Shown here one piece after another: positions 1 through 64,000 of a stretch of 64,000 nucleotides of DNA (positions are counted from its first letter, which is position 1; each line of letters opens with the position of its first letter). Made by a program: the position numbers and the translations under genes. This DNA is from Bacillus sp. Bos-x628 (GTDB taxonomy: Bacteria; Bacillota; Bacilli; Bacillales; Bacillaceae). The notes beneath the pieces are model-generated. The model was given only the letters and a program-made list of their open reading frames with translations, made no database searches and was not told the origin of the DNA. The stretch is from the NCBI RefSeq assembly GCF_040500475.1, contig NZ_CP159358.1, positions 2,418,001 through 2,482,000 on the forward strand, read 5' to 3'.

Positions 1-1
1 T

Positions 2-259
2 TATTTAGTGGTCGACTCTTCCTCTGACTTACCTTATGACTTCTACAGACCGGGGGAAGAAGAAGAGAGACTGCCGATTCACCTCATGACACAGAGTGGA
101 CATATTAAAGAACTGTCGAGACAGTCAGATATTGTCGACGCCATTTCCGGTAAACGAAGAACCGATCACAAACTTTATTTCCCGATGGACTTAATTGTAG
201 ATATGTCGGAAAAAGCTGAAGAAAAGAAGGCGATCATGAAGCTGCTTGGATTGGGATAA
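2..259 (+). CDS. ywfO: YwfO-like HD-domain phosphohydrolase, C-terminal end only
   Basis: This is the last 85 codons of a gene that begins before the window; the frame is open from base 2 and closes with TAA. The tail (YLVDSSSDLPYDFYRP, later KLYFPMDLIVDMSE) matches my memory of the end of B. subtilis YwfO, an HD-superfamily metal-dependent phosphohydrolase of about 430 residues, homologues of which act on nucleotides. The HD motif itself lies outside the window. Its place directly before ywgA, as in B. subtilis, supports the call. An internal GTG at position 8 is not a real start because the reading frame and homology continue upstream. Confidence 0.85.
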   Translation, partial: YLVVDSSSDLPYDFYRPGEEEERLPIHLMTQSGHIKELSRQSDIVDAISGKRRTDHKLYFPMDLIVDMSEKAEEKKAIMKLLGLG

Positions 260-289
260 GGAAGTATTGAAAAAGGAGATGTCGGGAAT

Positions 290-790
290 TTGTTGAAAGA
301 ACATGCAAAGTTGATGAAGGTATTCTCTGAATCAGGAGAAATCGTTGGACGGAAGAAGCTGCAAAAAATGATTTACATAGCAAAAAAGTTAGACTTGCCT
401 TTTTATGAGAAATACGATTTTCATTTTTATGGCCCGTATTCAGAGGAGTTGACGCTTAGGATTGAAGAGCTGTGTAACCTTGGATTCTTGGACGAAATGA
501 AGGAAAAAAAGGGCGGATACTATCAATATCGCTATTCGCTAACGGATAATGGGAAGGAGTTTCTCGAGCAGTGTGAAGTGGACATGCCTGACGTAAAGGG
601 GATTACTCAGCAGATGAATCAGCAATCGTCCCGTTTTCTTGAGCTCGTCTCGACGATTTTATACTTTGATGACTTGTCTCAAGATGAGGTGAAGGAAAAG
701 GTCTTCACAATTAAAAGGAAGCAGCGGTATACGGACGAAGAATTTGAAGCCGCACTTAATTATATTGATCAATTAAGAGAATTGTGCTAG
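290..790 (+). CDS. ywgA: YwgA family protein of unknown function
   Basis: A 166-residue soluble protein opening MLKEHAKLMKVFSESGEIVG, which matches the B. subtilis YwgA N-terminus. The start is TTG at 290, nine bases after an AAAAGGAG site; a second TTG follows at once but the first fits the family start. The N-terminal half reads like a winged-helix fold (repeated K/E-rich helices, then a Y-rich strand pair around GGYYQYRYSLTDNG), but I know of no established function. It is 30 bases downstream of ywfO and probably co-transcribed with it; a strong terminator follows. Confidence 0.9.
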   Translation: MLKEHAKLMKVFSESGEIVGRKKLQKMIYIAKKLDLPFYEKYDFHFYGPYSEELTLRIEELCNLGFLDEMKEKKGGYYQYRYSLTDNGKEFLEQCEVDMPDVKGITQQMNQQSSRFLELVSTILYFDDLSQDEVKEKVFTIKRKQRYTDEEFEAALNYIDQLRELC

Positions 791-797
791 TTTTGCC

Positions 798-828
798 AAA
801 ACGCCCGACAGAATTCGGGCGTTTTTTG
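798..828 (+). terminator. Terminator after ywgA
   Basis: A GC-rich stem (AAAACGCCCGA paired with TCGGGCGTTTT, six-base loop) followed by a run of T. It closes the ywfO-ywgA unit. Confidence 0.9.
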
Positions 829-1018
829 TTTGTGAGGACCCATGCCAAAAGCGCTATTTTCTAATGAAATGTGTGCCAAAATATCTGAAAAATTAGTGAA
901 TATGGCGTCATTAGACTACATTCTTGTGAATCTAACTTCCTGTTTTTGACTGAATAGAAGGAAAATGGTGAATTTTCAGTGAATATATAACCTTGTTAAA
1001 AACAAAGGAGGGATAGGA

Positions 1019-1831
1019 ATGAGAAAACGATCAGTCTTTTTGTCATTTTTATTGGTAGGTAGTTTGTTACCGGGGGTAAGTTCTGCTTCAGCACCATTAA
1101 CGAGTGCAGGTCATGATCATGATCATCATCATGCGCCATTTGAAACACATATCAGTGATGGGTTGCCAAAGGCAAACGATTTTAAAGATTTGATGACAGC
1201 TCCTTCAATTGAGCGTGATGTAACGACAAAGGTTTTAGATGAATCTGGTAAGCAGGTTGGATCAAGAACCTTTAAGGCGAATACAGGAGATTCTATTTCA
1301 ACGAAAGCAAGCACAGGCAGTCAAAAAGTGACAGTCTATGCGGTAGCAGATGCACAGTATCGTGCGAAATATAGCGATTGGCAAACACGTATTGCCAGCA
1401 TCATTGAGCAAGCGGATGTCACATTTAATCGTGACCACGATGTCGATTTTGTTGTACAAGCGGTAGGGTCTTGGACGTCTTCTGGGTCTAACGCTGATCA
1501 AATTCTTTCAAACCTTCAGCGTAGCTTTGATGGCAGAGGGTATGACTTTGTGACAGGATTTACAGCAAATCCAAACTTTGATGCTGGCGGTATCGCTTAT
1601 GTATATAATAGTGCTCCGAGCGGAAGTGCATTTGCCGTTAACCTTGATCAAGGAACAGCGAATACAGCGAAAGCAGCTACTCACGAATATGGTCATAACT
1701 TTGGTTTACCTCATGACCCTCAAGGAAGTGGTATTGTTTGCTTAATGAATTATGATTATTCTTACACAGTCGATTTTTTTGATGCTGCACATAAAAATCA
1801 AGTGAATCGTAATAAAGCTTGGTATAGATAA
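1019..1831 (+). CDS. Secreted metzincin metalloprotease, MEROPS M84 type
   Basis: A 270-residue secreted zinc protease. Residues 1-23 form a signal peptide (positive MRKR, hydrophobic core, ASA-type cleavage near residue 25). A His-rich patch (HDHDHHH) begins the propeptide, and a single Cys (C241) lies late in the chain. The active site HEYGHNFGLPHD is at residues 222-233: H222, E223, H226, H232 and the following D233 give the HExxHxxGxxHD signature shared with adamalysins. The Met-turn CLMNYDY at 241-247 supplies M243. The length and both motifs match the metzincin described from B. intermedius/B. pumilus 3-19 (family M84). AAAGGAGGGATAGGA sits just before the ATG. In B. subtilis this slot holds unrelated genes, so it is an accessory insertion in a conserved neighbourhood. 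Confidence 0.88.
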   Translation: MRKRSVFLSFLLVGSLLPGVSSASAPLTSAGHDHDHHHAPFETHISDGLPKANDFKDLMTAPSIERDVTTKVLDESGKQVGSRTFKANTGDSISTKASTGSQKVTVYAVADAQYRAKYSDWQTRIASIIEQADVTFNRDHDVDFVVQAVGSWTSSGSNADQILSNLQRSFDGRGYDFVTGFTANPNFDAGGIAYVYNSAPSGSAFAVNLDQGTANTAKAATHEYGHNFGLPHDPQGSGIVCLMNYDYSYTVDFFDAAHKNQVNRNKAWYR

Positions 1832-1841
1832 GATAAGAAAC

Positions 1842-1884
1842 AAAAAGGACAAACACTCAAACACGAGGGGTTTGTCCTTTTATA
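1842..1884. terminator. Bidirectional terminator between the metzincin gene and ywhB
   Basis: AAAAGGACAAAC pairs with GTTTGTCCTTTT across a loop of about 15 bases. The arms are A-rich on the left and T-rich on the right, so the stem can stop transcription from both convergent genes. Confidence 0.85.
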
Positions 1885-1887
1885 TGC

Positions 1888-2073
1888 TTACTGGTCGCTC
1901 ATTCGTTTTCCTGCTACGGCATAGTGTTCTTTTTTCATTTCTTCAATAATGACAGAGACTTTTTCTGCTCCTGCGCCTGTTGTTTCCACAACTGCAGCTG
2001 TTACTTTTTCCACAAGTGCTCTTTTTTGTTCATCTGTTCTTCCTTCAAGCATTTGTACGGTGACAATCGGCAT
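1888..2073 (-). CDS. ywhB: 4-oxalocrotonate tautomerase-like protein YwhB
   Basis: A 61-residue protein beginning MPIVTVQMLEGRT. After loss of Met the N-terminal Pro2 would be the catalytic base of the tautomerase superfamily; the following beta strand and the RTDEQK helix start match 4-OT family members, which are about 62 residues long and form hexamers. B. subtilis YwhB has promiscuous tautomerase and decarboxylase activity in vitro, but its physiological substrate is unknown. The start at 2073 is chosen because Pro must be residue 2 and because a GGAGG site lies just upstream; the eight upstream in-frame codons would destroy the active site. Confidence 0.93.
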   Translation of the reverse strand: MPIVTVQMLEGRTDEQKRALVEKVTAAVVETTGAGAEKVSVIIEEMKKEHYAVAGKRMSDQ

Positions 2074-2179
2074 ATTCAATCCTCCTTTTTCCTTCAATGT
2101 TACGCTTCCCTTTAGTTTAAGGGAGTTCTTATAGTATACTGAATGAAGTAAATCATTGTATAGAAAGAAAGAGGGATTT

Positions 2180-2842
2180 ATGTTTTTGGACCAATTGTTT
2201 GTTTATCCATTAGCACTCATTCCATTTGTCGCCATTACGCTTGTTGTTGCGTTCACGATGCACGAGCTGGCACATGCATCTGTTGCTTATCGTTTTGGAG
2301 ACCCGACAGCTAAAAATCAGGGGAGATTGACATTAAATCCTCTGAAGCACCTTGATGTATTCGGGACGATCTTGATATTTGTCGCTGGGTTTGGCTGGGC
2401 AAGACCAATACCGGTGAATCGTTATCATTTTAAACATCCTCGATTAGCTGGGATTTGTGTATCTATTGCCGGACCGCTAAGTAACCTGTTTTTAGCGTTC
2501 ATTGGCTTTTTTATGTATATCCTTCTTCAGAAATTTGGGGGAGAGTGGGTCATTCATTTTGAGCCGGGTGTGGATTATTTTTTTCTAATATTTATTAACT
2601 TGAACCTTATTTTGTTTTTATTTAACTTATTACCACTTCCGCCGCTTGATGGATATCGGATTATTGAGGATGTCGTCAGTCCGAGCATTCGGGCAAAGAT
2701 GACGCAATTTGAACAATATGGGATCATTATTTTCCTGATATTCGTCATTACGCCCCTTGGTCAGTTTATTTTTGGCCCGCTGATCAGTATGAGAGATCAA
2801 ATAATTAATTGGTTTAATATCATTTTCAAGCCGCTGCTTTAG
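2180..2842 (+). CDS. ywhC: YwhC, M50-family (site-2-protease-like) membrane metalloprotease
   Basis: A 220-residue polytopic membrane protein. H28, E29 and H32 in HELAH form the zinc site inside a transmembrane helix, and the downstream NLLPLPPLDGYR motif supplies the third ligand Asp of the M50 family (rhomboid-independent intramembrane peptidases such as SpoIVFB and RasP). No PDZ or CBS domain is present, as in B. subtilis YwhC. The start ATG at 2180 follows GAAAGAAAGAGGG; an earlier in-frame ATG lacks a ribosome site. Substrate unknown. It is followed after 12 bases by ywhD. Confidence 0.92.
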   Translation: MFLDQLFVYPLALIPFVAITLVVAFTMHELAHASVAYRFGDPTAKNQGRLTLNPLKHLDVFGTILIFVAGFGWARPIPVNRYHFKHPRLAGICVSIAGPLSNLFLAFIGFFMYILLQKFGGEWVIHFEPGVDYFFLIFINLNLILFLFNLLPLPPLDGYRIIEDVVSPSIRAKMTQFEQYGIIIFLIFVITPLGQFIFGPLISMRDQIINWFNIIFKPLL

Positions 2843-2854
2843 GAGGTCAGATGA

Positions 2855-3373
2855 ATGGAAGGTAAAAAAAAGAAACCAATTGGTTTTAATATCATTAAAA
2901 AAACAGATGCAACTGACGGGCATGGAGGTTTTGGGGCAGGTGCGCTCAGCCTTGATAACATCTCACCCGTCATTATTGATGTGAAGGAGAAGGAAGCTTT
3001 CATTGATATCGGTGCGATGCATGCAAGAAGTGCAGTAGAAAAAGGAATTAAATTTTTGAAAAATAAAGAAGAGGTTCCAAATGGAAAACCATATTGGCTC
3101 GTGTGGGTGACCATTGACCGCAGGGAAGTGGGTCCTTATTACGCAGGGGTGACAGCATGTGAAATGACGGTCGACCGTTCGATTCGCCGCGGATATAAGT
3201 CGCTCCCAGAACATGTGAATTTAATGGATAAATCAATGAAACGTAAAATCATCGTGGACCATATGGATGATTCGTCCAAGAAGGTACTCGCTAATTTCTT
3301 AAAGACACATAATGAAGCTCTTTGGGAAGCATCAACAGATGAATTGAAAAAAGGGCTCGCCGTCGCTGATTAA
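2855..3373 (+). CDS. ywhD: YwhD family protein of unknown function
   Basis: A 172-residue soluble protein starting MEGKKKKPIGFNIIKKTDAT, matching the conserved Bacillus YwhD family; no catalytic motif is recognisable to me. The start has AGGAGG nine bases upstream. The short gap to ywhC implies one transcript. Two candidate terminators follow. Confidence 0.9.
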   Translation: MEGKKKKPIGFNIIKKTDATDGHGGFGAGALSLDNISPVIIDVKEKEAFIDIGAMHARSAVEKGIKFLKNKEEVPNGKPYWLVWVTIDRREVGPYYAGVTACEMTVDRSIRRGYKSLPEHVNLMDKSMKRKIIVDHMDDSSKKVLANFLKTHNEALWEASTDELKKGLAVAD

Positions 3374-3388
3374 TTGTGAATTTTTTGT

Positions 3389-3427
3389 GAAGAATGGCTG
3401 GAAGGCTACCCATTCTAGCTGTTTTTT
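3389..3427 (+). terminator. First hairpin after ywhD
   Basis: AGAATGG pairs with CCATTCT over an 11-12-base loop, then a short spacer and TTTTTT. The spacer before the T run makes this weaker than the next hairpin. Confidence 0.5.
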
Positions 3428-3458
3428 GAGTAAACTGGTGTTAAAGCTAGGACATGGA

Positions 3459-3490
3459 GAATCCCGAGATTTGTTCATCTCGGGTTTTTT
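3459..3490. terminator. Terminator between ywhD and pbpG
   Basis: CCCGAGAT pairs with ATCTCGGG, loop of about six bases, then TTTTTT. It lies between convergent genes. The T run serves ywhD; on the other strand the stem is followed by few T residues. Confidence 0.8.
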
Positions 3491-3505
3491 CATGTCTTTT
3501 TTTAT

Positions 3506-5575
3506 TTATCGGTTCAACCATTTTTCCCACCATTTTCTTGGCTTTTGATCTTGAGACGGATCTTGCTCCACTGCCTTTTTCTCGGCGCCATTACATACCC
3601 CTGTCGGTTCAGTTCCTTCTATAAAATAAGTGAATACTTTTGATTCACATCCGGGGCCTGCGATATCACCGGTTTTTGGGTTGATATACACGCCTTTCAC
3701 TCCGTCCGGCGGCATAAAGGAGGAGGCTGGTTGATCTTCAAGGGCTGATTCCATAAAATCTGCCCAGATTTTTTTCGCATAGGCGGTTTCTTCAACAGAG
3801 TCAATAGTGCGTCCTTTATCATATCCAGTCCACACCCCTGTGACGAGCTGCGGGGAAAAACCAATCATCCAGCTATCGGCTCCAGTTGTCCCAGATTTCC
3901 CGCCATATGTTCGTGTGAGTTCCTTCATGATCGTGCGACCGGTGACACTCGTATACCCGTTTAGTTGATCATTGAACATGCCTGTCATCATGTCTGTTAT
4001 GACAAATGCCGCTTTTTCATCAAGCACTTGCTCTCTTTTTTGTTTTTCCTCAAAGAGTACGTTGCCTTTTGCATCCGTTACTTTGGTGATAAAAGTTGGT
4101 TTCACCCGTTTGCCCCCGTTTACAAGCATAGCATACGCATTTGTCATTTCAATGGGCTTAACAGGTGACGTACCTAGAGCAAGAGAAGGGACTTGATCCA
4201 GTTTTTCATGGATGCCAAATGTTTTGCCAGCACGTACAAGCTGTTCCATCCCTAAAAACAGATGGGTTTTGACGGCATATATATTATCAGAAAGAGCCAA
4301 GGCTTGAAGCATTGTAATGCCGTCATTGGCGTAATAGCCGTGATAGTTGCTTGGCGAATAGGTAGCATCGTTTCCTTGATCGTCGAGTTCAAATACAGTT
4401 TCCTCACTTCGCATCACTGTCGCTGGTGTAAATCCATTTTGCACTGCAATGTAATAGAGCAATGGTTTCATCGTTGAACCAGGCTGTCTTTTAGCTTGTG
4501 TGACCCGATTGAATGGGCTTTTCTTATAATCTCTTCCGCCAACTAGGGCAAGCACATGCCCTGTCTGGGGATGAATAGCTGTGAAGCCAATCTGGATGTC
4601 TGAATGAGGATTTATGGTGTCTTTCATTGTGTTCTCAGCGATTTTTTGCAAAGCAGGGTCCAGTGTTGTTTGAATATGAAGTCCATAGGTTTCAATCTGT
4701 TCCTCTGTTAAGTGAAGGTTTTGTTTCAGCTCTCTGATCACATCATCATAAAAATACGGTGCTTGTTTTGCTTGCAATGGCTGTTTTTGCAAAGGACGAT
4801 AAGACAGTTTTTCTTGAGCCGCATCAGCGGCTGCTTTCTTTGAGATCATCCCATCTTCTTGCATTTGTTTCAGGATCATCATTTTTCTTGAATGGGCTTT
4901 CTCCTGATTGACATAAGGAGAATAGAGGGAAGGACCTTTTGGGATTCCGGCGAGCAGGGCGGATTCGGCTAAAGTCAAATCCTTTGCTTTTTTTCCGAAA
5001 TAAAGTCGAGAAGCGGCTTCCACACCATACGCACCGTGACCGTAATAGATGGTGTTCAAATAGCCTTCTAAAATTTCATCTTTTGTATAGTTTTGCTCTA
5101 AGCGAATCGTGTAAAATGCTTCATTCCACTTTCGCTTCCATGTTTTATCGTGATCTAAATAAAGGTTGCGCGCGTATTGCTGGGTGATCGTGCTGGCACC
5201 TTGGACCTTTGCCATGGCACGGATATCAGCCACCGCAGCACCTGCCATCCGTTTGATATCAAACCCATGATGCTGATAAAAAGTTTTATCTTCAACGGCA
5301 ACAACTGCTTGTCTCATGTAAGGAGACATCTCTTTCAATGGAACCCAATACCGTTTTTCTCCAAAATTGGTTTCTCCAAGCTTCGAGCCGTCTGCTGCAT
5401 AAATGGTCGTGGATTGAGGAACTTGCACAGAAGGAGCACCTTGCCATTTTGCCAGTAAAAGGATTGTCAAAAAGACAGTTCCTGCAAATAGAAAGGCGAG
5501 CAGGCCAATAAAAAAGCATGCTCGAATCGTTTTCATGGTCATGCGGATTCTTTTATTACTCATGATTGTGTCCAT
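3506..5575 (-). CDS. pbpG: Class A penicillin-binding protein 2d (PbpG)
   Basis: A 689-residue bifunctional peptidoglycan synthase. Residues about 15-43 are a signal-anchor helix. The glycosyltransferase domain carries E95 in VAVEDKTFY and the STITQQYARN and GYLNTIYYG motifs. The transpeptidase domain has the SxxK nucleophile S367-K370, the SDN triad at 429-431 and KSGT at 560-563, all intact. Length and sequence match B. subtilis PBP2d (about 691 residues), which acts with PbpF in spore peptidoglycan synthesis under sigma-F. The start at 5575 is preferred over the ATG four codons later because a GGGGG site precedes it. It is divergent from speE. Confidence 0.96.
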   Translation of the reverse strand: MDTIMSNKRIRMTMKTIRACFFIGLLAFLFAGTVFLTILLLAKWQGAPSVQVPQSTTIYAADGSKLGETNFGEKRYWVPLKEMSPYMRQAVVAVEDKTFYQHHGFDIKRMAGAAVADIRAMAKVQGASTITQQYARNLYLDHDKTWKRKWNEAFYTIRLEQNYTKDEILEGYLNTIYYGHGAYGVEAASRLYFGKKAKDLTLAESALLAGIPKGPSLYSPYVNQEKAHSRKMMILKQMQEDGMISKKAAADAAQEKLSYRPLQKQPLQAKQAPYFYDDVIRELKQNLHLTEEQIETYGLHIQTTLDPALQKIAENTMKDTINPHSDIQIGFTAIHPQTGHVLALVGGRDYKKSPFNRVTQAKRQPGSTMKPLLYYIAVQNGFTPATVMRSEETVFELDDQGNDATYSPSNYHGYYANDGITMLQALALSDNIYAVKTHLFLGMEQLVRAGKTFGIHEKLDQVPSLALGTSPVKPIEMTNAYAMLVNGGKRVKPTFITKVTDAKGNVLFEEKQKREQVLDEKAAFVITDMMTGMFNDQLNGYTSVTGRTIMKELTRTYGGKSGTTGADSWMIGFSPQLVTGVWTGYDKGRTIDSVEETAYAKKIWADFMESALEDQPASSFMPPDGVKGVYINPKTGDIAGPGCESKVFTYFIEGTEPTGVCNGAEKKAVEQDPSQDQKPRKWWEKWLNR

Positions 5576-5682
5576 GCAAAGCCCCCATTTTGCCGTTTTT
5601 TATCAGTATGGAACAAAGAAAACTGTTTTAAACAAGCGAATGCATTGGCATGATGGAAAAATGAAGATATGTCATGTGGTTC

Positions 5683-5711
5683 TTTACAATTTGTTATGAA
5701 TCCACTATACT
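5683..5711 (+). promoter_or_regulatory. Sigma-A promoter for speE
   Basis: TTTACA and TATACT separated by exactly 17 bases. It lies about 90 bases ahead of the speE start in the divergent pbpG-speE spacer. Confidence 0.75.
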
Positions 5712-5799
5712 TTCTTCTTGGACAATCGCGATATGTAATAGCCGTTACAGGCGCTAACAATAGATGTTTGTTTATTATTGGATGAGAGGAAGATGAACA

Positions 5800-6630
5800 A
5801 TGAGCGAGCTTTGGTATACAGAAAAGCAAACGAAGAATTTTGGCATTACATTGAAGGTCAATAAAACCCTTCATACGGAGCAAACAGACTATCAACATTT
5901 AGAGGTGGTGGAAACAGAAGAGTTTGGCAATATGCTGTTTTTAGATGGCATGGTGATGACGTCAGAGAAGGATGAGTTTGTATACCATGAGATGGTGGCG
6001 CATGTTCCTCTTTTCACTCATCCAAACCCTGAAAATGTACTAGTCGTAGGTGGGGGAGACGGCGGTGTCATTCGTGAAATCCTCAAACATCCAAGTGTGA
6101 AAAAAGCGACACTTGTTGATATTGATGGCAAAGTGATCGACTACTCGAAGAAATATCTTCCTTCAATTGCTGGCAAGCTCGATGATCCTCGTGTCGATGT
6201 CAAAGTGGGAGACGGTTTTATGCACATTGCAGAAGCTGACAATGAGTATGATGTCATTATGGTGGACTCTACTGAACCAGTAGGACCAGCGGTTCATTTG
6301 TTCTCCAAAGGATTTTACGCAGGAATTTCAAAAGCATTAAAAGAAGACGGCATTTTCGTTGCACAAACGGACAACCCTTGGTTCACACCAGAATTGATTA
6401 CGAATGTACAGCGTGATGTGAAAGAAATCTTCCCGATTACAAAGCTTTATCTTGCAAACATCCCAACGTATCCGAGCGGGCTTTGGACATTTACGATGGG
6501 TTCGAAGAAATATGATCCACTTGCGGTGGAGGACAGCCGTTTCTTCGATATTGATACGAAATATTATACGAAAGAATTGCACAAAGCGGCGTTCGTTCTG
6601 CCGAAATTTGTGAGCGACTTAATCAAATAA
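5800..6630 (+). CDS. speE: Spermidine synthase
   Basis: A 276-residue aminopropyltransferase that moves the aminopropyl group of decarboxylated S-adenosylmethionine to putrescine. The nucleotide-binding loop [12 protein letters not shown], the acidic VDIDGKVID strand end, and the catalytic [11 protein letters not shown] motif (Asp acting on the amine) are all present. Length equals B. subtilis SpeE. The ATG follows GAGAGGAAG. With speB next, the pair makes spermidine from agmatine; speB supplies the putrescine. Confidence 0.97.
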
Positions 6631-6646
6631 TCAAGTGAAACTAGGG

Positions 6647-6675
6647 ATGCGCAAATGACTGTTTGCGCATTTTTT
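6647..6675 (+). terminator. Hairpin with T run between speE and speB
   Basis: ATGCGCAAA and TTTGCGCAT form a perfect nine-base stem with a six-base loop, followed by TTTTTT. Being inside a two-gene operon, it probably reduces rather than abolishes speB transcription. Confidence 0.75.
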
Positions 6676-6700
6676 GAAAGCTAAAAGGAGGAATCTTTGC

Positions 6701-7573
6701 ATGAGATTTGACGAGGCTTATTCAGGAAAAGTATTTATTGGAAGTCATCCAACATGGGAAGATGCAAAAGTGATTTTATATGGCATGCCGATGGATTGGA
6801 CAGTGAGCTATCGCCCAGGTTCACGTTTTGGTCCGAACCGCATTCGAGAAGTATCCATTGGTTTAGAAGAATACAGTCCTTATTTAGATCGTCAGTTGCA
6901 TGAAGTACCATTCTTTGATGCAGGAGATATTCCACTTCCATTTGGTAACGCACAAAAAAGCTTAGATTTAATTGAAGTGTACGTCGACAGTATTTTAGAA
7001 AAGGGCAAATTTCCATTAGGAATGGGCGGGGAGCATCTAGTCTCTTGGCCTGTCTTCCGTGCCATGCATAAGAAATATCCAGATTTAGCGATTATTCATA
7101 TGGATGCTCATACGGATCTGCGTGAGGAATATGAAGGTGAGCCGCTATCACATTCTACACCGATTCGTAAAGTAGCAGAGCTGATCGGTCCTGAAAATGT
7201 GTTCTCTTTCGGTATCCGTTCTGGTATGAAAGAAGAGTTCGAATGGGCAAAAAAAGCCGGCATGCACATATCTAAATTTGAAGTGCTGGAGCCATTGAAG
7301 GAAGTATTGCCGAAACTAAAAGGTCGTCCAGTTTATGTGACCATTGACATTGACGTACTTGATCCAGCACATGCGCCTGGTACAGGAACAGTTGATGCTG
7401 GCGGAATTACTTCTAAGGAATTGCTTGCGTCTATTCATGCCATTGCTGGTTCTGATGTGAACGTTGTCGGTGCAGACCTTGTGGAGGTTGCGCCTGTATA
7501 CGATCACTCCGACCAAACAGCCAATACAGCGAGCAAGCTTCTTCGCGAAATGCTGCTCGGGTTTGTGAAATAA
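6701..7573 (+). CDS. speB: Agmatinase
   Basis: A 290-residue ureohydrolase that splits agmatine into putrescine and urea. The binuclear manganese site is visible as GMGGEH, HMDAHTDLR and TIDIDVLDPAHAPGTGT. The ATG at 6701 is nine bases after AGGAGG and gives exactly the B. subtilis length; an in-frame ATG nine codons earlier lies within the upstream terminator and has no ribosome site. It is the second gene of the speE-speB polyamine operon. Confidence 0.97.
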   Translation: MRFDEAYSGKVFIGSHPTWEDAKVILYGMPMDWTVSYRPGSRFGPNRIREVSIGLEEYSPYLDRQLHEVPFFDAGDIPLPFGNAQKSLDLIEVYVDSILEKGKFPLGMGGEHLVSWPVFRAMHKKYPDLAIIHMDAHTDLREEYEGEPLSHSTPIRKVAELIGPENVFSFGIRSGMKEEFEWAKKAGMHISKFEVLEPLKEVLPKLKGRPVYVTIDIDVLDPAHAPGTGTVDAGGITSKELLASIHAIAGSDVNVVGADLVEVAPVYDHSDQTANTASKLLREMLLGFVK

Positions 7574-7583
7574 ATCGTGATAT

Positions 7584-7621
7584 AAGAGCTTGCCATTTAA
7601 TTTGGACAAGCTCTTTTTTTA
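7584..7621 (+). terminator. Terminator after speB
   Basis: AAGAGCTTG and CAAGCTCTT enclose a 14-base loop and run into seven T residues. The 184 bases from here to ywiB hold no gene I can support. In B. subtilis the subtilosin (sbo-alb) cluster lies in this part of the map. Confidence 0.85.
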
Positions 7622-7805
7622 GCTTGGTTGATCATTGGATTTATTCTGTTCATCAGCTTCATTTTCTCTTTTCCTTTTTTTACAGTGAAATAGCTCATTC
7701 AAACAACGTTTATTCCAAGTGAAGTTTAGAGATGATGGTATGATAGGCGATCGTGAATATGGTATACTATTTTAGTTAAACGGGTCTTAGCAAAGGAAGT
7801 GCAAA

Positions 7806-8228
7806 ATGACACAAAACGAGATTTCAATTCATGTAAAGTCAGTGATGAGACCAGAGACGGAGCAAGCTGAAACAATTGAATTCCGAACAACTGGAACGTA
7901 TCAAGAGATAAATGACAAAACGTATCTCACTTACTATGAAGAACATGAAATGGGTAAAGTGAAAACCGTTGTGAAAATGAGTGAAAAAGAGATTTTTGTC
8001 ATGAGATCAGGTGCTATTCATATGAAGCAACGTTTTCTCATTGGAGAAACGACAGTGACACATTACAAAATGCCATTTGGCACACTTCAGCTTGATATGC
8101 ACACACATGGCATCGAACTTGATGAGGAAAATGGGTTATTGCACATTACGTACGATATGCTGACAGGTGAAAATCAAAAGCATTTACATACATTATCTAT
8201 TTCGTATAAGGAGGATTTACGTTCATGA
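7806..8228 (+). CDS. ywiB: YwiB, DUF1934 beta-barrel protein
   Basis: A 140-residue protein built mostly of alternating beta strands ([38 protein letters not shown]), typical of the calycin-like DUF1934 family; the B. subtilis homologue is about 142 residues and has no known function. AAAGGAAG precedes the ATG. The stop overlaps the argS start as ATGA, so the two genes are translationally coupled, suggesting a role tied to translation or simply co-regulation. Confidence 0.92.
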
Positions 8229-9898
8229 ATATCGCAGAACAGGTCAAAGATGCGTTAAAGAAAGAGATAATTGCAGCAGTCGTCAAGGCAGGACTTGCCA
8301 CAGAAAGTCAGGTGCCTGATGTCTTGCTAGAAGTGCCGAAGGAGAAGGCGCACGGAGACTATTCCACCAATATGGCAATGCAGCTTGCAAGGATCGCAAA
8401 GAAAGCACCACGTCAAATTGCAGAAGACATTGTGGCGGCCTTTGATAAAGGAAAAGCATCTATTGAAAAGCTTGATATTGCCGGACCAGGCTTTATTAAC
8501 TTTTATATGAACAATCAATATTTAACAAAATTAATCCCAGCTGTACTTGAAGCAAAAGACGCTTATGGAGAAACAAATACAGGGGGCGGACAAAAAATCC
8601 AAGTTGAGTTTGTTTCTGCAAATCCAACTGGAGACCTTCACCTAGGACATGCACGCGGGGCAGCCGTAGGTGATTCTCTTTGTAATATCCTCGCTAAAGC
8701 AGGCTATGACGTGAGCCGTGAATACTATATCAATGATGCGGGCAATCAGATAAACAACTTGGCGTTATCTGTAGAGGCACGTTACTTCGAGGCGCTTGGT
8801 CTTGAAAAGGAAATGCCAGAGGATGGCTACAGAGGGGAAGACATTAAAGGAATTGGTCAAAAGATTGCCGATGAATTTGGTGATCGTTTCGTGCATGAGC
8901 CAGAAGAAGAACGAATGAAGTTCTTTCGTGAGTACGGTTTAAAATATGAATTAGAGAAACTACGTGTAGACCTAGAGAATTTCAGAGTTCCGTTTGATGT
9001 ATGGTATTCAGAAACATCCTTATATGAAAACGACAAAATTGAGCCCGCACTTAAAACGCTTCGTGAAAAAGGCTATATCTATGAATCAGAGGGTGCGACT
9101 TGGTTTCGTTCGACTGATTTTGGCGATGACAAAGATCGCGTCTTGATAAAAAAAGATGGCAGCTTCACCTATTTGCTTCCAGATATCGCATATCATAAGG
9201 ACAAGCTAGACAGAGGTTTTGACCAACTGATTAACATTTGGGGAGCAGACCACCACGGCTATATCCCTCGAATGAAGGCGGCGATTCAAGCGCTTGGATA
9301 TCCAGCGGACAAACTTGAAGTGGAGATCATTCAGCTCGTTCACCTATACAAAAATGGTGAAAAGATGAAGATGAGCAAGCGTACAGGGAAGGCTGTCACC
9401 ATGCGTGATCTTATTGAGGAAGTCGGATTAGATGCGACTCGTTATTTCTTTGCAATGAGAAGCGCGGCGACACATATGGACTTTGATCTAGACTTAGCGA
9501 TTTCAACGTCTAATGAAAACCCAGTGTATTATGCACAATATGCACATGCGAGAATTTGCAGTATGTTGCGTCAAGGTGAAGAAAAAGGCTTTGAGCCGAG
9601 CCTTGAAAAAGCAGATCTTTCTTACATCCAGTCGGAAAAAGAATATGATCTTCTGAAAATCATTGGCAGTTTTCCAGAGGTTGTGGCAGAAGCAGCTGAA
9701 AAGCGTATTCCGCACCGCGTGACAAATTATATTAACGACTTGGCATCTGCGCTTCATAGCTTCTACAATGCTGAGAAAGTCATTGATGTAGAAGACGAAA
9801 CAAAAACAATTGCACGTCTGACATTAATGAAGGCAACACAAATTACCCTATACAATGCATTAAAATTGATCGGTGTATCCGCTCCTGAAAAAATGTAA
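8225..9898 (+). CDS. argS: Arginyl-tRNA synthetase
   Basis: A 557-residue class I aminoacyl-tRNA synthetase charging tRNA-Arg. The HIGH-type signature appears as HLGHARG in the segment [14 protein letters not shown], and the KMSK loop as [11 protein letters not shown]. The N-terminal Add1 tRNA D-loop domain and the C-terminal anticodon-binding DALR domain are both complete. Length equals the B. subtilis enzyme. It overlaps ywiB by four bases. No T-box leader is seen. In B. subtilis the fnr/narK and narGHJI genes adjoin argS; here ywiE follows directly. Confidence 0.97.
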
Positions 9899-9902
9899 CA
9901 TG

Positions 9903-9942
9903 AACAAGACCCGCTTAGGAAAAAGAGCGGGTCTTGTTTTTA
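9903..9942 (+). terminator. Terminator after argS
   Basis: ACAAGACCCGC pairs with GCGGGTCTTGT, loop of about 13 bases, then TTTT. Confidence 0.9.
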
Positions 9943-10086
9943 GTAATGAACGATCATGTTGCTTGTGTCAAAAAATCATATTGTCTGTTTTTCGCTAATG
10001 CATGTGTTTTTCATTCGACCATCCACTGCAAGCATCAAATTCTGTCGACCTGTCAATGATAGAAGAAAGCTTAAACGACAATCTGC

Positions 10087-10113
10087 GTTTGAGTCAAGCT
10101 GTAAACAGGGTAT
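10087..10113 (+). promoter_or_regulatory. Candidate sigma-B (general stress) promoter for ywiE
   Basis: GTTTGA, 15 bases, then a perfect GGGTAT, matching the sigma-B pattern GTTTAA-N12-15-GGGTAT with one mismatch. Transcription would begin near 10120, giving a short leader to the ywiE ATG at 10137. To my recollection B. subtilis ywiE is a general stress gene, which fits. Confidence 0.6.
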
Positions 10114-10136
10114 AAAAGAGAAAAAGACGGAAACGA

Positions 10137-11654
10137 ATGAGGCGGAAAACGGTGGAAAAGAGGAGACTGGAATTTTTATTTTTATATTTCATGATATTGG
10201 GCGCATATGCTGTGTTTTGGCTGCCGATACCAGCATGGAGCAGCCAGTTGTATGCTACTTTTTATGTTGCGATTATTTTATTTAGCGTCGTGTCACTGAT
10301 GCTAGAGAATCGCACATCACAGCACACGCTGTTATGGATGTATGTGCTGATCTTTTTCCCGATCATTGGGTATCTGTTTTATTTGTTTTCAGGACAGCTC
10401 TATGTAAAAGGGCACTTGTTTAAATCAAAGAGAATGTATAACCGTGAGAAGTTACGTAGAATATCTGAATTGGAGAGTCGGCCGGATGAAACGCGTTTAA
10501 CAGATAGCCAGCGTGCTTTTTTTCACTATACAGAAAAGGCGACAGGCATGCATGTGAATACGAATAGTGATATGGAGATTTTAAAAAATGGAGAAGAAAC
10601 ATTTCGGCGAATGTTTGAAGAAATAAAAAAGGCTGAAACGTTCATTCATCTTGAATACTACAAGTTTAAATCTGATTTCCTCGGTCATCAGATGATGAAG
10701 ATTCTCATAGATAAGGTGAAAGAAGGCGTTGAGGTTCGCTTTATTTATGATGCGGTGGGCAGTATTCGTTTTTCACGCAAAGATATTCAACGATTGAAGC
10801 AGGCTGGTGTAAAAGTGGCTCCATTTTTGCCGTTGAAATATGGATTTTTTAATCAAAAAATCAACTTCCGAAATCACCGGAAAATCGTTGTGATTGATGG
10901 AAAGACTGGGTTTGTCGGCGGATTAAATGTTGGGAAAGAATATGTAGGGCGAGATGAAAGTATCGGCTTTTGGCGTGACACGCATACGATATTGAAGGGT
11001 GAAGCTGTTCAGACTCTTCACTCTATTTTTATGTTGGATTGGGAGTACGTATCAGATGAAGTGTTAATCGATGACCCGAAGTATCATACACCGCATCCTG
11101 TCACAGGAGAGGACGTCATTCAAGTTGTACCAACCGGTCCTGATATGAAGGAAAGTATGAGTGATTTATATGATGCACTCATTTCCAATGCCAAGAAGTT
11201 TGTTTGGATTGCCACACCTTACTTTGTGCCAAATGAGTCGATTCGGACAGCACTAAAAATCGCTGCCACAAGAGGTGTCGATGTGCGTGTGATGGTGCCG
11301 GAGACGAATGACGGCTTCTTGACGCAGTACGCCACACGATCATATTTCCCAGAGCTTTTAAAAGAAGGCATTAAAGTGTATCACTATCAGAAAGGCTTTA
11401 TGCATCAAAAGGTCATGATTGCAGATGGAGAGCTGGCCTCTGTTGGCACAGCGAATGTCGATATGAGAAGCTTTCAGCTCAATTTTGAGGTCAATGTGTT
11501 TATGGCTGCGGAGAAACCGATTGCACAATTGATAGCACATTATGAAGAAGATATGAAGGAATGTGAGCAGATGGGGCCGGTTCATTTTTATAAAAGAGGC
11601 TTGAAGGAACGTTTAAAGGAATCTTTTGCCCGATTGTTTTCAGGTGTGTTGTGA
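10137..11654 (+). CDS. ywiE: Cardiolipin synthase family protein YwiE
   Basis: A 505-residue membrane phospholipase-D-superfamily enzyme joining two phosphatidylglycerol molecules into cardiolipin. Two hydrophobic helices occupy roughly residues 10-85 (WLPIPAWSS, then YVLIFFPIIGYLFYLF). The duplicated HKD motifs are in FRNHRKIVVIDGKTGFVGG and MHQKVMIADGELASVGTAN, both intact. The ATG lacks a strong ribosome site, so a nearby alternative start cannot be excluded. A sigma-B-like promoter lies just upstream. A second PLD-type paralogue, ywjE, is 1.7 kb away on the other strand. Confidence 0.93.
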   Translation: MRRKTVEKRRLEFLFLYFMILGAYAVFWLPIPAWSSQLYATFYVAIILFSVVSLMLENRTSQHTLLWMYVLIFFPIIGYLFYLFSGQLYVKGHLFKSKRMYNREKLRRISELESRPDETRLTDSQRAFFHYTEKATGMHVNTNSDMEILKNGEETFRRMFEEIKKAETFIHLEYYKFKSDFLGHQMMKILIDKVKEGVEVRFIYDAVGSIRFSRKDIQRLKQAGVKVAPFLPLKYGFFNQKINFRNHRKIVVIDGKTGFVGGLNVGKEYVGRDESIGFWRDTHTILKGEAVQTLHSIFMLDWEYVSDEVLIDDPKYHTPHPVTGEDVIQVVPTGPDMKESMSDLYDALISNAKKFVWIATPYFVPNESIRTALKIAATRGVDVRVMVPETNDGFLTQYATRSYFPELLKEGIKVYHYQKGFMHQKVMIADGELASVGTANVDMRSFQLNFEVNVFMAAEKPIAQLIAHYEEDMKECEQMGPVHFYKRGLKERLKESFARLFSGVL

Positions 11655-11769
11655 AACGTGTCATTGGAAGAAATTATTCGTTTTTGTAAAACGAAACTCC
11701 TTTTCTATAAAAATGATGTCGGTCAATGGAGTCGTCCACCATCTGACGTCTTCCGCCGCATTTTTATGA

Positions 11770-12011
11770 TCGTGATGATGGAGAGATCACCATGATGGCG
11801 TGAACACGAAATCAATGGCATTCTCTTCAGTTCTCATCTTTGATGAAACAACGTTAGCACATTTGGCAGCCGACCAGACGACATCGCTTATCGACTTGCA
11901 ATGATAAAAATTGCAAATTGTATCATTGTGGTCATAGAAAACGGCATTCAAGAACAAGGTCGTCATCAAGATTTGGTTCAAAAAAATGGGCTTTTTACAC
12001 TGTCTACTTAG
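11770..12011 (+). pseudogene. Remnant of an ABC exporter ATPase C-terminus (ywjA position)
   Basis: Two fragments in different frames retain the end of an ABC exporter nucleotide-binding domain. From 11830 one frame reads VLIFDETTLAHLAAD, a Walker B plus D-loop remnant of the form (L)LIFDE-TSALD. From 11883 another frame reads IAYRLAMIKIANCIIVVIEN then GIQEQGRHQDLVQKNGLF, which follows the H-loop consensus IAHRL...ADxIIVIENGxIxEQGxHxxLL, with the H-loop His changed to Tyr. Walker A and the signature motif are gone. B. subtilis has the ABC transporter ywjA between ywiE and uvsE, so this is most likely its corpse. The 5' boundary is a guess. Confidence 0.7.
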
Positions 12012-12118
12012 AGGGGATAATATCAGAAGAAGGGCTTTTCTTGTCAGGATAGAAAAAACTTGATTAGGAAGGATTTGATTGAATGAAGAGGCATAGGCGT
12101 TTACAGAAGGAGGATAAA

Positions 12119-12190
12119 ATGGGTCTTTACGCTCGAAGAAGAGCAGCGTCTGTGCTGCTCTTCTTTTATCATACTAAATGGTCTAAGTAG
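12119..12190 (+). CDS. Possible 23-residue ORF with a very strong ribosome site
   Basis: ATG at 12119 follows AGAAGGAGGATAAA, near-ideal for Bacillus. The predicted peptide is MGLYARRRAASVLLFFYHTK plus WSK. It is basic then hydrophobic. Its coding sequence overlaps a terminator hairpin, so it may be a chance ORF, a gene remnant, or a leader peptide. No homologue is recognised. Confidence 0.25.
   Translation: MGLYARRRAASVLLFFYHTKWSK
12136..12169 (+). terminator. Strong hairpin terminator downstream of the decayed region
   Basis: AAGAAGAGCAGC and GCTGCTCTTCTT form a perfect 12-base stem with loop GTCTGT, then TTTAT. It probably once ended the ywjA transcript. Confidence 0.75.
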
Positions 12191-12332
12191 ATCTTCAGCC
12201 TTTTTTCCTTCTACCACGATTAAGTCATCTGATTCTAAATGGGTGAGCCTTGTGGCATTTTTCATAAAGAGAAATAAGCTTATGTAAATTCAATGCTTTA
12301 GCAGTAATTCGGATTGAGTAGATTTGAGACAC
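12180..12332 (-). pseudogene. Frameshifted small protein gene, weakly HPr-like
   Basis: On the minus strand an AGGAGG site is followed by a GTG start at 12332. The first frame encodes MSQIYSIRITAKALNLHKLI then SLYEK and soon stops. Removing one A from the AAAAA run near 12265 joins it to a second frame reading NATRLTHLESDDLIVVEGKK then AEDLLRPFSM. The joined product resembles the helix-strand-helix pattern of HPr-family phosphocarriers (xSDI.L...GK...LKSIxGxxSM), but the active His region is not convincing. It may be a dead gene or a sequencing slip in a homopolymer. The HPr-like assignment is weak inference. Confidence 0.3.
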
Positions 12333-12405
12333 CTTCATATCCTCCTGAAAATTACTTTTTCACAATAGCTTTGTTACCCTTGTTTGCATAGGGATAAACC
12401 TTTCT

Positions 12406-13368
12406 CTATGATTTCCACTTAATGGTTCCTCCGCCTGTTCGCTTGTTGCCTCTTATCGCAGACAGCTCTTCAACAAGACGGAGCAATGCTTGATCTTTTA
12501 ACTTCGCCTCAATCATAAAGTCAACATCGAGTCCGTAAGGTTTTAATGCTTCAAAAAGTGGCATGACAAAGGACACATCCACGAAATCTGCATGACTGCG
12601 TATCGTTTTTTCAGACTTAGGTGAAGATAAGTGGATTTTAGGCGGAATGCCAGTGCTCGTCCAAGTGTCGAACATTCTTGGCAGGATGTCTTCAAGCACG
12701 GCATCATCATCTTTATTGGCCACGTGATGATGGTAATCAAAAACAAATGGAATATGGTGCTTTTCACATACAGTGAGCGTCTCTAACGATGTGTACGTTT
12801 TGTCATCGTTCTCCAGCGTCATTCTCGCTTTGATATGAGCCGGAAGTTGTTTAATATTTTCATCAAAACGGAGAAGTGCGGATTCCTTATCTCCGTATGC
12901 ACCGCCAACGTGAATGTTCATATAGCCATCCTCTTCAAGCTCCATTGCCTCGAGCATGTGATAATGATATGTCATATCCATCACTGCATTTGCTGTAATG
13001 GAAGGGTTCGGGCTTGTAAAAAGTGTGAATTGATTTGGATGAAAGCTAACTCTTAATCCGTGCCTTTTGACCAATTGACCGATTTCAAGAAACTCTTTGC
13101 GAAAGGGGGTAACAAAGTCCCAACGAACTTCTGGGTGAGTTGCCAATGGAACGATCGAACTTGAAAAACGGTAAAGCGGGATATCATGGGCAATGGCGAA
13201 ATAAAGGGTCCTTAACGTATTCACGAGATTAGCTTTTGTTGTACGTAATAACGCCTCCTGCCTGTCCTCTTTTGACAACTTGCTGTATCTTGCGAAGGTC
13301 AGCGACTTAGCAGGAGAAGCGTCCCATAATGTGACCGCATTAGATACATAACCAAAGCGATAACGCAT
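12406..13368 (-). CDS. uvsE: UV damage endonuclease UvsE
   Basis: A 320-residue TIM-barrel endonuclease that nicks DNA 5' of UV photoproducts, starting alternative excision repair. The N-terminus [10 protein letters not shown], the [10 protein letters not shown] segment, [11 protein letters not shown], and the metal-ligand stretch [12 protein letters not shown] followed by HLSSPK match UVDE enzymes. Length equals B. subtilis UvsE (YwjD). It lies 12 bases after ywjE and is probably in the same transcript. The AAGGAG site at 13376-13381 overlaps the end of ywjE. Confidence 0.95.
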
Positions 13369-13380
13369 ATGTCATCTCCT

Positions 13381-14577
13381 TTATAAAAAGTACGAGAACA
13401 TGGCGCCAACCCATTCCAGCGGACGTGACAAAAGCGGACGCTGTGTCAATTTCTCCTCTGTCATAAGCTCAGACACTTCCATGTGCTCCCGAATCTTTTC
13501 CTCTACGTGTGCAGTAAAGTCGGCATCATCAATGACCACATCTACTTCCTCATTTAAAAACAAGCTACGCTTATCAAAATTTGCTGTACTGATCATGCAG
13601 CGATTTTGATCAATCAGCATCGCTTTTGCATGATAGAAGCCTTTATAAAAACGATAAACGAGACAGCCAGTTTCAATCAGATTTTTTAGATAATGAAAAC
13701 CTGCTTCTTTGACAAGAGGATGATCTGCCTTCATTGGAATGACGATTTCCACTGTTACTCCTCGCTTTCGTGCATCGAGCAGGGCCTGAAGAAGTTGTTT
13801 CGATGGAATAAAATAAGGTGTGCAAATGATCACCTGTTGCTTTGCATGTTGAATATCATGAAGTAATAATTGTTCAAGCGAAAAGCCAGCAGTCGCACGT
13901 GTCGTACATGGTAATGTTCCCGGTTCAAATGTAGGAAAAATCTCGTATTGTAGCTGCTGGATGCCAGATGAACGGAACAAATCATTTAGGAACACATACT
14001 GCAGGTCTGCTACAATTGGTCCTGTCAATCTCAAATGATAATCCTTCCAAATGCCGAAACGTCCTTTTTTGCCTACATATTCATCTCCAATATTAAATCC
14101 GCCAATATAGCCTATTTTTCCATCAATAACTGTGATCTTGCGGTGATTTCTCATATTTAGCCGATAAATAAAAAACGGAAAACGGGGTTTATTTAAAAAG
14201 TAGAACTGAATACCGCTTTTTTTCAGCATTTGTATTGTTTGTTGATCAAACGAGTATGATCCTATCCGATCGGTCAGTAAAAAGACAGAAACCCCTTGTT
14301 CCGCTTTGGCTTTTAGTGCTTGTAAAACTCTTTGCCCGATCTTGTCGTTCTTTACAATAAAGAACATCATATGAATAGAAGAAGAGGCCTGTTTAATATC
14401 AGTGAGTAACTGATCAAAAAGTGGTTCCCCATCATGATAAAAGACTGCATCGCCACTCGTTTGTTCAAAGGACCGTTCAAAAGCGTGTGCAGAAAAATAT
14501 TTTTTTGCTATATAAATATCTAACATCACAAGCAGTGCCAATGCGATGAGTATGAGTAGGATGATCAATGCGATCAT
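13381..14577 (-). CDS. ywjE: Cardiolipin synthase-like protein YwjE
   Basis: A 398-residue phospholipase-D-superfamily protein with one N-terminal membrane helix (MIALIILLILIALALLVMLD) and two HKD motifs: MRNHRKITVIDGKIGYIGG and YHAKAMLIDQNRCMISTANFD. The start is set at 14577, seven bases after AAGGAGG; upstream in-frame codons have no ribosome site. Length equals B. subtilis YwjE, which is co-transcribed with uvsE and was reported to be sigma-G-dependent in B. subtilis spores; I cannot confirm a sigma-G site here. Its own cardiolipin synthase activity is less established than for ClsA. Confidence 0.92.
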   Translation of the reverse strand: MIALIILLILIALALLVMLDIYIAKKYFSAHAFERSFEQTSGDAVFYHDGEPLFDQLLTDIKQASSSIHMMFFIVKNDKIGQRVLQALKAKAEQGVSVFLLTDRIGSYSFDQQTIQMLKKSGIQFYFLNKPRFPFFIYRLNMRNHRKITVIDGKIGYIGGFNIGDEYVGKKGRFGIWKDYHLRLTGPIVADLQYVFLNDLFRSSGIQQLQYEIFPTFEPGTLPCTTRATAGFSLEQLLLHDIQHAKQQVIICTPYFIPSKQLLQALLDARKRGVTVEIVIPMKADHPLVKEAGFHYLKNLIETGCLVYRFYKGFYHAKAMLIDQNRCMISTANFDKRSLFLNEEVDVVIDDADFTAHVEEKIREHMEVSELMTEEKLTQRPLLSRPLEWVGAMFSYFL

Positions 14578-14632
14578 GAAGGTTCCTCCTTTTTTGCATA
14601 TTTCATTAGTGTACCCAAACGTGTAAAAAATA

Positions 14633-14662
14633 TTGACTGAATACTCATTCATTATTTATGAT
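14633..14662 (+). promoter_or_regulatory. Sigma-A promoter of the fad operon
   Basis: TTGACT and TATGAT with an 18-base spacer. The FadR-type operator covers the -35 box and most of the spacer. Confidence 0.65.
14634..14651 (+). promoter_or_regulatory. FadR operator
   Basis: TGACTGAATACTCATTCA matches the B. subtilis FadR palindrome TGAATGANTANTCATTCA with one mismatch. FadR represses beta-oxidation genes, including fadF-acdA in B. subtilis, and is released by long-chain acyl-CoA. Overlap with the -35 box fits repression by occlusion. Confidence 0.8.
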
Positions 14663-14722
14663 AGAGGTACAACATGGAAACGGAACAAAGAGGTTTTTGG
14701 GGAATGAAAGGGGGAGGGCAAG

Positions 14723-16834
14723 ATGGATAGCCTTTTAATTGTTAATTTTATCGCATTTGCGGCGGTGACCGCTTACGCTGTTTATTTGTTTATTTATCTC
14801 ATTCGAACACGTACGGCGTATATTCGCCTTGGCAAAAAGGAAGAGTTTCAAAAGGACTTAAAGAAACGCTTCAAACGTGTATGGGTCAATGTGTTTGGGC
14901 AAAAGAAGCTGTTAAAGGATAAAAAGAGCGGTATCATACATGTGCTGTTTTTCTATGGGTTTATTCTTGTTCAGTTTGGTGCTCTTGATTTTATTATGAA
15001 GGGGCTCGTTCCAGATAGCGGGCTACCGTTAGGCTCACTGTATGGTGTCTTTACTTTCTTCCAAGAGATCGTCACGCTCCTAATTTTAGTAGCAGTTGTT
15101 TGGGCGTTTCATAGAAGGTATGTGGAGAAGCTTGTACGCTTAAAACGAGGCTTTAAGTCAGGTCTTGTGCTTTTGTTTATTGGTGGTTTGATGCTGACTG
15201 TATTACTTGGAAATGGCATGAATATCATCTGGCATGGGCATTCACTATCATCAACCGAGCCAATTGCTTCAAGCATTGCCTTCTTGTTCAGTGGGCTGTC
15301 ACCAATGACCGCTGCCGTTGTTTTTTATATCGCATGGTGGGTGCACCTTCTGATATTGCTTACTTTTTTAGTTTATGTTCCGCAGTCAAAACATGCCCAC
15401 CTCATTGCAGGGCCAGTTAACGTGTTTGTCAGCAGGTTGGACCCGCCAGGCAAGCTGAAAAAAATTGATTTTGAAGATGAGACACAAGAGACCTTTGGTG
15501 TTGGGAAAATTGAGGATTTTAGACAATCTCAACTGATTGATCTTTACGCTTGTGTTGAATGTGGACGCTGCACAAATATGTGTCCGGCGACTGGAACAGG
15601 TAAGATGCTCTCACCAATGGATTTAATATTAAAATTAAGAGACCATTTGACGAATAAAGGAGCTGCTATTACATCCAAGACACCTTGGGTACCGCAGCTT
15701 GCCTTCAGGCAGACAACAGGTAACCAATTGGCAATGCAGGCAAGAGGAGCTGGAGCGGAAGAATCAGCAGCAGGAATTCTATATCATCCGTCTCTCATTG
15801 GTGAGGTGATGACAGAAGAAGAGATATGGGCTTGTACGACATGCCGGAACTGTGAAGATCAATGCCCTGTCATGAATGAACATGTTGATAAAATTATTGA
15901 TATGCGCAGATATCTTGTACTCACAGAAGGGAAAATGGATGCAGATGCACAGCGTGCGATGACGAGCATCGAGCGTCAAGGAAACCCTTGGGGGCTGAAT
16001 CGGAAAGAAAGGGAAAACTGGCGTGATCTTAGAGAAGATGTGTATGTGCCAACAGTGAAAGAACTGAAAAAAGAAGATAAAACTTTTGACTACTTATTCT
16101 GGGTTGGCTCAATGGGTGCGTATGACAATAGAAGCCAAAAGATTGCGCTCGCCTTTGCAAAACTGCTCAATAAAGCAGGGGTCTCCTTTGCCATCTTAGG
16201 CAATAAAGAGAAAAACTCAGGTGATACACCAAGAAGGCTTGGGAATGAATTTTTGTTTCAAGAGCTCGCGACGAAGAACATTGAAGAATTTCAGAAAAAT
16301 GGCGTCAAGAAGATCGTAACGATTGATCCACACGCTTATAATGTATTTAAAAATGAATATCCAGACTTCGGGCTTGATGCAGAAGTGTACCATCATACAG
16401 AATTGCTTGCAGAACTTGTCAAACAAGGAAAATTAACGCCTGTACATGAAGTGAATGAAGTGATTACCTTTCACGATTCTTGCTATCTTGGCAGGTATAA
16501 CGAGGTATATGATCCACCAAGAGATATTTTAAAAGCCATTCCTGGTGTGACGCTGAAAGAGATGGAGCGTCATCGTGAAACAGGGATGTGCTGTGGTGCT
16601 GGTGGAGGCTTAATGTGGATGGAAGAGGAGACAGGAACTCGCATTAATACAGCGCGTACCGAGCAGGCCTTGCAAGTCAAACCATCCATTATCAGCTCCG
16701 GTTGCCCATATTGTTTGACGATGCTTGGGGATGGGACAAAAGCGAAGGAAGTAGAAGAGCAAGTTGATACATTTGACGTTGCTGAGATTCTTGAAAAATC
16801 AGTATTTGGTGAGACCAAGACACAAGCTTCATAA
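14723..16834 (+). CDS. fadF: FadF, Fe-S oxidoreductase linked to acyl-CoA dehydrogenase
   Basis: A 703-residue membrane iron-sulphur protein. The first 230 or so residues hold about five transmembrane helices of the heterodisulphide-reductase gamma/NarI type. Two [4Fe-4S] motifs follow: C277-C280-C283 with C287, and C371-C374-C377 with C381. Two CCG-type domains close the protein; CCGAGGGLMW is visible near residue 630 and HDSCYLGRYNEVYDPPRD before it. The family is thought to pass electrons from acyl-CoA dehydrogenase to the quinone pool, replacing ETF and ETF-QO. GAAAGGGGGAGG precedes the ATG. It is first in the operon behind the FadR operator. Confidence 0.93.
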   Translation: MDSLLIVNFIAFAAVTAYAVYLFIYLIRTRTAYIRLGKKEEFQKDLKKRFKRVWVNVFGQKKLLKDKKSGIIHVLFFYGFILVQFGALDFIMKGLVPDSGLPLGSLYGVFTFFQEIVTLLILVAVVWAFHRRYVEKLVRLKRGFKSGLVLLFIGGLMLTVLLGNGMNIIWHGHSLSSTEPIASSIAFLFSGLSPMTAAVVFYIAWWVHLLILLTFLVYVPQSKHAHLIAGPVNVFVSRLDPPGKLKKIDFEDETQETFGVGKIEDFRQSQLIDLYACVECGRCTNMCPATGTGKMLSPMDLILKLRDHLTNKGAAITSKTPWVPQLAFRQTTGNQLAMQARGAGAEESAAGILYHPSLIGEVMTEEEIWACTTCRNCEDQCPVMNEHVDKIIDMRRYLVLTEGKMDADAQRAMTSIERQGNPWGLNRKERENWRDLREDVYVPTVKELKKEDKTFDYLFWVGSMGAYDNRSQKIALAFAKLLNKAGVSFAILGNKEKNSGDTPRRLGNEFLFQELATKNIEEFQKNGVKKIVTIDPHAYNVFKNEYPDFGLDAEVYHHTELLAELVKQGKLTPVHEVNEVITFHDSCYLGRYNEVYDPPRDILKAIPGVTLKEMERHRETGMCCGAGGGLMWMEEETGTRINTARTEQALQVKPSIISSGCPYCLTMLGDGTKAKEVEEQVDTFDVAEILEKSVFGETKTQAS

Positions 16835-16839
16835 AGATG

Positions 16840-16873
16840 ACATGCCGATGAATGCCATGTTCGTCGGCATGTA
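16840..16873 (+). other. Stem-loop in the fadF-thiolase spacer
   Basis: ACATGCCGATGAA pairs with TTCGTCGGCATGT with a short loop. There is no T run, so it looks like an RNA-processing or attenuation element rather than a complete terminator. Confidence 0.5.
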
Positions 16874-16905
16874 CTAGGTGTCTATAACAAACGGTTTGAC
16901 TTGAA

Positions 16906-16919
16906 TGTAAGCGGTAACA
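16906..16919 (+). promoter_or_regulatory. Catabolite-responsive element (cre) for CcpA
   Basis: TGTAAGCGGTAACA matches every defined position of the cre consensus TGWNANCGNTNWCA. It lies 19 bases before the thiolase start and just ahead of its ribosome site. CcpA bound here would act as a roadblock on read-through from fadF or block a local promoter, repressing the downstream beta-oxidation genes in glucose. Confidence 0.75.
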
Positions 16920-16937
16920 AATTGGAGGGAGAAACGA

Positions 16938-18113
16938 TTGAGCAGAACTGTTATCGTAGCTGGAGCGAGAACGCCATTTGGAAAACTGGGAGGATCTTTA
17001 AGTAGTTTCACTGCCGCTGAATTAGGAGGGATGGCCATAAAGTCTACATTGGAAAAAGCCTCAGGTTCTCACGAGATAGATGAGATCATCATGGGAAGTG
17101 TGCTTCAAGGAGGTCAAGGGCAAATTCCTTCAAGGCAAGCGGCAAGATATGCTGATATTCCATGGTCAGTTCCAACGCAAACGATCAATAAAGTGTGTGC
17201 TTCTGGAATGCGTAGTGTGAGTGTAGCCGACCAAATCATTCGAGCTGGAGATGCACAAGTGATTGTGGCAGGCGGAATGGAGTCGATGTCTCATGCACCC
17301 TATCTTCTTAAAAAAGCAAGATGGGGCTACAAAATGGGAGATGATGCTGTGGAAGACGCTATGATTTCAGATGGATTAACCTGTTCATTTACAGGTGTTC
17401 ATATGGGCGAATATGGAAGTCATGCAGCGAAGGAACTTGGGATTACGCGAGAAGAACAGGATCTATGGGCGCTCAGAAGTCATGAGCGAGCTGTCGAAGC
17501 TCATAGGAGCGGTTTTTTCCAGAATGAAATCACCCCAGTCACGGTCAAGACTAAAAAAGGGGATCAATTCATGGCAGCAGATGAATCACCTCGGCGTGAT
17601 ACGTCATATGAAAGATTATCAAAGCTCATGCCTGTTTTTGATGCGAGCGGCACAATCACAGCTGGGAACGCACCTGGTGTCAATGATGGTGCATGTGCCC
17701 TCCTTTTAATGCAGGACACATATGCAGCACATCACGGTGAAAAACCAATGGCCGTCGTGCTTGGGCATGCACAGGTGGCACTAGAGGCAAAGGATTTCCC
17801 GAAAACCCCAGCTCTTGCAATCGAAAAGGTCTTACAGAAAACAGGAAAACGTTTAGAGGATATTGATTTGTTTGAAATCAATGAGGCCTTTTCTGCTGTA
17901 GTTTTGGCATGTGAGAAAATACTGGCGCTAGACCGGCGTAAAATAAACATCAACGGAGGGGCAGTAGCACTCGGTCATCCGATCGGAGCAAGTGGAACGC
18001 GCATGATACTGACCTTAATTCATGCATTGAAACAAAGAGGAGGCGGCATTGGTATCGGAGCCATTTGCAGTGGGGGCGGTCAAGGGGATGCATTGATGAT
18101 TCAGGTGGAATAA
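16938..18113 (+). CDS. Acetyl-CoA acetyltransferase / thiolase (MmgA-like)
   Basis: A 391-residue thiolase that cleaves 3-ketoacyl-CoA or condenses two acetyl-CoA. The nucleophile C87 is in NKVCASGM, the catalytic H347 in ALGHPIGASG and the acid-base C377 in AICSGGGQGD; GGMESMS is also present. The start is TTG at 16938, seven bases after GGAGGGA. The closest B. subtilis relative I recognise is MmgA of the mother-cell mmg operon, about 393 residues. Here it sits between fadF and acdA, where B. subtilis has no thiolase, implying a more complete beta-oxidation operon. Confidence 0.92.
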   Translation: MSRTVIVAGARTPFGKLGGSLSSFTAAELGGMAIKSTLEKASGSHEIDEIIMGSVLQGGQGQIPSRQAARYADIPWSVPTQTINKVCASGMRSVSVADQIIRAGDAQVIVAGGMESMSHAPYLLKKARWGYKMGDDAVEDAMISDGLTCSFTGVHMGEYGSHAAKELGITREEQDLWALRSHERAVEAHRSGFFQNEITPVTVKTKKGDQFMAADESPRRDTSYERLSKLMPVFDASGTITAGNAPGVNDGACALLLMQDTYAAHHGEKPMAVVLGHAQVALEAKDFPKTPALAIEKVLQKTGKRLEDIDLFEINEAFSAVVLACEKILALDRRKININGGAVALGHPIGASGTRMILTLIHALKQRGGGIGIGAICSGGGQGDALMIQVE

Positions 18114-18127
18114 AAGAGGAGGGGGTT

Positions 18128-18997
18128 ATGATCATGAGTACAGAAGAGACCGTCATGGTCGTCGGTGCTGGTCAAATGGGAACAGGGATTGCACAAGTAT
18201 TTGCACAGTCTGGTTATACCGTCCTGCTCCATGATGTAGCAGAAGAACAGGTCCATAGAGCCATTTCTTCCATGACCAAACAACTGACGAAGCGGGCGGA
18301 AAAAGGAAAAGTGGCACATCAAGCAGTCCGTGAGATCACGCAACGGCTTGCGGTCTCCACAGATTTAAAGGATGTAAAGCAGGCTCATATGGTGATTGAA
18401 GCTGCGTCAGAGCAAATGATCGTAAAAAAACAAATTTTTGAAACCCTTGATCAATATGCAGAGGATCAGGCGATATTTGCGACCAATACCTCTTCCTTGT
18501 CGATCACAGAATTAGCAGCAGTCACAAAAAGACCAGAGCAAGTCATTGGCATGCACTTTATGAATCCTGTCCCTGTCATGAAGCTTGTTGAGGTGATCCG
18601 AGCGTTGCAAACAAATGATCAAACCTATCAGATCGTTTGTGAAACAGCCAAAAAACTAGACAAAACACCGATTGAAGTAGAAGACTTTCCGGGTTTTATT
18701 TCAAATCGTATTTTGATGCCGATGATTAATGAAGCCATTTACGCCCTTTATGAAGGGGTGGCAGATGCAGAAAGTATTGATGGCATCATGACACTTGGCA
18801 TGAATCATCCAATGGGTCCGCTTCGTCTCGCCGATTTAATCGGGCTTGATACATGTTTATTTATTATGAATACTCTTCACGAGGGGCTGGGGGATAGTAA
18901 ATATCGACCTTGCCCACTCCTTAAAAAATATGTGAATGCGGGCTGGCTTGGCAAAAAGACAAAGAGAGGTTTTTACACATACCACGATCTCTCATAG
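18128..18997 (+). CDS. 3-hydroxyacyl-CoA (3-hydroxybutyryl-CoA) dehydrogenase, MmgB-like
   Basis: An NAD-dependent enzyme of about 289 residues that oxidises L-3-hydroxyacyl-CoA. The Rossmann loop VVGAGQMGTGIA opens the protein, the catalytic His lies in IGMHFMNPVPVMKLVE, and the C-terminal 3HCDH domain begins at DFPGFISNRILMPMINEA and ends with GWLGKKTKRGFYTY. GAGGAGGGGG lies upstream; ATG at 18128 or 18134 are both possible. It begins 15 bases after the thiolase. No enoyl-CoA hydratase gene is in the window, so that step must be encoded elsewhere. Confidence 0.9.
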   Translation: MIMSTEETVMVVGAGQMGTGIAQVFAQSGYTVLLHDVAEEQVHRAISSMTKQLTKRAEKGKVAHQAVREITQRLAVSTDLKDVKQAHMVIEAASEQMIVKKQIFETLDQYAEDQAIFATNTSSLSITELAAVTKRPEQVIGMHFMNPVPVMKLVEVIRALQTNDQTYQIVCETAKKLDKTPIEVEDFPGFISNRILMPMINEAIYALYEGVADAESIDGIMTLGMNHPMGPLRLADLIGLDTCLFIMNTLHEGLGDSKYRPCPLLKKYVNAGWLGKKTKRGFYTYHDLS

Positions 18998-19008
18998 GGG
19001 GAGTCAAG

Positions 19009-20124
19009 ATGGATGTTTTACTAACAGAAAAACAGCGTCTTTGGAGAGAACAGGTAGCGGAGTTTGCACATCAATATGTATTCCCTGAAATAGAGAACAT
19101 GGAAAAAGGCCGATTTCCTAGAAAACTTTTAACTGATATGAGTAAGCAAGGTTTCCTAGGTATTCCAATCCCTTCCGCATATCATGGATTAGGAGCAGAT
19201 TTTACAACCTATATTATTGCCATTCACGAACTGTCTAAAGTGAATGCGGCCATTGGTGTCATCGTTTCAGTTCATACATCCGTTGTGACAATGCCCATTT
19301 TAGCATTTGGCACGAGCCGGCAAAAAGAGTCATATGTTCCGTTGCTTGCTACTGGGCAGAAGCTGGGTGCATTCTGTCTGACAGAGCCTACGGCTGGGTC
19401 AGATGCTTCAAGTATTCTGCTAAGGGCGGAGCGATCAGACGAACATTATGTGTTAAATGGGACGAAGATTTTTATCACAAGTGGAGGAGAAGCAGATGTG
19501 TACCTTGTGTTTGCAGTGACGGACCCCTCTTCGACTAAAAAGAATATATCGGCTTTCATTGTTGAGAAAGGCACGCCAGGATTTACTGTTGGAAAAGATG
19601 AGAAAAAGATGGGACTTCATGGATCAAAAACAGTGACGCTTCATTTTGATGGGGTGCGCATCCCGAAGGAGCAGTTGCTCGGCGTTGAGGGAGAAGGCTT
19701 TCAAATTGCCATGTCGAGCTTAAATGCGGGGAGAATCGGCATCGCAGCACAAAGTCTTGGCATTGCAGAAGCAGCATTGACCGAGGCAGTATCTTATCTA
19801 AAGCAGCATCCAGCCGGGATTGAGACGACCATTCGCCTTGGCGATATGGCGGCTAAATGGGAAGCGGCTAAGCTGCTTGTCTATCAGGCCGCATCTTATA
19901 AACAAGCGAATCGACCGGTCACAAAGGAGGCTTCGATGGCAAAATTATTTGCTTCCAAAGCGGCGGTCGAGATCAGTACAGAGGCCATCCATTTGCTTGG
20001 CATGGCGGGTTATACAAACAGATACAAGGCAGAACGCTATTTTCGTGATGCGAAGATTTGTGAAATATATGAAGGAACAAGTGAAATTCAAAGGCTAGTC
20101 ATTTGTAAACAGCTAATGAAATGA
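19009..20124 (+). CDS. Acyl-CoA dehydrogenase-like protein lacking the RxQFG segment
   Basis: A 371-residue flavoprotein of the acyl-CoA dehydrogenase family, clearly paralogous to the next gene. N-terminal helical, middle beta ([30 protein letters not shown]) and C-terminal helical domains are all present, as is the catalytic Glu in [10 protein letters not shown]. However, where the neighbour reads [20 protein letters not shown], this protein reads [13 protein letters not shown]. About seven to nine residues are lost, including the conserved Arg-Gln-Phe-Gly that contacts FAD of the partner subunit. Activity is therefore uncertain. It starts at ATG 19009 after GGGGGAG, 11 bases after the previous gene. 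Confidence 0.88.
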
Positions 20125-20134
20125 GGTGCCGCGT

Positions 20135-21277
20135 ATGCAGTTCCAATTAAGCGATGAACATGAAATGATACAAAAAATGGTGAGAGACTTTGCAAAAAAT
20201 GAAGTAGAGCCAACAGCAGCAGAGCGAGACGAGACAGAAACTTACGATCCAACCATTTTTCGTAAGATGGCGGAGCTTGGGTTAACAGGGATTCCTTGGC
20301 CAGAGGAAGTTGGCGGTATCGGTAGTGATTATTTGGCATATGTGATTGCTATTGAGGAGCTCTCAAGGGTATGCGCCTCCACTGGTGTAACACTGTCCGC
20401 ACACACATCACTTGCCTCGTGGCCCATCTATTCATTTGGAACAGATGAGCAAAAGGAGAAGTACTTAAAGCCGCTGGCAGAGGGGCAAAAGGTAGGGGCA
20501 TATGCACTGACTGAAAGTGGTTCCGGATCGGATGCCGGCGGTATGAAGACAACAGCGGTGAAAGTAGGAGACGAATACGTATTAAACGGTGCGAAGATAT
20601 TTATTACAAATGGTGGGATTGCAGATTTTTATATTGTGTTTGCAGTGACAGACCCAGAGGCAAACTCTCGGAATATCACTGCCTTTATTGTAGAAAAAGA
20701 GACGCCAGGTTTTTCCGTTGGCAAAAAGGAAAGTAAACTTGGTATACGTTCCTCTCCAACGACTGAAATTGTTTTTGAAGAATGTCGTCTTCATGAAGAG
20801 AATCGCCTCGGTCAAGAAGGGGAAGGCTTCAAAATCGCAATGATGACGCTGGACGGTGGAAGAAATGGAATTGCTGCACAGGCTGTCGGGATTGCTCAAG
20901 GTGCACTCGATGCAGCGGTTACCTATGCAAAAGAGCGCCGACAATTTGGAAAGCCAATCATTCAGTTGCAAGGTATCGCTTTCAAATTAGCAGATATGGC
21001 TACAGCCATTGAGGCTGCAAGGTTGCTCACATATCAGGCGGCGTGGCTTGAATCAAATGGCCTTCCTTATGGAAAGGAATCAGCCATGTCCAAACTCTTT
21101 GCTGGTGATACAGCCATGAAGGTGACAACAGAAGCGGTTCAGATCTTTGGCGGGTACGGCTATACAAAGGATTATCCAGTTGAACGCTACATGCGTGATG
21201 CGAAAATCACGCAAATCTATGAAGGAACGCAGGAAATACAGCGGCTTGTTATCTCAAGGAAACTGCTAGATATTTAG
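20135..21277 (+). CDS. acdA: Acyl-CoA dehydrogenase AcdA
   Basis: A 380-residue FAD enzyme making the trans-2-enoyl-CoA in beta-oxidation. The motifs [32 protein letters not shown] and the catalytic Glu in YEGTQEIQR are complete. The start [12 protein letters not shown] matches B. subtilis AcdA and follows TGAGGTG; a GTG three codons earlier is in frame but too close to the Shine-Dalgarno. It is the last gene of the fad operon and is followed by a hairpin. In B. subtilis acdA directly follows fadF; here three genes separate them. Confidence 0.94.
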
Positions 21278-21288
21278 AAAATGAGCAC

Positions 21289-21316
21289 AGACCACCTCAA
21301 TCAAGGTGGTCTATTT
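21289..21316 (+). terminator. Probable terminator of the fad operon
   Basis: AGACCACCT and AGGTGGTCT form a perfect nine-base stem with a six-base loop; the T tract (ATTTCAAT) is weak. Confidence 0.6.
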
Positions 21317-22012
21317 CAATCGGTTTCTATGGGCTGAGTAATACGGTGAAAAGGTAACTGGCTGTTTCGACTTCATCCACTCTTGGCAAACACAAAACAG
21401 ACAAAAGATTCCATAATCAAATTTTTAAAGAAGAATAGTAATCAGAAAGAATTGATTGTGCTTTAAATCCTGTGCTGATGCTTTGAACCGCATATCTGCA
21501 TAAAGACAAACCATCCCAAATACGATCAAGTGAATAGGGTGAGGATGAAGTATATTTTCTTACCTTTAGGTGCGATTCGGTTAACCACCTTACTCGTAGA
21601 TGGTCCAACAATCCACATCTTAATTTAATTCGATCAACCTCTCAAAATTAGTCACTTCACATCAAATTGATGTAAGTGAACAAAATGTGAAGCAACTATA
21701 CTCCACTTGAAAATAGATAAAGAGGCTTGAAACACTCGTTATCATTTATCAGAAATGGGGTTGGATAGAAGACAAGTAAAAAGGCACATTTGAAGTGTTC
21801 TCACATGCAATTCGACCTAAAACTGAACAAATGATGGACATCTCGATTCTCCTCATGAGAAAAAATCAAAATTTAACTACGATAAAGGTGGCATAAACTC
21901 CCCTCATTTGTTTATAATGAGAGGTATGGTTTGTCGTCAGAATAAGGTATAAATACTTATTATTTCACTGATAAATGGATACATACATGTAATAGAAAGG
22001 GAGTGTCTGACC
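21317..22012. other. Gene-poor spacer between acdA and rpoE
   Basis: About 700 bases without a supported gene. On the minus strand 21611-21417 a frame stays open for 64 codons (it reads TESHLKVRKYTSSSPYSLDR, then IWDGLSLCRYAVQSISTG) and extends without a clear start to about 21650; it has no ribosome site I trust and I do not recognise it. It could be a decayed gene. The rpoE promoter must lie in the last 200 bases; TATAAT-like stretches occur near 21915 but none has a convincing -35 partner. Confidence 0.4.
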
Positions 22013-24384
<2,372 letters not shown>

Positions 24385-24391
24385 AACAAAA

Positions 24392-24427
24392 AACTGCCGA
24401 GATGATCATGTTCTCGGCAGTTTTTTT
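24392..24427. terminator. Bidirectional terminator between pyrG and ywjG
   Basis: AAACTGCCGAGA pairs with TCTCGGCAGTTT, A-rich on the left and T-rich on the right, between convergent genes. Confidence 0.9.
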
Positions 24428-24956
24428 ATTCGTATTCTTCTATGATTTCTTTAACAGTAAAAGAAAGTGCGTGGTACACGTATAAGCATGTCATCAAAGC
24501 AGGATAACCGAACCGTGTTCCATCCTCAGCAGGTACAAGTGGTTTTTTGAGCTGGAAATCAATGTGGACATCACAATGTTCCTCAATCGTTGACGGTTCT
24601 GTTTGTGATGGTCCCACACCTACAATCGGTATACCTTGTGCATAAAGCTCTTTGACAAGTGATTTAATTTCCTCGTCTTCTGGATCGGAATAAAAAAGGA
24701 GCACCCTGTCACCTGCATGGAGTGAGGCACGTTCTTTTTGATCATGGGGAAGCACGTTGGCACTCGGAAATGGTTCCTTGCTTTCGGATGCTTCTATGGC
24801 CACAGCCGCTAGTTCGTGCTTACCGTAAAAATAAACAGAATGTCCACTCACCACGGCCTGGGCAAGAAGGCGTGCACCGTCTTCAATAGATTCTGCTTCC
24901 TTTTCTCCAATACGTGAAAAAATACCCGATAACTGGGTTGTAAAAATTTTTAACAA
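24426..24956 (-). CDS. ywjG: YwjG, DUF2529 SIS-like protein
   Basis: A 176-residue cytosolic protein. It has the look of a SIS/GmhA-type Rossmann fold: GHSVYFYGKHELAAVAIEAS near residue 35, then GDRVLLFYSDPEDEEIKSLV, then GIPIVGVGPS. These segments suggest sugar-phosphate or nucleotide binding, but function is unknown. The start is TTG at 24956, ten bases after GGAGG. It is divergent from spo0F, as in B. subtilis. Confidence 0.9.
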   Translation of the reverse strand: MLKIFTTQLSGIFSRIGEKEAESIEDGARLLAQAVVSGHSVYFYGKHELAAVAIEASESKEPFPSANVLPHDQKERASLHAGDRVLLFYSDPEDEEIKSLVKELYAQGIPIVGVGPSQTEPSTIEEHCDVHIDFQLKKPLVPAEDGTRFGYPALMTCLYVYHALSFTVKEIIEEYE

Positions 24957-25114
24957 GACTCATTTCCTCCTTCGGTCAGATCATTTTATAATAGAATCTC
25001 AAGAGAATATTAGGAAAAATGCTCAGAAAATCTCAGAAAATGTCGTAAAGTAAACTATTATAAATAAAGGAAATGTGAAAATCAAACAGAATTATTTAAC
25101 AACTGCTCTTTTTA

Positions 25115-25121
25115 TGACGAA
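25115..25121 (+). promoter_or_regulatory. Candidate Spo0A box upstream of spo0F
   Basis: TGACGAA fits the 0A box TGNCGAA and lies 25 bases before the spo0F start; a related TGTCGTA is further upstream near 25040. B. subtilis spo0F is under Spo0A control. I could not assign the sigma-H promoter with confidence. Confidence 0.45.
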
Positions 25122-25146
25122 AAATGAAAGCAATGGGGTGTAACGG

Positions 25147-25521
25147 ATGAATGAGAAAATTTTAATTGTCGACGATCAGTACGGTATTAGAATATTGCTG
25201 AATGAAGTGTTTCATAAAGAAGGCTATCAAACTTTCCAAGCAGCGAATGGACTTCAGGCGTTAGATATTGTGAAAAACCATAGACCGAACCTCGTCCTGC
25301 TTGATATGAAAATACCCGGAATGGATGGAATTGAGATTTTAAAACGCATGAAATTAATTGATGAAGATATTCGCGTCATCATTATGACAGCGTATGGTGA
25401 ACTGGACATGATCCAAGAGTCAAAAGAACTTGGCGCACTTACTCATTTTGCAAAACCATTTGATATTGATGAAATCAGAGATGCTGTAAAAGAATATTTG
25501 CCGCTTGAAACAAATGGTTAG
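25147..25521 (+). CDS. spo0F: Sporulation phosphorelay response regulator Spo0F
   Basis: A 124-residue single receiver domain with no output domain. It takes phosphate from the sporulation kinases and passes it to Spo0B, and so to Spo0A. The acidic pocket D9-D10, phosphoacceptor D53 in [11 protein letters not shown], switch T81 and invariant K103 in FAKPFD are all present; numbering is one less than B. subtilis because one initial Met is missing. GGGG site eight bases upstream. Confidence 0.98.
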
Positions 25522-25549
25522 ATGGAAATGATTGAATCGATTCATTCTG

Positions 25550-25578
25550 TTGCCGATTTGTCGAATAATTGGTATTCT
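25550..25578 (+). promoter_or_regulatory. Sigma-A promoter for fbaA
   Basis: TTGCCG and TATTCT separated by 17 bases, giving a leader of about 105 bases to fbaA. Confidence 0.55.
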
Positions 25579-25611
25579 AGATAAGAAGAAGAAAGCGATC
25601 TAAGTGTACAT

Positions 25612-25632
25612 ATGACGAGAAATTCTGGTCAT
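25612..25632. promoter_or_regulatory. Imperfect palindrome in the fbaA leader
   Basis: ATGAC-G-AGAA-A-TTCT-G-GTCAT is a 21-base inverted repeat with one mismatched pair. It is downstream of the predicted start site and lacks a T tract, so it is either an operator or an RNA hairpin. No known regulator is assigned. Confidence 0.4.
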
Positions 25633-25691
25633 GCTAGGGTGGAGAGCTTTTTTTAGTAAGCAAATTAGCTACATAGGGAGGATTTTTCATC

Positions 25692-26549
25692 ATGCCTTTA
25701 GTTTCAATGACAGAAATGTTGAAAGATGCAAAAGAAAAAGGTTATGCTGTCGGACAGTTTAACTTAAATAACTTAGAATTTACGCAAGCGATTTTACAAG
25801 CTGCTGAAGCTGAGAAGTCTCCAGTCATCTTAGGAGTATCAGAAGGAGCAGGACGCTACATGGGTGGCTTCAAAACAGTTGTCGCTATGGTGAAAGCGTT
25901 AATTGAAGAATATAATGTAACAGTTCCTGTTGCGATTCATTTAGATCACGGTTCAAGCTTTGAATCTTGTGCGAAAGCGATCCATGCAGGATTTACTTCT
26001 GTTATGATTGATGCTTCACACCATCCATTTGAAGAGAATGTGGAAATAACTGCAAAAGTAGTAGAACTTGCACATATCCACGGTGTATCTGTAGAAGCTG
26101 AGCTTGGAACTGTTGGCGGACAAGAAGATGACGTGATCGCTGATGGTGTTATTTATGCTGATCCAAAAGAATGTCAAGAGCTTGTAGAACGTACTGGCAT
26201 TGACTGTCTTGCGCCTGCACTAGGCTCTGTGCATGGTCCATACAAAGGTGAACCAAACCTTGGTTTCGCTGAAATGGAAGAAATTGGAAAAACAACTGGT
26301 CTTCCGCTTGTTCTTCATGGCGGAACAGGCATCCCAACTGCTGATATCAAGCGTGCAATCTCACTTGGTACAGCAAAAATCAATGTCAACACTGAAAACC
26401 AAATTGCTTCTGCAAAAGCAGTTCGCGAAACACTTGCTGCAAAAACAGAAGAGTATGATCCACGTAAATATCTTGGACCAGCTCGTGACGCAATTAAAGC
26501 GACTGTTATCGGCAAAATGCGCGAATTTGGTTCTTCTAACCAAGCATAA
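25692..26549 (+). CDS. fbaA: Class II fructose-1,6-bisphosphate aldolase
   Basis: A 285-residue zinc aldolase that splits fructose-1,6-bisphosphate in glycolysis and forms it in gluconeogenesis. The motifs [11 protein letters not shown] (catalytic Asp and zinc His), [24 protein letters not shown] and LHGGTGIP mark the active site and phosphate site. Length equals B. subtilis FbaA. TAGGGAGG lies upstream. Tal, murAB and glpX follow on the same strand. Confidence 0.97.
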
Positions 26550-26561
26550 TTTGATGAGAAC

Positions 26562-26594
26562 CGAGAGCCGCCTGAGTCACAGGCGGTTTTCTCC
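26562..26594 (+). terminator. Hairpin after fbaA
   Basis: GAGAGCCGCCTG pairs imperfectly with CAGGCGGTTTTCTC. The T content is inside the right arm, so termination may be partial before tal. Confidence 0.5.
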
Positions 26595-26645
26595 ATATCT
26601 TGAGAAAGCGCAAACAAATTTACATGTCAGACAATTTATTGATAG

Positions 26646-27299
<654 letters not shown>

Positions 27300-27547
27300 G
27301 TGATTGTGGCAGGCGGAAAAAGTCTTCCGTTTGCCGCAGTTTCTTGCGAAAACGCTAAGAAATGTTTTGTGCAAAGAAGAGAACATCACAGCCTCGCAAA
27401 GCTTCGATTATTTTTCTTCCGACAAATTTCGTTTAACCTGTATTCTTTCTTTAGATATTGGCTAAATTTTGGACAAGACCTTTTTAAGCGCGACATCCAC
27501 AATCAATATAACTCCAACAGTGATCTTCTTTAAGAAGGGAGATAAAT

Positions 27548-28837
27548 ATGGAAAAGTTAAACATTGCCGGCGGTGATCCCCTTCGCGGAACCGTACATAT
27601 TAGTGGTGCAAAAAATAGTGCTGTTGCACTGATTCCTGCCACGATTCTCGCTGATTCCCCAGTCACAATTGAGGGCCTTCCGCATATTTCAGATATTTAC
27701 ACATTAAGAGATCTTTTAGAAGAAATCGGTGGGAAGGTCATATTTGAAAAGGGGGAAATGGTTGTCAATCCTGCAAATATGATTAGCATGCCGCTTCCAA
27801 ATGGGAAAGTGAAAAAACTGCGTGCGTCCTATTATTTAATGGGTGCTATGCTTGGCAGGTTCAAACAAGCTGTCATTGGTTTGCCAGGAGGATGTCATCT
27901 AGGACCTAGGCCGATTGATCAGCATATCAAAGGCTTTGAAGCACTTGGGGCAGAAGTGACAAACGAGCAGGGTGCAATTTATTTACGTGCCGAAAAATTA
28001 GTCGGAGCCCGCATTTATCTTGATGTTGTCAGTGTAGGTGCGACCATCAATATTATGCTTGCTGCCGTGCTGGCTGAAGGAAAAACAGTCATAGAAAATG
28101 CCGCAAAGGAGCCTGAAATCATTGATGTGGCTACACTACTTGCAAGCATGGGAGCAAAAATCAAAGGGGCGGGTACAGATGTCATTCGTATTGAGGGTGT
28201 AGAATCTCTACACGGCTGCAAACATTCAATCATCCCTGACCGCATTGAAGCAGGTACATTTTTAATTGCTGGTGCTGCGATGGGGGATGAAGTTGTACTT
28301 GATAATGTCATACCAACTCATTTAGAATCAATTACGGCGAAACTTAGAGAGATGGGGTTCATAATTGAAACGAGCAACGATCAGATGCTGATTGTTGGGA
28401 AAAATGAAGGACTCAAGCCTGTCGATATCAAAACCCTTGTGTATCCAGGCTTTCCGACTGACCTCCAACAGCCGATGACGGCACTGTTAACAAAAGCGAA
28501 AGGCACAAGTGTGGTCACAGATACGATCTACTCTGCCCGTTTTAAGCACATTGACGAATTGCGCCGAATGGGTGCAAACATGAAAGTTGAGGGGAGATCT
28601 GCCATTATCACAGGACAAACACAGCTTCAAGGTGCAAAAGTAAAAGCGAGTGATTTGAGAGCGGGTGCTTGTCTAGTGGTTGCAGGATTAATGGCAGACG
28701 GTGTGACTGAAATCACAGGGCTTGAACATATTGACAGAGGATATAGTATGCTTGAGGAGAAGCTTGAAGGCTTGGGTGCAACCATCTGGCGTGAAAAGCT
28801 GAATGACCGAGAAATAGAAGAACTTCAAAATTCATAA
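27548..28837 (+). CDS. murAB: UDP-N-acetylglucosamine 1-carboxyvinyltransferase paralogue MurAB (MurZ)
   Basis: A 429-residue EPSP-synthase-fold enzyme adding enolpyruvate to UDP-GlcNAc, the first committed step of peptidoglycan synthesis. The fosfomycin-target Cys lies in [29 protein letters not shown] near the N-terminus and RIEAGTF are also intact. It is the second MurA in the window; murAA at 55058 is the main one in B. subtilis, while MurAB is dispensable. AAGGGAG precedes the ATG. The 248 bases before it contain a GC-rich hairpin at 27308-27335 without a clear T run. Confidence 0.96.
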
Positions 28838-28869
28838 GGCTTTGACTGTGAGAGGAGATTTGGACAAAA

Positions 28870-29835
28870 ATGGAAAGAAGTTTATCAATGGAACTAGTAC
28901 GGGTGACAGAAGCAGCCGCGTTGAAATCTGCCCGCTGGATGGGAAGAGGGAAGAAAGACGAAGCGGATGACGCTGCAACTAGTGCGATGCGTGATGTATT
29001 TGACACAATTCCAATGAAGGGAACAGTCGTCATCGGCGAGGGAGAAATGGACGAAGCACCAATGCTTTATATCGGGGAAAAGCTTGGGAACGGATATGGA
29101 CCTCGCGTTGACGTAGCCGTTGACCCACTGGAAGGAACAAATATTGTGGCAAGCGGCGGCTGGAATGCATTAGCTGTTATCGCTGTTGCTGATCATGGCA
29201 ACTTGCTGAATGCACCTGATATGTACATGGATAAAATCGCAGTTGGTCCAGAAGCGGTAGGCTGTATCGATATTGAAGCACCTGTCATTGATAATCTTCG
29301 CGCTGTTGCAAAAGCGAAAAACAAAGATATTGAAGATGTTGTTGCAACGATTCTAAACAGAGATCGACACGAGAAAATTATTGCAGAGCTGAGAGAAGCA
29401 GGAGCAAGAATTAAACTGATCGACGATGGTGACGTTGCAGGTGCTATTAATACAGCATTTGATCATACAGGTGTTGATATTCTATTTGGTTCAGGTGGAG
29501 CGCCAGAGGGTGTCCTTTCTGCTGTTGCATTAAAGGCACTTGGTGGTGAAATTCATGGTAAGCTTCTTCCTCAAAGTGAAGAAGAGATGAGACGCTGTGA
29601 GAAAATGGGTCTAGATGTTGGAAAAGTTTTACGAATGGAAGATCTCGTAAAAGGGGATGACGCCATTTTTGCAGCTACCGGAGTGACAGATGGCGAGTTA
29701 TTAAAAGGTGTACAATTTAAAGGGTCTGTTGGAACAACGCACAGTGTTGTCATGCGTGCGAAATCGGGTACTGTTCGATTCGTAGATGGCAGACACAGCT
29801 TAAAGAAAAAACCGAATCTTGTCATTCGTCCGTAA
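28870..29835 (+). CDS. glpX: Class II fructose-1,6-bisphosphatase GlpX
   Basis: A 321-residue phosphatase for gluconeogenesis. [43 protein letters not shown] and [16 protein letters not shown] are the metal and phosphate motifs of the GlpX family. Length equals B. subtilis GlpX. GAGAGGAG sits upstream. It follows murAB by 32 bases and is closed by a good terminator, so both are probably one transcript. Confidence 0.96.
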
Positions 29836-29836
29836 G

Positions 29837-29863
29837 AAAGCGGGTATCATTACCCGCTTTTCT
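29837..29863 (+). terminator. Terminator after glpX
   Basis: AAAGCGGGTA and TACCCGCTTT form a perfect ten-base stem with a TCAT loop, then TTCT. Confidence 0.88.
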
Positions 29864-30197
29864 ATAGGTGTCAAATAAATATCATTTTCCTTTTAAAGTT
29901 GAATATTCTCTGCAAATGAGGTAAAACTAAAGAGTGCTGCGAAATTTTCTGCGAATTTACTTCTTTTAAGCTTCAACAAGTTTAAATACTGCCGCATCAT
30001 GAGATATACTCATTACCCTTCTCTATGTTGACAAAGCTCTATTTCACATTGTTCCTATCTTCACGATATAACGAGTGGGAGCGTTACCATAAGAGCGAGG
30101 TCATTCCAACAAAAAGCGGAATTAAAAAGGCTAATCAAATACAATGTTCATGGATTTTGTAAAGAAATACATTGACTAGAAAAGTGTGGTGTCCATT
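29864..30197 (+). other. Long 5' leader region of rho
   Basis: About 330 bases without a gene. TTGACA occurs near 30027, but no well-spaced -10 is obvious; TTCACA...TATAAC around 30040-30070 is another candidate. In B. subtilis rho has a long untranslated leader through which Rho represses its own synthesis; this spacer is of similar size, so the same control is plausible but not shown. Confidence 0.4.
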
Positions 30198-31481
30198 TTG
30201 AAAGATGTGTCGATTTCATCTTTGGAAAATATGAAATTAAAAGAGCTGTATGAGCTAGCAAAACGGTATAAAATCTCTTATTACAGCAAACTAACAAAAA
30301 AAGAATTGATATTTGCCATTTTAAAGGCAAATGCTGAACAAGAGGATCTCTTATTTATGGAAGGGGTTCTTGAAATTATTCAGTCTGAAGGGTTTGGCTT
30401 TTTAAGACCGATTAACTACTCCCCAAGTTCTGAAGATATTTATATTTCTGCTTCACAAATCAGACGCTTTGATTTGCGAAATGGAGATAAGGTTTCTGGA
30501 AAGGTACGCCCTCCAAAAGAGAATGAACGCTACTATGGACTTCTTCATGTTGAAGCGGTAAATGGGGACGACCCAGAATCAGCTAAGGAACGTGTTCACT
30601 TTCCTGCACTCACACCGCTATTCCCAGATCGCCAAATGGTTCTTGAAACACAGCCTAATCACCTGTCCACTAGAATTATGGATATGATGGCGCCGGTTGG
30701 GTTTGGACAGCGCGGGTTAATCGTGGCGCCGCCGAAGGCAGGGAAAACCATTTTGCTTAAAGAAATTGCAAACAGCATTTCAGAAAATCACCCTGAGGCA
30801 GAATTGATTGTCCTTCTAATTGACGAACGCCCTGAGGAAGTAACAGATATCGAACGTTCTGTTGCAGGGGATGTTGTTAGCTCAACCTTTGACGAAGTAC
30901 CGGAAAACCACATTAAAGTAGCAGAGCTTGTATTAGAGCGTGCGATGCGTCTTGTTGAGCATAAAAAAGACGTCATTATTTTAATGGACAGCATTACAAG
31001 GCTCGCTCGTGCATATAACCTTGTCATTCCACCAAGCGGAAGAACGCTTTCTGGCGGGATTGATCCGGCTGCTTTCCATCGTCCAAAACGTTTCTTTGGT
31101 GCTGCGCGTAACATCGAGGAAGGCGGAAGCTTGACCATTTTGGCAACAGCACTTGTTGAAACAGGATCACGTATGGATGATGTGATCTATGAGGAGTTTA
31201 AAGGAACGGGGAACATGGAACTCCATCTGGACCGCTCTCTTGCGGAAAGAAGAATTTTCCCTGCCATTGATATTCGCCGTTCTGGTACAAGAAAAGAAGA
31301 GCTGCTTGTTCCAAAAGAGCATCTTGATCGTCTATGGGCCATGAGAAAATCCATGTCTGATACACCTGACTTCGTTGAAAAATTCATGCGTAAAATGAAA
31401 AAAACGAAGACAAACCAAGAATTTTTTGATATCTTAACGCAAGAATGGAAACAAGCAAATATGTCTGCAACTAGAAGATAG
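30198..31481 (+). CDS. rho: Transcription termination factor Rho
   Basis: A 427-residue hexameric RNA-dependent ATPase. The RNA-binding domain carries [18 protein letters not shown] (cold-shock-like fold); the motor has Walker A in [11 protein letters not shown], Walker B in [10 protein letters not shown] and the R-loop near [12 protein letters not shown] at 30198 gives the same length and N-terminus ([20 protein letters not shown]) as B. subtilis Rho. An in-frame GTG four codons earlier is an alternative. No NusG or terminator lies between it and rpmE, which has its own promoter. Confidence 0.97.
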
Positions 31482-31500
31482 ATTCTTGAAAAAAAACCAT

Positions 31501-31529
31501 TTGCAATCATAGACTCACACTGTTATAAT
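31501..31529 (+). promoter_or_regulatory. Sigma-A promoter for rpmE
   Basis: TTGCAA and a perfect TATAAT with a 17-base spacer, 80 bases before rpmE. Confidence 0.75.
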
Positions 31530-31611
31530 TTTATCATGTGCGTTTCAGATTTATTCTGAGATAATAACTCTGTTTCCGAATTGGATTCAGGGCGGAAGGA
31601 GATGACAGTAG

Positions 31612-31812
<201 letters not shown>

Positions 31813-31825
31813 TAATAGATACAAT

Positions 31826-31859
31826 AAACAGGCAGGAATCCGTTCTTGCCTGTTTTTTT
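31826..31859 (+). terminator. Terminator after rpmE
   Basis: AACAGGCAggaa and ttctTGCCTGTT around a TCCG loop, then seven T residues. Confidence 0.9.
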
Positions 31860-31899
31860 ACGTGGATTGATGGAATTTTATAATGGGGGAGAAGACCTT

Positions 31900-32502
31900 A
31901 TGTATGTGATGAAACAAAGCGGTTGGCTTGAAGTCATCTGTGGTAGTATGTTTTCTGGAAAGTCGGAGGAATTGATTCGGAGAGCTAAAAGAGCCGTCTT
32001 TGCCAAACAAGAAGTTAAAATATTCAAACCAATGATTGATAACCGATATAGCACAAGTTCCGTTGTGTCACATAACGGTTCTTCAGTAGATGCAATTGCA
32101 GTTGCCTCACCAAAAGACATCATAACGCACATATCAGAAAAAACCGATGTCATTGGCATAGATGAGGTGCAATTTTTTGATGAGACAATCATTGACATTG
32201 TCACTCAATTGGCTGATAAAGGCTACCGAGTCATTGTTGCAGGCCTTGATCAAGACTTCAGAGGAGAGCCATTTGGTGTTGTTCCGCATTTAATGGCATG
32301 TGCAGAGCTTGTGACAAAACTTCAAGCAGTTTGTTCGGTATGCGGCTCCCCAGCGAGTAGAACACAACGCTTGATCGACGGTAAACCCGCATCCTATGAT
32401 GATCCCATCATTCTAGTAGGTGCGCAGGAATCATATGAAGCACGATGCAGACATCACCATGAAGTACCAAGACTTGATGTTGGTACAACACTTGACAATT
32501 AA
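31900..32502 (+). CDS. tdk: Thymidine kinase
   Basis: A 200-residue type II thymidine kinase, the salvage enzyme making dTMP. The P-loop [10 protein letters not shown], the Walker B-like [10 protein letters not shown], and zinc-binding cysteines (CSVCG and later YEARCRHHH) are all visible. ATG at 31900 follows GGGGGAGAAG at good spacing and matches the B. subtilis start. The frame is open back to 31846 but that would begin within the rpmE terminator. Confidence 0.96.
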
Positions 32503-32775
32503 AAAAAAATGCCGCTGTGTTTTGTTTTTCGTGTTTTTGGCTTAACACCCATCATTTTTACTTAAATAAATTAAATAACGATATGAAAAAATTATCTAAT
32601 TTTCAAAGCTTGCGTTTTAACATAAGCAGGCATAAAATGACTAACTGTAGTGTAAAGCATTTAAACGAAAAGTTCGATTTCTTGTCATAATTTTTTTGAT
32701 GAAGGATTTTTCTCCTTAATCGTTCTTTGGATTAATAGTTAACCTTATTTATATTTTAGAAAGAGGGTAGTTTTG

Positions 32776-34476
32776 ATGAACAACGTGAAGAAAACAAAAG
32801 AAGGTTACCTCGAAACCACTTTAACAGGTAAAGATGTATTATCAATTCCAACGTTGAACAAAGGTGTTGCTTTTTCAGAAGAAGAAAGACAAGAACTCGG
32901 ACTAGAAGGCTTGCTTCCTCCAACTGTACTTACTTTAGAACAACAAGCAGAAAGAGCATATAAGCAATTTCTTGCTCAGCCAGACCGTCTACGTCAAAAC
33001 GTATACTTAAGCGATTTACAAAACCGCAATGAAGTCTTGTTTTACAAACTGTTAACAGACAAGCTTCGCGAAATGCTGCCTGTTGTATACACACCAACTG
33101 TTGGTGAAGCGATTCAAGAATACAGCCATGAATACAGAAGACCTCATGGTGTCTATCTTTCAATCGACAACATTGATGGCATTGAGAAAGCATTTGAAAA
33201 CTTACATGCAACAGCTGGCGATATCGACCTTATCGTTGCAACTGACTCTGAGAGCATTCTAGGAATTGGTGACTGGGGTGTTGGTGGTATAAACATTGCA
33301 ATCGGTAAATTAGCGGTTTACACTGCAGCAGCAGGTATTGACCCAAGCCGTGTAATTCCGGTCGTATTAGATGTTGGAACAAACAACGAGAAATTATTGA
33401 ATGATCCATTATACATCGGAAATCACCACAAACGAGTACAAGGTGAAAAGTACGAAGAATTTATTGATGCTTATGTGAAAACAGCACTCAAATTCTTCCC
33501 GAAAGCATTGCTACACTGGGAAGATCTTGGTAACAAAAATGCACGTAACATCATGAAAAAATACAACGATAACATCTTGACATTTAACGATGATATTCAA
33601 GGTACTGGTGCCATTACTTTAGCGGGAGTTCTTGCAGCTGTCAAGAAAACTGGTACACAATTGAAAGATCACCGTATTGTGATCTTCGGAGCAGGTTCAG
33701 CTGGTATCGGAATCGCAGATCAAATGCGTGACAAAATGGTACTTGAAGGTCTTACTGAAGAAGAAGCGAACAATGCATTCTGGACATTAGATTACAGAGG
33801 ACTATTAACAGATCAATTTGAAGATGAAGTGCTTGATTTCCAAAAACCATATCTTCGTTCATCTGACGAAGTAGATGGCTGGGCACGTGACGAAAAAGGA
33901 CAAATTTCCTTTGCAGAAACAGTTCGCCAAGTGAAGCCGACAATTTTAATCGGTACGTCAGGTCAAGGTGGAGCTTTCACAGAAGAGATCATCAAAGAAA
34001 TGGCAGCTCATACAGAGCGTCCTGTTATTATGCCAATGTCTAACCCAACACCACTTGCTGAGGCAGTGCCAGAGGATATATTCAAATGGACAGACGGTCG
34101 TGCACTTGTTGCAACAGGTAGCCCATTTGAAAACGTTGTATACAACGGAATCGAACATGAAATTGGACAATCAAACAATGCGTTTGTCTTCCCAGGTCTT
34201 GGTCTTGGTTCAATCGTAACGGAGTCAAAAATCATCACAAAAGGAATGTTTGTGGCTTCTGCAAATGCAATTGCGGAAATGGTTGATTATGATCATCCAG
34301 GTGCTGGTCTACTGCCAAGTATTGATAAATTACAAGAAGTTTCAATTCAAGTTGCGATTGCTGTAGCTAAAGCAGCGATCGAAGATGGGGTAGCAAGAAA
34401 GACTCCAGATAATATCGAACAAGCTGTAAAAGATGCAATGTGGATTCCTGAATATAAGAAAATTGTAAGAGCATAA
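32776..34476 (+). CDS. maeA: NAD-dependent malic enzyme MaeA
   Basis: A 566-residue oxidative decarboxylase converting malate to pyruvate. It contains [14 protein letters not shown], the divalent-metal and malate region [10 protein letters not shown] and [15 protein letters not shown], and the dinucleotide loop [15 protein letters not shown]. subtilis MaeA (YwkA) is induced by malate with the adjacent permease ywkB. ATG at 32776 follows GAGGG; a TTG one codon earlier is less likely. The 270 bases upstream are AT-rich; I cannot assign a MalR site. Confidence 0.95.
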
Positions 34477-34488
34477 TAAGGTAAGTGT

Positions 34489-34521
34489 GCGGTATTGTTT
34501 AGAATACCTAAACAATACCGC
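34489..34521 (+). other. Perfect 14-base stem-loop between maeA and ywkB
   Basis: GCGGTATTGTTTAG pairs perfectly with CTAAACAATACCGC around a five-base loop. No T tract follows, so it is not an intrinsic terminator by itself. It may set the ratio of maeA to ywkB mRNA or stabilise the maeA 3' end. Confidence 0.7.
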
Positions 34522-34565
34522 TATCAAAAGAAACATGTAAAGAGGATTTAAGGAGGAAAAGTAAG

Positions 34566-35522
34566 ATGGACTTTTTAAATATTTTGGTCCTCCTAGCACC
34601 GATTTTTTTCGTTATCGCGCTGGGTTGGTTCGCAGGGCACTTCGGCAGCTATGACGTTAAATCTGCAAAAGGTGTAAGCACACTTGTGACAAAGTATGCT
34701 TTGCCAGCGCACTTTATCGCCAGCATTCTGTCTACCCCAAAAGATAAATTCTATAGTCAAATCCCATTTTTCGTTGCACTCATTTTAGGGATTCTCGGTT
34801 TTTATGTCATTATCCTATTTGTTACAAAGTTTGTTTTTAAATATGATTTAACAGATTCTTCTATATTCTCATTAAACTCAGCTCAACCGACCTTTGCATT
34901 CATGGGGATTCCGGTCTTAGGCAGTATATTTGGGGCTCAAGAAGTTGCAATTCCTATTGCGATTACCGGAATAGTTGTAAATGCATTGCTTGATCCAATT
35001 GCGATTATTGTTTCAACTGTCGGTGAAAAAACAAAAGGTAAAGTCAAAGAGGGCGAAAGCTTCTTAAAGATGACAACAAAGGCCATTTTGCACGGTTTGT
35101 CAGAGCCGCTAGCACTCGCGCCGCTTGTAAGTATCATTCTTGTTCTTCTAGGATTTAAACTTCCTGAAATTGGACATGACATGTTAGAAGAAATCGGAAG
35201 CGTTACATCAGGGGTTGCGCTATTTGCAGTCGGTGTTACTGTTGGTATCCGTAAGATTAAATTAAGCCTACCAGCATTTAGTATCGCATTGCTAAAAGTA
35301 GCTGTACAACCTATACTTATGTATTTTATCGCCATTCTTCTAGGTCTTTCAGCTGATGAAATCACAAAAGCTGTATTACTTGTTGCCTTCCCTGGTTCAG
35401 CAGTTGCGGCCATGATTGCTACAAGATTTGAAAAGCAGGAAGCAGAAACTGCATCCGCGTTTGTAATTAGTGCGATCTTGTCATTGATTACCTTACCAAT
35501 TATTATTGCCCTGACCGTATAA
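34566..35522 (+). CDS. ywkB: Auxin-efflux-carrier family permease YwkB, putative malate transporter
   Basis: A 318-residue protein with about ten hydrophobic helices arranged as two five-helix halves, typical of the AEC/BASS-like fold. [18 protein letters not shown] and [13 protein letters not shown] are characteristic half-helix segments. Co-transcription with maeA points to malate or a related dicarboxylate; that substrate is inference from context. TTAAGGAGG precedes the ATG. Confidence 0.9.
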
Positions 35523-35528
35523 TAAAGT

Positions 35529-35561
35529 AGAAAGGCTGCCTGTTTTAGGCAGCCTTTCTTA
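35529..35561. terminator. Terminator between ywkB and racA
   Basis: AAAGGCTGCC and GGCAGCCTTT form a ten-base stem with a seven-base loop, then TCTT. It overlaps the last bases of racA on the other strand. Confidence 0.85.
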
Positions 35562-36107
35562 GCGAAATGATTGAAAGAGAGGGAAAAGCACACGTTTCTT
35601 TTTGATCTCAGAGTGTGCGGTTTCCTTTTCTTCTTTTACTTTGGATAGTTGTTTGAGTGAAGTAGTCAGGTGTTCGAGCCGTGCAGTTAAATCTTCAATT
35701 TCCCTTCGATGCTGTAATAGCTGATAAGAGACACCCTCATCGGCTTTTTTCGCAAGCTTCCGCTCAAGCTCGTTTAAACGATGTTCAAAAGCATTGGCGT
35801 GTGATGGCTGTTGAAGCAGTTGTTTTACTTGCTGTTCTAGTGCTTCAACTCTTTGTGTATAAATTTTAGATTCTGCGGCAGGTGCGAGCTGATGGGCCGT
35901 CTCTTCATCAATTGGTAGTCTAATCTCTTGCAGAAGCACACCATCACTTAGTTGCTGTTTAACTTGCTTGAGCAGCATCACATTGTCTTCAGAGAATTCA
36001 TAATGCCCAAGTTCGTTCCGGGCGACAGGGATATGGAGTTGTTTGACCCAGCGCTGAATCGTTTTTGAAGAGACACCAATTTCCTTTGCAACCTCATTTG
36101 TATTCAA
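35559..36107 (-). CDS. racA: Chromosome-anchoring protein RacA
   Basis: A 182-residue DNA-binding protein that ties origin-proximal DNA to the cell pole via DivIVA at the onset of sporulation. The N-terminal MerR-like helix-turn-helix reads NEVAKEIGVSSKTIQRWVKQ; residues about 85-160 form a coiled coil (RVEALEQQVKQLLQQ, RLNELERKLAKKADEG, EDLTARLEHLTTSLKQL); the tail is basic. TTG start at 36107 follows GGGAGGGC. Length matches B. subtilis RacA (184). Confidence 0.94.
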   Translation of the reverse strand: MNTNEVAKEIGVSSKTIQRWVKQLHIPVARNELGHYEFSEDNVMLLKQVKQQLSDGVLLQEIRLPIDEETAHQLAPAAESKIYTQRVEALEQQVKQLLQQPSHANAFEHRLNELERKLAKKADEGVSYQLLQHRREIEDLTARLEHLTTSLKQLSKVKEEKETAHSEIKKKRVLFPLFQSFR

Positions 36108-36235
36108 ACCAAAAGCCCTCCCTTTTTTCGATTATAAGTATCATTCTCTTGAGAGAGGACTCGCTCCTTCACCTTAGACAAAACAAGTAACCATTCGCCA
36201 AAGAAAGTGGTTTTTAGTGAAAAATTGATATTTTT

Positions 36236-36264
36236 TTGACTGTCATATCCCGCTATACTATAAT
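36236..36264 (+). promoter_or_regulatory. Sigma-A promoter for prfA-prmC
   Basis: TTGACT and a perfect TATAAT with a 17-base spacer, 34 bases before the prfA start. Confidence 0.85.
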
Positions 36265-36297
36265 TAGACTGTTACGCACAAAACAGAGGTGAAGACC

Positions 36298-37365
36298 ATG
36301 TTAGACCGTTTAAAATCAATTGAAGAACGCTATGAAAAGCTAAATGAATATTTAAGTGATCCTGAAGTGGTGAACGACCCTAAGAAGCTTCGAGAATATT
36401 CAAAGGAACAATCTGATATTCAAGAAACTGTTGAGGTATATAGACGATATCGTGAGGCGTATGAACAGCTAAGTGATGCGAAAGCTATGTTAGAAGAGAA
36501 GCTGGATGCCGACATGCGCGACATGGTCAAGGAAGAAATTTCAGAGCTCACTGAAGAAACAGAACGTTTGGAAGACAAGCTGAAAATTTTGTTGATCCCG
36601 AAAGACCCAAATGACGATAAAAACGTTATTGTAGAGATTCGTGGTGCAGCGGGCGGAGAAGAGGCTGCTCTTTTTGCAGTAAACCTTTACCGTATGTACA
36701 GTCGATATGCTGAAATGCAAGGCTGGAAAACCGAAGTTATGGAAACAAGTGTAACTGGCACAGGTGGATATAAAGAAATCATTTTCATGATCAACGGGAA
36801 AGGCGCTTATTCCAAATTGAAATTTGAAAATGGCGCACACCGCGTGCAGCGTGTTCCTGAAACAGAATCAGGCGGCCGTATTCATACATCGACTGCAACA
36901 GTTGCTGTTTTACCTGAGGCAGAGGAAGTAGAAGTTGATATCCATGAAAAAGATATTCGTGTAGATACGTTCGCATCAAGCGGGCCTGGCGGACAAAGTG
37001 TTAATACCACAATGTCAGCTGTTCGATTAACTCACCTTCCAACAGGTGTCGTTGTTTCCTGTCAAGATGAGAAATCGCAAATCAAAAACAAAGAGAAAGC
37101 AATGAAAGTGTTATGTGCTAGAATTTACGATAAATTCCAGCGTGAAGCACAAGCTGAATATGATCAAACACGTAAATCTGCTGTCGGAACAGGGGATCGT
37201 TCAGAGCGTATCCGTACATACAACTTCCCGCAAAACCGTGTAACAGACCACCGAATTGGATTGACGATTCAGAAGCTTGATCAAATACTTGAGGGTAAAC
37301 TTGATGAGGTCATTGATGCATTAATTGTTGAAGATCAATCAAGAAAGCTTCAAAATGAAAAATAA
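36298..37365 (+). CDS. prfA: Peptide chain release factor 1
   Basis: A 355-residue class I release factor recognising UAA and UAG. The GGQ tripeptide lies in [14 protein letters not shown], where it enters the peptidyl transferase centre; the stop-codon-reading domain is in the middle ([16 protein letters not shown]). ATG at 36298 follows AGAGGTGA; a GTG three codons earlier is in frame but within the Shine-Dalgarno. Its last 11 bases overlap prmC, whose product methylates the GGQ glutamine. Confidence 0.97.
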
Positions 37366-38245
37366 TTATCAACGAACGATTTTTGAAGCCCTTAAATGGG
37401 CTTCTTCTTTGTTAACAGAAGCCGGCAGAGACCAAAATGCATCTGAAATCCTTCTCATGCATATACTCGGATTGAGTAGAAGTGAGCTCCTCGCACGGTT
37501 TCATGATCCGCTACCAGAGGAACAGGATCGTCTGTTCAGTGACTTTGTCAAACAGCACGAACTTGGGGTGCCTGTTCAACATTTAATTGGCTTTGAATAC
37601 TTTTATGGTCGCCCCTTTGAGGTAAACAAGCATGTCCTCATTCCTCGTCCTGAAACGGAAGAAGTCGTTCTCTGTGCACTGAATATGCTGAATGATGTAT
37701 TTCCGCATGATCAGCAGTTGTCAGTTGTTGATGTTGGCACAGGAAGCGGTGCCATTGCAATTACTTTAGCGCTTGAAAATAAGCTTCTAACTGTGACAGC
37801 GACGGATATCTCACTTGATGCGCTTGAGGTAGCGAAACGAAACCAGCAAGCACTTGGTGCTGACGTTCACTTTTTACACGGGGACTTACTTGAACCTGTG
37901 ATTGCTCAAGGAATAAAGGTGGATTTGTTCATTTCCAATCCGCCCTATATTGCAGTAGAAGAAATGGGCAACCTGTCTGATGTTGTGACAAAGCATGAAC
38001 CAGAGAATGCACTGACTGATGGGCGTGACGGGCTGTGGTTTTACCAGCGTCTGACCCGAGATCTCCACAAAGTATTAAACAAGCAAGCTGTTGTCGTATT
38101 TGAAATTGGACACACGCAAGCACAAGATGTACAAGCGCTTCTCGTCCAAGCATTCCCTTCTGCAGATGTGAGCATCGTACAAGATATCAACGGAAAGGAT
38201 CGAATTGTTTGCGCACACATTCAAATGGAAAGTCCGGCTAAATAA
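37355..38245 (+). CDS. prmC: Release factor glutamine methyltransferase PrmC
   Basis: A 296-residue SAM-dependent N5-glutamine methyltransferase. The SAM motif [16 protein letters not shown] and the substrate-glutamine motif [11 protein letters not shown] are complete; [15 protein letters not shown] marks the N-terminal helical domain junction. The ATG at 37355 overlaps the end of prfA, coupling translation of enzyme and substrate. No strong ribosome site is visible, consistent with coupling. Confidence 0.95.
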
Positions 38246-38364
38246 AGTCGGACTATTTTATTATGTAAAAATGAAACTAATGGTAAAAGAGATACGTATA
38301 TATAAAAGAGTGAACATTCTGATCATGATTTTTTACATAAATTTCTATTGAAGGAGCGAATGGT

Positions 38365-38862
38365 GTGAATAGAAGGTATACGATGGTGTTGGTCATCGTC
38401 AGTGTACTATTGATTGTGAGTGCTTGCGGTAAACCGAGCTTTAAAAAAGAGGCGGCAGCATTTGGGGAAAACTATAAAAAAGCACAATACACAGTGAATC
38501 GAACGGATGACCTATCTGAAATGAAAGAGAAGTTGAAGTTTTATTTAACAGAGCATGAATATCAGGAATATACACAAGACAGTATGTTTCCAAGTGTATT
38601 AGAAGCAGCCAAGGACCAAGATTGTCAAATTAAGCTGAAAAAAATAACGTTTACATCTTCAGATGAAAGCGATGACAGAATTGAGTTTGACTATAAAATG
38701 ATGATTCAATTTATCGATCAAAAAGGAAATATCAAAAAGGAAATCGAGAAAAAAGGACAAATGACTGTCATTCAAACGGAATCAGGTTTGAAAATTAGCC
38801 GAGATTGGGACGGAAGGCTTTATCCGTCTGACTACCAATCATCCCCCCAAAGTCGTTCATAA
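38365..38862 (+). CDS. ywkF: Putative lipoprotein YwkF
   Basis: A 165-residue secreted protein with a lipoprotein signal: MNRR, a hydrophobic core and a lipobox ending VSAC at Cys21. The mature part is charged and mostly alpha/beta without recognised motifs. GTG start at 38365 follows AAGGAG. Position between prmC and spoIIR corresponds to B. subtilis ywkF; function unknown. Confidence 0.82.
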   Translation: MNRRYTMVLVIVSVLLIVSACGKPSFKKEAAAFGENYKKAQYTVNRTDDLSEMKEKLKFYLTEHEYQEYTQDSMFPSVLEAAKDQDCQIKLKKITFTSSDESDDRIEFDYKMMIQFIDQKGNIKKEIEKKGQMTVIQTESGLKISRDWDGRLYPSDYQSSPQSRS

Positions 38863-38877
38863 AAGGAACGGCTTTTT
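38849..38877 (+). terminator. Terminator at the end of ywkF
   Basis: AAAGTCGTTC pairs with GAACGGCTTT (one G-T), then TTTTC. The left arm overlaps the last codons of ywkF. Confidence 0.75.
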
Positions 38878-38916
38878 CATTTATCTCTCATAGTCTATTA
38901 AAAAATTCATTTTCTT

Positions 38917-38946
38917 GTTTATGAAAAGGGATTCCTGGACACAATG
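38917..38946 (+). promoter_or_regulatory. Candidate sigma-F promoter for spoIIR
   Basis: GTTTA, 15 bases, GGACACAATG. This fits the forespore sigma-F pattern GYWTA-N16-GGNRANANTR closely, and spoIIR is a known sigma-F gene. Confidence 0.65.
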
Positions 38947-38982
38947 TTTATAGCAAAGCGAAAAAGCAGGGGGAATCACATC

Positions 38983-39633
38983 ATGTTAAAAAATAAAATG
39001 TTGATCTGTCTTTATATGTTTCTATTATTATGCGGAGCTTTTGCACACCTAGGTCAAGAGGAGACGGCGACAGCATCTGCCAATCAACCAGTCGTGATAC
39101 CAGATGAAGCCATACGGTTACGTATTTTAGCAAACAGTAATCGTTCGGCTGATCAAGATGTGAAAAGAAGCATTCGAGATGAAGTGAACGCCAACATAAC
39201 TGAATGGGTCAAAGACCTGACATCGATTGAACAAGCGAGACGTGTCATTCGGTCAAAGCTCCCAGAAATCAATCGAATGGCCAAAGAGAAATTGAAAGAA
39301 CAAAATATCAATCAATCTGTATCGGTCAGTTTTCAAAAAGCTTCCTTTCCAACGAAACTATATGGAAACTTTGTCTATCCGGCCGGAGAGTATGAAGCGA
39401 TTTTGATCACCTTGGGAGAAGGGGATGGAGCGAACTGGTGGTGTGTGTTATTCCCGCCTTTATGCTTTTTAGATTTTTCTAATGGAGAAGCCGTTGCTTC
39501 TCCAGAAAGTGATCATGAAGGTCAAGCAGTGCAAACAAGTGAGTCCGTCAATGAAGCGGTCAAAGAAGATGAAGGCGAGACTGGTGAAGTGAAATTCTTT
39601 CTTCTTGAATGGGTCTCTAGTCTTTTCTCTTGA
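38983..39633 (+). CDS. spoIIR: Stage II sporulation signal protein SpoIIR
   Basis: A 216-residue protein secreted from the forespore that triggers SpoIIGA to process pro-sigma-E in the mother cell. The N-terminal signal (KMLICLYMFLLLCGAFAHLG), the VVIPDEAIRLRILANS segment and the block GDGANWWCVLFPPLCFLDFS match B. subtilis SpoIIR; the end VKFFLLEWVSSLFS is also shared. The acidic linker before it is variable. ATG at 38983 follows CAGGGGG; an in-frame ATG at 38944 lies inside the promoter. Confidence 0.96.
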   Translation: MLKNKMLICLYMFLLLCGAFAHLGQEETATASANQPVVIPDEAIRLRILANSNRSADQDVKRSIRDEVNANITEWVKDLTSIEQARRVIRSKLPEINRMAKEKLKEQNINQSVSVSFQKASFPTKLYGNFVYPAGEYEAILITLGEGDGANWWCVLFPPLCFLDFSNGEAVASPESDHEGQAVQTSESVNEAVKEDEGETGEVKFFLLEWVSSLFS

Positions 39634-39696
39634 AAAAGGTATAAATCCGTTTTTGCCTCATAGAGTTGAAGTAAGAGAACAAAAAGAGGTGAAAGC

Positions 39697-40152
39697 ATGT
39701 ATTATCAATTAAGGATTGCCACAGAAGAAGATGCTCCAGCTATCAATGCTTTTCTGGAAAAGGGACAAGCCAAAGGTGGCGTGACGATCGCGGACCGTAC
39801 ACAATTTGTTGTCATGGAAGATGCAGATCATCAACTTGCGGGCTGTTTAGGCCTTGAACGGCTAAATGAACAAGAAGGGCTACTGCGCTCGCTCGTTATA
39901 TCAGATAAACTCGGTCAGGGTCATATTGTATCTTTATTTCAAAGTGTGCAAACATTGGGAGAAAAACGAGGTGTGGATACTTTCTATGTAGTGGCGAATC
40001 ATGCATCCTCTAAAGAATTTTTAGCATTAATGGGCTTCTCACCTTTAAAGAAAATGCCAAAAAGCATTTGGTTATCGGAGCATGCGAAAGAGTCATTGGG
40101 GATAGAACAAGCTGTTGTGCTGCAAAAAAGGGCAGTTAGTCACAAAACATAG
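39697..40152 (+). CDS. ywlB: GNAT-family acetyltransferase-like protein YwlB
   Basis: A 151-residue GNAT-fold protein. The start MYYQLRIATEEDAPAINAFL is a typical N-terminal strand-helix, and LLRSLVISDKLGQGHIVSLF is the acetyl-CoA pyrophosphate loop (V-x3-Q/R-G-x-G-x). Substrate unknown. AAAGAGGTG precedes the ATG. B. subtilis has ywlA between spoIIR and ywlB; it is missing here. Confidence 0.88.
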   Translation: MYYQLRIATEEDAPAINAFLEKGQAKGGVTIADRTQFVVMEDADHQLAGCLGLERLNEQEGLLRSLVISDKLGQGHIVSLFQSVQTLGEKRGVDTFYVVANHASSKEFLALMGFSPLKKMPKSIWLSEHAKESLGIEQAVVLQKRAVSHKT

Positions 40153-40155
40153 GAC

Positions 40156-40362
40156 TTATACACATACTTATCCACTGATAAACAAGTGTTGTCCACAATT
40201 TGTGGACAACACTTGTTTTATTTAGCGCCATCTTTTATACTTTCAACAGGATAATTGAGATATATCAACAGTTATATCTTTTTTAGAAGGAGTTTGTCTG
40301 ATGTTAAATACAAAAAGGTGGTCTGTGGATTCAAAGAATGATTTATCCACATACTATCCACA
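40156..40362. promoter_or_regulatory. DnaA-box cluster upstream of and inside the start of ywlC
   Basis: Against TTATCCACA: TTATACACA (40156), TTATCCACT (40168), TTGTCCACA (40189), its inverse TGTGGACAA (40201), a perfect TTATCCACA (40343) and CTATCCACA (40354). A further perfect box is at 40664. Six boxes in about 200 bases is far above chance. To my recollection ywlC in B. subtilis is a DnaA-regulated gene with one of the DnaA-box clusters outside oriC, so this appears conserved. Confidence 0.8.
40180..40224 (+). terminator. Long perfect hairpin after ywlB built from inverted DnaA boxes
   Basis: AAACAAGTGTTGTCCACAA (40180-40198) and its exact complement (40200-40218) form a 19-base stem with a minimal loop, followed by TTATTT. 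Each arm contains one TTGTCCACA box. It can act both as a terminator in RNA and as a paired DnaA site in DNA. Confidence 0.8.
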
Positions 40363-41344
40363 AATTGAACAAGCAGCCCTGCTACTGCAACAAAACGAAG
40401 TTGTCGCTTTCCCGACAGAAACTGTTTATGGGCTAGGGGCAAATGCCAAAGAGACAGAGGCAGTCTTGAAAATTTATGAAGCGAAAGGACGTCCGAGTGA
40501 CAATCCGTTGATTGTGCACATTGCGGAGGTTCAGCAGCTTCATGAATTTGCGCAAATAGCAAACGAGAAAGCGAAAGCACTGATGGACGCTTTTTGGCCA
40601 GGGGCTCTAACTATTATTCTTCCTTGTAAGCCAGGTACTTTATCGAAGCATGTCACAGCTGGATTATCCACAGTGGGTGTGAGAATGCCTGATCATCCTG
40701 TTGCGCTTGAACTCATTCGAACGGCTGGTCTGCCGATTGCCGCACCGAGTGCCAACCGCTCAGGTAAGCCATCTCCAACTCAAGCGGACCATGTCGCAAG
40801 TGACTTGGATGGAAGAATAGCCGGTATTGTCGATGGTGGGTCTACTGGTATAGGTGTTGAGTCGACTGTTGTATCATGCCTAGATGAGATTCCGGTGATT
40901 TTAAGACCAGGCGGTATTACAAAAGAGGCTTTGGAAGAAGTGGTAGGAACAGTTAACGTGGACCCAGGGTTAACGAAAAAGGACGAGGTTCCTGTATCAC
41001 CCGGCATGAAATACACACATTATGCACCTGAGGCACATATGTATATCTTTCATGGAAGTGATGAAGACATGCAGCATCACATTTTTTCCTATCAGACTGC
41101 TGGTAAAAAAGTAGGTGTTCTTACAACAGAGGAAAAGAAGCACTTATTTTCAGCAGATGTTGTGTTGAGCTGTGGATGGAGGGAGAAGCCTGAAACCATC
41201 GCTGCCAATTTATATCATGTGCTCAGACAATTTGATGAAACAGACATAGACCTCATCATTTCAGAAGCTTTTGCAGAACAAGGAGTTGGTTCAGCCATTA
41301 TGAACCGCTTGCAAAAAGCGGCAGGAGGGCGTACGCTCTCTTAG
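40301..41344 (+). CDS. ywlC: Threonylcarbamoyl-AMP synthase (YwlC, TsaC/Sua5 type)
   Basis: A 347-residue two-domain Sua5-type enzyme that makes threonylcarbamoyl-AMP from threonine, bicarbonate and ATP for the t6A37 tRNA modification. The YrdC domain contains VVAFPTETVYGLGANA, KGRPSDNPLIVHI, PGALTIILPC and AAPSANRSGKPSPT; the C-terminal Sua5 domain follows SPGMKYTHYAPEAHM. GAAGGAG precedes the ATG. Expression is probably under DnaA control through the boxes that overlap its start. Confidence 0.95.
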   Translation: MLNTKRWSVDSKNDLSTYYPQIEQAALLLQQNEVVAFPTETVYGLGANAKETEAVLKIYEAKGRPSDNPLIVHIAEVQQLHEFAQIANEKAKALMDAFWPGALTIILPCKPGTLSKHVTAGLSTVGVRMPDHPVALELIRTAGLPIAAPSANRSGKPSPTQADHVASDLDGRIAGIVDGGSTGIGVESTVVSCLDEIPVILRPGGITKEALEEVVGTVNVDPGLTKKDEVPVSPGMKYTHYAPEAHMYIFHGSDEDMQHHIFSYQTAGKKVGVLTTEEKKHLFSADVVLSCGWREKPETIAANLYHVLRQFDETDIDLIISEAFAEQGVGSAIMNRLQKAAGGRTLS

Positions 41345-41415
41345 TTGTCAAACAGTTCTAACCTTTCTTGGACAAACATAGGTTAAAGGAGAATGCGTGT
41401 CCAAGGGGGATTTAC

Positions 41416-41967
41416 ATGTACGAAATAGGCGAATTGTTGACTCTCAGTATCATGGCTTTTGCACTTGGCATGGATGCCTTTTCGGTTGGACTTGGCATGG
41501 GGATGATTCAACTAAGAGCCCGCCAGATTATTTATATTGGTCTTGTGATTGGTGTATTTCACATGTTTATGCCGCTTTTTGGCATGCTGACAGGTCAGCT
41601 TTTATCTGGATGGCTAGGTTTCCTTGCGACCTATATCGGTGGATCGCTGCTTTTAGTACTAGGTTTGCAAATGATCATAGCTTCTATTAGTCATCAGGAT
41701 GAACCATTTATTGTTCCTGTTGGGGCTGGTCTTGTACTTTTTGCCACCAGTGTCAGCTTAGACAGCTTTTCGGTCGGATTAAGCTTGGGAATTTACGGCT
41801 CAAGGGTGTGGATGACCATTTTATTATTTGGTTTTTTTAGTATGATGCTTACATGGATTGGATTATTACTTGGTAAACAGGTTCGTTCATGGGTCGGTTC
41901 ATACAGCGGGACGCTTGGTGGAATTATTTTAATAACATTTGGTGTCAAATTATTATTTCCGCTATAG
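41416..41967 (+). CDS. mntP: Manganese efflux pump MntP (YwlD)
   Basis: A 183-residue protein with six transmembrane helices in two repeats, each carrying a charged membrane motif: [14 protein letters not shown] and [14 protein letters not shown]. The paired intramembrane Asp residues are required for Mn export in this family. ATG at 41416 follows AAGGGGG; the in-frame extension upstream has no ribosome site. No yybP-ykoY riboswitch is seen in the 71-base gap. Confidence 0.93.
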
Positions 41968-42031
41968 CCAACCTTCTTACATAACAATTAGAATGAATTC
42001 CATATATAATAGAAGAAAAGGAGGGCAAAAC

Positions 42032-42490
42032 ATGAATATCTTATTTGTTTGTACTGGTAATACATGCAGAAGTCCGATGGCCCAAGCCCTTTTTACTTCA
42101 ATTGCTGACGAAAAACGATTGCAGGTAAAAGTGAAATCAGCGGGCATTTTTGCATCTGATGCTGGAAAAGCTTCTCCCCAAGCGATCGAAGCATTATTTG
42201 AGAAAAGTATTCCATTAAATCATTCTTCATCGAGACTGACAGAAGAACTTATTTCAGAAGCGGATTATGTTTTTACAATGACTTCCCAGCATAAACAGTT
42301 GATTTTGGAGCAATATGAGGATACAGAAGGGAAGGTATTCACATTAAAGGAATTTGCGACAGGGATAGATGGAGATGTATCCGACCCATTTGGAGGAAGC
42401 CTCTCCACTTATCAGGAAACACGTGATGAATTAGAAGACTTGCTGTATCAGTTGGCTGAAAAGTTGGAAAAGGATATAGAACCCTCATAA
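42032..42490 (+). CDS. ywlE: Protein-arginine phosphatase YwlE
   Basis: A 152-residue low-molecular-weight phosphatase. The P-loop CTGNTCRS starts at the nucleophile C7; T11, in place of the Ile seen in tyrosine phosphatases, gives phosphoarginine specificity. The general-acid DPFGGS loop is near residue 118. YwlE counters the McsB arginine kinase that tags proteins for ClpCP. AAAAGGAGGG precedes the ATG at 42032. Confidence 0.96.
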   Translation: MNILFVCTGNTCRSPMAQALFTSIADEKRLQVKVKSAGIFASDAGKASPQAIEALFEKSIPLNHSSSRLTEELISEADYVFTMTSQHKQLILEQYEDTEGKVFTLKEFATGIDGDVSDPFGGSLSTYQETRDELEDLLYQLAEKLEKDIEPS

Positions 42491-42496
42491 ATGAAC

Positions 42497-42530
42497 AAAC
42501 TGTTAAACCGTTGCGTTAACAGTTTTTCTG
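42497..42530 (+). terminator. Terminator after ywlE
   Basis: AAACTGTTAA and TTAACAGTTT form a perfect ten-base stem with a nine-base loop, then TTCTG. Confidence 0.7.
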
Positions 42531-42630
42531 TCTTGTTTGCAATTGAGTAGGCAGAGGTTAAAATATAACTGTGAATATCAATTTAACAGAACACATTTCA
42601 GATGAACTCACCATTAGGAGGAATTGCCCG

Positions 42631-43080
42631 ATGAAAGTAGCCATTGCATCCGATCACGGCGGAACGAATATTCGTGAAGAAATCAAACAGTTGATGGACG
42701 AATTGAAGATTGAATACATTGACATGGGTTGTGAATGTGGATCAGGTTCAGTAGACTATCCAGATTATGCATTTCCTGTTGCCAATATGGTCGCAAACGG
42801 GGAAGTCGATCGTGGAATTTTAATTTGCGGGACAGGTATCGGCATGAGCATTTCGGCAAATAAAGTGAAAGGCATCCGCTGTGCACTAGCACATGATACA
42901 TTCAGTGCGAAGGCTACAAGAGAACACAATGACACGAATGTTCTTGCGATGGGAGAGCGTGTCATTGGGCCAGGTTTAGCAAGAGAGATCGCACGCATTT
43001 GGCTGACGACAGAGTTTGCAGCAGGACGTCATGCGATTCGTATTGGCAAAATCACTGAGTATGAAGAAAAGCACCTATAA
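42631..43080 (+). CDS. rpiB: Ribose-5-phosphate isomerase B (RpiB/LacAB family)
   Basis: A 149-residue isomerase interconverting ribose-5-phosphate and ribulose-5-phosphate. [11 protein letters not shown] opens it; [28 protein letters not shown] gives the Cys base and anion hole. ATG at 42631 follows TAGGAGG. It corresponds to B. subtilis YwlF. The next gene, ywlG, follows by 13 bases. Confidence 0.93.
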
Positions 43081-43093
43081 GGAGCGCTTGAAT

Positions 43094-43633
43094 ATGAACA
43101 TTGGTCAAGATTGGCTTGAAATGTTAAAAGAATTTCATCAAACAGTCAAATTGCGGGCTGGGCAAATTCTAGTGATTGGTTGCAGTACTTCAGAAGTAGC
43201 TGGTGAGCATATCGGGACAGCTGGGAGTGAGCAGATCGCAGAGGTGATCTACAATGAGCTGGATCAACTTAGACAGGAGACGGGCATTGAGCTTGCCTTC
43301 CAATGCTGTGAGCACTTGAATCGTGCGCTTGTCATCGAAGAAGAAATGGCCTGCCGGTTGCAATTAGAGATTGTGAAAGCTGTGCCCGTTCGCAAAGCGG
43401 GCGGCTCCATGGCTGCGTATGCTTATCAGCAAATGGAGCAACCAGTGTTAGTTGAATCAATTGCAGCGCATGCAGGAATTGATATTGGAGATACATTGAT
43501 CGGGATGCACTTAAAGCGTGTAGCAGTACCTGTACGTATCAGTCGCCATCAATTAGGACAAGCGCATGTCACTTTTGCAAAAACAAGACCAAAACTGATT
43601 GGCGGGGAACGAGCGGTTTATACAACACCGTAA
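43094..43633 (+). CDS. ywlG: YwlG, UPF0340 family protein
   Basis: A 179-residue soluble protein of unknown function. It starts [20 protein letters not shown] and contains [20 protein letters not shown] and [17 protein letters not shown], typical of UPF0340. ATG at 43094 is chosen because AAGGAG lies upstream and the length matches the family. Likely co-transcribed with rpiB. Confidence 0.93.
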
Positions 43634-43685
43634 CTCGAATATATTTCTAATATAATGTTGAATGATGAAGGCGATCTATCACTCG

Positions 43686-43698
43686 AATATTCGGTTTT
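43686..43698 (-). promoter_or_regulatory. Possible PurR box upstream of glyA
   Basis: On the minus strand AAAACCGAATATT fits the PurBox AWWWCCGAACWWT with one mismatch. glyA is a member of the purine regulon in B. subtilis. A second properly spaced box is not clear, so this is tentative. Confidence 0.35.
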
Positions 43699-43731
43699 TC
43701 ATAAAAAAGAAGTCATTTTTCCAAAAAAACT

Positions 43732-43761
43732 TTTACATTTTACTCAAAAACCGTGTACAAT
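43732..43761 (+). promoter_or_regulatory. Sigma-A promoter for glyA
   Basis: TTTACA and TACAAT with an 18-base spacer, about 50 bases before the glyA start. Confidence 0.65.
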
Positions 43762-43809
43762 GAGATGGTAAAAACATCGAATGGAAATAGATTGGAGAGG
43801 ATTTCGCTG

Positions 43810-45057
43810 ATGAAACATTTACCTGAGCAAGACGCACAAGTATTCAAAGCAATTCAACTAGAGCGCAAACGCCAGCAGGACAAAATCGAATTAATTGCAT
43901 CAGAAAACTTCGTAAGCGAAGCGGTCATGGAAGCGCAGGGCTCGGTCTTAACAAACAAATATGCTGAGGGTTACCCTGGTAAACGCTATTATGGCGGCTG
44001 TGAACATGTAGACGTTGTAGAAGATATCGCACGTGAGCGCGCAAAAAAAATTTTTGGCGCTGAGTATGTGAACGTACAGCCTCATTCAGGTGCTCAAGCA
44101 AATATGGCTGTATACTTTACGATTCTTGAGCATGGCGATACGGTGCTAGGTATGAACTTGTCACATGGCGGACACTTAACACATGGTAGCCCTGTCAACT
44201 TTAGCGGGGTACAGTACAACTTTGTAGACTATGGTGTAGATAAAGAAACGCAGCTTATTGACTATCAAGATGTACTTCAAAAAGCACGTGAACATAAACC
44301 GAAACTAATTGTTGCTGGTGCAAGTGCATATCCTCGTCAAATTGATTTCAAAAAGTTCCGTGAGATTGCTGATGAAGTCGGTGCATACTTTATGGTAGAC
44401 ATGGCTCATATTGCGGGTCTTGTAGCAGCAGGTCTTCATCCAAATCCAGTTCCTTACGCAGACTTTGTAACAACCACTACACATAAAACATTGCGCGGCC
44501 CTCGCGGAGGAATGATTTTATGCCGTGAAGAGTTTGGTAAAAAGATCGACAAATCCATCTTCCCTGGTATCCAAGGTGGGCCACTGATGCATGTCATCTC
44601 TGCAAAAGCTGTTTCTTTCGGTGAAGTATTGAACGAAGATTTCAAACTATATGCACAAAACGTCATTGATAACGCAAAACAACTTGCTGAAACACTTTTA
44701 TCTGAAGGCATTCAGCTTGTATCTGGTGGAACGGATAACCATCTTGTTCTCATCGACTTGCGCTCTCTTGGCATTACAGGGAAAATTGCAGAAAACGTTC
44801 TTGACGAAATCGGCATCACAGTTAATAAAAATGCAATCCCTTATGATCCAGAAAAACCATTCGTCACTAGCGGTGTACGTGTAGGGACGGCTGCAGTGAC
44901 AAGCCGCGGCTTCGACAAGAAAGCGATGAAGGAAGTCGGTTCAATTATTGCGCTTGCTCTAAAACACCATGAAGATGAAGCGAAATTAGAAGAGGCGAAA
45001 AAGCGTGTGTCAGATTTGACAGATCGTTTCCCTCTATATAAAGGATTAGATTATTAA
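43810..45057 (+). CDS. glyA: Serine hydroxymethyltransferase
   Basis: A 415-residue PLP enzyme converting serine and tetrahydrofolate to glycine and methylene-[40 protein letters not shown] and the PLP lysine in [14 protein letters not shown] are intact. ATG at 43810 follows GGAGAGG and gives exactly the B. subtilis length; 19 upstream in-frame codons overlap the promoter. Confidence 0.98.
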
Positions 45058-45063
45058 AAACAG

Positions 45064-45099
45064 ACCCATTTGCCTATTTCTGGCATATGGGTTTTTTTT
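45064..45099 (+). terminator. Terminator after glyA
   Basis: CCCATTTGCC and GGCATATGGG with one mismatch, seven-base loop, then eight T residues. Confidence 0.88.
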
Positions 45100-45203
45100 G
45101 TAGGATTTGCGAATCATATTGAAAGATGATGTCTTTTTATGTAGAATTGTAGGAAGTGTGCAAAGTTCACCGGAAGATGACAGAAAAGGAGTTGTCGCAA
45201 GCA

Positions 45204-45833
45204 ATGGCAAAGGTTTATGTATTTGATCACCCGCTTATTCAGCACAAACTTACATATATTCGTGACGTTCATACAGGAACAAAAGAATTTAGAGAACTAG
45301 TGGATGAAGTAGCAACGTTAATGGCATTTGAAATCACGAGAGACTTACCGCTTGAAGAGGTAGAAGTAGAAACACCTGTACAAGTAGCAAAATCAAATAT
45401 CATTTCAGGTAAAAAACTCGGTGTTGTGCCAATTTTAAGAGCAGGTCTTGGAATGGTAGACGGGATTTTGAAACTCATTCCAGCTGCAAAAGTGGGACAT
45501 GTCGGTTTATACCGTGATCCGAAAACATTAAAGCCTGTTGAATATTATGTGAAGCTCCCATCTGATGTGGAAGAGCGTGATTTTATCGTAGTAGACCCAA
45601 TGCTTGCAACTGGTGGTTCAGCTGTCGAAGCGTTAAACAGCTTGAAAAAACGAGGTGCGAAAAACATTCGCTTCATGTGCCTGATTGCTGCCCCTGAAGG
45701 TGTAGAAGAAATGCAGAAACATCATCCAGATGTGGATATCTACATTGCGGCATTAGATGAGAAATTGAACGAAAAAGGTTACATCATTCCAGGTCTTGGA
45801 GATGCCGGCGATCGTATGTATGGAACAAAATAA
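45204..45833 (+). CDS. upp: Uracil phosphoribosyltransferase
   Basis: A 209-residue salvage enzyme making UMP from uracil and [24 protein letters not shown] opens it; the PRPP motif [15 protein letters not shown] and the uracil-binding [17 protein letters not shown] end are diagnostic. ATG at 45204 gives the B. subtilis length; its Shine-Dalgarno AAGGAG is 13 bases away, which is long. An in-frame TTG at 45192 would be too close to the same site. Confidence 0.96.
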
Positions 45834-45841
45834 GGTCTGAG

Positions 45842-45874
45842 AACCCACATGCTAAAGTGCATGTGGGTTTTTTG
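45842..45874 (+). terminator. Terminator after upp
   Basis: AACCCACATGC and GCATGTGGGTT, six-base loop, then TTTT. Confidence 0.9.
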
Positions 45875-46035
45875 GAAAATATGACAAACGATTGATACCG
45901 ATCTTAGGAGAATCAATGTATACTGAATATTAACTGTTTTTTTCAATGAATGTCATATCTCTCCTAAAGTTTGATGAAATTGTGAACATTTTGTGTGCTC
46001 TATCAGTATAGAAAAGTTTTTTAACTTTCAACCGA

Positions 46036-46064
46036 TTGACACATCATAGACGCTATTGTATGCT
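46036..46064 (+). promoter_or_regulatory. Sigma-A promoter of the ATP synthase operon
   Basis: A perfect TTGACA and TATGCT with a 17-base spacer. Transcription would start near 46071, about 255 bases before atpI and about 85 before the small ORF at 46157. Confidence 0.85.
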
Positions 46065-46156
46065 AAACGAGGGTATTATGGTAAGGTTTTCATAGCCTGT
46101 AGCACTCTACTAATCCTCATTGTGAGCCCTTTAATCATCAGGGTTTGCATCAGCGA

Positions 46157-46326
46157 ATGAAGCAGAATCCCATAGATCTAAAGATTTCAAGTCTAATTGT
46201 ACAATTAGACCGATGGGTGATTGATTTTTTTCGAACAGGGCAGCTTATCATAAGCGTCTTCTACGCAGTTCTCATCACCATTTATCACCTTTTTTACAAT
46301 ATTTTTCATCGGGAGCCAGATGATGA

Positions 46327-46330
<4 letters not shown>
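46157..46330 (+). CDS. Small single-span membrane protein coupled to atpI
   Basis: A 57-residue ORF starting MKQNPIDLKISSLIVQLDRW, then one predicted membrane segment (GQLIISVFYAVLITIYHLFY), ending NIFHREPDDE. A TTG at 46145 would add four residues. It lies within the atp transcript and its stop overlaps the atpI start as ATGA, the usual sign of translational coupling. Its own ribosome site is weak. It does not resemble AtpZ as I know it. I do not recognise a homologue; function unknown, but position suggests a role with the Fo sector or AtpI. Confidence 0.55.
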
Positions 46331-47452
<1,122 letters not shown>

Positions 47453-47486
47453 AAAAATTGAGAGTCCAAAAAGGACGTTAATTTAA

Positions 47487-47714
<228 letters not shown>

Positions 47715-47743
47715 TATGTGAGAAGCGTTCTAATATGAATTTT

Positions 47744-47780
47744 AATGGCGAAGATCAGATAAGTTCGAAACTTCGCCATT
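47744..47780 (+). other. Stem-loop between atpE and atpF
   Basis: AATGGCGAAG and CTTCGCCATT form a perfect ten-base stem with a 17-base loop. The downstream CCTTTATG is too weak for a terminator. It may protect the atpE 3' end or set stoichiometry. Confidence 0.7.
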
Positions 47781-47834
47781 CCTTTATGTTTTGTTTCTTA
47801 ACATATTATTTAAAGAAGGGAGTTGCCGTACTAA

Positions 47835-48352
47835 ATGTCACAGTTACCAGTGGTTTTAGGAGCAGGAGGCTTAAGCTTCAACGCTGGGGATATGTTGTTC
47901 CAGCTTATTGCCATGCTCGTCCTGCTTGCACTTTTAAAGAAATTTGCGCTTAAACCTTTATTAGGTATTATGAAGCAGCGTGAAGACTATATAGGGAATG
48001 AAATTTCAAGTGCTGAACAAAAGCATGTTGAAGCTGAAAAGCTTCTAGAAGAGCAACGTGTCTTATTGAAAGAAGCACGCGAAGAATCACATACACTCAT
48101 TGAAAATGCGAAAAAACTTGGCGAGAAGCAAAAAGAAGAGATCATTCAAGCAGCACGTCAAGAGTCAGAGCGCTTGAAAGAATCTGCTAGAGCGGAAATC
48201 GTCAAGGAAAGAGAACAAGCTGTTGCTGCACTGCGTGAGCAGGTCGCATCACTTTCTGTAATGATTGCATCTAAAGTGATTGAAAAAGAACTAGATGAAC
48301 AAGCACAGGAGAAATTAATTCAAGAGTACCTTCAAGAGGCAGGCGAAAGCCG

Positions 48353-48356
<4 letters not shown>
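47835..48356 (+). CDS. atpF: ATP synthase Fo subunit b
   Basis: A 173-residue stator stalk: an N-terminal membrane helix ([20 protein letters not shown]) followed by a long highly charged coiled coil ([33 protein letters not shown]). AAGGGAG precedes the ATG. Its stop overlaps atpH by four bases. Confidence 0.97.
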
Positions 48357-50423
<2,067 letters not shown>

Positions 50424-50437
50424 TTAGTCATCTTTCC

Positions 50438-50464
50438 GAGAGAAAAAGATTCTCTTTTTCTCTC
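50438..50464 (+). other. Stem-loop between atpA and atpG
   Basis: GAGAGAAAAAGA and TCTTTTTCTCTC form a perfect 12-base stem with a three-base loop, followed by TTTTC. The stem is A-T rich; it may be a partial terminator or an mRNA stability element inside the operon. Confidence 0.65.
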
Positions 50465-50493
50465 TTTTCACGTAAATGAACACGGATTCCTGA

Positions 50494-51378
<885 letters not shown>

Positions 51379-51384
51379 AAATAA

Positions 51385-52824
<1,440 letters not shown>

Positions 52825-52836
52825 TCTGGTCCTTAG

Positions 52837-53244
<408 letters not shown>

Positions 53245-53250
53245 AATGGA

Positions 53251-53287
53251 AAATCCTTCTTATCACTAAGATAAGAAGGGTTTTTTT
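53251..53287. terminator. Terminator of the ATP synthase operon
   Basis: CCTTCTTATC and GATAAGAAGG form a ten-base stem with an ACTAA loop, then seven T residues. AAAA on the left arm allows use by ywmA on the other strand. Confidence 0.9.
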
Positions 53288-53292
53288 AAGAA

Positions 53293-53760
53293 TTACATGA
53301 ACGAATGATATAAAGACACATAAGGATGAGATGCTTGTTTTTCAAGATATAAATGCTCACAAAACTGCATACTATGCCACGTTTTATTGTTTCGGCGCAA
53401 ACCAAGCGTATATTGATGCGAGGAGTCCATATAAGGGCGCACGACCCAGTCAGCATCGGGATGATGTCGAATCACTACCTCTCCCACATATACACTCATC
53501 ATGGCTTCTAATGCATCAATTGGCATTTTCCACTCAGCAAAAAGCTGCTGAGCAAAAGCATGAAAATATAAAGATTCTAGCTGATAAAGGCTCTCTTGTG
53601 AATAATCCAAAGAAATGTGATGAAAATGACACAATTGTGCTAATTCTTCTAGCTGTGACTGTCTATAATCAAAGTAGAATGCAATGGCCTCCCATTCATG
53701 ATCGAAGGAGGGAAGCAGTTCTCCGTACAAATCAACAAAGTGGGGAAAAGAATCTTTCAA
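53293..53760 (-). CDS. ywmA: YwmA-like protein of unknown function
   Basis: A 155-residue acidic, aromatic-rich protein (DSFPHFVDLYGELLPSFDHE, then WEAIAFYFDYRQSQLEELAQ) without recognised motifs. The TTG at 53760 is preferred as start because AAGGAG lies nine bases upstream; an ATG 11 codons earlier has no site. Its position between atpC and ywzB corresponds to B. subtilis ywmA; I assign the name from position and partial recall of sequence. Confidence 0.7.
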   Translation of the reverse strand: MKDSFPHFVDLYGELLPSFDHEWEAIAFYFDYRQSQLEELAQLCHFHHISLDYSQESLYQLESLYFHAFAQQLFAEWKMPIDALEAMMSVYVGEVVIRHHPDADWVVRPYMDSSHQYTLGLRRNNKTWHSMQFCEHLYLEKQASHPYVSLYHSFM

Positions 53761-53931
53761 TATGTTCAGCTCCTTCCACACGCAGTATATCATCTCCTTG
53801 GCATCAACATAAGAGGAGATTCACGCTAAATGTAGCTCTTTTTTCCAAATGAATCATCTTTCCGATTTTTCGGGGATATAATGAAAGGGAGTTTTCCTTT
53901 ACAGAAATAAATACAAGGAGGATCGAACTGT

Positions 53932-54162
53932 ATGGAAGATCTGGGACAACAAGCAATTGTCAGTATTGTAATCCATCTATTTTTTATTGCTGTTACCTGG
54001 TGGGCTTTGCTTGCCGTTAATATTGAACCATTGATTAAAAAAGGGAAAGTCGTTCAAGCCAGATTGCTAATGATGCTACTCACCATTGCCATTGCATCAA
54101 CAGTCAGCAATTTCTTCCTAGATTATTTAAATTTCTCCAGACAAATCCCTTATATGTTTTAA
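53932..54162 (+). CDS. ywzB: YwzB, DUF1146 membrane protein
   Basis: A 76-residue protein with two predicted membrane helices: AIVSIVIHLFFIAVTWWALL and ARLLMMLLTIAIASTVSNFF. It matches the small DUF1146 family next to the atp operon in Bacillus. AAGGAGGAT precedes the ATG. TATAAT at 53875 with a poor -35 is a possible promoter. Function unknown. Confidence 0.88.
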   Translation: MEDLGQQAIVSIVIHLFFIAVTWWALLAVNIEPLIKKGKVVQARLLMMLLTIAIASTVSNFFLDYLNFSRQIPYMF

Positions 54163-54252
54163 ATGAAGGTTTGGCCACATCCACCTGCGGGAACATAAAC
54201 AGAAGCGTCAAAAGTATGGCTTTTTAATCACTTTTTCCACGTATGCATTCCT

Positions 54253-54282
54253 CTCCTTGCGGCAACACTTGTAGCAAGGGGG
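54253..54282 (+). promoter_or_regulatory. Hairpin masking the ywmB ribosome site
   Basis: CTCCTTGC (54253-54260) pairs with GCAAGGGG (54274-54281). The right arm contains the GGGGG Shine-Dalgarno of ywmB, so the stem would block ribosome binding unless opened. Confidence 0.5.
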
Positions 54283-54290
54283 AATGACAA

Positions 54291-55025
54291 GTGAGAAAGT
54301 ATTTAAAAGGTTGGCAATTGTTAGCGTTTATTCTTTTATTTGTCCTTATGTTTCAGGGTGTTCGTGCCGAAGAATTATCACCGCTCGCTCAAATGGCGAA
54401 AGGTCTCAAACAACAGCAAGTGGAAGTCGATGGCTGGACACTTCACGCCAAAACAAATATGGACATCACCTCAAAACAATTTTCTAAAAAAGTGAAACGT
54501 TTGAAAGACGAACTACGACAGTATGAGTGGACTGAAAAAAAAGAAAAACATGTCACCAAAGTTACAGGAACGTACAAAGACAAAAAAAATGATACATTTT
54601 CAAAAATTTTACTCGTAAAGACCGACACAAAAAACAAACAAAAGTCGTATTTATTATATGAGCAAAAAGGTGCTCGCCCCCTGAATACTTGGAATAATAC
54701 ATATGATCAGTTCGTACGTCATGCAAAAAGCATATTACAAGAAAAAATTGTGATTTTTACTTGTCTCGATGGTCATGTAAATGGTATGATGGATGTTGTT
54801 TTGCAAAAAAAAGCTGAAATGTTAGCTAATGAATTTCAAGCAAAGCCAGTTGAGTATCTCGTTGAGTCTAAATTTGTATCGCTTTCCGCTTACACAGATA
54901 AGTGGGAACAGTTCATTATGACTTCAAATGATAAAATGAATCTTCAAATTGCCATCAGAAGTTCGGAAATGAACGAAAAACATACGATTACGGTTGGCAC
55001 ACCAATCGTAACGACTGAATATTAA
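54291..55025 (+). CDS. ywmB: YwmB, secreted TATA-box-binding-like fold protein
   Basis: A 244-residue protein with an N-terminal signal (LKGWQLLAFILLFVLMFQGV, ending VRA) and a mature part of alternating strands and helices, belonging to the YwmB/DUF1779 family, whose fold is TBP-like. Function unknown. GTG start at 54291 follows AAGGGGG. It precedes murAA by 32 bases, so a cell-envelope role is plausible but inferred. Confidence 0.88.
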   Translation: MRKYLKGWQLLAFILLFVLMFQGVRAEELSPLAQMAKGLKQQQVEVDGWTLHAKTNMDITSKQFSKKVKRLKDELRQYEWTEKKEKHVTKVTGTYKDKKNDTFSKILLVKTDTKNKQKSYLLYEQKGARPLNTWNNTYDQFVRHAKSILQEKIVIFTCLDGHVNGMMDVVLQKKAEMLANEFQAKPVEYLVESKFVSLSAYTDKWEQFIMTSNDKMNLQIAIRSSEMNEKHTITVGTPIVTTEY

Positions 55026-55057
55026 TATAGAGAATTTGGGACGCGGAGGGGAAGACC

Positions 55058-56365
55058 TTGGAAAAAATCATCGTCCGCGGCGGTAAAAAGTTAAACGGCA
55101 CAGTTAAAGTAGAAGGCGCGAAAAATGCCGTTTTACCAGTTATCGCTGCATCTTTGTTAGCAAGTACAGAAAAAAGCGTAATTTGTGATGTACCTACGCT
55201 CTCCGATGTATATACAATCAATGAAGTGTTACGTCATTTAGGAGCAGAAGTACATTTTGAAAATAACGAAGTATCAGTAGACGCATCTAATGCATTACAA
55301 ACTGAGGCTCCGTTTGAGTATGTTCGTAAAATGAGAGCATCTGTGCTCGTCATGGGACCACTTTTGGCTAGAACAGGTCATGCAAGAGTTGCATTACCTG
55401 GCGGCTGTGCAATTGGTTCAAGACCAATTGACCAGCATTTAAAAGGATTCGAAGCGATGGGAGCTAAAATTCAAGTAGGTAATGGTTTCATTGAGGCTGA
55501 AGTAAAAGGTCGACTAAAAGGTGCGAAAATCTATTTGGATTTCCCAAGTGTAGGAGCAACTGAAAACATCATCATGGCAGCAGCATTAGCAGAAGGAACA
55601 ACAATCTTAGAGAATGTTGCAAAAGAACCAGAAATCGTTGATTTGGCAAACTACATCAATGCCATGGGCGGTAAGATTCGCGGAGCAGGTACTGGTACGA
55701 TTAAGATTGAAGGTGTAGAAACACTTCACGGTGCAAAACATACCATCATCCCTGACAGAATTGAAGCAGGTACTTTCATGGTAGCAGCAGCCATTACAGA
55801 AGGAAATGTCCTTGTGAAAGGTGCAGTACCAGAACATCTTACATCGCTTATTGCGAAAATGGAAGAAATGGGTATTCAAATCATTGAAGAAGAAGAAGGT
55901 TTAAGAGTGATTGGACCATCTGAGCTCAAGCCAATTGATCTAAAAACAATGCCGCATCCTGGGTTCCCAACGGATATGCAATCTCAGATGATGGCGCTAT
56001 TGCTTCGTGCGAACGGAACAAGCATGATCACAGAGACTGTTTTTGAAAACCGTTTTATGCATGCTGAGGAATTCCGCCGAATGAATGGCGATATTAAAAT
56101 TGAGGGTCGTTCTGTCATTATCAATGGACCAGTTCAACTTCAAGGAGCTGAAGTGGCAGCTACTGATTTGAGAGCAGGAGCAGCACTTGTACTTGCTGGA
56201 TTAGTGGCAGAAGGTCATACACGTGTCACTGAATTGAAGCACATTGATCGTGGTTATGTAAATTTCCATCAAAAACTTGCAGCAATCGGTGCGGATATCG
56301 AAAGAGTAAGCGAAGAATCAGCAGATATCACAAAGGAACAGGTCGTTTCAGATCTGAATGCGTAA
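55058..56365 (+). CDS. murAA: UDP-N-acetylglucosamine 1-carboxyvinyltransferase MurAA
   Basis: A 435-residue enzyme for the first committed step of peptidoglycan synthesis, the main and essential MurA in B. subtilis and the fosfomycin target. The catalytic Cys lies in [28 protein letters not shown] and [10 protein letters not shown] are intact. TTG start at 55058 follows GGAGGGG. B. subtilis MurAA is degraded by ClpCP. It is about half identical by eye to murAB in this window. Confidence 0.97.
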
Positions 56366-56373
56366 TAAAAAAG

Positions 56374-56411
56374 GAATCAGTGTGTCGACAGCGACATGCT
56401 GATTTTTTTTT
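56374..56411 (+). terminator. Terminator after murAA
   Basis: AATCAGTGTGTCG pairs with CGACATGCTGATT (G-T pairs), then a long T run. Confidence 0.85.
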
Positions 56412-56559
56412 TAGAATCATAGAATGAATAATTCAAAAGCTTATCATTAGTGTATCCAATTGTCTTACATTTTATTCATAAAGACGACCAGTAAATCTAA
56501 TCAGAATGATCATATACCTAGTAGCATAATGACTTGTCTAATGAATGAAAGAACCTGTC

Positions 56560-56586
56560 ATATTAGCTTGTCCTTGTCCATAGGAT
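56560..56586 (+). promoter_or_regulatory. Candidate sigma-E promoter for spoIID
   Basis: ATA, 16 bases, CATAGGAT. The -10 fits the sigma-E pattern CATANANT and the spacing is right; spoIID is a known sigma-E gene. Confidence 0.5.
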
Positions 56587-56621
56587 AAAAGAGATTCAAT
56601 GACAAATGGGGGCAGCCAAAT

Positions 56622-57647
56622 ATGAAACCAATGATATGGACAATTGCAGGAATATGCATCATCATTTTAATGATTCCAACCTTACTTGTATTGCCGACGT
56701 TCCAAGGGGAAACGGCGGCCAATCAACACATAGCAGCAGAACCATCATTGAAAAAAGAAGTGAAAGGTTCAGTTAAATTGAAGCAATCACCCGTCTCCAT
56801 ACCCGTGTATCGTTCAGTGCATCAGCAGGTAGAGAATATCCCTTTAGAAGAGTATGTCATCGGGGTAGTAGCCTCTGAAATGCCGGCAGAATTTGAAATT
56901 GAGGCACTGAAAGCGCAGGCTCTCGCCGCCAGAACGTATATCGTCAGACAAATGATCATTGATAAGACAGTAAAATCACCTAAAGGATCACTTGTCGATG
57001 ACACACAAATGTTTCAAGTCTACAAAAACAAGCAAGAACTAAAGAAAATTTGGGGGAAAGAGTACAATTGGAAACTGAAAAAGGTCACAGAGGCTGTGGC
57101 TAGCACACAAGGTAAAGTACTGACTTATGATGAAAAGCCAATTGATGCTTCTTTCTTTTCAACAAGTAATGGACAGACTGAAAATGCTGAAGCCTATTGG
57201 AAAAATGAAATCCCTTATTTAAAGAGTGTCTCAAGCAAATGGGATTCAGCTTCACCGAAATTTCAAAACACAAAAACGATGACGGTAAGTGAGTTTCAGC
57301 AAAAATTAGGTGTGACCCTCAACAATCGAAATCAGGTTGGAGAGATCACAGAACGGACACCTGGAAATCAAGTAGCTAAAGCAGTCATAAACGGTAAAAC
57401 CCTAACAGGTAGAGATATTCGAGAATCACTCGGACTCCACTCTGCAGACTTTACTTGGAAGCGAAAGGGTCAACAAATTGTCATTACAACAAAAGGATAT
57501 GGCCATGGTGTAGGCATGAGTCAATACGGTGCACATTATATGGCGCAGTCAGGAAAAAAAGTAGAAAGCATCGTGAAACATTACTATAAAGGGATTAAAA
57601 TTGAGTCAGCTGACCGCTTTCTCAACACATATATGGCGAAAAAATAA
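56622..57647 (+). CDS. spoIID: Stage II sporulation protein D, lytic transglycosylase
   Basis: A 341-residue mother-cell membrane protein that degrades peptidoglycan with SpoIIP and SpoIIM during engulfment. Residues about 5-27 are a membrane anchor. The SpoIID domain contains EYVIGVVASEMPAEFEIEAL (catalytic Glu), KAQALAARTYIVR, STSNGQTENAEAYW and GYGHGVGMSQYGAHYMA. GGGGG precedes the ATG. Length matches B. subtilis (343). Confidence 0.97.
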   Translation: MKPMIWTIAGICIIILMIPTLLVLPTFQGETAANQHIAAEPSLKKEVKGSVKLKQSPVSIPVYRSVHQQVENIPLEEYVIGVVASEMPAEFEIEALKAQALAARTYIVRQMIIDKTVKSPKGSLVDDTQMFQVYKNKQELKKIWGKEYNWKLKKVTEAVASTQGKVLTYDEKPIDASFFSTSNGQTENAEAYWKNEIPYLKSVSSKWDSASPKFQNTKTMTVSEFQQKLGVTLNNRNQVGEITERTPGNQVAKAVINGKTLTGRDIRESLGLHSADFTWKRKGQQIVITTKGYGHGVGMSQYGAHYMAQSGKKVESIVKHYYKGIKIESADRFLNTYMAKK

Positions 57648-57651
57648 AAAC

Positions 57652-57686
57652 AAAGGTGTCTCCTAAACGGGGCATCTTTTTATTTT
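57652..57686 (+). terminator. Terminator after spoIID
   Basis: AAAGGTGTCTC pairs with GGGGCATCTTT (three G-T pairs), then a T-rich tail. Confidence 0.75.
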
Positions 57687-57970
57687 TTCAAGAAGGTTTG
57701 AACAGACTGTGTCAAATTGAGACTTAAGACGCAGGTTAGGCAATCTTAAACATTTATGTCCTGACAAGCACTGATGGCTGATACAAAGTCGCTCGAAAGA
57801 CAGAGAAATTTAGGAAAAAAATGATGCGTTAGGTGAAAATATCTAGACATCTAACTGCTTTATAGTGATTTAGATGAAAGAGAAAAAGGGATCGTGTCCT
57901 ATACCATTCCAAGAAAGAATCTTTTACGATTAAGGTGTTTCAATCAAATACATAAGGAGGAATGAAAAGT

Positions 57971-58669
57971 ATGTTAAAAAAAGTATTTACACTCGTAGCC
58001 TTAGCTGCATTGACATTATCAATGTCAGTCTCTTCACCAGTACTTGCAGAGGCAAAAGCAGCCAAAAAAGATCAGAAAGATGTAAGAGTGACGATCTTGC
58101 TTGATGCAAGTGGAAGTATGGCAAGAAAAGTAGATGGTGAGCGCAAATTTGACCTAGCAAAACAAGAGGTATTTAAATTTGCACAGTCACTTCCGAAAAA
58201 CGCCAACATTCGTATGAGCTTATTTGGTTCTGAAGGAAATAACAAAAATTCAGGCAAAGCTCAATCTTGTGAAGTCATTAGAGGAGTTTACGGCGTACAG
58301 CCTTATGAAAAACAAAGTTTTGAAAACTCCTTAAACGGACTTGGGCCAAATGGCTGGACACCAATAGCACGTGCTCTTGAAAGTGCAAAACAAACGGATA
58401 TACAGTTGCATAAGGGAACCAAACATATTATTTATCTAATTACTGATGGCGAAGAAACTTGTGGCGGAGATCCAGTGAAAGTAGCAAAAGAATTGCATAA
58501 ATCAAAAGGATCTACTGTCGTAAATGTCATTGGATTAGACTTTAACGAAGGCTATGAAGGCCAACTGATTCAAGTTGCCAAAGCTGGTAAAGGTCGATAC
58601 TATCAAGCCAGTACTGGAAAAGAGATGGAGTCTATATTAACGGCAGAATCATTAAAACTACACGAATAA
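57971..58669 (+). CDS. ywmC: Secreted von Willebrand A domain protein YwmC
   Basis: A 232-residue protein: signal peptide of about 27 residues (VFTLVALAALTLSMSVSS, cleavage after VLA), then one vWA domain. The metal-ion-dependent adhesion site is DASGS near residue 45, with the conserved Thr in GWTPIARAL and Asp in LITDGEETCGG. Two cysteines (AQSCEV and EETCGG) could form a disulphide. ATG at 57971 is chosen since the ATG three codons earlier touches the AAGGAGG site. Role unknown; a paralogue follows. Confidence 0.92.
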   Translation: MLKKVFTLVALAALTLSMSVSSPVLAEAKAAKKDQKDVRVTILLDASGSMARKVDGERKFDLAKQEVFKFAQSLPKNANIRMSLFGSEGNNKNSGKAQSCEVIRGVYGVQPYEKQSFENSLNGLGPNGWTPIARALESAKQTDIQLHKGTKHIIYLITDGEETCGGDPVKVAKELHKSKGSTVVNVIGLDFNEGYEGQLIQVAKAGKGRYYQASTGKEMESILTAESLKLHE

Positions 58670-58753
58670 CTTGCTGAAGAGAAGGGGAACGATTGATTCG
58701 TGCTATCGTTTCTCTTTTTCCGTACAAAACGTGAAAAAGGAGTGTCACAATTG

Positions 58754-59428
58754 ATGAAAAAGAATATCATCTTGACGATTTTAGCTAGTCTTGTCTTACT
58801 TCTTTCTTCACCGGTTCATGCTGTTACAAAGAAGGAACCTGCTCACGTGGTCATATTACTAGACTTAAGCGGTAGTATGGCACAATCAATAGAAGGTGAG
58901 AAGAAAATTGATATTGCCAAGCGCTCTATCCAGAGCTTTTCAAGTATTTTATCAGAAGATACGCAGGTCATGCTTCGTGTTTTTGGTCATGAAGGCAACA
59001 ATAAAAATGCTGGAAAAGCCATTTCATGCGCTAGCTCTGAAGCAGTCTATGGATTTGGAACATATGAACAAACGGCATTTAATCAAGCATTAAATGTTTA
59101 TGGACCAACAGGTTGGACGCCATTGGCAAAAGCACTAACTGATACAAAGCAAGATTTTGAAGATCATCAAGCCGAAGGAAAAAATATCGTGTATGTTGTC
59201 AGTGATGGTCAAGAAACTTGTGGCGGAAATCCTTCACAAGCAGCAAAAGAATTACATGAAGACGGAATTGATACGATTGTCAATATCATTGGCTTTGATG
59301 TGAAAGAAAATGAAGCAAAAAGTTTGCAATCTGTCGCAAAAGCTGGCGGTGGAAAATATCAGTCGGCAGCGAATGCAAAAGAGCTGAATTACATTCTGCA
59401 GAAAGAAGCGAGTTCATTCGGTCAGTAG
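58754..59428 (+). CDS. ywmD: Secreted von Willebrand A domain protein YwmD
   Basis: A 224-residue paralogue of ywmC: signal peptide (ILTILASLVLLLSSPVHA), MIDAS DLSGS, GWTPLAKAL and VVSDGQETCGG. The same two cysteines are kept (AISCAS, QETCGG). AAAAAGGAG lies 12 bases before ATG 58754; a TTG one codon earlier is possible. The 84-base gap to ywmC has no terminator, so both form a tandem-duplicate operon. Confidence 0.9.
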   Translation: MKKNIILTILASLVLLLSSPVHAVTKKEPAHVVILLDLSGSMAQSIEGEKKIDIAKRSIQSFSSILSEDTQVMLRVFGHEGNNKNAGKAISCASSEAVYGFGTYEQTAFNQALNVYGPTGWTPLAKALTDTKQDFEDHQAEGKNIVYVVSDGQETCGGNPSQAAKELHEDGIDTIVNIIGFDVKENEAKSLQSVAKAGGGKYQSAANAKELNYILQKEASSFGQ

Positions 59429-59440
59429 ACACTTAAGAGC

Positions 59441-59472
59441 AGCTGGGGAAAACAATGCCCCAGCTTTCTTTA
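59441..59472. terminator. Terminator between ywmD and the YdeP-like gene
   Basis: AGCTGGGG and CCCCAGCT form a perfect eight-base stem with a nine-base loop, then TTCTTT; it reaches the stop of the convergent gene. Confidence 0.8.
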
Positions 59473-61818
59473 ATTTAAGGTTGTTTCAAGTTCATCGATT
59501 CGTTTCTCGACATAGCGCTGATCCTTTCTTGCATGAAAGGTTTCAGCTTTTTCTAATACCGCTGCCGTATGATATTCTGGAATCTGAGAATAGCTCTCAT
59601 ATACGCCTTTCGGTATTAGTACGTTCCCTTCTGGCCAATAAATGGCGATATTGCCACGTTTCAGCTCTCCAAATTGAGCGACACCTTGATAGGATCCATA
59701 TTGATTAAAGAGAACAACTAGGTCACCCGCTTCGACATATAGCTCTTTTGCATCTTCTTCATTCATTAGAATAGAATGGCGCATTCCTCCATTAAAGGCA
59801 TCCTTTTCACTGTAAATCATTGAGTTAAACTGTTTCCCTCGTCTTGTCGTAATATTGAAATGTCCCTCCGTTTTCCGATATTTAGGAAGCTGCGCTGGAA
59901 GAAGGTGTCCTTTTCCATCTGGCGTCGGACAGATTCCATCTTCGCAAAGCCAAGCACCTCCCCATTGAAAAACGTCCCCTTTATGACGCAAATGCTGAAT
60001 TCCATCATAGTTTCGGTTAGCAATTGCAATTTCACGACGAATGTCGTCAGCTCTTTCAAAATGTATAAGTTCTGCATCTTCTGGACGGACTCTTTTAGCA
60101 AGATCTATATAAATTTCCCATTCTGCTCTTGCTTCTTCAATACGTGGACCCTCAATTTCTGGACTGAAATAAACCATCCTTTCTGTGCTGGTCGACGTTC
60201 CTCCGCCTGGCTGTTCGTATCTCGTCATAGCTGGCAGAACAATTACAGCATCTTCTGCCTCTACAAGTGTAGAGGTGTTCAATATAATATCTTGATGGAC
60301 ACGCAGTTCTAGTTCAGATAAAGCTTTTTCGATCGTTTCTGGATTAGGCATGGTTTCTAAAAAGTTTCCTCCGCTAGTAAACAGTATTTTGAGCTTTTGC
60401 GGGTGTTCTTTAGGAAGTGCCATCTTTTCAAAAGATTGACCAATGGTATCACCATGCCATTTAGGAAGATCAAAGCCCCATATTTTCTCGACTCTTTTAA
60501 TATTCTCTTCATCAAAATCACTGCCTGGTAAAACAAATGGATCGGCACCCATTTCTCCTGACCCCTGTACACCGCTGTGTCCGCGAATCGGCATGACACC
60601 ACAATGTTTTCTGCCAATAAATCCACGTAACATGGCGAGATTTGCAACTTGCGATATATTATCTGTTGCAAAACGATGTTGAGTCAGTCCCATGCTCCAA
60701 ATAAAAACACCTGAATTGGCACTCGCTAGCAATAATGCGAACTCCTTCATTCTTTCTTTCGATATGCCTGATGATGTTTCTAAGTCCTCCCATTTTAGCT
60801 TCGAGACATGCTGCTCTAAATCCTTTATGCCTGTTGTGTGTGCTTGAATGAACTCATGGTCGAGAGCGGAATGAGGAGCTTTTTGCTCCATATCAAACCA
60901 GTGCTTCATGACGCCGTTCATAAATGCAATATCGCCCCCTATATTGACTTGGTAAAAATCATCAGCAATTTTTGTGCCGAATAGAGCACTTTCTGGGATA
61001 GAAGGAATCCAATACTTTTCCATAGCTGGCTCTTTATATGGATTGATAACAATAATCTTTGTTCCCTTCTTTTTAGCAGCATACATATATTTAGTGGAAA
61101 CAGGTTGATTGTTTGCTGCGACAGAACCCCAAAAAACCAATACATCTGTTCCAATCCAATCACTGTAGTTACAGCTAGAAGCGCCTATTCCAAGAGAACG
61201 TTTAAGGGCTGTTTTGCTTGGCGAATGGCAAATGCGGGAAGCATTATCGATATGATTTGTACCAATAAATCGTGCAGCCTTAGCAGCGGTATAATAAACT
61301 TCATTCGTAATCCCTCTAGCCGTTAAGTAGAAAGCAAGCTGACGCTTATCAATCGATTTGATCTTAGCAGCGATTTGATCTAATGCATCATTCCAAGAAA
61401 TTCGTGAAAAGGCATTCTCGCCTTTTTTTCGGATAAGTGGATAAGGAATACGTCCAAGTTTACGAAGAGAGGTGCTATCCATTTTTTGTAATTGATGAAT
61501 ATCTTGAAACCATTTTGGATCAATGGCTGGCATGGTGTTAAGCCGAAGTAGATTTAGCCTTGTCGTGCATATATGAGGTCCTGCAAGTGTCTGATCGTGT
61601 AAACCTGATACACCAAGCGCACATCCGTCACAAACGCCCTGTGTTAAAATACGATAAGCGTAAGGAAGGTTATCTTTGTTTTCCCAAGCCACTTTCATTG
61701 TATCTCTGATATGTTTAGGTTTCACTTTTCCAATTCCCATAGGAGCAAAAGAGGCCCATAGCTTAGGCGAGGGTTTTTTATTGAGTTTAATAGGTCCCTT
61801 GTGTTTAGTTTTTCCCAT
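59470..61818 (-). CDS. YdeP-like molybdopterin oxidoreductase (formate dehydrogenase alpha-like)
   Basis: A 782-residue molybdopterin-guanine-dinucleotide enzyme of the DMSO-reductase superfamily, YdeP/FdhF-like branch. Only three N-terminal cysteines are well placed (C63, C66, C84) rather than the usual four for [4Fe-4S]. C197 in SRICHSPS occupies the position of the Mo-ligand Sec/Cys of formate dehydrogenases. GHSGVQGSGEMGADP and the C-terminal molybdopterin-binding HFNITTRRGKQFNSM are present. GGAGGGTGATG precedes the ATG. The divergent fdhD and moaA supply sulphuration and cofactor synthesis. Substrate not determined; formate dehydrogenase activity should not be assumed. Confidence 0.85.
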   Translation of the reverse strand: MGKTKHKGPIKLNKKPSPKLWASFAPMGIGKVKPKHIRDTMKVAWENKDNLPYAYRILTQGVCDGCALGVSGLHDQTLAGPHICTTRLNLLRLNTMPAIDPKWFQDIHQLQKMDSTSLRKLGRIPYPLIRKKGENAFSRISWNDALDQIAAKIKSIDKRQLAFYLTARGITNEVYYTAAKAARFIGTNHIDNASRICHSPSKTALKRSLGIGASSCNYSDWIGTDVLVFWGSVAANNQPVSTKYMYAAKKKGTKIIVINPYKEPAMEKYWIPSIPESALFGTKIADDFYQVNIGGDIAFMNGVMKHWFDMEQKAPHSALDHEFIQAHTTGIKDLEQHVSKLKWEDLETSSGISKERMKEFALLLASANSGVFIWSMGLTQHRFATDNISQVANLAMLRGFIGRKHCGVMPIRGHSGVQGSGEMGADPFVLPGSDFDEENIKRVEKIWGFDLPKWHGDTIGQSFEKMALPKEHPQKLKILFTSGGNFLETMPNPETIEKALSELELRVHQDIILNTSTLVEAEDAVIVLPAMTRYEQPGGGTSTSTERMVYFSPEIEGPRIEEARAEWEIYIDLAKRVRPEDAELIHFERADDIRREIAIANRNYDGIQHLRHKGDVFQWGGAWLCEDGICPTPDGKGHLLPAQLPKYRKTEGHFNITTRRGKQFNSMIYSEKDAFNGGMRHSILMNEEDAKELYVEAGDLVVLFNQYGSYQGVAQFGELKRGNIAIYWPEGNVLIPKGVYESYSQIPEYHTAAVLEKAETFHARKDQRYVEKRIDELETTLN

Positions 61819-62254
61819 GATATCATCACCCTCCTATACTTTTTTGAAGCGTTTTCATATCTAAAAATTACCTTTACATTGCGATTCTGTCAAATTTAAT
61901 TTAAGTACGAGCAAAGATGGAGGAAGTGGCAGCGAGGCTTAATTCTCTAAGCTGATAGATATCCTTTCGAATGAGAAGGGATATGATGATGGCAATGAAA
62001 AATTAAGCCAGAGTACCAACAGAATCTATCATTCGTCAAAACACTCCATTCATGGAAATTCTATTGACAAATGGATTTCAACAGCAATCGTAGCGATAAG
62101 CCAACGATTTTTTGATTTGTTCATTGTGTGCCCACCCATATAAAGCAATTAAAAAGTTTGATAAGATAGAATGATGTTTCCTTTTTCTTACTTTTAAAAA
62201 ATCATAATTCTATTGGTTCACATAAAAAATTGATGTTGAAAGGAAGATCATAAA
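61819..62254. other. Divergent regulatory region between the YdeP-like gene and fdhD
   Basis: About 435 bases, AT-rich. A hairpin-forming stretch ATATCCTTTC...GAGAAGGGATAT lies at about 61968-61994. A plus-strand frame from about 61957 to 62141 stays open but has no start or ribosome site. TTGACA occurs near 62065 without a good -10. No gene or known riboswitch can be supported. Confidence 0.4.
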
Positions 62255-63043
62255 ATGAATCTATCTGTTAAAAAAGAACGAGTTATTCATCAATATCGTG
62301 CGGGCAAATTTAATTGCAAAACAGATGAAGTTGTAGAAGAATTTCCGTTAACCATTATGGTAAATGGCGAAGAGTTTGTGACACTTGTTTGTTCACCAGA
62401 ACATTTGAGAGAATTGGTTATTGGATTTTTAGCTTCCGAAGGAGTCATTCGATTTAAAAATGAGATCAAAAGGTTTACAATAGATGAAAGTATGGGTTTT
62501 GCCTATGTTGAATTGAATGACACAAAGAATTTTCGTTCATCGGATTTTACCAAAAGGGTTATTGGATCTTGCTGCGGCAAAGGTAGACACTTTTACTTTC
62601 TTCAAGATGTGAAGACAGCTAAAACAGCAATTGATAAAATTAATATTTCTGCCGAAACCTGTATTCATTTGATGATGTGTTTACAAAATGAAAGCCAGTT
62701 ATTTCAACATACAGGTGGCGTGCATAATGCTGGACTGTGTGACACAGAGAAGCTAATCATCACTAGAACTGATATAGGAAGACATAATGCGTTGGATAAA
62801 ATTTTTGGATATTGCTTGCTGCACCGAATTTTTGTAAGAGATAAAATACTTGTGTTTAGCGGTCGGATATCTTCAGAAGTATTATTGAAGGCAGCAAAGC
62901 TGGGAGTTTCAATTGTGATATCAAAATCAGCACCTACTGAACTAGCACTTAAAATGGCAGAAGAGTTAAACATCACAACAGTTGGCTTCGTAAGAGGTGA
63001 TTCTTTTAATATCTATACTCATCACCAGCGCATTATAGAATAG
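62255..63043 (+). CDS. fdhD: Formate dehydrogenase accessory sulfurtransferase FdhD
   Basis: A 262-residue protein that transfers sulphur from a cysteine desulphurase to the molybdenum cofactor of formate dehydrogenase-type enzymes. The Cys loop GSCCGKGR supplies the persulphide site; [24 protein letters not shown] and [18 protein letters not shown] match the family. Length equals B. subtilis FdhD. GAAAGGAAG precedes the ATG. moaA follows after 10 bases. Confidence 0.96.
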
Positions 63044-63053
63044 GAGGCAAAGA

Positions 63054-64000
63054 ATGGTCAGTATTTTAGATAAAAGAAATCGGCCATTGCGTGATTTGAG
63101 AATATCGGTAACAGATCGCTGTAACTTCAGATGTACTTACTGTATGCCTGCTGAAATCTTTGGACCAGATTATCCTTTTTTAAATAAAGAAGAACTGCTT
63201 AGTTTTGAAGAAATTGAACGACTTGCTAAACTCTTTGCAAAAGATTTAGGTGTTGTTAAATTGCGCATAACAGGCGGTGAGCCTTTAATGCGAAAGGACT
63301 TACCAATTTTAATAGAAAAGCTTGCTAAAATACCAGGTATTGAAGACATTGCAATGACCACCAATGGCACCCTTTTACCTATATACGCAGATAAGTTAAA
63401 GAAAGCAGGTCTTCAGCGAGTTACCATTAGCTTGGACTCATTGGACCCTGAACGTTTTAAGAGAATGAATGGACGACAAATCTCTATACAAAAAGTTTTT
63501 GATGGTATCGAAGCAGCGAAAAAAGCTGGACTTGCTATTAAAGTGAATATGGTTGTTCAAAAAGGTGTGAATGAGCAAGACATTTTGCCAATGGCATCCT
63601 ATTTTAAAGAAGCGGGACTCATTCTTAGGTTTATTGAATTTATGGATGTTGGCAATACGAATAAATGGAATCTAGAGCATGTTGTGACTAAAAAAGAGAT
63701 CATTGAATTGATTCATTCCGAATACCCTATCAAACCTGAAGCACCTCATTATGCAGGTGAAGTAGCAAATCGTTTTTTTTATGAAGATGGTTCAGGAGAG
63801 ATTGGAATTATTTCCTCAGTTTCGGATGCCTTTTGTGGTTCATGCAATAGAGCAAGATTATCTGCGCGAGGCGAACTGTTTACTTGTCTTTTCGCATCCT
63901 CGGGTTTTGATCTGAAGCAAATGATTCGTGCAACAGAAGATGATCAAGAAATAACGAAATTACTAAAGGAAGTATGGTCAAACAGACATGACCAATATTC
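63054..64000 (+). CDS. moaA: GTP 3',8-cyclase MoaA (cut by window end)
   Basis: A radical-SAM enzyme for the first step of molybdenum cofactor synthesis. ATG at 63054 follows TAGGAGGCAAAG. The N-terminal radical-SAM cluster is CNFRCTYC near residue 24, followed by [13 protein letters not shown] and TTNGTLL; the second cluster begins in [20 protein letters not shown] near residue 260. The frame is open to the last base (315 codons), so only the C-terminal 20 or so residues, including the GG end, are missing. Confidence 0.96.

Follow-up and report, generated by a model that had tools for sequence, protein, structure and literature searches.

The region described as "upstream of ywlC; downstream of ywlB" is region 6 among the top 20 DnaA-bound regions of B. 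subtilis, where it contains 9 sites and is bound with a Kd of 0.25 uM by ATP-DnaA and 0.45 uM by ADP-DnaA (PMC4447404). The same source places ywlC among the genes that DnaA appears to repress directly, as opposed to sda, which is activated and not repressed (PMC4447404). Expression from PywlC-lacZ drops in a B. subtilis mutant with approximately twofold more DnaA (PMC12112137), and ywlC belongs to the eight sets directly regulated by DnaA (PMC8203912). These statements, and the others that carry a PMC accession below, are taken from excerpts of the papers concerned. E. coli datA is similar in that it is a group of DnaA boxes on the chromosome that reduces initiation, but it works with IHF and promotes hydrolysis of ATP-DnaA (PMC5295017). 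B. subtilis has neither IHF nor datA, according to one review (PMC13220808).

The element that we analyzed in Bacillus sp. Bos-x628 is the ortholog of this B. subtilis ywlB-ywlC DnaA-binding region, because ywlB-ywlC is among the top eight regions in B. subtilis and DnaA represses ywlC there. The two share the junction and the downstream gene, with 7 boxes here and 9 sites in B. subtilis. The main facts of the ywlC DnaA site are already known from B. subtilis. A first-pass annotation of this DNA, made from sequence alone, had described ywlC as a DnaA-regulated gene with a box cluster outside oriC in that species, and the published excerpts agree (PMC4447404, PMC12112137). Fixed geometry, codon constraint, and reach into other families, which are described below, were not found in the excerpts of the literature that we compared, a set apart from the original cluster papers of 2007, 2012, and 2017.

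Genes and DnaA boxes at the ywlB-ywlC junction

The window, which is the whole 64-kb stretch of DNA that was analyzed, includes spoIIR and, after it, a 151-amino-acid ORF (39697..40152, plus strand) that is the upstream neighbor of ywlC. This ORF is presumably ywlB, a name that we assigned from gene order. Its acetyltransferase-like product of the GNAT type matches the NCBIfam models for ArsN2 and for an N-acetyltransferase, both below cutoff, and a Pfam search gave no match. ywlC (tsaC2/sua5; 40301..41344, plus strand) encodes an L-threonylcarbamoyladenylate synthase with a Sua5 C-terminal domain, and family matches identify it as the Sua5-type first enzyme of t6A synthesis (TIGR00057 at 224 bits, cutoff 123.2; Pfam PF01300 and PF03481). 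This gene is closest to those of the B. pumilus group, and its protein shares 86 to 92% identity with those of 16 other genomes of the genus. No Rfam family was detected between 39000 and 42000 at gathering threshold. A short lipoprotein-like ORF resides at 38365-38862, between prmC and spoIIR.

We counted as DnaA boxes all matches to TTATCCACA with up to one mismatch. The two perfect and five one-mismatch boxes that had been proposed for this junction are all present where they were placed, six of them within 207 bases and all seven within 517. Box A (TTATACACA; 40156..40164, plus strand) fully matches the published consensus TTATNCACA (PMC4447404). Box B (TTATCCACT; 40168..40176, plus strand) comes from the one-mismatch scan and is present with no more than one mismatch in 36/44 genomes of the genus. 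Boxes C (TTGTCCACA; 40189..40197, plus strand) and D (TTGTCCACA; 40201..40209, minus strand) form the left and right arms of a head-to-head pair, and box D ends 3 bp from a -35-like hexamer. Two boxes lie close together within the beginning of ywlC: the perfect box E (TTATCCACA; 40343..40351, plus strand) covers codons 15-17, and box F (CTATCCACA; 40354..40362, plus strand) covers codons 18-21. The other perfect box (TTATCCACA; 40664..40672, plus strand) begins at +363 of ywlC.

The seven boxes do not deserve equal weight. The box at 40664 is peripheral, since only 17 of the 44 genomes of the genus, every one from the pumilus clade, have it in register (perfect in 10), and its codons are unconstrained. 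Nor can those at 40189 and 40201 be treated as independent matches, because they are the two arms of a single 18-bp inverted repeat. A further DnaA box, GTATCCACA, occurs on the minus strand inside ywlB (39972-39980) and is kept in 15 of 17 pumilus-clade genomes.

The junction is far denser in boxes than its surroundings. Elsewhere in the window, there is at most 1 box per 207 bases and at most 2 per 520 bases, and 40 simulated 64-kb sequences reached maxima of 3 boxes in 207 bases and 4 in 517. The whole genome (3.33 Mb) contains 981 boxes with up to one mismatch, 43 of them perfect. At this genome-wide rate, a crude calculation predicts approximately 2e-4 clusters per genome with 6 boxes in 207 bases, and approximately 1e-3 with 7 in 517.

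One of the compared loci (L103, genome G035) we take to be that of B. subtilis 168. On alignment it resembles the window in the A-33-C-12-D arrangement and in boxes E and F. The two differ in that C and D are both TTGTCCACA here, whereas G035 has one perfect arm. The perfect box at +363 is extra in the window, and G035 has extra one-mismatch boxes at -165, -24, and +208.

Conservation within the genus

A comparison of the junction across the genus showed that the cluster is kept, with a layout of boxes A, C, and D that is fixed in every genome and with signs of selection. We located ywlC in 44 genus genomes and listed boxes from -400 to +600. Every one of the 44 has five boxes or more between -250 and +400, whereas none of 308 control stretches of the same size from the same loci holds three. 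In all 44, box A fits TTATNCACA and precedes box C by 33 bp, and the head-to-head C/D pair has a 3-bp gap, giving the layout A-33-C-12-D. Box E is present with at most one mismatch in 44/44 and box F in 32/44. The C-to-E distance varies between 154 and 156 bp in 43 genomes and reaches 167 bp in the remaining one. DnaA control of ywlC was reportedly described by Ishikawa et al. in 2007 as maintained in most Bacillus species examined; if so, genus-level conservation is already in print. A literature search on conservation in B. licheniformis yielded no paper.

Boxes E and F also coincide with a constraint on synonymous codon choice. We considered a codon usable when its amino acid is kept in at least 90% of the 44 genomes and has more than one possible codon, which left 186. 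Normalized synonymous diversity is 0.20 under boxes E and F, compared with 0.71 at the other usable codons (one-sided Mann-Whitney p = 5e-4), with the small sample of five usable codons (15-17, 20, and 21) under the two boxes. Of the 123 stretches of 7 codons in ywlC, those that start at codons 16 and 15 show the lowest diversity, and the constraint under box F is at codons 20-21. Mean synonymous diversity is 0.79 over codons 23-44, so the constraint is not a general effect of the beginning of the gene. Codons under later boxes are unconstrained (p = 0.07 at +211 and p = 0.45 at +363). Codon choice is also nearly invariant, as we noticed post hoc, at codon 22, which borders box F, and at codons 9 and 10, where the minus strand carries a degenerate box (xxATCCACA). 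A post hoc codon set (9, 10, 15-17, and 20-22; 42/44 genomes, p = 5e-6) was replaced by the test restricted to E and F.

A promoter-like block and an inverted repeat

Directly after the C/D pair, all 44 genus genomes have CTTGTTTT, 16 bases, and then TATACT. Judging by conservation, this block probably corresponds to a ywlC promoter of the form TTGTTT-17-TATACT, with box D adjoining its -35 side. The -35-like hexamer TTGTTT is at 40213..40218 (plus strand), and the -10-like hexamer TATACT follows 17 bp later at 40236..40241 (plus strand). This pair of hexamers was not among the calls of a consensus promoter scan. Many loci from other genera show the TATACT block as well. Conservation around the -10-like hexamer (CTTTTATACTTTCAA, 40230-40247) appears to extend beyond the hexamer in many loci, and these bases may carry an additional signal.

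Boxes C and D are contained in an 18-bp inverted repeat with a 3-base loop (40180..40218, plus strand; arms 40180-40197 and 40201-40218) with the -35-like hexamer at its end. At position 3 of the two boxes, the arms would form an A-C mismatch in 22 of the 44 genomes, a G-U pair in 19, a G-C pair in 2, and an A-U pair in 1. Regardless of this pairing in RNA, exactly one perfect TTATCCACA arm and one TTGTCCACA arm are present in 41/44. The form seen in the window, in which C and D are both TTGTCCACA and neither arm is perfect, occurs in only 2/44 genomes (the G-C class). As read from these alignments, the conserved core is the head-to-head box pair and not the hairpin.

ywlC loci outside the genus

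Two sets of loci were compared outside the genus. The named set comprises 70 loci outside the 44 genus genomes, drawn from the best 80 of 261 after ten genus duplicates were removed. Four or more boxes are present at ywlC in 64 of the 70, compared with 4 of 1090 control stretches. A Paenibacillus locus (L076) and an Alkalibacillus locus (L079) are among the named loci that lack boxes, while another locus labeled Paenibacillus (L049) has nine. The class set consists of 87 loci outside the genus, taken from 151 genomes drawn from the class. At least four boxes occur in 51 of these loci, one to three boxes in 8, and no box in 28. Among its 27 closest matches, 25 have four or more boxes and 2 have none, and the 60 loci picked for family spread divide into 26 with four or more, 8 with one to three, and 26 with none. 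With so many boxless loci, this arrangement falls well short of being universal among the class.

The cluster goes with ywlC, since it persists when the recognized neighbor differs. We pooled the two sets, which have three loci in common, into 157 loci and grouped them by the recognized upstream neighbor. Four or more boxes occur in 60 of 65 loci with YwlB, in 40 of 58 with SpoIIR but no YwlB, in 8 of 18 where only PrmC was recognized, and in 7 of 16 with no recognized neighbor. In a manual comparison of the distance between ywlC and dnaA, the loci that have boxes overlapped with those that lack them, so nearness to oriC alone does not account for the presence of boxes.

A head-to-head pair is found upstream of ywlC in 76 of the 138 loci that were scanned, one of which (L130) is a genus member. 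The gap between the paired boxes is 3 bp in 60 loci, 6 bp in 10, and of another size in 6, and the symmetric flanks extend over 0 to 8 pairs. The 6-bp gap replaces the 3-bp gap in several of the more distant lineages, Tumebacillus included (L073, L149, L152, L165, L172, L176, and L188), and is perhaps a second stable geometry.

A probable DnaA operator of ywlC and alternative explanations

We think it probable that this region is a conserved, working DnaA operator of ywlC, on the basis of the boxes, their layout, their conservation, the codon constraint, and the promoter-like block. Binding of DnaA and repression of PywlC were reported by others in B. subtilis, and by analogy both would take place in the species of Bos-x628. 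In the proposed mechanism, DnaA would occupy boxes A to D upstream of the gene as well as E and F, the coding boxes nearest the promoter. The C/D pair ends 3 bp before the -35-like hexamer, so DnaA bound to it would exclude RNA polymerase from the -35 side of PywlC, and boxes E and F might form a second block downstream of the start. If DnaA blocks PywlC, expression of ywlC (TsaC2) should therefore fall when active DnaA is high. As a by-product, the cluster would hold several DnaA molecules and, together with other clusters, help to buffer free DnaA. Occlusion at -35, cooperativity, and any role of boxes E and F are parts of this mechanism that we infer.

Chance clustering of boxes in an AT-rich junction could be proposed on the grounds that boxes are not significantly enriched over the full window (23 matches where 18.25 are expected, with at least 23 in 16 of 100 shuffles). 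However, the local density, the presence of the cluster in 44/44 genus genomes, and the failure of any of the 308 control stretches from the same loci to hold three boxes leave this explanation with next to no probability. We also considered whether the inverted repeat (40180-40218) is chiefly an intrinsic terminator of the spoIIR-ywlB unit whose arms contain DnaA boxes as a side effect. The hairpin is indeed stable (z-score of -5.0 for the fold of 40140-40300), its outer pairs covary between genus genomes (GCG/CGC versus GTG/CAC), as a hairpin would explain, and some Peribacillus and Gottfriedia loci (L043, L045, and L027) have long symmetric flanks. Yet the T tract lies mostly within the stem, and only T-ATTT follows the 18 bp, instead of the T run after a GC-rich stem that marks intrinsic terminators; a terminator scan made no call here. 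Moreover, the A-C mismatch in 22/44 genomes preserves one perfect box at the expense of the stem, nine Neobacillus and Mesobacillus loci combine the 3-bp-gap pair with flanks that pair over only 0 to 2 bases, and the hairpin includes none of boxes A, B, E, and F. From the scan, the mismatches, and the flank pairing in relatives, we rejected a terminator as the main reading and regard it as quite improbable, although the repeat may serve as terminator and operator both.

A role as a DnaA reservoir deserves more weight, though we still consider it rather unlikely to be the main selected function. On this view, the cluster would serve to draw DnaA off oriC by titration, and its location beside ywlC would be incidental; such titration is compatible with an operator. 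B. subtilis cells without all six extra-oriC clusters initiate early (PMC5295017, PMC13220808), and a single cluster restored at various locations partly relieves early initiation (PMC5295017). The cluster in the window is approximately 261 kb from dnaA, which also suits a reservoir. A pure sink would, however, not require boxes in constant register with the promoter-like block and the first ywlC codons, as they are in 44 genomes, and the boxes stay with ywlC when the recognized upstream neighbor differs. The gcp cluster, between converging genes, fits a sink better. That the boxes are tied to the promoter and first codons of ywlC, even where no ywlB was recognized, favors control of ywlC over pure titration. 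The finding confirms the B. subtilis control site in a species of the B. pumilus group, with a geometry that is apparently under strong selection, and it provides an exact target for asking why the replication initiator controls a tRNA-modification enzyme.

Other DnaA-box clusters and RNA-modification genes

When the genome was scanned for a comparable density of perfect boxes, only known DnaA regions were found. At least two perfect boxes within 520 bp occur at seven places, all of which match regions among the top eight of B. subtilis: upstream of dnaA, at trmE (MnmE), at rlmH (yydA), in the vpr region, at gcp (TsaD)/ydiF, at yqeG/sda, and at ywlC. For perfect boxes, similar density is therefore not a property of many random loci. 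Six of the places lie in five stretches (31.5 kb) that we read, and the seventh is the window. The names dnaA, dnaN, vpr, and ydiF are our assumptions from gene position. The genome also has the eighth region, which lies between dnaA and dnaN and carries a single perfect box plus three weaker matches, and a CAT/PRD antiterminator gene lies alongside the vpr counterpart. The counterparts of the gcp/ydiF, trmE, yydA (rlmH), vpr/ywcI, and sda/yqeG clusters are thus beside the same genes here, but they differ from the ywlC cluster in that spacing and box number are particular to each cluster, and the gcp/ydiF cluster is situated between 3' ends.

Four of the eight regions touch RNA-modification genes, namely ywlC, gcp, trmE, and rlmH (loci L081-L083 and L085 hold the oriC, trmE, rlmH/yydA, vpr, and sda/yqeG counterparts). 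The occurrence of DnaA clusters at two t6A genes, mnmE, and rlmH is suggestive, within the limits that mnmE adjoins oriC here and that the gcp cluster lies between two 3' ends, which makes control of gcp unlikely. The clusters beside tsaD (gcp), mnmE (trmE), and rlmH raise the idea that the extra-oriC DnaA regulon is largely an RNA-modification regulon. In its fullest form, which we offer as speculation and judge doubtful, DnaA control of the first t6A enzyme would be an old circuit of the Bacilli that ties the supply of tRNA modification to the active initiator, with the 3-bp-gap pair at PywlC as its signature. If true, the supply of a universal tRNA modification would be coupled to the amount of active replication initiator.

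The first-pass annotation went further, linking replication status to translation through selected DnaA titration or DnaA control of t6A. The literature upholds its point that ywlC is regulated in B. subtilis, and our results uphold that the cluster is kept with signs of selection; they do not carry the rest of that interpretation. In B. subtilis, tsaC is not essential, whereas tsaB and tsaD are (PMC7408541), and when initiation at oriC is blocked, translation continues and the transcriptional role of DnaA is not significantly affected (PMC11019786). A dispensable tsaC and translation that runs on after a block at oriC argue against a simple coupling of replication to translation. Among the matches listed in a literature search on DnaA and t6A, there was no paper on such a link.

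The gcp cluster comprises seven boxes and lies where the ydiF-like gene and gcp (tsaD) converge (L084:2255-2413; G000:C1 ~1680754-1680912). We counted boxes from 50 bases before to 400 bases after the gcp stop codon in the closest 30 of 61 genomes in the order: 20 have four or more, 1 has one, and 9 have none, against an expectation of 0.28. Spacings of 9, 12, 22, and 42 bp in this cluster recur in many loci of the order.
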